Assembly (NCBI GenBank): GCA_031265015.1
Contig: JAISDG010000052.1
Span: 1 to 39,193, forward strand
Reading direction: 5' to 3'
DNA: 39,193 bases
Origin: Spirochaetaceae bacterium
GTDB lineage: Bacteria > Spirochaetota > Spirochaetia > Treponematales > Breznakiellaceae
Shown: positions 1 to 39,193 of the stretch, one piece after another
Numbering within the stretch: the stretch's first letter is position 1
Layout of the letters: the number at the start of each line of letters is the position of its first letter
Program-made: the position numbers and the translations under genes
The notes under the pieces: generated by a model
What the model was told of the DNA's origin: nothing
Seen by the model: the letters and a program-made list of their open reading frames with translations, nothing else
Database searches by the model: none

Positions 1-207
1 GCCTGGACGGCCCTGCGTTTCGAGACCAACTATCAGGAAGCGGCAATCCTCGGCATGGTAGGCGCCGGCGGCATCGGGTACACCATCATGGCCGCCATGA
101 ACAGCTACAAGCTGGGCCGGGCAGGGCTGGCGGTAGTGATCGTGTTTGTCTTCGCCCTGGGCATAGAACTGTTGTCTACTTACATTAAACGGCGGGTAAA
201 AATTTGA
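1..207 (+). CDS. phnE: ABC transporter permease, phosphonate (PhnE) type, 3' end only
   Basis: The open frame runs from the window edge to TGA and gives 68 residues. It contains AAILGMVGAGGIGY, the Gly-rich segment of the cytoplasmic loop by which PhnE-type permeases contact the ATPase, then a final membrane helix rich in V/I/F/A and a basic tail ending in KRRVKI. Family members carry phosphonate, phosphite or related oxyanions across the inner membrane with a PhnC ATPase and PhnD binding protein. The close match to the loop motif supports the family. The substrate cannot be told from this fragment, and the 5' part lies outside the window. Confidence 0.75.
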   Translation, partial: AWTALRFETNYQEAAILGMVGAGGIGYTIMAAMNSYKLGRAGLAVVIVFVFALGIELLSTYIKRRVKI

Positions 208-323
208 TGGATAAACTCACCCTCAGCCGGATCCGCGCCTTTGCCGGGTCGGCGCGGCTTGAATCCCTGGCGGAAAAAGCCGCCGCGGGCCTGAAACAAT
301 CCGCGGGTCCCCGGTCGTCGTAA
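207..323 (+). CDS. possible 38-residue ORF coupled to the permease stop
   Basis: An ATG overlaps the permease stop codon (TGATG) and opens a frame of 38 residues, beginning MDKLTLSRIRAFAGSARLES and ending in a Ser/Arg-rich tail. It is Ala/Arg/Lys-rich and mostly predicted helical, with no membrane segment or recognised motif. The overlap would allow translational coupling, which is the only positive argument. It could equally be a chance frame in GC-rich DNA before the ribF promoter. No function is proposed. Confidence 0.25.
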   Translation: MDKLTLSRIRAFAGSARLESLAEKAAAGLKQSAGPRSS

Positions 324-359
324 AACCTTCTTCCGGTGGTTCAATCCCCTGAAAACCGC

Positions 360-365
360 TATACT
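360..365 (+). promoter_or_regulatory. -10-like TATACT just before ribF
   Basis: TATACT lies six bases before the ATG at 372. No convincing -35 is present 16-18 bases upstream and no Shine-Dalgarno sequence precedes the ATG, so transcription could start at or near the start codon. This is inferred from position and from similar arrangements elsewhere in the window. Confidence 0.3.
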
Positions 366-371
366 CTCCCT

Positions 372-974
372 ATGGATCTCGTCAACTGGAACGATTTGAA
401 GCATCGTCCGCCGGATCCCCGTTCAACCGCCCTTACCATCGGGGTCTTTGACGGGGTTCACCGGGGTCACCGGGCACTGATAGGGAGGATCACCGCAAAA
501 GCCCCGGAGCTGCTGCCCGCGGTGGTTACTTTCCGGGAAAATCCAAAAAAAATCGCCCGTCCCGGTTCCTTTGAAGGGGATATTACCGGGTTTGAGGAAA
601 AAATCGCCCTGATCCGCAGCTGCGGGGCGGAGCTTTGCGTGATCATTGACTTTTCCCGGGATTTTAGTACAATGGACGGAAGGTCGTTTATGGAAGCGCT
701 GTGCCGCTTTCTTAATCCCGCGTATATCGCCGTGGGGGCCGGTTTCCGCTGCGGATACCGCCGGGATACCGGCGCTCCGGCCTTTAAAGCCCTGGGAAAT
801 GAGCGGGGCATTGAAGTGGAAATCGTGGAACCCGTCATGGAAGGGGGGGAGCCGGTCAGTTCCAGCAGGATCCGCTCGGCCCTTCGGGAAGGCAGAAGCG
901 CGGAGGCGGAAAAACTTCTGGGCAGGGCCGTGGAAGCGGCGGCGGGGTGTTTTAATCGTGGTTTCAAGGAGTAA
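372..974 (+). CDS. ribF: FAD synthetase (FMN adenylyltransferase domain only)
   Basis: This 200-residue protein transfers AMP from ATP to FMN to make FAD in the cytoplasm. It has the nucleotidyltransferase signature GVFDGVHRGH at residues 24-33 and the second motif VSSSRIRSAL near residue 170. The usual bacterial RibF is bifunctional (about 310 residues) with a C-terminal riboflavin kinase domain; here the frame stops just after the adenylyltransferase domain, so FMN must come from another enzyme or from uptake. An in-frame GTG at 336 would add 12 residues, but ATG 372 starts directly before the conserved fold and follows a TATACT box. It is followed by rpsO and pnp in the common bacterial ribF-rpsO-pnp order; truB, often upstream, is absent here. 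Confidence 0.85.
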   Translation: MDLVNWNDLKHRPPDPRSTALTIGVFDGVHRGHRALIGRITAKAPELLPAVVTFRENPKKIARPGSFEGDITGFEEKIALIRSCGAELCVIIDFSRDFSTMDGRSFMEALCRFLNPAYIAVGAGFRCGYRRDTGAPAFKALGNERGIEVEIVEPVMEGGEPVSSSRIRSALREGRSAEAEKLLGRAVEAAAGCFNRGFKE

Positions 975-980
975 GAATAT

Positions 981-1250
981 ATGGCTTTAAACAAAGAAGA
1001 GGTAACTTCCACCATCGCAAAGTTCGGTAAAGACGAGAAAGATACCGGCGCTTCGGAAGTTCAAATCGCCCTGTTAACAAAAAGAATCAACCAGTTAACG
1101 GAGCACTGCAAACGATTCAAAAAAGACAAATCGGGTCAGCGGGGGCTTTTAATCCTTGTGGGTCAGCGCCGCCGGATGTTAAAATACCTGCAGCGAACGG
1201 GTCTGGAAAGGTACCGGTCCCTGATCAAGGAATTGGGCCTGCGTAAATGA
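981..1250 (+). CDS. rpsO: 30S ribosomal protein S15
   Basis: The 89-residue product matches S15 in length and sequence, including the central [21 protein letters not shown] and the C-terminal [10 protein letters not shown] segment that binds the three-way junction of 16S rRNA helices 20-22. S15 is a primary assembly protein of the 30S platform. AAGGAG lies about ten bases before the ATG. The gene follows ribF by six bases and its stop overlaps the pnp start (ATGA), so rpsO and pnp are translated from one message, the order found in many bacteria. Confidence 0.97.
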
Positions 1251-3439
1251 TGCAGATCGTAACACACACCATTGCCGGTAAGGAGTTGATCCTCGAAACC
1301 GGCAGGATCGCGAAACAGGCCAACGGTTCTGTTTTTGCCCAATATGAAGGTTCGGCGGTAATCGCCACGGTCTGCGCTTCTTCCGATTCGGTAGAAGGCC
1401 TGGACTATGTGCCCCTGACGGTGGATTACAACGAAAAGTACTATGCCGCGGGTAAAATCCCCGGCGGCTTTATCAAGCGGGAGGGGCGGCCCAAGGACAA
1501 GGAAGTCCTGGTTTCCCGGCTGATTGACCGGCCCATGCGGCCCCTCTTTGACAAAAGCTTTGGCCGGGAAATACAGGTGGTGCCCACCACCATTTCGGCG
1601 GATCAGACCAATCCCCCGGATATCCTGGCGATTATCGCTTCCTCCGCGGCGGTGCATATTTCGGACATACCCTTCGGCGGTCCCATCGCGGGGGTTCGGG
1701 TCTGCGCCCTGGCCGGCGAGCTGGTTGTTAATCCGAGCTATGACGAGATTGAAAGATCCGATCTGGAAATTGTGGTGGCCGGTACCAAAGACGGTATTAC
1801 CATGGTTGAAGGCGGCGCCAGCGAAGTAAAGGAAGAGCTGATGGTCCGGGCCCTGGAAACGGCCCACCGGGTGATCATTGAACTCTGCGAGCTTCAGGAA
1901 AAGCTCCGGGCCCTGGCGGGGAAACAAAAGCTTGCCCTGGTTCCCGACACCCATGTGCTGGAAAACCGCGATGCCATTCACGGCGAAGCGTATCCCAAAC
2001 TGGAACAGGCCTGTTTTGAGCCCACCAAGGAAAAACGCCGGGACGCGATAAAAGCGGTGAAGGCGGAGCTGGCGGAAAAATACGCCGCCCAGCTGGAAGA
2101 CGAATTCCAAAAAAAACTCTTCGACGCCCTGTTCGAGGATATGCAGTACCGGATCCTCCGTTCCTCCATTCTTGACAAGGGAAGGCGGGTAGACGGCCGG
2201 GGTACCGAAGACATCAGGCCCATCACCTGTGAAATCGGGCTCCTTAAACGGACCCACGGTTCGGCCCTCTTTACCCGGGGCGAAACCCAGTCCCTGGTGG
2301 TTACTACCCTGGGCACGGTGTTTGACGAACAGATCTACGACGACATCGAAGGGGACAAGCGGGAAAATTTTATTCTTCATTACAACTTTCCCCCCTATTC
2401 GGTGGGCGAAGTGCGCCGGCTGGGTACAGGACGCCGGGAGATCGGGCACGGTAACCTGGCCCGGAGATCCCTGGCCGCTATGGTTCCATCCAAAGAGGAA
2501 TTTCCCTATACAATCCGGGTTGTTTCGGAGATTATGGAATCTAACGGTTCCTCTTCCATGGCGTCGGTCTGCGGGGGCGCTCTTTCGATGCTCCACGCCG
2601 GGGTCCCCATGAAAAAGTCCGTGGCGGGCATTGCCATGGGTCTTGTCACCGACGGGGACCGCTACGCGGTGCTCTCCGATATCCTGGGCGAGGAAGATCA
2701 CCTGGGGGACATGGACTTTAAGGTGGCCGGTACCGAAGACGGTATCACCGGTTTCCAGATGGACATTAAGATTTCCGGGGTCACCGCGGAAATTATGGCC
2801 AAGGCCCTGGAGCAGGCAAGGCGTGGACGGCTTCACATTCTTTCCATTATGAATCAGACGATTAGCCGCCCTTCGGGAACGATCAGTGAATTTGCTCCCA
2901 AGATTGTCACCATGAAGATCGAAGTGGACAAAATCGGCGCCCTTATCGGGCCGGGGGGCAAGAACATCAAAGCCCTCTGCGAACAGTACAGCGTGACGAT
3001 CAATACGGAAAACGACGGGACGGTTACCATTTACGGTAAAAAAGCCAAGGACGCGGAAGAAGCCAAAGCCGCCGTCATGGGCATTGTATCGGATCCCGAA
3101 ACGGGGCGGATTTATAACGGCGTGGTTAAACGGATCATGGAATTCGGCGCCTTTGTCGAAATACTCCCCGGCAAGGAAGGGCTGGTCCATATCTCCAAGC
3201 TTTCCCGGCAGCGGATTGCCCAGGTAACGGATATTCTTAAGGAGGGCCAGGAAATTCCCGTTAAGCTCGTGGAAGTCGACAAGATGGGCCGTCTTAACCT
3301 TTCCTACATCGACGCGGTTGATCCCGACGGATCGTCCGATATGCCGGCCGGAAGTGACGGCCGGAATGACGGGTCCCGTTATGACGGCCCCCGGAACGAC
3401 GGCCCCGGCAGGGATTCCCGGCCCCGCCGCCGGTTTTAA
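1247..3439 (+). CDS. pnp: polyribonucleotide nucleotidyltransferase (PNPase)
   Basis: The 730-residue protein is a phosphorolytic 3'-5' exoribonuclease of mRNA decay, active as a trimer. Two RNase PH-like halves are present: the first in the N-terminal third, the second from about residue 310, with the active-site segment [22 protein letters not shown] helical linker lies between them. A KH domain ([15 protein letters not shown]) and an S1 domain ([20 protein letters not shown]) follow. The last 40 or so residues are a low-complexity Asp/Gly/Asn/Arg tail with repeated RNDG/YDGP units ending RPRRRF, likely a disordered RNA- or partner-binding tail. ATG 1247 overlaps the rpsO stop; ATG 1250 is an alternative start. 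Confidence 0.97.
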
Positions 3440-3442
3440 CTC

Positions 3443-3904
3443 GTGCCGGATACCGCCGTCAAGGTATGCCGCATGGATCCGGCGGTCCGCCTTCCCCGGT
3501 ATGCCACCGCGGGCGCGGCCGGCGCGGATCTGGAAGCCCATATCCCTTCCGATCTTGTTATCGGTCCCGGGGAACGGGTTAAAATTCCCACCGGCCTGGC
3601 GCTGGAAATTCCCCCGGGCTGGGAAGCCCAGATCCGGCCCCGGTCGGGCCTTGCCCTGCGCCACGGCGTTACGGTGCTGAACGCGCCGGGTACCATCGAC
3701 AGCGACTACCGGGGGGAACTGGAAATACTGCTGGTCAATCTGGGAACCGAGCCCTTTACCGTACAAGACGGCGACCGGGTTGCCCAGATGGTATTTGCCC
3801 CGGCTCCCCGGGTGCTGCTGGAAGAAACGGATGCTCCCGGCGGGACCGCCCGGAGCGGGGGAGGTTTCGGGTCCACCGGTACGGCCCGGCCGGCGGGACC
3901 CTGA
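3443..3904 (+). CDS. dut: dUTP diphosphatase
   Basis: This trimeric dUTPase hydrolyses dUTP to dUMP and pyrophosphate, keeping uracil out of DNA and feeding dTMP synthesis. All five family motifs are visible in 153 residues: AGADL (26-30), RPRSGLA (65-71), [14 protein letters not shown] (80-93, with Asp86 as the expected catalytic base), DGDRVAQMV (109-117) and the C-terminal P-loop-like [10 protein letters not shown] (137-146). The start is GTG three bases after the pnp stop. Length and motif spacing are normal. The gene belongs to the pnp run, and lptF begins seven bases downstream. Confidence 0.95.
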
Positions 3905-3911
3905 ACGGGAC

Positions 3912-5180
3912 ATGGAACAATCTCTACAGGGCGGGTTTTACTCAAAAACCGTTTTTTTCTACATGGCCCGGGAAATTCTTTTTACCTTCTGCGTCTGTTT
4001 TTTGTTTTTCTTTTTTATTTTTTTTGTCAACCAGCTTCTCCTTATGGCCGGGGAAATCCTCGAAAAGCGGGTACCCGTACATCAGGTGGCCCTTCTGATC
4101 CTATACTCCCTGCCGTCGATTATTGCCATGGCTTCCCCCTTTGCCTGCCTGACGGGCACCCTTATGACCATAGGCAGGCTGAGTTCGGACAATGAAATTC
4201 TGGTGCTGCTAAGTTCGGGTTTTTCCTACAGGAGTATCTTTTTTCCCGCCATCGCGGTGGGGACGCTGATTTCCCTCTTTTCCTTTCTTGCCAACGACAT
4301 ATTGCTGCCGGCGGGAACCATTCAGTTTTCACGGCTGTACCGGCGTATTCTGATTTCCTCTCCGGCGCTGGAACTGGAGGCCAATTCGGTCAAAAGGTTT
4401 AAAAATTCCGTGGTAATTACCGGTCCCGTATCGGACAAAACGATAGAGGACATCCTTATCATCGACAGAACCGCCGAAGGAGAACGGCGGCTTATCATTG
4501 CGAAACGGGCCGCGCTTGAGGATATGGAAGACGGAAGGCTCAGCATCAACCTGGAAAAGGCTTTTCTGCAGTCGGGAAAAGAAAACCTGAAACAGGATTA
4601 TGATTATGCTTCCGCCCTGTCCCTAAAATACCTTGTGCCCCGGGATGATCTGGTCCAGGCTGTTTATGCGGCGGGTCCCCGGGAAATGAGCTCCGTGGAC
4701 GTTAAAAAGGAAATACAGGAAAAACGGATAACCCTGTCGCAGACTATGGAAGCCGAATACCGTAAAATTACCGGAGAAACCCTCAAGGTGGAGCAGGATT
4801 TACGGGAAGGAAACAATGAAAGCAGCCGGCCCGGAAACACCGTGGACGATCTGGCCTACATGATCGATGCCGCCCGGGATATGCTCCGGGACAGAAGCCT
4901 TTCCATTTACCGGCTTGAGTATTATAAAAAATTTTCCATTCCCTTTGGAGCGCTTTCCTTTGTCCTGGCGGCGGTTTCCATCGGGCTTATGGCCCGTAAA
5001 AGCGGCCAGACCGTGGGCTTTATCGTTGGGATCTGCATCGCCGCCCTGTACTGGTCGCTGCTGCTTACCGGCCAGGATCTGGGCATGCGGGGCTTTTCTC
5101 CCTTTTGGGCCATGTGGTTTCCCAATATACTTGCCATCGCGGGAGGTTTGATTTTAACGGTGGTACGGGTTTTTGTATGA
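3912..5180 (+). CDS. lptF: LptF/LptG-family permease, first copy
   Basis: The 422-residue product belongs to the LptF/LptG (YjgP/YjgQ) family, which forms the membrane part of the LptB2FG transporter that extracts lipopolysaccharide-type lipids from the inner membrane. The layout is the usual one: three N-terminal membrane helices (Phe-rich first helix near residues 18-42, then about 60-90 and 100-130), a large periplasmic beta-jellyroll domain in the middle, and three C-terminal helices. ATG 3912 was chosen because the longer frame from 3780 runs back through dut. The next gene is its paralogue and overlaps the stop (ATGA). Treponemes lack classical LPS, so the cargo here is uncertain. Which paralogue is F and which is G is assigned only by order. 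Confidence 0.88.
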   Translation: MEQSLQGGFYSKTVFFYMAREILFTFCVCFLFFFFIFFVNQLLLMAGEILEKRVPVHQVALLILYSLPSIIAMASPFACLTGTLMTIGRLSSDNEILVLLSSGFSYRSIFFPAIAVGTLISLFSFLANDILLPAGTIQFSRLYRRILISSPALELEANSVKRFKNSVVITGPVSDKTIEDILIIDRTAEGERRLIIAKRAALEDMEDGRLSINLEKAFLQSGKENLKQDYDYASALSLKYLVPRDDLVQAVYAAGPREMSSVDVKKEIQEKRITLSQTMEAEYRKITGETLKVEQDLREGNNESSRPGNTVDDLAYMIDAARDMLRDRSLSIYRLEYYKKFSIPFGALSFVLAAVSIGLMARKSGQTVGFIVGICIAALYWSLLLTGQDLGMRGFSPFWAMWFPNILAIAGGLILTVVRVFV

Positions 5181-6241
5181 TGATCATGGACCGCTATCTC
5201 TTAAAGCAGTTTTTGCCTATTTTTCTTTCGGCCCTGGCCCTCTTTATGATGCTGGTTATCCTGATCGACTTATTTCTTCATCTGACCCGGTATCTGGATA
5301 ACGGGGCGGGACTTTTTGCAATACTGAAGGTTTCCCTGTACTTTGTTCCGAAAAGTTTTCTCTACGCCCTGCCGGTTTCCCTGCTTTTCGCGTCCGCCTA
5401 TACCCTGGGGGATCTGAGCTCAAAAAACGAACTGACCGTTGTGCTTGGCTCGGGTACGCCCTATGGGCGTTTTTGTCTGCCCCTTCTTGTGCTGGGCATC
5501 GTTTCTTCACTGTTTGCCTTTTTTTTTGAAGACCGGGCGGTTATTCCTTCGCTCAAAAGAAAAAACGAACTAAGCCGGGAACTGCTCCATACCAATGACA
5601 GCGCCCTTTCGAATATCGTTATTAAACTGAACGGGGGAAAACTTATCTATCTGGTGGATTATTACGATACCCTGTCGGAGACCATCAACGAAATAACAAT
5701 CGTAGAACTGGATGACGAGTACAGCCTCCGTTCCGTGGTATATTCCGGCCGGGCCGTCTGGCAGGGAGATTCCTGGGCGTTTTCAAACCCCCTGGTTTAT
5801 GAATGGAACGAAGGTTTTTTTAAACCCCGGCCGGCAGGAAACATGGAAAAATATAACGAAGACCCCGAGACTTTCAGGCGGAGTTCGGTAATGCCCGAGG
5901 ATTTGAATGCCCGGGACACGGCCCGGCTTATTAAGGATTTAAAAAGGGCGGGGCTTCCCTACGCTTCGGCCCAGGCCGATTATTACCACCGCTTTTCTTT
6001 TTCCGCGGTATCCTTTGTGGTGATTTTCCTGTCCCTGACCGTGAGCGGCCGGTTCAAAAAAAACATACTGCTGTTAAGCCTCTTGGCAAGCCTGGGAACG
6101 GCGGTAGTATTTTATGTGGTGGAAATGATCAGCATGATGAGCGCCAGGGCCGGCCTGCTCGCGCCGGTTCTTGGGGCCTGGATTCCGGTGTTTGCCTGTA
6201 CCGCCGCCGGTTTTCTGCTTTTGCGGCATGCCCGGACATGA
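5177..6241 (+). CDS. lptG: LptF/LptG-family permease, second copy
   Basis: This 354-residue paralogue of the preceding protein has the same plan: an N-terminal helix after MDRYLLKQF (a typical family opening), two further helices, a periplasmic domain of about 170 residues, and three C-terminal helices. It should pair with LptF and the LptB ATPase (not in the window) to drive envelope lipid export toward the LptA/C bridge. The start ATG overlaps the lptF stop, with further in-frame ATGs at 5180 and 5186; the last would start exactly at MDRYLLKQ. The 3' end overlaps tgt by four bases. Confidence 0.88.
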   Translation: MMIMDRYLLKQFLPIFLSALALFMMLVILIDLFLHLTRYLDNGAGLFAILKVSLYFVPKSFLYALPVSLLFASAYTLGDLSSKNELTVVLGSGTPYGRFCLPLLVLGIVSSLFAFFFEDRAVIPSLKRKNELSRELLHTNDSALSNIVIKLNGGKLIYLVDYYDTLSETINEITIVELDDEYSLRSVVYSGRAVWQGDSWAFSNPLVYEWNEGFFKPRPAGNMEKYNEDPETFRRSSVMPEDLNARDTARLIKDLKRAGLPYASAQADYYHRFSFSAVSFVVIFLSLTVSGRFKKNILLLSLLASLGTAVVFYVVEMISMMSARAGLLAPVLGAWIPVFACTAAGFLLLRHART

Positions 6242-7374
6242 ACGGCATCTTTTCCGTAACCGCCAGGGACTCCTCATCCAGAGCGCGGACCGGCCTGCTT
6301 GCCCTGAATCACGGGACGGTGGAAACCCCTGTTTTTATGCCCGCGGCAACCAACGGTACGGTGAAGGCCCTTTCCAACGAAGACCTGGAAGAAATAGGTT
6401 TTTCCATCATTCTGGCAAATACCTACCATTTGTACCTCCGTCCGGGTTCCGGTATTATCGGCGCCGCGGGGGGGCTCCACGAATTTACCCGGTGGAAGGG
6501 CAATTATCTGACCGATTCCGGGGGATTCCAGATCTTTTCCCTGGCCCCCTTTCGCAAAATAACCGGTGAAGGGGTAACGTTCCGATCCCACATCGACGGT
6601 TCCTGCCATATGCTCAGCCCGGAAAAAGCGGTCGGAATTCAGACGGCGCTGAACAGCGATATACAAATGCAGCTGGACGTCTGTACTCCCTGGGGCATTG
6701 ATAAAAAAGAAGCCCGCCGTGCCCTGGAACTGACAAAAACCTGGCTTGCCAGGGCCCAGACCGCCTGGCTTGCCGCGGCGGAGGAAGGGTACCGGGGAGC
6801 CCTCTTTTCCATCGTCCAGGGGAATTTTTTTAAGGATCTGCGGGAGGAAAGCGCCGCCGGAGCGCTGGAAACGGATACGCCGGGTATAGCTATCGGCGGC
6901 CTTTCGGTGGGCGAAAACGAAGATCTCTTCCGGGAGTATCTTGCCTTTAGCTCCCGGCTTCTGCCGGACGAAAAGCCCCGGTATGTTATGGGCATAGGCA
7001 CCCCCGAATATATCCTGTGGGCCATTGAAGAAGGCATCGACATGTTTGACTGCGTTTTACCCACCAGGACCGGACGGACCGGACGCCTCTTTACCCATGA
7101 CGGTCCCTTCTCGGTGAAAAAAGCCGAAAACGCCGCGGATTTTAGGCCGATAGATGAACTATGCGCCTGTAAGGTTTGTCAAACCTACAGCAGGGCCTAT
7201 CTGCGGCATCTTTTTAAAACCCGGGAGATACTCTGTTCCATGCTGGCCAGTTATCATAATCTTTTCTTTCTTAACACCCTGGCGCTTGATTCCCGGCGGG
7301 CAATCAAAGAAAATAGATTTAGTGCCTTTAAAGAAAATTTTTTACGCCGTTACCGCGGCGGAGGTTCCCAATGA
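6238..7374 (+). CDS. tgt: tRNA-guanine transglycosylase
   Basis: The 378-residue enzyme swaps guanine-34 for preQ1 in GUN-anticodon tRNAs during queuosine synthesis. Key residues are in place: Asp93 in DSGGFQIFSL, the GGLSVGE substrate loop near 220-226, nucleophile Asp271 in FDCVLPTRTGR, and the zinc site Cys309-x-Cys311-x2-Cys314 plus His340. Length is normal for the bacterial homodimer. It overlaps lptG by ATGA and the next gene by ATGA, so it sits in the middle of a translationally coupled run. No other queuosine gene is in the window. Confidence 0.97.
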   Translation: MNGIFSVTARDSSSRARTGLLALNHGTVETPVFMPAATNGTVKALSNEDLEEIGFSIILANTYHLYLRPGSGIIGAAGGLHEFTRWKGNYLTDSGGFQIFSLAPFRKITGEGVTFRSHIDGSCHMLSPEKAVGIQTALNSDIQMQLDVCTPWGIDKKEARRALELTKTWLARAQTAWLAAAEEGYRGALFSIVQGNFFKDLREESAAGALETDTPGIAIGGLSVGENEDLFREYLAFSSRLLPDEKPRYVMGIGTPEYILWAIEEGIDMFDCVLPTRTGRTGRLFTHDGPFSVKKAENAADFRPIDELCACKVCQTYSRAYLRHLFKTREILCSMLASYHNLFFLNTLALDSRRAIKENRFSAFKENFLRRYRGGGSQ

Positions 7375-8876
7375 AAAAATACCTTCCCTGTCTTTGTATG
7401 GTCCTGCTGGCCCTTTCCCCTGCCGCCCAGGAAGAAACTCCCGCTCCGCCGGAGCCCCGGGCCGCCCTTCAGTCTCCGGCTCCTTCCTTAAACCCGATAG
7501 ACGAACAGCGGCGGCAGATTATCCGGTACGGAACGGATTCCGAAATAGCGGCCCTTATCAAAACTCTGCGGGGCGAACAGGCCGGGGAAAACGATTCTCT
7601 GGACGGCGAACTGCTGGCCCTGGCTCAAAAAACAAAAAACCATTCGATCCTTACGGGGATTTTTAGTTTTTTCGGCGACCGGGAGAAGCGGGGCCTTGAA
7701 GAACGGGCCCTGGAAGCCGTCGGGAACCGGGATTATGAAACCTCCGAAACCGTCAACGCCGCCATAGATTATCTGGGCAAGGTCCGGGCCGCGGAAGCCG
7801 GGGAACCGCTTCGGGATATTCTGAACGGAGAGGAAACCCGTTTTCTCTCCGCCGCCGTCCGGTCCCTGGGAAGATGCGCCGGGAAGGAAGGGGCGGAGGA
7901 AACAGCCGAATATCTGGTTGACTATTATACCAACCGTGATGTGGGCGATGAGAACCGCCGGCTTATTATCACCGCCCTGGGGGATACGGGGGCCCGGGAG
8001 TGCGCCGGTTTTTTGGTTTCCATCGCGGAAAATGAGGATGAACGGGCGCCCCTCCGCATGTCCGCCCTGGAAGCGCTGGCAAAAACCGCGGCTCCCGAGG
8101 GGCTGCCCGCCCTTATCAAGGCTTCTTCCGCCCGGGATCCCAATGTCCGTTCCACCGCCATCGCTTCCCTGGGCCCTTTTTCCGGCGAAGAGGCGGATAC
8201 GGCTATTGTCGAAGCCTTTCGGGATTCCTATTACAGAACCAGAATCGCCGCCGCGAAAGCTGCGGGGGAACGAAAGCTGCGGGCCGCGGTTCCCTATCTG
8301 CGGTTCCGGTCCGAAAACGACGATGTTCCCGCCGTCCGGGATGAAGCCATTAAAGCCATGGGCGCCATAGGCGGCGGTGAAACGGAAAAAATTCTGGAAG
8401 AACTTTTTAAGGAACGGAAGAACAGCGATCGCATACGGATCAACGCGGCGGAAATGCTCCTGGCCGGTACATCCGGGGATTACGCTTCGGCGGTTATTGC
8501 GGAACTGGACGAAGCAAAGACAAAAAACCAGACGGCCCTCTATAACGGTTTTCTCCGGATCCTGGGGGGGGCAAAATCCGAAGATCTTAAAAGCTTGGCC
8601 CGCCGTTTTTTTGCCGGGGGCGGGGTGGTGGAAAAATCCTATGCCCTGGACATCTGCCTGAACAATGACTTCCGCGATCTTGCCGGGGAAGTGCGGAGCC
8701 TGACGGACCCCAAACACGGAAGCCTTTCCCGGAAATCTCTGGCCCTGCTGGAAAAATGGGGCCTTCCGGCAGCGGAAGAACCGCCGGCCGCCGCTACTGC
8801 GGGGGAGGAACCCCCGGAGCTTCAGGAAGAGCAATCGAGTGAAGCAGCTGATTCAGCACAAGCAGGGGATCTTTGA
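7371..8876 (+). CDS. exported HEAT-repeat protein
   Basis: The 501-residue product opens with a signal peptide (MKKYLPCLCMVLLALSPAAQ) and a short Pro/Glu-rich stretch. Repeated helical pairs of HEAT/PBS-lyase type follow, with units such as AVRSLGRCAGKEGAEE, ALGDTGARECAGFLV, ALEALAKTAAPEGLPALI and AIASLGPFSGEEADTAIV. Such repeats make curved protein-binding scaffolds; no catalytic motif is seen. The C-terminal 30 or so residues are acidic and low-complexity. It is the last gene of the pnp-lptFG-tgt run and overlaps tgt by ATGA. Its final 83 bases overlap the 3' end of the opposite-strand VWA gene. A periplasmic scaffolding role is inferred only from the export signal and fold. Confidence 0.8.
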   Translation: MKKYLPCLCMVLLALSPAAQEETPAPPEPRAALQSPAPSLNPIDEQRRQIIRYGTDSEIAALIKTLRGEQAGENDSLDGELLALAQKTKNHSILTGIFSFFGDREKRGLEERALEAVGNRDYETSETVNAAIDYLGKVRAAEAGEPLRDILNGEETRFLSAAVRSLGRCAGKEGAEETAEYLVDYYTNRDVGDENRRLIITALGDTGARECAGFLVSIAENEDERAPLRMSALEALAKTAAPEGLPALIKASSARDPNVRSTAIASLGPFSGEEADTAIVEAFRDSYYRTRIAAAKAAGERKLRAAVPYLRFRSENDDVPAVRDEAIKAMGAIGGGETEKILEELFKERKNSDRIRINAAEMLLAGTSGDYASAVIAELDEAKTKNQTALYNGFLRILGGAKSEDLKSLARRFFAGGGVVEKSYALDICLNNDFRDLAGEVRSLTDPKHGSLSRKSLALLEKWGLPAAEEPPAAATAGEEPPELQEEQSSEAADSAQAGDL

Positions 8877-10311
8877 ACCGCTCAAAACGGAAAAACAGTT
8901 CGTAGTTTTTATCGGACAGGATCCGAATGGTTTTCCCGATACATTCGTTGACCGGAGCGGAACCGATGTCGGGGAAATATTTTGCCTTTAGGGGAGTAAA
9001 GATACAGTTACTGCCGTCAAAATAGATCTGGCCGATCCTGGGAGGGACGGAAACCAGGAAAATAAGAAAATCCGAATTACCCCCGCCCACGGTATAGCTG
9101 TTTCCCTTTTTGAGGGTATGCACATTTCGCCTGCCGATGGCGGTATTTTGTTCTTCCACAAACAGGTTTAACATCGCCGGATTGGTCAGGGGCTGGTTTG
9201 AGTCGTCCCGGTAATGGTAACGGCGCTGGGGCCCCTGCAGGGCCGCCTCCGCCTGTTTGGTCGCGAAACTGTTAAGCAGTTCGGCATTGCTGGCGGCGGT
9301 TTTGTCGGCGGAACCGGCGGAAGCCATCACCTTGTTGGGAGACGCGTGAAGACTGCGGGCCTTCATGAAAATGACCAGCGCAAGGATCACCAGCAGCGCC
9401 AGGCCCGCGATTAAGAGGGGCAGGGGAAGTGCCGTAATCCCGGCATTGCCGGACTCGTTATACGGCGGCGGACTTACCGGGTTGTCTGTTACGGAAACGC
9501 CGTCATTTGATCCGTTCCCCGTTTCCCCGCCGATCACCGGTCCCGAATTTCCCGCCGGGGGAGCCCCGGTTTCGGGACTGTCCGTTTCCGGGGCGGGTCC
9601 GCCGGCCGGGGGAACGTTTTCCGCCGCCGGATTACGGACGCCCGTTTCCGGCGGGACCGCCGGGGTTTCCCCTGTTTCCGGCGCCCGGGTTCCCCCGCCT
9701 GTTCCCGGGGCGGGATTTTCCCGGGGAGTTCCGCCCCTGTTTCCGGCGCCCGGATTCTCCCGCCCGTTCCCGCCGGAAGCGATGCGGCTTGCCGCCTTAA
9801 TAAAGATCAGTTCCGCGCCGCCGGCCCTGAACCGGGGTACGGAAGCCTGGACCAGATTTTCCAGATTATCGTCGCTGATCAAAAAGACTTTTTTGGGCCT
9901 GCCGCCGGGGATACTGCTTTTCACATACTGTTCCGCGTAGGACAAAGCCCCCGCGGAATCCGAAGCCGGTTCCAGGGGATAGAGCAGCCATATCCTGCCG
10001 CTGACCGTTTCAATATCTCCCTGTTCAAGGATCCGCCGGGCAAGTTCAAACCGGGGCTTTGAACCGAACGAAATAATATGTAGGGTATCGTTACGGGCGA
10101 CGTTTTCCGCCAGGAAGGGACCGGTAAGGTAAGTACCCACCTCGTTATAGTAGGAAGACATGCTGGCGGAAGTGTCGACCACAAGAACCACATCCTTGGG
10201 TCCTCCCTGGGCGAAAAGGGAAAAAACGCCGGGAAATAAAAAAAAGAAAACCGCCGCGACCTTCCTGTTCCGGCATAGCTTTCCGGCTGCCGGACCGCTT
10301 GTTTTTTTCAA
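8794..10311 (-). CDS. membrane-anchored von Willebrand A domain protein
   Basis: The 505-residue protein has an N-terminal signal/anchor segment (about 16-34) and a VWA domain whose metal-site motif DTSAS is at 46-50. A Gly/Pro/Glu/Thr low-complexity linker spans about 178-290, one strong membrane helix lies at 294-316, and a C-terminal domain of about 190 residues follows. VWA domains bind protein ligands through a Mg2+ ion. Here the VWA domain would be outside the cytoplasmic membrane and the C-terminal domain inside. The C-terminal domain has an NxAIGRRN...YTVGGGNSDFLIF pattern resembling an FHA-like beta fold, but this is tentative. The start is TTG, supported by AAGGGGG six bases upstream. 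It lies 11 bases after greA on the same strand. Its 3' end overlaps the HEAT gene. Confidence 0.75.
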   Translation of the reverse strand: MKKTSGPAAGKLCRNRKVAAVFFFLFPGVFSLFAQGGPKDVVLVVDTSASMSSYYNEVGTYLTGPFLAENVARNDTLHIISFGSKPRFELARRILEQGDIETVSGRIWLLYPLEPASDSAGALSYAEQYVKSSIPGGRPKKVFLISDDNLENLVQASVPRFRAGGAELIFIKAASRIASGGNGRENPGAGNRGGTPRENPAPGTGGGTRAPETGETPAVPPETGVRNPAAENVPPAGGPAPETDSPETGAPPAGNSGPVIGGETGNGSNDGVSVTDNPVSPPPYNESGNAGITALPLPLLIAGLALLVILALVIFMKARSLHASPNKVMASAGSADKTAASNAELLNSFATKQAEAALQGPQRRYHYRDDSNQPLTNPAMLNLFVEEQNTAIGRRNVHTLKKGNSYTVGGGNSDFLIFLVSVPPRIGQIYFDGSNCIFTPLKAKYFPDIGSAPVNECIGKTIRILSDKNYELFFRFERFKDPLLVLNQLLHSIALPEAPGVPPPQ

Positions 10312-10322
10312 TGTACGCCCCC

Positions 10323-13061
10323 TTAAAGGACCTTTTTTATTTCTTTTACCAGATATGTCACTTTTTCATCATCCCCGGCCCTTTTGCTCTGATTACCCTG
10401 ATTAAAGGAAAATTCAAATTCTTCCCCCACTTTTCTATTAAGTATAGTACTCCCGAAGGGAGAAAGGTAGGAAATTATTTTATGTTCCGGATCCGATTCC
10501 CAGGGGCCCAGGATAGTAAATTCCTCCTCCGTACCGGCGCTCCGGTTAGCCAGAAGTACCCGGGCGCCGAAGGAAACCCGTTCGGCGCTTACCGTACCGG
10601 GATCAAAAATCTGGGCCCTTTCGATTTCATCCTTAAGCTTTGCCACCGTGGAATTAAGAATTTCCTGTTTTTCCTTGGCGGCCTTGTATTCGGCGTTTTC
10701 CCGGAGATCCCCCAGGGAAAGGGCAAAGGCAATTTCCTTGGAATTGGCGGGAACTTCCACATCCATAATATGGGCAAGCTGCCGCTGCTTTTCTTCGTAT
10801 TTTGCGGCGGTAACCAAAAGGGCCCTGAAGGTCTTTTTCTCCGTCTCGCCTGAGAACTTAAAGTCCGGGTCCCTTTCCTGGATACTGTTCCGGAGCTTAA
10901 ACTTGTCCGCCGGATCCAGATCCTTGACGTCGTTAATCAGGGTATAAATACGGAGCAGCGTATCCCTGTCCGCGCCGGCGATAAAGGATTCAATCAGGCC
11001 GTCGGTAAAAAGAATGGCGTAGACCTGTTTGTTGGTCTTGCGGTTTTCGGCGGTATCCCGGTGGTTGTCAATATCCCGGTAGGTTATGTCCAGAATATAG
11101 ATAAGGGTAATAAGCTTCTTTTCTTCGCTGATATTGGCGTCGGCAAACCACCGGGGTGATTTGACATTTTTGTAAAACCATACCACCGCTTCGCGGAAAT
11201 CACGGTAATGCTCAAAGCAGTTCTGGATCATCGCCGTCAGCTTGTCCTCGTATCCTTCCCTTTCCAGACTGTTGATGATTGACGGCAGCATGGCATGGGG
11301 AAAGAGGCGGACATAGATGTCGGGCCATTCCGGTATAAAGAGCTTGACCTGGAGGAGGAATTCTTCCTTAAGCCGGGTATCTTTCAGGTTCAGGAAGAGG
11401 CCGGTTAGGTCCTCGATATTTCTGAAAATTTCCTCAAAGCCGGCGGTCAGGCTCTTTTCCATGTAGGGATGCCTTCCCGCCAGTTCTTTTACCACCAGGT
11501 AGGACGCTATAATCTGCTCGTTAACCTGGCTGTAGGATCGAAGATAACCGGTAAAATAGCTGAACATTTCGTTAAAAAATTCCGAATCCAGTTCCGCTTC
11601 CTTCTGGGACTCAAAATCCTTAAGGATATCAATGCGGTCAAAGAAATTTTTCTGGGCCTTAAATTCGTTGTAGAGCTTCTCTTCTATGCTGATGGGCCTT
11701 TCCCGGACCGTGAAGTTGTCGATGTTGTCCTGGCTGACCCCGAAAATAGGATCGGTTTTAAGGATTTCCCGGGCCTTGACGCTCCAGCCGGTCCATTCCC
11801 CGGCGGAAAGCACCGAAGGCACCAGTTCCGCCTTAATGCGCTTAAGGTCACAGGAATTGCCGAAGCTCTTGATGATTGTTTTGAGGGTCCAGGAATGTTC
11901 GTTTTTTACCCGGTCGTGGAGCTTTTCCTTTTTCTGGGTGGCCTTAAGCACCCAGATATGGTTTTTCGACAGGGTCTGCAGGGCGTTAACCGCCATCTTC
12001 AGGGACATGGGATGGCTCCGTTTTTTGGCAAAATCCACCACAATCTCGTCGCCCTGCATGGACGCGATCCGGCCCACCCCCCAGGTTCGGTGAAAGACAA
12101 AACTGCCCTTGTCAAAGGCGATGTGTTTTTCAAAATCGGTAATCGCCTCCCGGACATTGCGCCAGTTCTGGGTAAGGTTTGATATTCTGATATATTCTTC
12201 AAGCTGACTGTGATCCGCGTACTTCAGCCTGAAACATTCGGTGATTTCCCTGCGGGCCAGGGAATCCCGCTCGTCGTACTGTAAAATCAGCTTTAAAAGA
12301 CCGATGGCGGTGTCGATTTCGCCCCGTTTTTTGCAGGACGCAAAAACATCCTCCAGCAGGAGCACAGCCTTGTCTTCGCTGACATTTTTGGCAAGCCGTT
12401 TTTCCACGTGCAGAAAAAAGTCGATGTCCTCCGGGCAGTGTTCAATCAGCTTGGCCCAGATCTCCCGGACATTGGCAAAAACTCCCTTGTTGATATACCG
12501 GTGCAGGGCCTTTTTGTAATAATCCACCGCCGTTTCGGCGTCATTAAGCTTTTCGTAGTGTTCCGCCAGGGCCTTGGCAATATCCGCTTCCTCGTAGTCC
12601 GCCTTGACAAGCCGTTCCCAGATACCGATGATGGGCTCTTCCTCGTTTTCGTTTTTGCAGCATTCCGCCAGGGTCCGCAGGGCAAATTTGGACTCCCCGT
12701 AATCCAGGATCCTTTCGCAGAGGTACCGGACTATGCCCCATTTGTGGTTATCCACAAAAATCGTAACCAGGTTCACCAGGACCGCATCGTCGATAAGCTG
12801 CCGGGAGAGGGCAATCATCCCCGACAGGTACAGGGCGATAATGCTGTTCTTGGTATGGACCAGATGTTCGTCGCAGAGCTGTTTCAGTTCGTCGTATATT
12901 TTGTCTTCCCTGGCCTCTTTCAGCAGAACGTCCAGCTCCTTAAACTGTCCGGTTGAATAGTTGCTGAGCGCCGCCCGGGTCCATTTTTCCTCGTTGAGCA
13001 TCTCCTGAACATTTTTAAGAAGCGGTAAAACAACCGCCCGGGTTTCAGCAACTTCTGTCAT
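10323..13061 (-). CDS. greA: transcript cleavage factor GreA with large N-terminal extension
   Basis: The last 180 or so of 912 residues form a GreA/GreB module that enters the RNA polymerase secondary channel and stimulates cleavage of backtracked RNA. The coiled-coil tip has GDLRENAEY with Asp785 and Glu788 matching the acidic residues that chelate Mg2+ in E. coli GreA (Asp41, Glu44); the C-terminal FKBP-like domain is complete (SFGARVLLAN to YLVKEIKKVL). The 730-residue N-terminal part is helical and TPR-like in its first 250 residues. GreA proteins of this size are known from Borrelia and Treponema, so the fusion is lineage-typical rather than an artefact. AGGAGAG precedes the ATG. The VWA gene follows within 11 bases. 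Confidence 0.92.
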   Translation of the reverse strand: MTEVAETRAVVLPLLKNVQEMLNEEKWTRAALSNYSTGQFKELDVLLKEAREDKIYDELKQLCDEHLVHTKNSIIALYLSGMIALSRQLIDDAVLVNLVTIFVDNHKWGIVRYLCERILDYGESKFALRTLAECCKNENEEEPIIGIWERLVKADYEEADIAKALAEHYEKLNDAETAVDYYKKALHRYINKGVFANVREIWAKLIEHCPEDIDFFLHVEKRLAKNVSEDKAVLLLEDVFASCKKRGEIDTAIGLLKLILQYDERDSLARREITECFRLKYADHSQLEEYIRISNLTQNWRNVREAITDFEKHIAFDKGSFVFHRTWGVGRIASMQGDEIVVDFAKKRSHPMSLKMAVNALQTLSKNHIWVLKATQKKEKLHDRVKNEHSWTLKTIIKSFGNSCDLKRIKAELVPSVLSAGEWTGWSVKAREILKTDPIFGVSQDNIDNFTVRERPISIEEKLYNEFKAQKNFFDRIDILKDFESQKEAELDSEFFNEMFSYFTGYLRSYSQVNEQIIASYLVVKELAGRHPYMEKSLTAGFEEIFRNIEDLTGLFLNLKDTRLKEEFLLQVKLFIPEWPDIYVRLFPHAMLPSIINSLEREGYEDKLTAMIQNCFEHYRDFREAVVWFYKNVKSPRWFADANISEEKKLITLIYILDITYRDIDNHRDTAENRKTNKQVYAILFTDGLIESFIAGADRDTLLRIYTLINDVKDLDPADKFKLRNSIQERDPDFKFSGETEKKTFRALLVTAAKYEEKQRQLAHIMDVEVPANSKEIAFALSLGDLRENAEYKAAKEKQEILNSTVAKLKDEIERAQIFDPGTVSAERVSFGARVLLANRSAGTEEEFTILGPWESDPEHKIISYLSPFGSTILNRKVGEEFEFSFNQGNQSKRAGDDEKVTYLVKEIKKVL

Positions 13062-13087
13062 AGCCCTCTCCTGTAAAAAGCACGTTG

Positions 13088-13183
13088 GACTTGTTCGATG
13101 CCCGGCCGGGCATCAAACAAGTCTGTTTTCAGCGGAATTTGTCCGGAAGCTAGTTTCCGGACAACTCTACAGCCCTTTAGGGC
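13088..13183. repeat. compound hairpin element (three inverted repeats)
   Basis: Three inverted repeats lie side by side between the TPR gene and greA. The first (13088-13123) is a near-perfect 36-base palindrome with 18-base arms, one mismatch and a CCCGGCCGGG centre. The second (13139-13164) has 10-base arms TTGTCCGGAA/TTCCGGACAA around a six-base loop. The third (13172-13183) is GCCC-TTTA-GGGC beside the TPR stop. No T-tract directly follows any stem, so a simple terminator is not well supported. A dispersed palindromic element or an mRNA-processing site between the two genes are alternatives. Confidence 0.6.
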
Positions 13184-13184
13184 C

Positions 13185-14204
13185 TTAATTCCTGTACCGT
13201 TCATAGACGGCAGGATCCAGTATTTTTATTTTCAGCATGGTCTCTTCCATGAGCGCCGGTTCCGCCCCGGTATTCTCGTAATGATCGATGAGCCACAAAT
13301 ACCGGTTGATCAGCTTCGGAATCAAAAGCTCCCCCCGGTCACTTTTTCCCCGGACTTCGTTTTCCAGGACAAAAATCGACTGCTTCAGTTTTCCCAGCTC
13401 CGCAAGTTTTAGCTCTCGTTTTACGGAAAATACGCCGTACAGGGTTCCGTAAATGGGTATCCATTCAAGCAGTTCCTGTCCGCCGTAGCCTAAATCCCGC
13501 ACCCTGTCCGCCAGCCGGAGGATCAGCTCAGAATCCATATTTCTGATCTCTATCCCCTGGGGATCGATAAAAAACGCCTCCCTGAATAAAGCCTTGGCCG
13601 CCCGGGTTTCTTCCAGCAGCGCGTTGACATCCGCGAGTTCGGAAAGGGTTTCGCCGTCCTCCCTTTTAAACCGCGCCGCCTGTTCCAGGTATTTAAGGGC
13701 TTCCTCGAAATTGCCTACTCCCTTGTAACACCGCCCTACCTGGAGGAGCAGAAGCGGATCATGCTGATTTTCCCCGCCGCCCAGAAGATCTTCAAAAAAA
13801 CCCAGGGCCGTGGAAAAAACAAAATGTTTTACCGCATACCGGCAGGAATCGTATACGGCCTGTCCTCCTATACGCTCCAAAAAGCTGTAATAACTTTTCC
13901 ACTGGGAAAGGATATAGCCGCCGTTCTCATAGGCCGGGGCTCCGTTAAAGCCGGAACCCTGGTTTCCACTGAAGCCGGAACCCTGGTTTTCGCTAAAGCC
14001 GAAACCCTGGTTTCCACTGAAGCTGGAACCCTTGAGCCTTTCAAGCCACCATGAAAGGCATTGCAGCGCGTACACAACCTCCGGGTGTTCGAAATCAAGT
14101 TTCAGCGCTTCGTTCAAAGCAAACCGAGCCCCTTCGGCATCCGGAATTTTCAGACTGGCATAGGCTTTTTGAATGAGCCCTTCGACCGTTTTTTCAGCGT
14201 CCAT
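13185..14204 (-). CDS. TPR-type cytoplasmic protein with internal octapeptide repeats
   Basis: The 339-residue protein has no signal peptide and consists of helical TPR-like pairs: residues 5-50, a clear unit at about 150-185 (LLQVGRCYKGVGNFEEALKYLEQAARF), and another that follows (LSELADVNALLEETRAAKALFREAFFIDP). A Gly/Asn/Gln/Ser/Phe-rich stretch at 60-88, made of about three copies of an SGFSGNQG-like unit, interrupts the first helical region and is encoded by 24-base tandem repeats. TPRs mediate protein contacts; no partner is known. The start ATG has an AAGGG directly abutting it (too close for a normal Shine-Dalgarno), and the promoter -10 is 14 bases upstream, implying a leader of only a few bases. 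greA follows after the hairpin element. Confidence 0.75.
   Translation of the reverse strand: MDAEKTVEGLIQKAYASLKIPDAEGARFALNEALKLDFEHPEVVYALQCLSWWLERLKGSSFSGNQGFGFSENQGSGFSGNQGSGFNGAPAYENGGYILSQWKSYYSFLERIGGQAVYDSCRYAVKHFVFSTALGFFEDLLGGGENQHDPLLLLQVGRCYKGVGNFEEALKYLEQAARFKREDGETLSELADVNALLEETRAAKALFREAFFIDPQGIEIRNMDSELILRLADRVRDLGYGGQELLEWIPIYGTLYGVFSVKRELKLAELGKLKQSIFVLENEVRGKSDRGELLIPKLINRYLWLIDHYENTGAEPALMEETMLKIKILDPAVYERYRN
13947..14030. repeat. 24-bp in-frame tandem repeat, about 3.5 copies
   Basis: Units start at 13947, 13971 and 13995, with a half unit from 14019. The consensus begins AAAGCCGGAACCCTGG and ends TTTCCACT. Copies differ at a few positions only. On the minus strand they encode an octapeptide of SGFSGNQG type inside the TPR protein. 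Copy number could vary between strains without breaking the frame. Confidence 0.85.
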
Positions 14205-14218
14205 CCCTTGGGTATATT

Positions 14219-14246
14219 AGTATACCATTTTTTACGTTCTTTACAA
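14219..14246 (-). promoter_or_regulatory. promoter of the TPR gene
   Basis: On the minus strand TTGTAA (14246-14241) and TATACT (14224-14219) are separated by 16 bases. The -10 ends 14 bases before the ATG at 14204. The -35 overlaps that of the divergent plus-strand promoter. Confidence 0.55.
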
Positions 14247-14268
14247 GGGGTGGGCAAGGGGGTATCAT
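14240..14268 (+). promoter_or_regulatory. promoter of the plus-strand envelope gene cluster
   Basis: TTTACA (14240-14245) and TATCAT (14263-14268) are separated by 17 bases, giving a leader of about 45 bases before ATG 14320. Its -35 occupies the same bases as the opposing -35, so the two promoters should exclude each other. Confidence 0.5.
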
Positions 14269-14319
14269 TTCCTATAGAAGCGTTCCGGTAATACCGAAAA
14301 TCGTAGTGACGAGGTGGTA

Positions 14320-15282
14320 ATGATACAAAGAAACCTGTTTTTGTTTCTTGTTTTCCTGGTTTGTTCCCCTTTTATCCCGGTTTTTGCCCAGAACCGTTCT
14401 ACATCGCCGGAAGAACTTCTTAGAACGGGGATCAGCTTTTACGGCGAAGGTAAATTCTCCGAAGCGGTTACCCTTTTACGGCTTGCGGGCCCTGTTCCCG
14501 AGGCGCTGTACTGGATTTCCCTGGCGGAAATATCCTCCGGCGACTATGCCCAGGCCCTTCTGGACCTGGATGCCCTGGAAAAAGCCGGTCCTTCGGCCAA
14601 ATGGAGCGCCGAAGCGCCTTACCACCGGGGACGCTGCCTTTTTTATCTGGGCCGTCATGAGGAAGCCCTGGTTACCCTGACGGACTACCTTGGCCGGGTG
14701 CCCGAAGCCGATACGGCCCGCAGGGCCGCTTCCTGGTACTGGATGGGGGAATCCCTGCTTGCCCTGGGCCGGCTGGACAACGCCGCGGACGCCTTTTCCA
14801 CGGTGGTGGAAAAGTACCCTTCCAGCGTTAAGTACGAAGCCGCCGCTTACCGGCTGGAGCTTATCAACCAAAAGAAGATCGAAGCCGAATTACTGGCGAT
14901 CCTTAAGTGGAGCCATGAAGAATCCCTTAAAACCATGGGAGAATACCAGGCGAGGGAAAAAACCTACGATCAGACCATTGCCGCCTATCAGCAGCGGATT
15001 GCGGAAATGCTGGCAAACGGCCCGGTTCTGTCCGAGGCGGACGGCGATTACCAGAGCCAGCTTGCCGCGGCGGAAATCCGCATTGCCGCCCTGGAGGCCA
15101 GCCTGAACGAGGCCAACGCCGCCCTGGTGGAACTGCGGGGCAGCGGCATAGCGGTGCCGGGGGCCGATGCTCCCAAGCCATTAACAAATACGGAAAAGGC
15201 CCTGCGGCTGATGGAATTAAAGGCCGCGGCCCTGGAATTGAGCAACGCCCTGAACCGCCGCCTGAACGGAGAGGATATATGA
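14320..15282 (+). CDS. exported TPR protein with C-terminal coiled coil
   Basis: The 320-residue product has a signal peptide (hydrophobic residues about 5-22, cleavage likely after VFAQ). TPR units follow: ELLRTGISFYGEGKFSEAV, ALYWISLAEISSGDYAQALLDL, APYHRGRCLFYLGRHEEALVTL and SWYWMGESLLALGRLDNAADAF. The C-terminal third, from about residue 190, is a helical, Ala/Glu-rich segment likely to form a coiled coil. The repeat type resembles periplasmic YbgF/BamD-like TPR proteins, but no specific orthologue is claimed. ATG 14320 follows GAGGTGG; an in-frame GTG at 14314 is a weaker start. The stop overlaps the next gene (ATGA), so it is the first gene of a three-gene envelope operon. Confidence 0.8.
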   Translation: MIQRNLFLFLVFLVCSPFIPVFAQNRSTSPEELLRTGISFYGEGKFSEAVTLLRLAGPVPEALYWISLAEISSGDYAQALLDLDALEKAGPSAKWSAEAPYHRGRCLFYLGRHEEALVTLTDYLGRVPEADTARRAASWYWMGESLLALGRLDNAADAFSTVVEKYPSSVKYEAAAYRLELINQKKIEAELLAILKWSHEESLKTMGEYQAREKTYDQTIAAYQQRIAEMLANGPVLSEADGDYQSQLAAAEIRIAALEASLNEANAALVELRGSGIAVPGADAPKPLTNTEKALRLMELKAAALELSNALNRRLNGEDI

Positions 15283-16304
15283 AAAAATTTCTCTTGCTGT
15301 TTGCCGTCACCGCGGTCTGTTCGTTCCCGGTAGAATCCGCGGAATATATCGACGGCAGGATACGGCTGGTGATCAACGAAAATACCGGCCGTTTTTCCCT
15401 GTACTTTATGACCGATATTGCCCGGGAGCAGTACGTTCCCTTTTTTATGGATCAGGATCCCCGGACCAGTTTTCTTGCCCTTCTGGCCAACAACAGAAAC
15501 TACCGCCTGGGAGAATCCGCTTCGTTTAAGACCACCCTGGGGGGCACTCCGTTAAATCCCGCCCTGATTTTTGAATCCTCCTTTCTAACGGTGACCGAAG
15601 ATTTTTCGTTCATCAGAACCGGTTCGTCTTCCCTGACCAACGGCGTCCGGATAACCATTACCGTTACCAACAAAGGGGAGCAGCCCGTAGAAGCGGGCCT
15701 CCGTTTTCTGCTCGATACCACCCTGGGCGAAGGAACCGCCGCCCATTTCCTTACCGACCGGCGGCAGATTAGCTCGGAGACCCTTATCGAAGCCGGGGCC
15801 GGCGACCTGTACTGGGTTTCAAAAAACAGCCGCCTTGCCCTGATGGGGAGCATCGGCGGCGAGAACATTACCAGGCCCGATCTTGTCCACTTTGCCAACT
15901 GGAAGCGGCTTAACGACGTTCCCTGGAAAGCTCCCTTTGCCGCGGGAAGAAATTTTAATTTGCTCCCCTATTCCATAGAGGATTCGGCGGTTTGTTATTA
16001 CTATGAACCGTCGGCCATCAGCCGGGGGGGAAGCCGGTTCATATCCATCGTCCTCGCGTCGGAGGACGAAGAAGGTTTTGTTTTAAGCAGCAATGTGCCG
16101 GATGAATTGTCCACCCTGATCCGGGAAAGCTCAAAGATAGAGGGGGATGTTCCCCAGTCCATGCGGACCGATTTGATCGTCCTGCGGGATCTGGTGGCAA
16201 AACTGGACGGTTATATCAGTTCCGGCGCGTTGATACCGGATGACGAACTTTCCGCCCTGGGGCTGCTTATTTCCAAGATCAAGGAAAAGTACGGTATCCC
16301 CTAA
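15279..16304 (+). CDS. exported protein of unknown function
   Basis: This 341-residue protein begins with a signal peptide (MKKFLLLFAVTAVCSFPVESA, cleavage near Ala21). The first 280 or so residues are beta-rich, with alternating hydrophobic stretches such as GRIRLVINENTGRFSLYFM and NGVRITITVTNKGEQPVEAGLRFLLDTTLGEG, the latter resembling an immunoglobulin-like or carbohydrate-binding beta sandwich. The last 60 residues are helical. No catalytic motif or known family is recognised. It is coupled to the TPR gene upstream by ATGA and followed after four bases by a membrane TPR protein, so the three probably work together at the envelope. Confidence 0.75.
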   Translation: MKKFLLLFAVTAVCSFPVESAEYIDGRIRLVINENTGRFSLYFMTDIAREQYVPFFMDQDPRTSFLALLANNRNYRLGESASFKTTLGGTPLNPALIFESSFLTVTEDFSFIRTGSSSLTNGVRITITVTNKGEQPVEAGLRFLLDTTLGEGTAAHFLTDRRQISSETLIEAGAGDLYWVSKNSRLALMGSIGGENITRPDLVHFANWKRLNDVPWKAPFAAGRNFNLLPYSIEDSAVCYYYEPSAISRGGSRFISIVLASEDEEGFVLSSNVPDELSTLIRESSKIEGDVPQSMRTDLIVLRDLVAKLDGYISSGALIPDDELSALGLLISKIKEKYGIP

Positions 16305-16308
16305 GTCC

Positions 16309-17391
16309 ATGATCCACGATCCCATACTGAAAAAAGCCGTTACCCTTACCCGGAGGGGAAAATACGATGACTCCATTAAACTGCTTGAGGGGGAGATCTT
16401 CCATTACCATGAGTCGTTCAGCTTTCATCATATTCTTGGATTAACCTGTCTGTACGCCGGCGATTTTGGGGGGGCCCTAACCTACTTTACCAGGGCGAAG
16501 AATATCAAATTCCGGGATCCCATGACCCTCCTGGGCCTGGCGGCCCTTTTTTTAAGACGGGGGGAAACGGAGAAAGCCCTGGATCTCTATTTGGATATCC
16601 AGGATCTGGAACCGGACAATTCCACTGCAAAAAGGGCCCTTAAAATCATCAGGAAATACGGCGGAACCGAAGAACTGGCGGCATGGCTGGCCGGGGGAAA
16701 ACTGCCCGCCCTGTATCCGCCTTTGCCCAAGACCGCCGTAAGCTTTAGGCCCCTGCCTTTTGTTATCCTGGGGATTATTGCCGCCGCGGCGGCGGGGATC
16801 TTTTTGGGGATCCGCTTTGCTCCGCCGGCCGTTCTGCGGGGAGGGCTGGAACAGAGCGGCCTGGAGAAGGAAGAACAGGAACATCCCGTTGATTCCGGGG
16901 GCAGTTACCGGTATGTCCTTACCGGGGACGAGGTGCTTTCCCACTATGCCTCCGCCAGAAATTTTTTTAACAAATACCAGGATGAAGCGGCAAAACGGGA
17001 GCTGAACCGGATCATAGAATCCAACGCTTCGGCGGCGGTAAAAAACAAGGCCCGGCTTCTTAAGGGGTATACGGAAACCCCGGGTTTTGACACCCTGAAG
17101 GACCGGTTCAGTTACGGGGAAGTAAACGCCGATCCGCTCCTTTACCGGGATTGTTATGTCCTGTGGAAGGGCAGCCCCGCCAATGTCAGCGCCGGGCCGG
17201 ACAAAACAAGTTTTGATCTTTTGGTGGGCTACGACACCCGGACCGTTATGGAAGGGGCCGTGGCGGTGGAGCTGGATTTTCCCGCCGCGCTTACCACGGA
17301 GCCCCTGGAAGTGTTAGGCTCCGTTGTTCCCCTGGGACCGGACCGCTTTTATATCCGGGGTACGGGGATACACCAGAGCGGAAAGTACTAA
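16309..17391 (+). CDS. TPR protein with one membrane helix
   Basis: The 360-residue protein starts with a cytoplasmic TPR region (units near 3-35, 38-68 and 72-105, e.g. SFHHILGLTCLYAGDFGGALTYFTRA). A Pro-rich hinge follows, then a single membrane helix at 150-170, then about 190 residues outside the membrane that contain another TPR-like pair (about 205-245) and a beta-rich end. There is no signal peptide, so orientation should be N-in. ATG 16309 was chosen four bases after the preceding stop; the longer frame from 16240 overlaps that gene. It is the last gene of the envelope cluster and converges on the HtrA gene. Function unknown; an assembly or scaffold role is inferred from architecture. 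Confidence 0.75.
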   Translation: MIHDPILKKAVTLTRRGKYDDSIKLLEGEIFHYHESFSFHHILGLTCLYAGDFGGALTYFTRAKNIKFRDPMTLLGLAALFLRRGETEKALDLYLDIQDLEPDNSTAKRALKIIRKYGGTEELAAWLAGGKLPALYPPLPKTAVSFRPLPFVILGIIAAAAAGIFLGIRFAPPAVLRGGLEQSGLEKEEQEHPVDSGGSYRYVLTGDEVLSHYASARNFFNKYQDEAAKRELNRIIESNASAAVKNKARLLKGYTETPGFDTLKDRFSYGEVNADPLLYRDCYVLWKGSPANVSAGPDKTSFDLLVGYDTRTVMEGAVAVELDFPAALTTEPLEVLGSVVPLGPDRFYIRGTGIHQSGKY

Positions 17392-17503
17392 CATACCGGA
17401 AGGCCGCACCCCCGGCGGAGATCTTTTCCCGGAAGGCGCTGCCGGCGGCCCGGCAATTCACAGCGGCGCCGGGTATTCTTTCATCCGGCTCTTTGTTCTT
17501 TAA

Positions 17504-18718
17504 TTATTGGTTCAGTACTTCTTCCCGGTCCGCCAGGGTAACCCGTAGTTTAACGGACCTTCCCCCCCGCAGTACCTCCACTTCTACCTGTTCGCCGGGC
17601 TTGTTATCTTCCAGGGCGGAGTACAGATCCGTCAGGGTAGCTATCTTCATGCCGTCCGCCATGGTCAGGATATCCCCCCCCAGGTAGATCACGCTGGAAC
17701 CGTAACGTACCGGCTCCTGGCCCTGGCGGAGACCCGCCCTTTCCGCCAGGCCGTTCCGCCTGGTCCGGGAAATCAGAAGGCCCTCGGATACCGGCAGCTT
17801 GGCGTACTGCACCAGCGCGGGGAAGAGCTGAACCACCGTGGCGTCGATCCAGCCCCGGCGGACCTTGCCGTGTTCGATCAGCTCCGCGACCACCCGTTTG
17901 GCGGTATTCACCGGCACCGCAAAGCCTATACCCACCGAACCGCCGGAGGGGGAATAGATCATGGTATTGATACCGATCATCCGGCCCTGGGCGTCCAGCA
18001 GGGGGCCGCCGGAATTGCCCGGATTAATGGAAGCGTCGGTCTGGATCATGTCCCGGACAATGTTCTGCCGGGAAATCTGGATGGGCCGGCCCAGGCCCGA
18101 AACAATCCCCACGGTCAGGGTCCGTTCCAGGGCAAAGGGGTTACCGATAGCCAGGACCTTCTGGCCGACTTTGACGAGGGACGAATCGCCGTAGGGGATG
18201 GTTTTAAGGGTGATCCCCCGGGGAGGGGTAAATTGAACCACCGCCAGGTCGTTTTCCGGATCCGTCCCTACCACGGTTCCTTCCATCTGGGAACCGTCAA
18301 AAAGATTGATGAACACCTTGTAGGCCTTTTCGATGACGTGGTAATTGGTAAGCACGTAGCCCCGGGTATCGATGATCGACCCGGACCCGGAACCGCCGTT
18401 TTGGGGGACCGGTTCCAGAAACCAGTTGATAGCCACTATTTCGGTGGTAATGTTTACCACCGCTTCGTTATACTGCTCGTAAACAGTGATGTTTTCCCGT
18501 TCATCGGCGCTGTAGGGCTGAATATCCGCCGCGGGATAGGACCGGACATTCTGTCCGGAATCCCGCTCCCCGGAAACCGGAGAACCGCCGGGGGCCGTTT
18601 CCCCCGGAACGGGAGCTGCCCGCCCGGCAGCGTACCTCGCCCCAAGAACCGCCGTGCCCGCAATCAACACGGACAGGACGGAAAAAAAGATAAGCTGCCC
18701 GCGGCTGTACAGTTTCAT
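17504..18718 (-). CDS. DegS/HtrA-type serine protease, membrane-anchored
   Basis: The 404-residue protein has an N-terminal membrane anchor (residues 8-28), a Pro/Gly-rich stalk to about 70, a trypsin-like domain with the catalytic triad His127 (TNYHVI), Asp157 (ENDLAVV) and Ser236 (GNSGGP), and one C-terminal PDZ domain (about 300-395, with YLGGDILTMADG). Such proteases degrade or sense misfolded envelope proteins. A single PDZ plus anchor is the DegS layout rather than the two-PDZ DegP layout, though no sigma-E/RseA partner is visible here. ATG 18718 follows GGAGG with a five-base gap. The 112 bases between its stop and the convergent TPR gene show no clear terminator. Confidence 0.92.
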   Translation of the reverse strand: MKLYSRGQLIFFSVLSVLIAGTAVLGARYAAGRAAPVPGETAPGGSPVSGERDSGQNVRSYPAADIQPYSADERENITVYEQYNEAVVNITTEIVAINWFLEPVPQNGGSGSGSIIDTRGYVLTNYHVIEKAYKVFINLFDGSQMEGTVVGTDPENDLAVVQFTPPRGITLKTIPYGDSSLVKVGQKVLAIGNPFALERTLTVGIVSGLGRPIQISRQNIVRDMIQTDASINPGNSGGPLLDAQGRMIGINTMIYSPSGGSVGIGFAVPVNTAKRVVAELIEHGKVRRGWIDATVVQLFPALVQYAKLPVSEGLLISRTRRNGLAERAGLRQGQEPVRYGSSVIYLGGDILTMADGMKIATLTDLYSALEDNKPGEQVEVEVLRGGRSVKLRVTLADREEVLNQ

Positions 18719-18793
18719 CCACGCCTCCGCGCCTGAAACCGGACTCCCAAACCCCCTCGGGGATTTCTGGCGCTCCGGGCCTCAGACCTTTTT

Positions 18794-18799
18794 AGTATA
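18794..18799 (-). promoter_or_regulatory. possible -10 box upstream of the HtrA gene
   Basis: TATACT on the minus strand, about 75 bases before the start. The -35 at the right distance (TGGAGT) is poor, so support is weak. Confidence 0.3.
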
Positions 18800-18905
18800 C
18801 GGGGAAAAAGCAAATTACTCCAGAGGCGGTCCTTGCTCCGGGGCTTTATGATTTTCTACGGGCTGCTGTTCTTCCCTTATTTCCCGTCCTGTGGTAGGAT
18901 TCGGC

Positions 18906-19523
18906 ATGGACCTGTCCCTTCTCTATTCCCAGCTTATCGGCATAGAGGGCCTTGACATGTGGGAAGGCCTTTCCCATGTGGGCTACAGCAGGGAAGGATA
19001 TGCCGATGCCCTGAGGCTCTTTTGCGGGGAATTTAAAAAAAACCTTGCCCTGGCGGTCTCGGCGGCGGAATCGGACAACTGGAAAGACTATACCTTTGCC
19101 CTCCACGCGATAAAGGGCCTCCTGGCGGGGATTGGGGCCTGGGAGCTTTCCCGGAAAGCGCTGGAACTGGAAAGCGCTTCCCGGGAGGGAAAGTATGAAC
19201 CCTGCCGCCGGGACGGCGGGGCGGTCTTTCGGGAAATGGAAGCCCTGGCCGGGGCCCTGTGGGAAACCGCCCTCTTTGAAGGAACGGAGGGGGAACCCAG
19301 GGCAGAAGCTTCCCCGGAAACGCTGGCGGAAAAACTCCAGGCCCTGGCCGGAGCCTGCGCGGCGGGAAACAGCGCGGAGGCGGAAGCCCTGGCAAAGGAA
19401 CTCCGGGGGAAAACCTTCGGCCCGGAGGCCGACGAATTTGTAGAGAGCCTCTGCGCCCTGGTCGATACCCTGGATTATGACCGGGTGCTCAAAGCCCTGG
19501 GCGGCGGCCCCTTCGCCGGATAG
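18906..19523 (+). CDS. stand-alone histidine phosphotransfer (Hpt) protein
   Basis: The 205-residue protein carries an Hpt four-helix bundle in its first 115 or so residues. The phosphoacceptor motif is FALHAIKGLLAGIGA with His67, preceded by the usual helix (ALRLFCGEFKKNLALAVSAAESDNW). Such proteins relay phosphoryl groups between hybrid histidine kinases and response regulators. The last 70 residues add two or three Ala/Glu-rich helices, possibly a second degenerate bundle half lacking a His. No kinase, receiver or other two-component gene is in the window, so its partners lie elsewhere. ATG 18906 follows TAGGA at normal spacing; an in-frame GTG at 18891 is less likely. It converges on the LRR gene, with seven bases between the stops. 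Confidence 0.8.
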   Translation: MDLSLLYSQLIGIEGLDMWEGLSHVGYSREGYADALRLFCGEFKKNLALAVSAAESDNWKDYTFALHAIKGLLAGIGAWELSRKALELESASREGKYEPCRRDGGAVFREMEALAGALWETALFEGTEGEPRAEASPETLAEKLQALAGACAAGNSAEAEALAKELRGKTFGPEADEFVESLCALVDTLDYDRVLKALGGGPFAG

Positions 19524-19530
19524 GGCGGGC

Positions 19531-20571
19531 CTACTGATCCTGGGCCTTGGCCGCTTCCGCCCGTTCCCGGTTTGCTGCGGCCAGTTCGTCCAGCTTTCTA
19601 AGCGCCGCCCGGGAAGCCGGACTCAGCCTGGGGCAATTCTCGAATGCCCTTGCGGCGCTGTCTCCTCCCCAGCCGGCGTCAAAGCCGGTGATTTGTATGG
19701 TATCGGGGTAAGTAACGGTGGTAAGGGAAGTGCAGTTCCTAAAAGCCATCTCGCCTATAGTTTGAAGACCTGCCGGAAGGGCAAGAGCGGTAAGGGAAGA
19801 GCAGTTCTCAAAAGCCTGGTAACTTATACTTTGAAGACCTGCCGGAAAAATAACGGACCTAAGGGAAATGCAATCCCAAAAAGCCCTCTCTTCGATGGTT
19901 TGAAGACCTGCCGGAAGGGTAACGGCGGCAAGGGAAGTACAGCCCATAAAAGCCTCCCCGCTTATGGTTTGAAGACCTGCCGGAAGGATAACGGTGGTAA
20001 GGGAAGGGCAGTCCTTAAAAGCCCCCCAGCCTATTTCCACCCCTCCGGAGATGGTTACCGTCGTAAGGTTTTCGCAGCCCCAAAAAGTACTGTTCATAAT
20101 TTCAGTTACCCCCGGCGGGATGGTGATGGAACTGAGCTTTGTAAAGGCAAAGGCTGCCTCGCCAATCGACGTCAGGCTTTTGGGAAGCGTGACGGAAGTA
20201 AAGAGCGCGCCGGGAAACGCGTTCTTCCCAATTTCCGTGACCCCCTCGGGGATGGTCACGGAAGCCAGCTCGTTGCCGGGGTTGTAGAAAGCATATGCGT
20301 TGATCTTAGTTACCCCGGCGGGGATAACAACGCCGGTAATCCCGGGGCCTGCTACAGGATCCTCTTCCCTGCCGCTCCCAATTTCCCTGACCGGTAATCC
20401 TTCAATGGCCGCGGGAAACCGTATCTGCGCCGCTTTGCCGGTGTATCTGGTGATAACCAGGCCTTCCCCGTCGCCGGTTAAGGTTACGACAAAGTCCGCC
20501 CCGATCTGGGCAAAGGCCCCGGCCCCGCACAGCGCCGCCAGCAGCAGCGCCCGCGTCAGTTTCCTCATCAT
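19531..20571 (-). CDS. exported BspA-type leucine-rich repeat protein
   Basis: The 346-residue product has a signal peptide (MMRKLTRALLLAALCGAGAFA), a short beta domain, then about ten LRR_5/BspA-type units of 23 residues with consensus LTTVTLPAGLQTIGEAAFxxCTS. It ends in an Ala/Glu/Arg-rich helix of about 30 residues. BspA-type repeats are common in surface proteins of oral and gut treponemes, Bacteroidetes and trichomonads and often bind host or partner-cell proteins. There is no lipobox or membrane anchor, so it may be periplasmic, secreted or held on the surface by other means. AAGGAG precedes the tandem ATG starts. Upstream lies the 21-bp repeat array and then the divergent beta-helix lipoprotein. 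Confidence 0.88.
   Translation of the reverse strand: MMRKLTRALLLAALCGAGAFAQIGADFVVTLTGDGEGLVITRYTGKAAQIRFPAAIEGLPVREIGSGREEDPVAGPGITGVVIPAGVTKINAYAFYNPGNELASVTIPEGVTEIGKNAFPGALFTSVTLPKSLTSIGEAAFAFTKLSSITIPPGVTEIMNSTFWGCENLTTVTISGGVEIGWGAFKDCPSLTTVILPAGLQTISGEAFMGCTSLAAVTLPAGLQTIEERAFWDCISLRSVIFPAGLQSISYQAFENCSSLTALALPAGLQTIGEMAFRNCTSLTTVTYPDTIQITGFDAGWGGDSAARAFENCPRLSPASRAALRKLDELAAANRERAEAAKAQDQ
19761..20040. repeat. 69-bp repeats inside the LRR gene
   Basis: The segment TTTGAAGACCTGCCGGAA recurs, fully or nearly identical, at 19761, 19830, 19899 and 19968, a period of exactly 69 bases or one 23-residue LRR unit. Nucleotide identity is higher than needed for the protein, which suggests recent duplication or gene conversion among units. 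Confidence 0.85.
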
Positions 20572-20812
20572 CGTACTCCTTTGCGTTTAACGCCGCGTTG
20601 TAAGCCCGCCGGCATAATTCCTTAATCCGGACGAAGAATTCACCGCGAAGGCGAAAAAGTCGAAAAAGTATAAGAGGCAGGTAAGGAAAGAAAACGCCGC
20701 TTTCATAACTTCGCGCGGTAAACTTCTTCGACTGCGAACCTTCGGTTCGATTCGACCTCGCGGTTATATATTCTTCCCCTTACGGAATAATCGCGCTCCG
20801 GACCTCCTAAAG
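20572..20812. other. intergenic region between the LRR gene and the 21-bp array
   Basis: No gene is seen here. It holds a TATACT on the minus strand at 20672-20667, a possible -10 for the LRR gene without a good -35, and a small inverted repeat CGAACC-TTC-GGTTCG at 20735-20749. The region is otherwise purine/pyrimidine-skewed with scattered TTCG/CGAA motifs. Confidence 0.4.
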
Positions 20813-21064
20813 AAGATCTTCGGACTTCCAAAGATGATCTTCGGAGCTCCAAATAAGATTTTCGAACCTCCAAAGAAGATCTTCGGAGCTCCAAAGAAGA
20901 TTTTCGGAACTCCGAAAAAGATTTTTGGACCTCCAAAGAAGATTTTCGGAGCTCCAAAGAAGATTTTCGGAGCTCCAAAGATGATCTTCGGAGCTCCGAA
21001 AAAGATTTTCGGAGCTCCAAAAAAGATCTTCGGACCTCCAAAAAAGATCTTCGGAGCTCCGGAG
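20813..21064. repeat. 21-bp tandem array, 12 units, each with two short palindromes
   Basis: Twelve head-to-tail units of exactly 21 bases start at 20813, 20834, 20855 and so on to 21044. The consensus is AAGATCTTCGGAGCTCCAAAG, with AT/GC variants at a few positions. The best-conserved units contain the palindromes AAGATCTT and GGAGCTCC; many copies have AAGATTTT or GGACCTCC instead. A degraded unit with a one-base shift precedes the array. Because 21 is a multiple of three, all frames stay open through much of the array: one plus frame reads KIFGAPK repeats and minus frames read SLELRKS or KIFFGAP repeats. None has a Shine-Dalgarno sequence or normal composition, so a DNA-level role or selfish repeat is favoured over a protein. 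Confidence 0.9.
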
Positions 21065-21171
21065 ATGATGTATCTGCCTCCCGGCCCGTACCCAGCATGA
21101 ATGTACGGTATCACGGGGCGGAAAAAGGAGTCAACGGCTCAAAAATGAGCCGCCCGCCGCAATTCGAAGTA

Positions 21172-21201
21172 TTGTCGATCCTCCGGGGTTCGTGGTAAAA
21201 T
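21172..21201 (+). promoter_or_regulatory. promoter of the beta-helix lipoprotein gene
   Basis: TTGTCG (21172-21177) and an extended -10 TGGTAAAAT (hexamer 21196-21201) are 18 bases apart. The -10 ends nine bases before ATG 21211 and there is no Shine-Dalgarno sequence, so the transcript should be leaderless or nearly so. Confidence 0.5.
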
Positions 21202-21210
21202 ACGTATTGT

Positions 21211-22422
21211 ATGAAAAGGATAGCCTTCTGTTTAGTGTTCCCGCTGTTATGGGCCTGCGCCGGGGCTCCCGGTCCCGGTCCCGGCCATGATACCTACTAT
21301 GTCATGGCCGGGGGCAGCGACCGCAACGACGGGCTTTCGGAACAAACGCCCTTTCGATCGCTTTTTAAAGCCCTGGTGATGGTAGCGGAGGGTCCCGTTA
21401 AAACCGTTACGGTGATCGGCGCCCTTGATCTGGCCAGCGAGCAGTCTTCAAATAACGAGCGGGTTTTTCTTATCCAGGGTACGGGCAGGGATCCGGTTCT
21501 TATCCGGGGAAAATCTTCCGGCCCGGAGCCGGCGGCGCTTTCCGCCGCGGGCAGCGGCCGCCGGGTTATTCTGGTCAAGGGTGTTGTGAACGTCCGTTTT
21601 GAGGAAATAGAAATTTCCGGGGGAACCGCTTCCGGCGACGGCGGCGGCGGCATGGAAATCGGCCCCGGAGCGCTGGTTACCCTGGGATCCGGCGCGGTAC
21701 TTCGGGACAACAGTTCCGGCAGTATCGGCGGCGGCGTGGTCATTGCCCCCGGGGGCGCGTTTACCCTTGACGGCGGCAGAATTCTCAATAACCGCTCCGA
21801 AGGGGTGGGCGGGGGAGTCGCGGTGGTGGGAAAGACCAGCGTCCTGGCTTTCAGGGGCGGCGAAATTTCCGAAAACCACGGCCAGGGCGGCGGCGGCGTC
21901 GCGGTGTCCCAGGACGCGAACTTTATCTTTTCCGGCGGCATTATCCGGGACAATACGGCGGATTTTGCCGGCGGCGGGGTGATGGCCGGCCAGAACGGGA
22001 TATTTACCATGGAGGGGGGAGTTCTCCGGGGCAACCGGTCCGCCGGTTCCGGGGGCGGCGTCGCCCTGCTGGTCGGGGGGAATGTTACCCTCAAGGGCGG
22101 CGAGATCCACGGCAACCGGGCGGCGGAACACGGCGGCGGCATTGCTTCCGATGAATCCAGCGTTATTACCGTCCAGGGGGGCTATGTCTCCGCCAACCGG
22201 GCGGCCTCCCGGGGCGGGGGGATCTTTACCGCGGGCTCCTTTGTTAAGTCCGGGGGGACGATTTACGGAAACGATGTGCCCGAGGACGAATCCAATGCCG
22301 CTCCCTCCGGGGCCGCGGTGTTTGTGTACCGTGATGACGAGGTATATAAAATCCGGGAAAAAAGCGCCGGGGAAAATCTTATTTTGGACAGTTCCGCGGA
22401 TGACGGCTGGGCTGCCGACTAG
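21211..22422 (+). CDS. lipoprotein with right-handed beta-helix repeats
   Basis: The 403-residue product has a short signal peptide with lipobox LWAC (Cys16), then a Gly/Pro stretch and the DRNDGLSEQTPFRSLFKAL motif typical of the entry to parallel beta-helix (pectate-lyase-like) folds. About eight repeats of 25-30 residues follow, with a GGG(V/I)A...F.GG.I..N pattern, e.g. SGGIIRDNTADFAGGGVMAG. Catalytic residues of polysaccharide lyases are not evident, so adhesion or carbohydrate binding is more likely than lysis. Proteins with these polymorphic-membrane-protein-like GGxI/N repeats are frequent in gut spirochaetes. It is divergent from the LRR gene across the 21-bp array and convergent with mutL; the two stops are one base apart. 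Confidence 0.82.
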   Translation: MKRIAFCLVFPLLWACAGAPGPGPGHDTYYVMAGGSDRNDGLSEQTPFRSLFKALVMVAEGPVKTVTVIGALDLASEQSSNNERVFLIQGTGRDPVLIRGKSSGPEPAALSAAGSGRRVILVKGVVNVRFEEIEISGGTASGDGGGGMEIGPGALVTLGSGAVLRDNSSGSIGGGVVIAPGGAFTLDGGRILNNRSEGVGGGVAVVGKTSVLAFRGGEISENHGQGGGGVAVSQDANFIFSGGIIRDNTADFAGGGVMAGQNGIFTMEGGVLRGNRSAGSGGGVALLVGGNVTLKGGEIHGNRAAEHGGGIASDESSVITVQGGYVSANRAASRGGGIFTAGSFVKSGGTIYGNDVPEDESNAAPSGAAVFVYRDDEVYKIREKSAGENLILDSSADDGWAAD

Positions 22423-22423
22423 G

Positions 22424-24256
22424 TCACTCCGTCCGTCTGACCGCCTTATAAAGATCCTCCCGGCTTAGTTCCACCCAAAGGGGCCTTCCGTGGGGGCACC
22501 GGGGAAGGCTCCCGTTTTTACCCAGGGCCAGCGCCGCTTCGGCCATGGCCAGGGCGGCGGCGTCGTCCAGATAGCCGCCGTCCTTGATCGCCGCCTTGCA
22601 GGACGCCGTGGCGGCCCAGCGTTCGGCGATATTTTCCCCCGCGTCCCGGAGGGAAAGGATATTTTTTACCGTTTCGCCGTCGTCGAGTTTCCATCCCGCG
22701 GGGAGCGCTTCGATGCGCCAGGTTCCGCCGCCTTCGCTTTCCAGAACGATGCCGAGTTTTGCCAGTTCTTCCCGCCGGGTTTGAAGAAAGCTATCCTCCC
22801 CGGCGCTGCCGGTGGTAAAGGGGATAGCCACCAGCAGTTCCTGGGTTGTGACGGGACCCGCCAGAAAATGGTTGTAGAGGAGCCGTTCATGGGCGGCGTG
22901 CTGGTCGATTAAAAAAAGCCGCTCCCCCTTTTCCACGATGATAAAGAGGCCGAAGGCCCGGCCGATAAGCCGGGGCGAACCATACGCCGCCGCCGGTTCC
23001 GCAACCGTATCCGGCAGGTCCCCTTCGTATACGCCGTATGCGCCCTCCGGGGGATTATAGGGCCTTGTTCCGGGAAGCGGGGCAAAGTCATTCCGCCGTT
23101 CCAGCAGCGCCGTCATGGCCAGGGCCCGGGGGGAGCCGAAGTTCAGTTCGCTTTCCTCCGGGCCCCGGGCCGCGGAGAAAGCGCCGCCGGCGGGGACGGT
23201 CCGGCCCGCGTACTCCCGGAGGGCGCTGCTGACCGCGTGGTGAATCGCCCCGGAATCGGCAAAGCGGACCTCCCGTTTTGCGGGGTGGACGTTAAAGTCG
23301 GCCAGCGCGGGATCCACTTCCACAAACACCGCCCCCAGGGGATGGCTTCCGTTGGGGAAAAAACCCTGGAGGCCGTATTCCAGGGCCTGCATAAGGCCGA
23401 AGTCCTGGATCCGCCGCCTGTTGGCAAAGATATACTGCTGCCGCCGGTCCTGGCGGTACAGTTCGGGGCCGCCGAAAATGACCGTTACCGTAAAGCCCCG
23501 GCCTTCCGCTTCGACGGTATGGAGAAACCGCCCTTCGCCGCCGGACAGCAAAAGTTCGGCGAAGCGGTTTTTGAGGCCCGCAGGTTCGGCGGCGCTGCCC
23601 GCGGATTCGGCGGCGGATTCCGGCGCGCCGCCGGCGGGAATTTCGGGTCCCTCCGGCGCGGGTTCCGTCCGGGGCAGCAGATGCAGTTTGAGTACGCCGT
23701 CCTGGGCGAAGCGGAAGGATACTCCGGGAAAGGCCAGGGCTTTTTCCACCAGGACCTGCCTGCACAGGGCCGTTTCGCCGGCTTCCCGTTTCAGAAAACG
23801 CCTGCGGGCGGGGATGGCGGCGAAGAGGCCGAAGGCCCTGACGCTGGTTCCCCTGGTGCGGCGGCTCTGCCGTGTTTCCCCCGTGCCGGTATCCAGCAGC
23901 CAGGCTTCCCCGCCGCCGGTACCGGTTAGTATTTCAAGCCGGGCCACCGCGGCGGCGGCGGCCAGGGCTTCGCCCCGGAAGCCCAGGGTGGTAGAGCGGG
24001 AAAGATCGTCCAGGGATTGAATTTTGCTGGTGGCGTGGCTTTGAACGCAGAGTTCCAGATCGGCACGGTCCATCCCCCGTCCGTCATCGATTACTTCGAC
24101 CTTGTTCATGCCGCCGCTTTCAATGGAAAGCTCAATCCGGCCCGCTCCGGCGTCAAGGGCGTTATCGATAAATTCCCGGACCAGCGCCGCGGGCCGTTCG
24201 ATAACTTCGCCGGCGGCGATCTTTTGCGCTTCCGCCGGAGGCAGGATCCGGATCAT
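22424..24256 (-). CDS. mutL: DNA mismatch repair protein MutL
   Basis: The 610-residue protein couples MutS mismatch recognition to strand incision. The GHKL ATPase is intact: Glu28 and Asn32 (REFIDNALDAGA), DDGRG (57-61), HATSK (74-78) and GFRGEAL (92-98). An Ala/Glu/Pro-rich insert lies at about 198-226. The C-terminal domain has the endonuclease-type features DQHA (451-454) with Glu457, SCKAAIK (Cys553) and CPHGRP (Cys587, His589). The last Glu of the DQHA-x2-E-x4-E motif is Asn462, so nicking activity is uncertain. No mutS is in the window. ATG overlaps the xseB stop (ATGA). Confidence 0.95.
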   Translation of the reverse strand: MIRILPPAEAQKIAAGEVIERPAALVREFIDNALDAGAGRIELSIESGGMNKVEVIDDGRGMDRADLELCVQSHATSKIQSLDDLSRSTTLGFRGEALAAAAAVARLEILTGTGGGEAWLLDTGTGETRQSRRTRGTSVRAFGLFAAIPARRRFLKREAGETALCRQVLVEKALAFPGVSFRFAQDGVLKLHLLPRTEPAPEGPEIPAGGAPESAAESAGSAAEPAGLKNRFAELLLSGGEGRFLHTVEAEGRGFTVTVIFGGPELYRQDRRQQYIFANRRRIQDFGLMQALEYGLQGFFPNGSHPLGAVFVEVDPALADFNVHPAKREVRFADSGAIHHAVSSALREYAGRTVPAGGAFSAARGPEESELNFGSPRALAMTALLERRNDFAPLPGTRPYNPPEGAYGVYEGDLPDTVAEPAAAYGSPRLIGRAFGLFIIVEKGERLFLIDQHAAHERLLYNHFLAGPVTTQELLVAIPFTTGSAGEDSFLQTRREELAKLGIVLESEGGGTWRIEALPAGWKLDDGETVKNILSLRDAGENIAERWAATASCKAAIKDGGYLDDAAALAMAEAALALGKNGSLPRCPHGRPLWVELSREDLYKAVRRTE

Positions 24257-24483
24257 TCGCCGCCGAAAAGATCCAGCTCGGGGCTGTCCTGGGCTTTCGC
24301 GTCGGGAGCGTTAAGGAGTATCTCGATGCGGCTTTCAATTTTTTCCAGATCCTTTTCCAGGGAACGGGCCAGTTTGATTCCCTCTTCAAAGGCTTTAAGG
24401 GCCTCTTCCAGGGGAATGTCGGTCCTCCGGATGGTTTCACCCAGGGTTTCCAGGTTTAAAAGCCGTTCTTCAAAGTTTTTCAT
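24253..24483 (-). CDS. xseB: exodeoxyribonuclease VII small subunit
   Basis: The 76-residue protein matches XseB in size and sequence (FEERLLNLETLGETIRRTDIPLEEALKAFEEG, split by the usual two helices). Several copies bind XseA to form the enzyme that degrades single-stranded DNA to acid-soluble oligonucleotides. It lies 22 bases after xseA and overlaps mutL by four bases, so xseA-xseB-mutL read as one repair operon. A TATACT ten bases before the ATG, partly followed by AAGG, may be an internal promoter. The C-terminal tail ends in an acidic DLFGGE. Confidence 0.92.
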   Translation of the reverse strand: MKNFEERLLNLETLGETIRRTDIPLEEALKAFEEGIKLARSLEKDLEKIESRIEILLNAPDAKAQDSPELDLFGGE

Positions 24484-24505
24484 AACCGCCCTTAGTATAC
24501 CCCGT

Positions 24506-25735
24506 TTAGGGGATACTGTCCTCCGTTTTTTCTGTTCTGGCTTTAACCAGTCCCGCCAGCAGCCGTATCGAAAGCCCGTCCCCGGCCAGGGCGTCTTCCG
24601 GGCGGCGTAAAACCAGGCCGGTCCGTTCGTTGGTTACCACCGAAAAGCCCCGTTCCAGTACCGCCAGGGGGCTGCCCGCTTCCAGCCGGGCCGCTGCCAG
24701 TTCGGCCCGCCGGCGGTAACCGGCAATCCGTTCCGTCAGGCTTTTCAGGATCGCCTCCTTGGCGTCGTCAAAGCGGACCAGGGCCGGCTGCAGGATTGCC
24801 CGGAAGCGCCGTTCCAGATCGTCGATACCGAAAGGTTTTGCCAGAAGCCGGGCCCGGTCTATTCGGGCTTTGACGGCGCCGCCGAGTGTTTCCTTAAGCG
24901 CCCCGATCCGCAGGCGCGTTTCGTTCCGGCTGGCGCTGACCAGCTCCGCCGCCGCCGAGGGGGTAGGGGCCCGGAGGTCCGCGGCCAAATCCGACAGGGC
25001 GTTGTCTATTTCGTGGCCCACCGCGCTGATCACGGGAATATCCGATTCCGCCACGGCCCGGACCACAACTTCTTCGGAAAAGGGCAGCAGATCCTCCAGG
25101 GAACCGCCCCCCCGGCCTACAATAAGCACCTCCGCCAGGTTCCACCGGTTGGCCTGTTCTATCCGCCGGGCAATGACCGGCGCCGCGTCAACCCCCTGTA
25201 CCGGAGCGGGAAGGATAATGATCCTGATCCCCTCTGCCCGGCGTTTTAAAATGTTAAGGATATCCTGGACCGCCGCCCCGGTGGGAGAGCTGACCACCCC
25301 CACGGTTTCGGGAAACCGGGGGATGGGTTTTTTCCGTTCCGGGTCAAAAAGCCCTTCCGCGGCCAGGGCCCGCTTCCGGTTTTCCAGCATTGCCAGGATG
25401 TTTCCGGCTCCCGCAAGTTCCATATCTTCGCAGACCAGCTGGTAATTTCCCCGCTGGGGGTATACGGAGATCCGCCCCCGGGCCCGGAGGAGCATGCCGT
25501 CCCTGGGTTCAAACCCCAGGAAGGGCATGCGGTTTTTAAACATCACCCCGTCGATTTTCGCCCCCGGGTCTTTGAGGGAAAAGTACAGATGTCCCGTACT
25601 GGAAGGGCGGCAGTTGGAAAGCTCCCCCTCCACCAGTACCTGGGGAAATCCGTTTTCAAGACTGGCCTGAATAAGGCCGGTTAATTCGGAAACGGTATAT
25701 TTTTGCGGAGCCTCGCCGGTAAACCGCGGGTACAT
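24506..25735 (-). CDS. xseA: exodeoxyribonuclease VII large subunit
   Basis: The 409-residue catalytic subunit has the N-terminal OB-fold (VLVEGELSNCRPSSTGHLYFSLKD, about 33-57) that binds single-stranded DNA. The nuclease domain follows, with VGVVSSPTGAAVQDI (about 144-158), the VGRGGGSLEDLLPF motif (about 207-220) and SAVGHEIDNALSDLAADLRAPTPSAAAE, then a long coiled-coil region that carries XseB. ATG 25735 begins six bases after the gcvPB stop, so the repair genes may be read through from the glycine cleavage operon. Length is slightly shorter than the E. coli protein (456 residues), as in many bacteria. Confidence 0.95.
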   Translation of the reverse strand: MYPRFTGEAPQKYTVSELTGLIQASLENGFPQVLVEGELSNCRPSSTGHLYFSLKDPGAKIDGVMFKNRMPFLGFEPRDGMLLRARGRISVYPQRGNYQLVCEDMELAGAGNILAMLENRKRALAAEGLFDPERKKPIPRFPETVGVVSSPTGAAVQDILNILKRRAEGIRIIILPAPVQGVDAAPVIARRIEQANRWNLAEVLIVGRGGGSLEDLLPFSEEVVVRAVAESDIPVISAVGHEIDNALSDLAADLRAPTPSAAAELVSASRNETRLRIGALKETLGGAVKARIDRARLLAKPFGIDDLERRFRAILQPALVRFDDAKEAILKSLTERIAGYRRRAELAAARLEAGSPLAVLERGFSVVTNERTGLVLRRPEDALAGDGLSIRLLAGLVKARTEKTEDSIP

Positions 25736-25741
25736 GGGGGG

Positions 25742-27229
25742 TCAGAACTCCGGTTTAGGGACATGCCGCACTATCGGATTCCTGGCCGCCGCGGTTTCGT
25801 CCAGCCGGCCCACGGGGGTCGTGTGGGGCGCTTCCCTAAGGAGTTCCGGCCGGGTTCCGGCTTCTTCGGCAATGGCCTTAAGGGCCAGGGCAAAGGCTTC
25901 CAGGGTTTCTTTGCTTTCCGTCTCGGTGGGCTCCGCCATAAAGGCCTCCCTGACGATGAGGGGAAAGTATACCGTGGGCGGATGAAAACCGTAGTCGATC
26001 AGCCGCTTGGCGATGTCGATGGTATGGATACCGTTTCCCAAATCCGGAGACGCGGTAAATTCGTGCATGCAGGGACGATCCGCCCCATAGGGAACAGGGT
26101 AGTCGTCTTTGACGAGGGCCCGCAGATAATTGGCGTTGAGCACCGCGTATTCCGAAACCCGCTTAAGTCCCGCGGCCCCCAGGGTTCTGACATACGCATA
26201 GGCCCGGGCCAGGACGGAAAAATTTCCGTTAAAGGCCTTGAGCCGGCCGATGGACTGCCGGGGCCGCTCCAGCCGGTAACGGCTGTCCGGCTCCGCCGGA
26301 CAGCCGCCGGGACTTTTGCCGGCCACCGGACCGGGAAGGAAGGGACAGAGGGTTTTTCCCGCCATCACCGCTCCCGCTCCGGGGCCGCCGCCGCCGTGGG
26401 GGGTGGAAAAGGTTTTGTGGAGGTTAAGGTGCATAACGTCAAAGCCCAGGTCCGCGGGCTTTACGATCCCCATGAGGGCGTTCATATTGGCCCCGTCGCC
26501 GTAGACCAGGCCCCCCGCTTCGTGGATCATGGCGGTGATCACGGCGATATTTTTTTCAAAAAGCCCCAGGGTACCGGGGTTGGTGATCATCAGCCCCGCG
26601 AGGTCCGCCGCTTTGCCGCCGGATACCGCTTCTTCCAGGGCGGCCATGTCCACCGCGCCGGAGGCGTCGGAGGGAATCGTTTCGGTACCGAAGCCCGCCA
26701 TGGTACAGGTAGCGGGGTTGGTACCGTGGGCGGAATCGGGGATCAGCACCCGTTTCCGTTCCCTGTCTCCCCGGCTCAGGTGCCAGGCGCGGATCATCAG
26801 GATCCCCGCCAGTTCGCCCTGGGCTCCCGCGGCGGCCTGGAGGGAACATCCTTCAAAACCCGTCACCGCCTTGAGGGCTTCCTGGAGCCGGTACATCAGC
26901 TCCAGGTTTCCCTGGTTTCCCGAATCGGGAACCAGGGGATGGGAAAGGCGGAAGCCCCGGAACGAGGCGGCCTCTTCGTTCATCCTGGGGTTGTACTTCA
27001 TGGTACAGGACCCCAGGGGATAGAACTGGCCGTCGACGGAAAAATTTTTACGGGAAAGCCGGGTAAAGTGGCGGACCACCGCCGCCTCGTCCAGTTCGGG
27101 CAGGAAGAGGTCTTTCCGGGCCAGTTTTTCCGGCAGGGGCGTTTCGGGAACATCCGCTTCGGGAAGGATCACCCCGGATCTTCCCGGGGAACTTTCTTCA
27201 TAAACGGTAGGTGTTTCGTATACATTCAT
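25742..27229 (-). CDS. gcvPB: glycine dehydrogenase (decarboxylating) subunit 2
   Basis: This 495-residue half of the P-protein carries the pyridoxal phosphate lysine: Lys272 in NLHKTFSTPHGGGGPG. P-protein decarboxylates glycine and passes the aminomethyl group to the lipoyl arm of GcvH, releasing CO2. Other P-protein landmarks are PLGSCTMKYNP (71-81), the DSAHGTNPA segment (165-173) and GDGANMNALMG (244-254). The split GcvPA/GcvPB form is common in Firmicutes, Thermotoga and several spirochaetes, in contrast to the single about 950-residue GcvP of E. coli. The start overlaps the gcvPA stop by four bases. Confidence 0.96.
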   Translation of the reverse strand: MNVYETPTVYEESSPGRSGVILPEADVPETPLPEKLARKDLFLPELDEAAVVRHFTRLSRKNFSVDGQFYPLGSCTMKYNPRMNEEAASFRGFRLSHPLVPDSGNQGNLELMYRLQEALKAVTGFEGCSLQAAAGAQGELAGILMIRAWHLSRGDRERKRVLIPDSAHGTNPATCTMAGFGTETIPSDASGAVDMAALEEAVSGGKAADLAGLMITNPGTLGLFEKNIAVITAMIHEAGGLVYGDGANMNALMGIVKPADLGFDVMHLNLHKTFSTPHGGGGPGAGAVMAGKTLCPFLPGPVAGKSPGGCPAEPDSRYRLERPRQSIGRLKAFNGNFSVLARAYAYVRTLGAAGLKRVSEYAVLNANYLRALVKDDYPVPYGADRPCMHEFTASPDLGNGIHTIDIAKRLIDYGFHPPTVYFPLIVREAFMAEPTETESKETLEAFALALKAIAEEAGTRPELLREAPHTTPVGRLDETAAARNPIVRHVPKPEF

Positions 27230-28563
27230 TTGCAGAGCTCCCCCAGGGCGGCGGCAAGGGCGTCGATGTCCTCCCTGGAATTCATCTCGGTTACACAGAC
27301 CAGGAGGGCGTTTTCTTCGCCGGGGAAATACCGGCCCAGGGGAAGCCCCGGCACAATTCCCTTTTTACCCAGGGCCTCAAAAGCCTCTTCCGCCGTTTTT
27401 CCCGCCGGAAGCCGGACGGTAAATTCCCTGAAGAAATCGGATACTCCCTCCGCGGCGCTGAAACCCGGAAGGGAAGCAATCCGGGAGGCCGCGTAGCGGG
27501 AACGGTTCCAGCAGAGTTCCGCCGTTTTGCGCAGCCCCGTTTTTCCCATGAGGGAAAGGTAGATACAGGAACGGAGCATGGAAAGCCCCTGGTTGGAACA
27601 GATATTGGACAGGGCCCGTTCCCGGCGGATGTGCTGTTCCCGGGCGGAAAGGGTCAGGACATAACCCCGCCTTCCCCGGGCGTCCCGGGCCTCGCCCGCG
27701 ATACGGCCGGGAATCTTCCGCATCAGCTCCCGGGTAACCGCCATGATTCCAAGCAGGGGGCCGCCGTAGTTCATGTCGTTCCCCAGGCTTTGGCCTTCGG
27801 CGGTGACAATGTCCGCCCCGTATTCGCCGGGACTTTTAAGGAGGCCGCACATAATCGGATCCGCGTGGACGATAAAGAGGCCCCCGGCCCGGTGGATCGC
27901 TTCGGCCGCGCCGTCCAGGCTGGGGATGGTTCCAAAAAAGTCCGGATACGCCGCCACCAGACAGGCGGGGGAATCCCCTTTTTTAAGGCTTTCCCCGGGA
28001 GGGCCGGTATATTCTTCCACCAGGGGATGGTACGCGGAAAGGTACAGGGCAAGGACTTCCTTGTATTCCGGGTGAAGGGCGGCGGGGATCAGTACCCGCG
28101 CTTCCGCCTCGCCCTTTTGCTTAAGGGCGATGATCACCGCCTCCGCCAGGGCTGTCGCGCCGTCATAGTGGCCGGCGTTGACCACGTCCATGCCGAAAAG
28201 GGCGGCAACCATGCTCTGGTATTCAAAAATGGCCTGGAGGGTTCCCTGGCTGACTTCGGCCTGGTAGGGGGTATAGGCGGTAAGAAATTCCCCCCGGGAC
28301 GCCAGGGCGCTTACCGCGGCGGGAATAAAGTGGCGGTACAATCCCCCGCCGAGAAACCAGCGGCGGTTTCCCGCGTGGATGTTCCGGTCCGCCATCGCGG
28401 AAATTTCCCGCAGGACTTCGGCCTCGCTTTTTCCCCCTTCCATGTTCAGCGGGGGAAAGCGGTACGCGTCGGGGATCTCGCGGAAAAGTTCTTCCAGGGA
28501 GCCGATGCCCAGAAACCGGAGCATCTCTTCCCGCTGGGTATCGGTTACGGGGATGTAGGGCAC
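27226..28563 (-). CDS. gcvPA: glycine dehydrogenase (decarboxylating) subunit 1
   Basis: The 445-residue partner of GcvPB starts MPYIPVTDTQREEMLRFLG, a typical GcvPA opening. It contains AYTPYQAEVSQGTLQAIFEYQSMVAALFG in two adjoining pieces near residue 95, SNICSNQGL near 320 and a complete fold-type I transaminase-like body without a PLP lysine of its own. GcvPA and GcvPB assemble as an A2B2 enzyme. The start codon is GTG immediately after the gcvH stop, and the stop overlaps gcvPB, so translation of the three is coupled. Confidence 0.96.
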   Translation of the reverse strand: MPYIPVTDTQREEMLRFLGIGSLEELFREIPDAYRFPPLNMEGGKSEAEVLREISAMADRNIHAGNRRWFLGGGLYRHFIPAAVSALASRGEFLTAYTPYQAEVSQGTLQAIFEYQSMVAALFGMDVVNAGHYDGATALAEAVIIALKQKGEAEARVLIPAALHPEYKEVLALYLSAYHPLVEEYTGPPGESLKKGDSPACLVAAYPDFFGTIPSLDGAAEAIHRAGGLFIVHADPIMCGLLKSPGEYGADIVTAEGQSLGNDMNYGGPLLGIMAVTRELMRKIPGRIAGEARDARGRRGYVLTLSAREQHIRRERALSNICSNQGLSMLRSCIYLSLMGKTGLRKTAELCWNRSRYAASRIASLPGFSAAEGVSDFFREFTVRLPAGKTAEEAFEALGKKGIVPGLPLGRYFPGEENALLVCVTEMNSREDIDALAAALGELCK

Positions 28564-28950
28564 CTATTTCTCCAGCGCTGCGGTTTTTTCATAGTCTTCG
28601 GGTGAAAGGAGGCTGTCGAATTCCCGCGGATTTTCCGGCGCCACCTTAACAAACCATCCGGTACCGTAACAGTCTTTGTTAACCGTCTCCGGCGCGGAAG
28701 CCAGTTCTTCGTTAACGGCGCTGATCTTTCCCGACACGGGAAGGTAGAGATCGCTCGCCGCCTTGACGGACTCTACCACTCCGAAGGATGCGCCGGCCTT
28801 AAAGCTGACGCCGGGTTTGGGCAGATCCACAAACACGATGTCTCCCAGGCTCTGCTGGGCATGATCGGAAATCCCTATGACGATAAGGTCCCCTTCCTTT
28901 CGGGCCCACTCATGGGTTTTCGCGTAACGGGCATTGGTATCGAGCTTCAC
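28564..28950 (-). CDS. gcvH: glycine cleavage system H protein
   Basis: The 128-residue lipoyl carrier shuttles the aminomethyl group from P- to T-protein and is reoxidised by lipoamide dehydrogenase (L-protein, not in the window). The lipoylation site is Lys63 in ESVKAASDLY, within the usual beta-hairpin; THEWARKEGD near the start and GWFVKV near residue 100 are also typical. The GTG start is preceded by GGAGG with a five-base gap. It lies between gcvT (40 bases upstream) and gcvPA (directly adjoining). Confidence 0.97.
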   Translation of the reverse strand: MKLDTNARYAKTHEWARKEGDLIVIGISDHAQQSLGDIVFVDLPKPGVSFKAGASFGVVESVKAASDLYLPVSGKISAVNEELASAPETVNKDCYGTGWFVKVAPENPREFDSLLSPEDYEKTAALEK

Positions 28951-28990
28951 TTTTTCCTCCCCAAACTATGGTCTGCGGCGAACGCCGTTT

Positions 28991-30133
28991 TTACGATTTT
29001 CTCCGGTATACCGGCATATAAAGCGGGCGCTTTACCACTTCCGCTTCTTTGGCGGCGCCCCGGATTTCCACGGCAAGTTTTGTTCCTGCCCGGGTGTATT
29101 CCGGCGGGATAAAGACATTGGCCGAATAGGTTCCCGTGGTAGGGCAGAACATGCCCGCCGCCGCCGTACCGATTTTTTCCCCCGCGGGATTCAGTACCGG
29201 ATACCCGGTCCGGGGAACGCCGCCGAGGACGTTGACCGTTGCCAGCTTTTTTGTGATCCCCGCGGCCTTTTGGGCCAGGAGGGCTTCTTTGCCGAAAAAA
29301 TCCTTGGTAAAATCGCAGGCCCAGGAAAGAAGCGCTTCCAGGGGGGTAATGCCGGGGTCTATCTCGTGGCCGTGGAGGGGCATCCCCGCCTCAAAGCGGA
29401 GGGAATCCCGGGCGGCGAGGCCGACGGGTCCCGCGTCGATGCCCGCGGAGGCGGCTTCGGCAAGGATCGCTTCCCAGACAGCTAAGGCTTTGTCCGCGGC
29501 GTAAAAAAGTTCCGCCCCGTCTTCGCCGGTATAGCCGGTCCGTCCTGCCCGGACGGGAATCCCCGCCAGGGTTACGGTCCCCATGGCCGCCCGGGGTATG
29601 GAAGAAACGGCCCCTGCGGTTCCCGCAAGCCGGTCCAGGAGCTCCACCGCCCGGGGGCCCTGGACGGCGATCATACAGGTTTCCCCGGAGATGTCCCGCA
29701 GGGTAATGCCCCCGGGCAGTTTTTCGGTAAGCCATGCCAGGTCGGTTTCCCGGTTGCCGGCGTTAACCACCACCAGCCAGGGATCTTTCCCCCCGGGGTC
29801 TTTTCCCCAAGCTTCCCCCTCGGCCAGGCGGTAGATAAAGAGATCGTCGATAACGCCCCCCCGGTCGTTCAGGAGGAGGCTGTACCGGGCTTCCCCGGCC
29901 TTCATGTCCAGGACGGGGCCGCTTACCAGCGCGGAGAGAGCTTCCCCCGCGCCGCCGCCGGACACAATCAGCCGGCCCATGTGATCCACGTCAAAGAGGC
30001 CTGCGGACCGGCGGCACAGCCGGTGTTCTTCCACGGCCCCGGCGGTGTAGTGAATGGGCATGTCGAACCCCGCAAAGGGAGCAAAACGGGCCCCGGCTTT
30101 TTCGTGCCAGGGATGGAGCCGGGTGGTTTTCAT
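28991..30133 (-). CDS. gcvT: aminomethyltransferase (glycine cleavage T protein)
   Basis: The 380-residue T-protein moves the methylene group from the lipoyl arm to tetrahydrofolate, releasing ammonia. It has the N-terminal LHPWHEKAGARFAPFAGFDMPIHY, the folate-binding core GLFDVDHMGRL, YTGEDGAELFY near residue 205 and the C-terminal barrel with FFGKEALL. An extra Gly/Asp/Lys-rich loop (GEAWGKDPGGKDPW, about 106-119) is slightly longer than usual. It is the first gene of gcvT-gcvH-gcvPA-gcvPB and divergent from purE. The ATG has no Shine-Dalgarno sequence and follows TACTCT by six bases, suggesting a leaderless start. Confidence 0.96.
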   Translation of the reverse strand: MKTTRLHPWHEKAGARFAPFAGFDMPIHYTAGAVEEHRLCRRSAGLFDVDHMGRLIVSGGGAGEALSALVSGPVLDMKAGEARYSLLLNDRGGVIDDLFIYRLAEGEAWGKDPGGKDPWLVVVNAGNRETDLAWLTEKLPGGITLRDISGETCMIAVQGPRAVELLDRLAGTAGAVSSIPRAAMGTVTLAGIPVRAGRTGYTGEDGAELFYAADKALAVWEAILAEAASAGIDAGPVGLAARDSLRFEAGMPLHGHEIDPGITPLEALLSWACDFTKDFFGKEALLAQKAAGITKKLATVNVLGGVPRTGYPVLNPAGEKIGTAAAGMFCPTTGTYSANVFIPPEYTRAGTKLAVEIRGAAKEAEVVKRPLYMPVYRRKS

Positions 30134-30247
30134 GGATCAAGAGTACCCCGGAAAGCGGGATCGTGTAAATGGCGTAACCTTTGCAAGATTTAACGCGGCG
30201 CAATTCGCCCCTTGCCGCGGAAGCGCCGGACATGATACCTTTGATCC
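30134..30247. promoter_or_regulatory. divergent gcvT/purE control region with mirrored start-proximal motif
   Basis: Both ends of this 114-base gap carry TTGATCC directly against a start codon: GGATCAA at 30134-30140 (minus, gcvT) and TTGATCC at 30241-30247 (plus, purE). Both overlap a -10-like hexamer: TACTCT (30145-30140) for gcvT, with TTTACA 18 bases upstream, and TACCTT (30236-30241) for purE, with TTGCCG 18 bases upstream. Neither gene has a Shine-Dalgarno sequence. No paired glycine-riboswitch aptamers are recognisable in this short region. Confidence 0.5.
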
Positions 30248-30724
30248 GTGAAGGCCGCAATCATTTTTGGTTCCCCCTCCGACAGGGTTGTTATGCAAAA
30301 GGCCGCCGATGTTCTGCGGAGCTTTGACATCGCCTTTTCTTCCCATGTGGTTTCCGCCCACCGGGCGCCGGAGCTGCTTGAGGAAGTGCTGGCGGAACTG
30401 GAAGGGGACGGAACGGAAGTTATCATTGCGGGGGCGGGGCTGGCGGCCCATCTGCCGGGGGTCATTGCCGGCAGGACCCTGGTGCCGGTGATTGGGGTGC
30501 CCATTGCGGCGGGGACCCTGGGCGGCATGGACGCGCTTTTCTCCATCGTTCAAATGCCCAAGCCGGTGCCGGTGGCGGCGGTGGGGGTGGATAACGGAGC
30601 CAACGCGGCATACCTGGCGGCGGAAATCCTCAGTTTAAAATATCCTGGATTGAAAAAAAAACTTGCCGATTTCAGAACAACCACAAAGATGAATTCAAAA
30701 CAGGAAAGCAGAATCGATTTGTAG
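30248..30724 (+). CDS. purE: N5-carboxyaminoimidazole ribonucleotide mutase
   Basis: The 158-residue octameric enzyme acts in de novo purine synthesis. GSPSD (8-12), SAHRAPE (36-42) and IAGAGLAAHLPGVIAG are the class I signatures, for the enzyme that converts N5-CAIR made by PurK to CAIR. T. denticola PurE is instead a class II enzyme that carboxylates AIR directly, with a different pocket (SAHKT type). This gene therefore implies a purK elsewhere; none is in the window. The C-terminal 25 residues (TTTKMNSKQESRIDL and before) are a basic tail. The GTG start follows the TACCTT/TTGATCC element. purC follows after 12 bases. Confidence 0.93.
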   Translation: MKAAIIFGSPSDRVVMQKAADVLRSFDIAFSSHVVSAHRAPELLEEVLAELEGDGTEVIIAGAGLAAHLPGVIAGRTLVPVIGVPIAAGTLGGMDALFSIVQMPKPVPVAAVGVDNGANAAYLAAEILSLKYPGLKKKLADFRTTTKMNSKQESRIDL

Positions 30725-30736
30725 CGGGAGGATATT

Positions 30737-31474
30737 ATGGCGGACAAGAATGTGGAAAAGAAAGCGCTGCTCTATGAGGGAAAGGCAAAGCAGGTATACG
30801 AAACCTCCAACCGGGATCTGGTGATTATTCATTTTAAGGATGACGCCACCGCGTTCAACGGGGAGAAAAAGGGCCTGATCGAAGACAAGGGCATTATTAA
30901 CAACAAACTTTCGGCAAGTTTTTTCCGCCTTTTGGAATCGGCGGGGGTGGCCACCCATTTTGTAACGCGGATCAATGACCGGGACATGCTCTGCAGAAAC
31001 GTTAAGATTATTCCCCTGGAAGTAATCGTCCGCAATGTGGCTGCCGGTTCCCTGGCAAAACGGACGGGCCAGGCGGAGGGAACGGCGCTGGACAAACCCC
31101 TGGTGGAGCTGACCTATAAGGACGATGCCAAAGGAGATCCCCTGGTTACCAAAGAACAGGCCGTTTCCATGGGGGCCGCCGGTCCGGAAGAAATCGACAC
31201 CATCTGTGGACTGGCCCTGCAGGTTAACGATATCCTGTACCCTTATCTGCTGGAAAAAAAACTTACGCTCATTGACTTTAAACTGGAGTTCGGCCGGTCC
31301 GAAGAACAGATAGTGCTGGCCGACGAAATTTCTCCCGACACCTGTCGTTTCTGGGATTCGGAAACCGGAGAAAAACTCGACAAGGATCGTTTCCGCCGGG
31401 ATCTGGGCGGAGCAAAAGAAGCCTACATGGAAGTCTGGAACCGGGTGGGAGATTTCAGGCTTTCCGGCGTATAG
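30737..31474 (+). CDS. purC: SAICAR synthetase
   Basis: The 245-residue ligase joins CAIR and aspartate with ATP. It has the family opening LLYEGKAKQVYET, the DDATAFNGEKKG nucleotide-binding segment, KIIPLEVIVRNVAAGS near residue 95 and the LIDFKLEFGR motif near residue 177, at normal spacing and length. GGGAGGA precedes the ATG by four bases, a strong ribosome site in contrast to purE. The gap to purF is one base, so purE-purC-purF form an operon. Confidence 0.97.
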   Translation: MADKNVEKKALLYEGKAKQVYETSNRDLVIIHFKDDATAFNGEKKGLIEDKGIINNKLSASFFRLLESAGVATHFVTRINDRDMLCRNVKIIPLEVIVRNVAAGSLAKRTGQAEGTALDKPLVELTYKDDAKGDPLVTKEQAVSMGAAGPEEIDTICGLALQVNDILYPYLLEKKLTLIDFKLEFGRSEEQIVLADEISPDTCRFWDSETGEKLDKDRFRRDLGGAKEAYMEVWNRVGDFRLSGV

Positions 31475-31475
31475 C

Positions 31476-32921
31476 ATGGGCCTTCGCGAGGAGTGCGGCG
31501 TCTTTGGGGTATACTGTAAAGACCCGGATAAGGAAGCCGTTCCCCTGGTGTACTACGGCCTCCTTTCGCTGCAGCACCGGGGCCAGGAAAGCGCGGGCAT
31601 CGCCGCGGTACAGCCCGGGGCGGACGGGAAGGCCGAAAACGTCATCGAGTGCCGCAGGGGCATGGGCCTGGTGGGAGAAGTCTTTGGCGGGGAAAGCCTT
31701 TCCCTGCTGAGGGGTTCCGCCGCGCTGGGCCATGTCCGGTACTCTACCTCCGGCTCCAGCTGCCTGGAAAACGCCCAGCCCTTTGTAAGCCGTTTTAAGC
31801 TTGGCTCCATTGCGGTAGCGCATAACGGTACGCTGACCAATGCCGACGTGGTCCGCGAACTGCTGGAAGACGCCGGAGCCGGTTTTACCTCTTCCAGCGA
31901 CAGTGAAGTAATCGTCAACCTGATAGCAAAAAACTACAAAAAGGGGCTGGAAAAGGCCTTAACCGATACGATCAAGTTTATCAAGGGCTCCTATGCCCTG
32001 GCGGTGCTTACCGGCGATGCCCTGGTGGGGGCCAGGGATCCCAACGGCATCCGGCCCCTCTGCCTGGGCAAGATGGACGGCGGCTGGATCCTGTCCAGCG
32101 AATCCTGCGCCATCGACGCCGTGGGGGGCGAATTTGTCAGGGACATAGAGCCGGGCGAAATGGTGATCATCCGGCAGGGAGATGTTCTTTCCTTTACCTT
32201 CAGCGAAAAAACCAGGCGGGCGGTCTGCTCCTTTGAGTATGTATATTTTGCCCGGCCCGACAGCGTGATTGATTCGGTGGATGTTTACGGGGCGCGGATC
32301 CGGGCAGGGGAAATTCTGGGCCGGGAATCCGCGGCCAGCGCGGATCTGGTAATCGGCGTTCCCGATTCGGGAATCCCCGCGGCCATAGGCTACGGCAGAG
32401 CAACGGGAACACCCTTCGGACTGGGCATCGTAAAAAGCAAGTACGTGGGCCGGACTTTTATTGCGCCGAACCAAAGCCTGCGGGAACGGGCCGTTTCGGT
32501 AAAGCACAATGTTATTGAAAGCGAAGTCCGGAATAAACGGGTAGTGATCATCGACGATTCCATTGTCAGGGGTACCACTTCCCGGCGGCTGGTTTCCATA
32601 CTGAAAGCCGCGGGAGCAAAGGAAGTTCATATCCGGATCTGTTCGCCGCCGGTGCGTTTTCCCTGCTATTTTGGAATCGACACTCCCCACCGCCGGGACC
32701 TTATCAGCAATATGAACAACGCCAGCGAATTATGTTCGTCCCTGGGAGCGGACAGTCTTGCTTTTATCAGCGTAGAAGGACTCCTGGAATCCATCGATCC
32801 CCGGGATCTTTGCCCCGATGCCCGGCAGAACACGTCCGGCTTCAACGGCAGGGAAGACGGTTACTGCCTTGGCTGCTTTACGGGGGAATACCCCATTCCG
32901 GTTCCCGGCGAAGACAGATAA
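31476..32921 (+). CDS. purF: amidophosphoribosyltransferase
   Basis: The 481-residue enzyme makes phosphoribosylamine from PRPP and glutamine, the first committed purine step. The short propeptide MGLREE is followed by the Ntn nucleophile Cys7. The PRPP loop is VVIIDDSIVRGTTSRR (356-371). Four cysteines, Cys251 (AVCSFEY), Cys397 (FPCYFG), Cys464 and Cys467 (YCLGCFTG), align with the [4Fe-4S] ligands of the Bacillus subtilis enzyme (Cys236, 382, 442, 445), so this is the oxygen-sensitive Fe-S type. It starts one base after purC and ends the first purine block. Confidence 0.97.
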   Translation: MGLREECGVFGVYCKDPDKEAVPLVYYGLLSLQHRGQESAGIAAVQPGADGKAENVIECRRGMGLVGEVFGGESLSLLRGSAALGHVRYSTSGSSCLENAQPFVSRFKLGSIAVAHNGTLTNADVVRELLEDAGAGFTSSSDSEVIVNLIAKNYKKGLEKALTDTIKFIKGSYALAVLTGDALVGARDPNGIRPLCLGKMDGGWILSSESCAIDAVGGEFVRDIEPGEMVIIRQGDVLSFTFSEKTRRAVCSFEYVYFARPDSVIDSVDVYGARIRAGEILGRESAASADLVIGVPDSGIPAAIGYGRATGTPFGLGIVKSKYVGRTFIAPNQSLRERAVSVKHNVIESEVRNKRVVIIDDSIVRGTTSRRLVSILKAAGAKEVHIRICSPPVRFPCYFGIDTPHRRDLISNMNNASELCSSLGADSLAFISVEGLLESIDPRDLCPDARQNTSGFNGREDGYCLGCFTGEYPIPVPGEDR

Positions 32922-33014
32922 AAAAATCCGCGCATAAGAACCTCTCCAGGATGCCAGAGATTATCGGCATGAGCGACCGGTTTGAAGTTTACCGCGGTTT
33001 CCTCACCCCGTCAG

Positions 33015-33167
33015 TTACTTCTGCCTGCCTTCGTTTTCTTTCCTGGCTTTGTTTTTTTTCTGGCGCTTAAGCAAAGATTCGGCCTTGGCCAGAATTTCCT
33101 TTTTTTGTTCCGCCGATAATTTGTTAAAACAGGCAAATAATCTTGCCGCTTCCGTATTTTCGTCCAT
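33015..33167 (-). CDS. small basic helical protein (50 residues)
   Basis: A 50-residue protein beginning MDENTEAARLFACFNKLSAE and ending with a Lys/Arg-rich tail is encoded opposite the pur genes. GGAG lies eight bases before the ATG, and a very good promoter (TTGATT-17-TATAAT) lies upstream. The sequence reads as one amphipathic helix pair (KLSAEQKKEILAKAESLL) and a charged tail with about 14 Lys/Arg. It has no toxin signature or membrane segment. It is divergent from the Cro/CI-type regulator, and both promoters carry the same ATCGTTA motif, so it may be controlled by it. A longer overlapping frame (33244-33011) has poorer composition and was not chosen. Function unknown. Confidence 0.65.
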   Translation of the reverse strand: MDENTEAARLFACFNKLSAEQKKEILAKAESLLKRQKKNKARKENEGRQK

Positions 33168-33199
33168 GGTGACAGCTCCGGAAAATTTACTAAGTAACG

Positions 33200-33228
33200 A
33201 TTATAAAATGATATAGCAATAAAATCAA
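33200..33228 (-). promoter_or_regulatory. promoter of the small basic protein
   Basis: TTGATT (33228-33223) and consensus TATAAT (33205-33200) are separated by 17 bases on the minus strand. CGTTA directly follows the -10, giving ATCGTTA at 33201-33195 in the direction of transcription. Confidence 0.7.
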
Positions 33229-33255
33229 TATAATAAATTTTCAAACCAAAATTGC

Positions 33256-33284
33256 TTGAAAACCGGATTTTAATTTGTTATCGT
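33256..33284 (+). promoter_or_regulatory. promoter of the Cro/CI-type regulator
   Basis: TTGAAA (33256-33261) and TATCGT (33279-33284) are 17 bases apart. The -10 ends six bases before the GTG start, so the message should be leaderless. The same ATCGTTA motif as in the opposite promoter covers the -10 (33280-33286). An inverted repeat TTTTCAA/TTGAAAA (33238-33244, 33256-33262) overlaps the -35. Confidence 0.55.
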
Positions 33285-33290
33285 TAAAGT

Positions 33291-33668
33291 GTGGATCAAA
33301 AAACTTTTGAAAAAGTAAACCAGCGTATCAAGCAGCTTCGCAAGGCTCTGAACATGACCCAGGCGGGCTTTTCGCAGGTGATCTCTCTTTCAAGCGGATA
33401 CCTGGCGGGAATAGAAACTGAAAAGCGTAAAGTCAATGACAGGATCATTAAGCTGATCTGTTCTTCTTTTAACGCCAACGAAAACTGGCTGCGCCGGGGT
33501 GACGGGGAGATATTTGCCCAGAACGACGATAAGCAGTTTATCAAACTGGTAGGATTGTTCAGAGAACTGGAACCCAGATACCAGGATTATATTTTTAAAG
33601 AAATAAGCCTCCTCCTGAAAATGCAGATTGACGGCGACGACAGTCAGAAAAGCGATTCTCCGGAGTAG
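33291..33668 (+). CDS. Cro/CI (XRE) family helix-turn-helix regulator
   Basis: The 125-residue protein has an XRE domain at about 8-75: RIKQLRKALNMTQAGFSQVI, the recognition helix around SSGYLAGIETEKR (34-46), and the NANENWLRRGDGEIF ending common to phage-type repressors. A short helical C-terminal part (about 80-115) probably dimerises; no peptidase or ligand domain is seen. It starts at GTG with no Shine-Dalgarno sequence, at the predicted transcription start. Its location between purF and purM, in AT-rich DNA unlike its neighbours, suggests acquisition by transfer. It likely represses its own and the divergent promoter; a role in purine control is possible but not shown. Confidence 0.82.
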   Translation: MDQKTFEKVNQRIKQLRKALNMTQAGFSQVISLSSGYLAGIETEKRKVNDRIIKLICSSFNANENWLRRGDGEIFAQNDDKQFIKLVGLFRELEPRYQDYIFKEISLLLKMQIDGDDSQKSDSPE

Positions 33669-33740
33669 AAAATATAACCGCATCTTCAGCGCCGTTCCCT
33701 TTAAAATTTTTTTACCCCCCTTCAAAATTCGTAAAGCTTT

Positions 33741-33768
33741 TTGAAAATTCGTTTTTGATTAGTATATT
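33741..33768 (+). promoter_or_regulatory. promoter of the AbrB/MazE-like gene
   Basis: TTGAAA (33741-33746) and TATATT (33763-33768) are 16 bases apart. An inverted repeat TTCAAAA/TTTTGAA (33721-33727, 33739-33745) overlaps the -35, a plausible operator. Confidence 0.6.
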
Positions 33769-33790
33769 CTATTCCAGGAGGTACTGACGT

Positions 33791-33967
33791 ATGCGGTTAA
33801 AAGTAATTTCCCATGGGGACAACATAGCCATGGTTTTTGATCAAAAACTCAGGGACAAACTCAAGCTTACCCCGGACACCGAATTTGAATACCGGACCGA
33901 AGGAACACGGCTTATTCTGTATCCCCAGAACGGCAGCCTGGAAACCGCGGAATCCGGGGTTTTATAG
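33791..33967 (+). CDS. AbrB/MazE-like swapped-hairpin DNA-binding protein (58 residues)
   Basis: The 58-residue product has the pattern of the AbrB/SpoVT/MazE N-terminal domain: beta strand (MRLKVISHGDNIAMVFDQKL), a short helix (RDKLKL), then TPDTEFEYRTEGTRLILYP as the second hairpin. Such proteins bind DNA as dimers, either as transition regulators or as antitoxins. No toxin gene follows; purM begins 87 bases downstream. AGGAGG precedes the ATG by nine bases, and a good promoter with an inverted repeat over its -35 lies upstream, consistent with autoregulation. Family assignment rests on size and hairpin pattern. Whether it belongs functionally with the XRE gene 122 bases upstream is open. 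Confidence 0.65.
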   Translation: MRLKVISHGDNIAMVFDQKLRDKLKLTPDTEFEYRTEGTRLILYPQNGSLETAESGVL

Positions 33968-34010
33968 CCGGAACGCCGGCGGCCTGTATCACAGGCCCGG
34001 CCTTAATGCC

Positions 34011-34039
34011 TTGGTAAAAAGGCCTTCTTCTGATACACT
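34011..34039 (+). promoter_or_regulatory. promoter of purM-purN-purH
   Basis: TTGGTA (34011-34016) and TACACT (34034-34039) are 17 bases apart. The -10 and following bases read TACACTTGAT, matching the element before purE (TACCTTTGAT) and gcvT (TACTCTTGAT). The leader to ATG 34055 would be about nine bases, without a Shine-Dalgarno sequence. Confidence 0.5.
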
Positions 34040-34054
34040 TGATTCCGAAAACTT

Positions 34055-35155
34055 ATGAACTACAGGGAAGCGGGCGTTAACATTGAAGAGGGCTACCGGG
34101 CGGTAGACACATACCGGGGACTGGCCGCGGGAACACTGGGAAGCCTTCGGGACGCGGTGCTCAACGGTATCGGCAGTTTTGCCGGCATGCTTTCCTTAAA
34201 AAATATTCCCGCCTTTCCCTCCATGGAAGAGCCGGTTCTGGTCTGCGGAACCGACGGCGTGGGAACCAAGCTTGATATTGCCTTTAAAATGCAAAAATAC
34301 GACACCGTCGGCATTGACTGCACGGCCATGTGCGTCAACGATATACTATGCCACGGCGCCCGGCCCCTTTTTTTTCTGGATTACCTGGCCTGCGGGAAAC
34401 TTGACGCCGGCATCGCCTCGGAGCTGGTCAGGGGCGTTGCCGCGGGCTGCCGTGAAACGGGCTGCGTCCTCCTGGGAGGGGAAACAGCCGAGATGCCCGG
34501 CTTTTATGACGAAGGAAAGTACGATCTTGCGGGTTTTGCCGTGGGGATCGCGGACCGTCACAGGATCGTTAACGGCGCCGCAATTCGGGAAGGGGACGCC
34601 CTTCTGGGGCTTGCTTCCTCGGGCCCCCATTCCAACGGCTTTAGCCTTATCCGAAAGGTAATCCCTATCCTGGAAGAGGATTTCGGCGGCATGCCCATAG
34701 GCAGGGCCCTTTTGGAGCCGACCCGCATCTATGTTAAGCCGGTGCTGGAACTGCTGGAAAAACTGCCCCTCCACGGCATGGCCCACATTACCGGCGGCGG
34801 TTTTTATGAAAACATTCCCCGGATGTTTGCCGGGCGCCGCTTTGACGCGGTGATCCAAAACAAGCGCTGGACCATCCCCCCGATCTTTAACCGTATCGCC
34901 TACAGCGCCGCCTGCGGCGCCGCGGCCCTGAACAAAACCGGCGCCGGCGCGGAATCCGCGGGGGCCGAACTCCTTGCGGAAGACTCCGCCCTGCGCAGGA
35001 TGATGTTCAACACCTTTAATATGGGAATCGGTTTTGTGATCGCCCTGGACAGGGCGGATCTTCCCCGGGCCGTTGAATTGCTGGATAACCGCGGTTTCCC
35101 CGCGTGGGAAATCGGAACGGTAACGGCCGGCTCCGGCCAGGTCCGCTTCGAGTGA
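34055..35155 (+). CDS. purM: phosphoribosylformylglycinamidine cyclo-ligase (AIR synthetase)
   Basis: The 366-residue enzyme closes FGAM to AIR with ATP. It shows the PurM/PurL-fold signatures VCGTDGVGTKLDIAF (nucleotide site), GIDCTAMCVNDIL, LLGGETAEMPGFY and ITGGGFYENIPRM. An Ala/Gly-rich insert (about residues 287-310, with ALNKTGAGAESAGAELL) makes it slightly longer than the E. coli protein (345 residues). It opens the second purine block after the regulator module. The stop overlaps the purN start (GTGA), giving translational coupling. Confidence 0.96.
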   Translation: MNYREAGVNIEEGYRAVDTYRGLAAGTLGSLRDAVLNGIGSFAGMLSLKNIPAFPSMEEPVLVCGTDGVGTKLDIAFKMQKYDTVGIDCTAMCVNDILCHGARPLFFLDYLACGKLDAGIASELVRGVAAGCRETGCVLLGGETAEMPGFYDEGKYDLAGFAVGIADRHRIVNGAAIREGDALLGLASSGPHSNGFSLIRKVIPILEEDFGGMPIGRALLEPTRIYVKPVLELLEKLPLHGMAHITGGGFYENIPRMFAGRRFDAVIQNKRWTIPPIFNRIAYSAACGAAALNKTGAGAESAGAELLAEDSALRRMMFNTFNMGIGFVIALDRADLPRAVELLDNRGFPAWEIGTVTAGSGQVRFE

Positions 35156-35775
35156 GGATCCTTGTTTTGGTTTCGGGAAGCGGAACCAACCTTCAGGCCC
35201 TTATCGACGCGGAAAAGAACGGCCGCTTTGCATCGACCGGCGGATCGGGCCGGATTGCCGCGGTACTTTCCGGCAGGGCCGGCGTTTATGCCCTGGAACG
35301 GGCCCGGGCCGCGGGAATCCCCGCCCTCACCGAAGAACCGGACCGGGGGCTGCCGAAAGAGGAGCGGAGGCGGGAACTGTCGGATCGGATCCTCCGCGTT
35401 GCTCGGGAACAAAACGCCGGTCTTTTGGTCCTGGCGGGATTTCTTTCAATTTTGGAGGGGGACATTATCAGCGGGTACGCGGGAAGGATCATCAACCTCC
35501 ATCCTTCCCTGCTTCCCAAATACGGCGGAGAGGGCATGTACGGCGGCAGGGTCCACCGGGCGGTTCTTGCCGCGGGGGAAAAAGAATCCGGCTGCACGGT
35601 CCACATTGTAGACTCCGGCGCCGACACCGGGCCCGTTCTGCTCCAGCGGAAAGTGCCGGTTCTGGAGGGGGACACGCCGGAAACCCTGGCGGAACGGATA
35701 CGCCCGGAAGAACACATTGCCATTGTGGACGCGGTGGCGGCTATGATACCCCGTTTGACAAAGACAATCAGATAA
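35152..35775 (+). CDS. purN: phosphoribosylglycinamide formyltransferase
   Basis: The 207-residue enzyme formylates GAR using 10-formyl-tetrahydrofolate. Catalytic residues Asn115, His117 (NLHPSLLPKY) and Asp158 (VDSGADTGPVLLQ) match Asn106, His108 and Asp144 of E. coli PurN; SGSGTN at 8-13 binds the phosphate. GTG 35152 was chosen since MRILVLVSGSGTN begins exactly at the fold and overlaps the purM stop; the longer frame from 35104 is inside purM. Nine bases separate it from purH. Confidence 0.96.
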   Translation: MRILVLVSGSGTNLQALIDAEKNGRFASTGGSGRIAAVLSGRAGVYALERARAAGIPALTEEPDRGLPKEERRRELSDRILRVAREQNAGLLVLAGFLSILEGDIISGYAGRIINLHPSLLPKYGGEGMYGGRVHRAVLAAGEKESGCTVHIVDSGADTGPVLLQRKVPVLEGDTPETLAERIRPEEHIAIVDAVAAMIPRLTKTIR

Positions 35776-35784
35776 GGAGAAGGG

Positions 35785-37506
35785 ATGAAGCGGGCTCTTA
35801 TCAGCGTATTCAACAAGGAAGGGATCCTTGATCTGGCGGCCCGGCTAAGCGGGGCCGGCTGGGAAATTCTTTCTACCGGAGGCACTTCAAAGTATCTGCG
35901 GGAAAACAAAATTCCCGTTACCGACGTTGCTTCGGTGACGGGCTTTCCCGAATGTCTGGACGGCAGGGTCAAGACCCTGCATCCCGCGGTCCACGCGGGA
36001 CTTTTGGCCCGGAGGGACGAAAAGTCCCACAGGGCAGCCCTGGAAAAGCTTGGTATAGGAACTATTGACCTGGTCTGCGTGAACCTTTATCCCTTTTTCG
36101 AAAAAGCCCGGGCGGGCCTTTCCCTGGAAGAAACGATAGAGTTTATCGACATCGGCGGTCCCGCGATGCTCCGCTCCGCGGCAAAGAACTACCGGGACGT
36201 GATTGTCCTTACCGACCCCGCGGACTATGCCGCGCTTACCGGCGGCCTTGACAACCCCGGCCTTTCCGGCAGTTTCAGGAAGCGGCTGGCGGGAAAAGTC
36301 TTTGACCTCACCTCCGCCTATGACGCCGCCGTAGCCCGGTATCTTTTGGGGATGGACCCGCCGGAGCCGGCCGGGCCCTTGGCAGGATCAGCGGAACCGT
36401 CCGAATCGCCGGCAGGGGAAGCCGCCGCGGAAACGGAGGATGAGCCGTATCCGGAGTTCTGGCCCCTGGCCCTGAAAAAAAGCGGGAAGCTCCGGTACGG
36501 CGAAAACGGACACCAGTCCGCGGCGCTGTATCTTTCCACCGGCGGGGCCGGATCGTTAGGCGCTATTGAACAGCTGGGCGGCAAGGATCTGGGGTACAAC
36601 AATATCCGGGACTTGGACCTGGCCTGGAAAACGGTCTGCGCCTTCGGCTTTCCCCCGGAAAGAAAACTCCCCGCGGGGGAAGAAACGCTCCGGCGCTTGG
36701 GCATCGCGGAAGGCGGCGGGTTTCCCGTGTGCTGCGTAGCGGTAAAACACAATACCCCCTGCGGCGCCGCGCTGGGAACAACGCCGGCCGGGGCATATGA
36801 AAAAACCTATAGCTGCGATCCGGTTTCGATCTTCGGCGGCGTTGTGGCGTTCAACGCGCCGGTGGACCCGGCGACAGCGTCAAGGCTGGCGGAACTGTTT
36901 CTGGAAATCATCGCCGCCCCGGATTTTGATCCCGGCGCCCTGGAAATCTTAAGGGGGAAAAAAAATCTGCGGATCCTAAAAATGGGCCGCGCTCCCCGGG
37001 ACCACACCGAATGTATCTCGGTGGACGGCGGTCTTCTGGTTCAGGAAACGGACCGGAAATTGCTGGAAAAGTGGGACCCGGTAACCGCCGCCGCGCCGGA
37101 TCCCGGGGATCTGGCCGATATGGTTTTCGGTATGCGGCTGGTTGGTTACGTTAAAAGCAACGCCATCGCGGTTATTAAGGACCGCTCCGTTCCGGGCATC
37201 GGGGGGGGGCAGACAAACCGTATCTGGGCGGCGGAACAGGCCCTGAGCCGGAGCGCCGCGGCAATCAAAGCCGCCGCGGAAAATCCCGCCCTGGCCGGAA
37301 CAGCCTTCGCCGACGGAAAGCCGGCCCGGGTCCTGGCCTCGGACGCGTTCTTTCCCTTCCCCGACGTGGTGGAAGCCGCCGCCGCCGCGGGGATTAAAGC
37401 GATCATCCAGCCCGGCGGGTCTATTCGGGATAAAGAATCGGTAGAAGCCTGCAACCGTCACGGCATCGCCATGGTGTTTACCGGAACGCGGCACTTTAAA
37501 CATTGA
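35785..37506 (+). CDS. purH: bifunctional AICAR transformylase / IMP cyclohydrolase
   Basis: The 573-residue protein performs the last two purine steps. The N-terminal MGS-like cyclohydrolase domain has STGGTSK (30-36), RVKTLHP (61-67) and FIDIGGPAMLRSAAKN (120-135). The transformylase domain follows from about 225, with RYGENGHQ and the catalytic Lys321-His322 in VKHNTPCGAAL. A Pro/Ala/Glu-rich linker at about 191-222 and a charged loop near 290-312 account for the extra 40-60 residues relative to typical PurH (about 520). AAGGAGAAGGG precedes the ATG. It ends the purine cluster; no terminator hairpin is obvious in the 54 bases before the convergent tonB gene. Confidence 0.96.
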   Translation: MKRALISVFNKEGILDLAARLSGAGWEILSTGGTSKYLRENKIPVTDVASVTGFPECLDGRVKTLHPAVHAGLLARRDEKSHRAALEKLGIGTIDLVCVNLYPFFEKARAGLSLEETIEFIDIGGPAMLRSAAKNYRDVIVLTDPADYAALTGGLDNPGLSGSFRKRLAGKVFDLTSAYDAAVARYLLGMDPPEPAGPLAGSAEPSESPAGEAAAETEDEPYPEFWPLALKKSGKLRYGENGHQSAALYLSTGGAGSLGAIEQLGGKDLGYNNIRDLDLAWKTVCAFGFPPERKLPAGEETLRRLGIAEGGGFPVCCVAVKHNTPCGAALGTTPAGAYEKTYSCDPVSIFGGVVAFNAPVDPATASRLAELFLEIIAAPDFDPGALEILRGKKNLRILKMGRAPRDHTECISVDGGLLVQETDRKLLEKWDPVTAAAPDPGDLADMVFGMRLVGYVKSNAIAVIKDRSVPGIGGGQTNRIWAAEQALSRSAAAIKAAAENPALAGTAFADGKPARVLASDAFFPFPDVVEAAAAAGIKAIIQPGGSIRDKESVEACNRHGIAMVFTGTRHFKH

Positions 37507-37560
37507 CATGCTTCGCGGATAGCCGTAAAAAATTTTGGGCCGCCGTGCTAAAGATGTAAA

Positions 37561-38151
37561 CTACCGCAGCGAAAAGCGTACCGGGTAGCGGTACCGGACC
37601 GCCGCGGTTTCCCCGTCCGCCAGGGCGGGGCTTCCCCGCAGGCCCGTAAAGGCCCGGACCGCGGCTTCGCCGAAACCCCGGTCCGGGGGATCCTCCTTCA
37701 GCAGCGATACGTTCCGGACCAGTCCCCGGGCGTCCACAAAAAGTTCCAGATACACCGTGCCCTCCAGCCCCGCCCGCCGGGCTATGGGGGGATAGGTAAG
37801 CTTTTTTCGGATCTCTTCCTCGGAAAATTTCGGCAGGACGGAAATTAAATGCATGGGGAGGAAATCACCCGGTTCTCCGCCTCCCCCGGACACGGTCCCT
37901 TCGGCAAGCTCCGCTTCGGTAAATTGTTCCGCCGTCATCGCTGCCGCCGTCAGTGACGACGGCGCCGCTGCCGGGGAAACCGGCGGGGAAGGGGAAGCGG
38001 GGGCCTCTTCCCGAAGGTCGGTAAGTTTTATCACCGCCGGCATATCCGGCCCGGTTTTGACGGCGGTTTTTACGGTAAAGACCGCGCCGAAGAGGACCGC
38101 CAGATGCAGGGCGGCGGCGATAAAAAATGAAAGGACCGCGGTTTTACTCAT
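37561..38151 (-). CDS. tonB: TonB-family energy transducer
   Basis: The 196-residue protein has a single N-terminal membrane helix (about 4-26), a short Pro/Ala/Ser-rich periplasmic span (about 48-68) and a C-terminal TonB domain of about 85 residues (YPPIARRAGLEGTVYLELFVDARGLV, here split over the usual helix and strands, ending YRYPVRFSLR). It couples the proton motive force, harvested by ExbB/ExbD, to outer-membrane transporters. The Pro-rich spacer is shorter than in E. coli TonB. ATG 38151 overlaps the upstream exbD by eight bases; a TTG at 38163 is less likely. It is the last gene of the exb operon. Confidence 0.88.
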   Translation of the reverse strand: MSKTAVLSFFIAAALHLAVLFGAVFTVKTAVKTGPDMPAVIKLTDLREEAPASPSPPVSPAAAPSSLTAAAMTAEQFTEAELAEGTVSGGGGEPGDFLPMHLISVLPKFSEEEIRKKLTYPPIARRAGLEGTVYLELFVDARGLVRNVSLLKEDPPDRGFGEAAVRAFTGLRGSPALADGETAAVRYRYPVRFSLR

Positions 38152-38542
38152 CCCCCACCACAAAACTTACCGCCCGGTACTGAAGCAGCTGGAGGAGCTC
38201 CACCACGCCGTTCACCGCCCGGTAGGGAGTATTCCGGTCGGCGATGATGTGTACCCGGGTATCCGGCGCGCCGCGGTACAGTTCCCCCAAAGCGTTTTCC
38301 ACCGCCGCGCCCTCCGCGGGAACTCCGTCCAGGTACAGGCCGCCGTTCCGGTCGATCCACAGTTCCAGGTTTTTGTCCGCGCCGGTCCGTTTGGCGGTTT
38401 CCGCTTCGGGATAATCGATCGGTACTTCCCTGCGGTAATTGATCAGCGAGACCAGCATAATGAAAATAAGGAGGAGAAAGGCCACGTCCGACATGGCGTT
38501 CATGGGGATCAGGGGCGTCCTCCGTTCCCTGCGGAGCTTCAC
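38144..38542 (-). CDS. exbD: ExbD/TolR-family biopolymer transport protein, second copy
   Basis: The 132-residue protein has the ExbD plan: a short basic cytoplasmic start (MKLRRERRTPLIP), one membrane helix with the proton-linked Asp19 (NAMSDVAFLLLIFIML), and a periplasmic domain with LWIDRNGGLYLDG and HIIADRNTPYRAVNGVVELL. It works with ExbB to rotate or gate the proton channel driving TonB. The GTG start overlaps the stop of the other exbD (GTGA). Two different ExbD proteins followed by TonB suggest a hetero-ExbD complex, an arrangement also seen in Bacteroidetes and other TonB systems. Confidence 0.92.
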   Translation of the reverse strand: MKLRRERRTPLIPMNAMSDVAFLLLIFIMLVSLINYRREVPIDYPEAETAKRTGADKNLELWIDRNGGLYLDGVPAEGAAVENALGELYRGAPDTRVHIIADRNTPYRAVNGVVELLQLLQYRAVSFVVGDE

Positions 38543-39000
38543 CGGGATCCTCCATTCCCGGCCCCGCCGGGTTCCGGGCCTGTCTCCGGTTCCATGGTAA
38601 GGGAAAAATTTTCCACCCCCAGGCCCCGGGCCAGATCGATAAAGGAAACCACGCTCTGCCAGGGAGCGCCGCCGTTAACGGAGAGGGCCACCGCCATGGC
38701 GGGCCGTTCCGCCGCCAGGGCGCGGATCTTTCCGGACGCTTCGCCGGCGGTGACGCTGTTCCCCTGGAAGAACAGCCTTCCCCGTCCGTCCAGGCTGAAC
38801 CGGAGCAGATCGCCGGACTTAACGGTGGTGACCGAACCCTTCCGGGGCAGATTCATCAGGAACCCGCGGTTCACGTTGAATCCGGCGATGACAATAAAAT
38901 AGATGATCAACAGAAAGGCCATGTCCGAAAGGGCGCTGGAATTTTCGATGCTTCCCCGTTTGCGTCGGCGGAGGGTGATCTTCGGGGACCGGCGGATCAT
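38539..39000 (-). CDS. exbD: ExbD/TolR-family biopolymer transport protein, first copy
   Basis: The 153-residue protein has a strongly basic N-terminus (PKITLRRRKRGS), one membrane helix with Asp26 (LSDMAFLLIIYFIVIAGF) and a periplasmic domain with LRFSLDGRGRLFFQG. The last 17 residues are Gly/Pro/Glu-rich and not part of the fold. It shares the conserved Asp with the second ExbD but little else. Its ATG overlaps the exbB stop (ATGA) and its stop overlaps the next exbD, so all four genes of the operon are coupled. Confidence 0.9.
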   Translation of the reverse strand: MIRRSPKITLRRRKRGSIENSSALSDMAFLLIIYFIVIAGFNVNRGFLMNLPRKGSVTTVKSGDLLRFSLDGRGRLFFQGNSVTAGEASGKIRALAAERPAMAVALSVNGGAPWQSVVSFIDLARGLGVENFSLTMEPETGPEPGGAGNGGSR

Positions 39001-39193
39001 TCCGTCCCGCCGGTGTAGCCGCCGCCGGTACTGCCGTTATTGCCGTCAACGCTATTGCCGGCAGCGCCGCTATGAGCGCCGCTGCCGGCAGTGGCGGCGT
39101 TCCCGGTTTTTACCAGGGCGGTGATGAGCTCCGAACAGACTTTTTCCGTCCGTACCGAAAAGCGGTCCACGATGCTGGAAAGGATGTAGTGGG
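38997..39193 (-). CDS. exbB: ExbB/TolQ/MotA-family proton channel protein, 3' end only
   Basis: The frame enters from the right window edge and ends at TGA overlapping the exbD start. The first 28 or so residues (HYILSSIVDRFSVRTEKV then CSELITALV) resemble the C-terminal cytoplasmic helix of ExbB/TolQ proteins. The remainder is a Gly/Ala/Asn/Ser-rich tail of about 35 residues with GNNGSTGGGYTGG, unusual for the family. Identification rests mainly on the following exbD-exbD-tonB genes. Most of the protein lies outside the window. Confidence 0.65.
   Translation of the reverse strand, partial: HYILSSIVDRFSVRTEKVCSELITALVKTGNAATAGSGAHSGAAGNSVDGNNGSTGGGYTGGTE

Follow-up and report, generated by a model that had tools for sequence, protein, structure and literature searches.

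A putative two-gene switch between purF and purM of a spirochaete, in which a divergent microprotein resembles the C-terminal tail of the neighboring XRE repressor

The stretch of DNA analyzed here, referred to as the window, comprises 39,193 nucleotides of contig JAISDG010000052.1 from a Spirochaetaceae bacterium (GCA_031265015.1). The genome is a draft with a completeness of 68.7%. Its public relatives are termite-gut Treponema assemblies, and the host is therefore presumed to be a treponeme of the termite gut. Three small genes lie between purF and purM of a purine cluster, in the order and at the positions given by an earlier note on this DNA:

31476–32921, plus strand: purF, the upstream neighbor
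33015–33167, minus strand: gene of a 50-residue microprotein, a relative of the XRE C-terminal tail and candidate antagonist
33291–33668, plus strand: gene of an XRE (Cro/CI-type) repressor of 125 residues, for which syntenic orthologues exist
33791–33967, plus strand: gene of a 58-residue AbrB/MazE-like protein, probably an orphan, shortened relative of AbrB-Doc antitoxins that stands apart from the XRE pair
34055–35155, plus strand: purM, the downstream neighbor, followed by purN and purH

The gap between the two divergent genes contains 26% GC, compared with 53–62% in the pur genes, and is AT-rich and unlike its neighborhood, just as the note had described it. Both flanks of the pair are pur genes, with no phage genes around it, and an Rfam search returned no match.

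The XRE protein consists of a DNA-binding domain and a C-terminal tail, the latter being the stretch that the microprotein resembles:

33327–33491, plus strand: HTH_3 DNA-binding domain, residues 13–67
33525–33626, plus strand: C-terminal tail, approximately residues 79–112

The HTH_3 match has an E-value of 5e-7, and the closest solved structures by sequence are the HTH regions of PezA, ICEBs1 ImmR, and the 434 repressor. The GTG at 33291 is the sole possible start codon upstream of the HTH, with an in-frame TAA at 33285–33287.

The 50-residue protein encoded on the opposite strand matches no family above threshold. Profile–profile comparison (hhalign) places it in register with the tail of XRE, beginning near residue 79, with E-values of 7e-8 to 1e-7 (2e-9 on match columns) and of 6e-7 against the whole XRE, whereas the HTH half displays no similarity (E 0.14). 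The tail match holds with Bacillota sequences in the alignment (E 1e-5) and with unbiased seeds, i.e., the window protein (E 1e-7), and its score of 35 compares with at most 11 for 60 column-shuffled tails. When tail-only information was used, nine divergent ORFs were recovered at E-values up to 1 against one control ORF, which by inspection is a second XRE fragment. Judged from these profiles, and with the caveat that the microproteins are short, the microprotein is homologous to the C-terminal tail of XRE and to nothing else that was found; since it resembles only the tail of the repressor, it probably jams the repressor. Furthermore, cognate microprotein–tail pairs are more alike than non-cognate ones (p < 5e-5 overall; p 0.003 within genomes), a resemblance that an interface evolving in both partners would explain, as would repeated duplication at the locus; these data do not separate the two.

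The linkage of the two genes is observed well beyond the window. With an iterated profile, a divergent microprotein was found at 41 of 90 XRE loci from related treponemes and almost never on control strands or downstream, while reseeding with the window microprotein alone gave 52 loci (combined, partly overlapping sets) and one control-region match, at L015; because the locus collections overlap, these counts are not independent. At L015 (182–529), the microprotein gene is convergent and overlaps the end of the XRE gene, the sole locus with this arrangement. Start codons in the relatives were selected by rule and not checked individually. In Bacillota, the divergent microprotein is present at all nine analyzable XRE loci, a tally outside which stand L194 and L210, which could not be judged fully. 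A profile search of 97 whole genomes placed every strong intact microprotein match beside such an XRE, the next matches being mostly XRE tails, and in one Bacillota genome the only two matches are the microprotein and the adjacent XRE tail. At L248 (216–460), where the microprotein is split between two frames and no XRE lies within the 2.6 kb fetched, the gene looks like a remnant. Nine Bacillota genomes carry one microprotein each, and some treponemes carry multiple copies of the pair. The distribution is patchy, as 2 of 200 genomes sampled from one Bacillota family matched. Since the pair turns up in many spirochaetes and in some gut Clostridia, it may represent a free-standing on/off switch inserted by bacteria at many sites. 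At L148, the pair adjoins a P4-type primase in a record labeled Prevotella, with an XRE that groups with those of treponemes; the context may be a mobile element or a misbinned contig. Another copy, at L184, has a resolvase-like protein, recognized by eye, in its vicinity.

Each of the three small genes has promoter-like hexamers at the places that the earlier note had implied, and candidate operator sequences are found among them:

33200–33228, minus strand: predicted microprotein promoter, TTGATT (33228–33223), 17 nt, TATAAT (33205–33200), conserved in L146 and L148
33256–33284, plus strand: predicted XRE promoter, TTGAAA, 17 nt, TATCGT, whose −10 ends 6 nt upstream of the GTG
33741–33768, plus strand: predicted abrB promoter, TTGAAA, 16 nt, TATATT
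33208–33220, no strand: candidate operator O2, ATGATATAGCAAT, located between the two hexamers of the microprotein promoter and identical in the four loci compared, which represent three different neighborhoods
33186–33201, no strand: weak, putative operator O1, TTTACTAAGTAACGAT, with a poor PWM score, including the minus-strand ATCGTTA
33721–33746, no strand: inverted repeat TTCAAAA..TTTTTGAA together with the −35 of the abrB promoter, its spacing not kept in the sister species

As the −10 of the window XRE ends so close to the GTG, a leaderless mRNA is predicted. With a −35/−10 model, the predicted XRE −10 ends 5–10 nt upstream of the start codon in 57 of 94 loci, compared with 12.6 expected; an earlier test of the −10 without the −35 had given a weak excess only. 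On this model, the XRE mRNAs of treponemes are predicted to be leaderless.

The divergent gaps share an operator-like family motif, CTTGctATGTgAGtAt, which has a log-likelihood of 152 across 58 gaps and of at most 57 in shuffles. Eight Bacillota loci contain three copies at fixed spacings of 22 and 42 bp; by inspection, two of these cover the promoter of the microprotein gene and the third the −35 of XRE. Because the eight gaps are homologous, the spacing counts as one conserved feature and not as eight separate events. Treponeme gaps, too, are enriched in matches to the Bacillota matrix, with a mean best score of 6.3 against 3.0, and the window O2 is the equivalent of the middle Bacillota site. 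Taken alone, the window site is not significant, with a score of 4.8 below the shuffle 95th percentile of 6.7, and motif scoring of the window gap recognized no O3, leaving O2 as its only credible site. A strict operator pattern applied to seven Bacillota genomes revealed no regulon, the matches being mostly at or close to the locus of the pair itself, with few elsewhere and a few in a reversed-pattern control. The suggestion of a regulator pair is borne out for the 50-residue protein and XRE, whose divergent arrangement is conserved and whose promoters are both overlain by putative operators; the span of these operators also supports the suggestion that the two genes are self-regulated.

Two repeats had been singled out previously. 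The heptamer ATCGTTA does occur at 33201–33195 (minus) and 33280–33286 (plus), but its role as a shared operator is not upheld, since its registers relative to the −10 differ (TATA[ATCGTTA] versus T[ATCGTTA]) and some inverted 7-mer pair arises in 76% of dinucleotide shuffles of the divergent gap, which places the pair within chance. On the XRE side, the copy amounts to the −10 hexamer (TATCGT) and the bases that follow it, and it persists in relatives where the divergent gene is absent. The inverted repeats TTCAA/TTGAA were likewise found at both plus-strand promoters, each with a p of about 0.012, computed after the fact. As an abrB operator, the second repeat was not retained: in the sister species, its spacing is lost through a 20-bp insertion between the arms. 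The inserted bases and the first arm make up a perfect 11-bp hairpin, and a terminator, or the remnant of a hairpin, is no less likely than an abrB operator. The sister-species locus (L132) also contains, between XRE and abrB, a perfect inverted repeat, CCCCTTCAAAA..TTTTGAAGGGG, that is partly deleted in the window.

Comparison of junctions confirms an insertion in the purine cluster, as purF directly abuts purM in many relatives (L044, L045, L047, L050, L054, L055, L061, L063, and L068). In the public collection, XRE adjoins purF in ten other taxa, with purM next in seven; nine of the ten have the XRE without the 50-residue and AbrB-like genes, which occur together at the purF junction only in the genus of the window. 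A supported clade (99/96) unites nine of the ten purF-adjacent XREs with that of the window and with L138 (neighbor purH), while L159 is placed apart. Recent transfer of a three-gene island was rejected, since the junction XRE is common to a supported clade with differing gene content. The three-gene module that had been proposed is better read as a two-gene unit with an unrelated neighbor: the expected co-occurrence elsewhere holds for the microprotein and XRE, whereas the AbrB-like gene is confined to the genus of the window. Because XRE is often present without the microprotein, including in nine of the ten other purF taxa, it appears to work alone in many lineages. Family XREs lie beside purB, purF, purH, or a xanthine/uracil-type permease at L143–L145, L159, L138, and L245, which may be chance; the purB-adjacent loci also display an IMP-dehydrogenase-like neighbor (named by eye).

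The likeness of the 58-residue protein to AbrB/MazE, as read by the note, yields a match to the MazE_antitoxin family that stays below threshold (E 0.079; 13.4 versus 24.7 bits), and the protein is 37–46% identical to antitoxin-like proteins of other treponemes. These relatives have about 75 residues, and five of eight adjoin a Fic/Doc gene. The window protein differs from these AbrB/MazE-Doc pairs in that it stops short of the C-terminal extension of its relatives and is not accompanied by a Doc gene; no Fic/Doc-like reading frame was seen in the translation of 33671–34060, after which purM follows. The reading that suits it best is that of an orphan regulator of the antitoxin type, outside the XRE pair, and its gene, found at the purF–purM junction in the genus of the window, may have arrived separately. 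In related treponemes, AbrB-like antitoxins beside Fic/Doc toxin genes are scattered over several loci (L034, L036, L038, L040, and L041).

Among known systems, SinR comprises an HTH domain and a two-helical hook that forms tetramers, and SinI is a free hook that draws it into inactive heterodimers (PMC3163267). In this Bacillus subtilis system (PMC3163267, PMC5864091), an XRE repressor of about 110–125 residues carries its HTH at the N-terminus and a helical module at the C-terminus, and has a neighbor of 50–60 residues that is a free copy of this module. The window pair, too, shares the tail by profile comparison, and its HTH repressor adjoins a small protein without a DNA-binding domain. 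Unlike the co-directional SinR/SinI genes, the pair is divergent in the window and at nearly all loci where it occurs, has putative operators between its genes, and reaches several copies per genome in some treponemes. The SinI family was matched by none of 23 microproteins in Pfam at E 0.1, and a PDB search to E 10 did not return SinI. The CI-MOR systems of TP901-1 and phi13 (PMC11149083) resemble the pair in their divergent small partner, their three operators (putative ones in the Bacillota members of the pair), and a repressor with a C-terminal region that is helical (presumably so in XRE), and the small gene of the window, encoding a putative antagonist, faces its repressor as in TP901-1. 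However, MOR has an HTH and binds CI at its N-terminal domain, whereas the window microprotein lacks an HTH and resembles the tail; moreover, CI-MOR resides in phage and the XRE pair at free-standing chromosomal loci. With lambda CI/Cro at OR, the pair shares divergent promoters, three operators (putative ones, in its Bacillota members), and a predicted leaderless repressor mRNA. The lambda cI mRNA from PRM is leaderless. In contrast, lambda Cro binds DNA and the partner in the pair shows no DNA-binding domain, and the operator sequence and spacing differ.

Since the pair has the ingredients of SinR/SinI and its small gene faces the repressor as in TP901-1 CI/MOR, we propose an autoregulated repressor with a tail-mimic antagonist. 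On the sequence data, we consider it fairly probable that the unit between purF and purM is a two-gene autoregulated switch whose microprotein antagonizes XRE oligomers by mimicking the tail. The XRE tail, we infer, would be the oligomerization module of the repressor; XRE oligomers would bind operators over the divergent promoters and repress the microprotein gene and, at a higher level, the XRE gene as well. The microprotein would pair with the tail and break or cap the oligomer, whereby repression would be relieved. Mutual antagonism combined with autoregulation may then produce a bistable or pulse-type switch, i.e., the logic of SinI/SinR in a layout resembling lambda OR. Speculatively, transcription continuing from the XRE promoter into purMNH could make these genes the output.

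The homology and linkage described above would also fit a microprotein that acts as a co-repressor or stabilizing subunit, whose mixed oligomers with XRE bind DNA better or elsewhere, as TP901-1 CI:MOR does at the lysogenic promoter. TP901-1 Mor is reported to be both an antirepressor and a corepressor (PMC11149083), and a tail-like helper could stabilize oligomers instead of breaking them. However, when a partner without a DNA-binding domain enters the dimerizing interface, the affinity for operators should fall, as it does with SinI, and XRE is often kept without the microprotein; we regard this account as unlikely. The pair could otherwise be a domesticated immunity or lysogeny switch left by mobile elements, its present function being limited to self-control. 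The XRE is of the phage-repressor type (phrog_8, E 9e-12), the distribution is patchy in the Bacillota family sampled, sites are scattered among housekeeping genes, and copies adjoin the primase at L148 and lie near the resolvase-like protein, read by eye, at L184. Nevertheless, a scan of viral contigs found no relative, phage and plasmid matches are below 60% identity, and the XRE dN/dS between sister species is low, about 0.09, leaving such an origin doubtful as the whole explanation; it does not exclude the tail-mimic mechanism. That XRE is a dedicated purine regulator, sensing purine status and controlling purMNH or the whole pur cluster, is improbable. The supported clade at the purF junction, with L159 placed apart, and the members that have purB, purH, or a permease of the purine type as a neighbor speak for it, but many members adjoin unrelated genes (ymdB-rny, lon, and parAB-like, named by eye), XRE has no ligand domain, and many treponemes have purF-purM without XRE; with suggestive neighbors only, it was rejected as the main reading. 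The note had raised a toxin-antitoxin-like module in general terms; the version with the microprotein as toxin and XRE as antitoxin and repressor is very improbable, since the pair is divergent rather than operonic, the microprotein is homologous to the tail of its own partner and matched no toxin family convincingly when compared with Pfam, NCBIfam, PHROGs, and PADLOC, and the AbrB-like protein, although antitoxin-related, lacks a toxin and the C-terminal extension, even if no intact microprotein was found without XRE, XREs without the microprotein are common, and PezA and HipB, both antitoxins, are weak matches of the XRE HTH.

Beyond the tail-mimic antagonist at this locus, we tentatively raise the possibility of an unnamed family of free-standing two-gene switches in Spirochaetota and Bacillota, where each XRE repressor would have as its opponent a divergently encoded microprotein that consists of the repressor's own tail, and which may insert repeatedly into housekeeping operons, including purine genes, and place downstream genes under bistable control, with the XRE mRNA leaderless in spirochaetes. 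If so, the SinI principle, in which a repressor is antagonized by a free copy of its own interaction module, would also operate in another family, separate and widespread, whose compact switches have the wiring of a phage switch yet lie on chromosomes. Dozens of loci otherwise annotated as an XRE regulator plus nothing would thereby gain a named hypothesis. With a unit of less than 700 bp, many natural variants, and matching cognate pairs, the family could suit studies of how partner specificity evolves, and the pair could serve as an orthogonal laboratory switch.

Variation within the family extends to its gene content and surroundings. At L087, the microprotein encoded by the divergent ORF contains two tail-like units in tandem, and at eight treponeme loci (L151, L161–L163, L165, L166, L171, and L175) the family XRE is located between ymdB-like and rny-like genes, as identified by eye.
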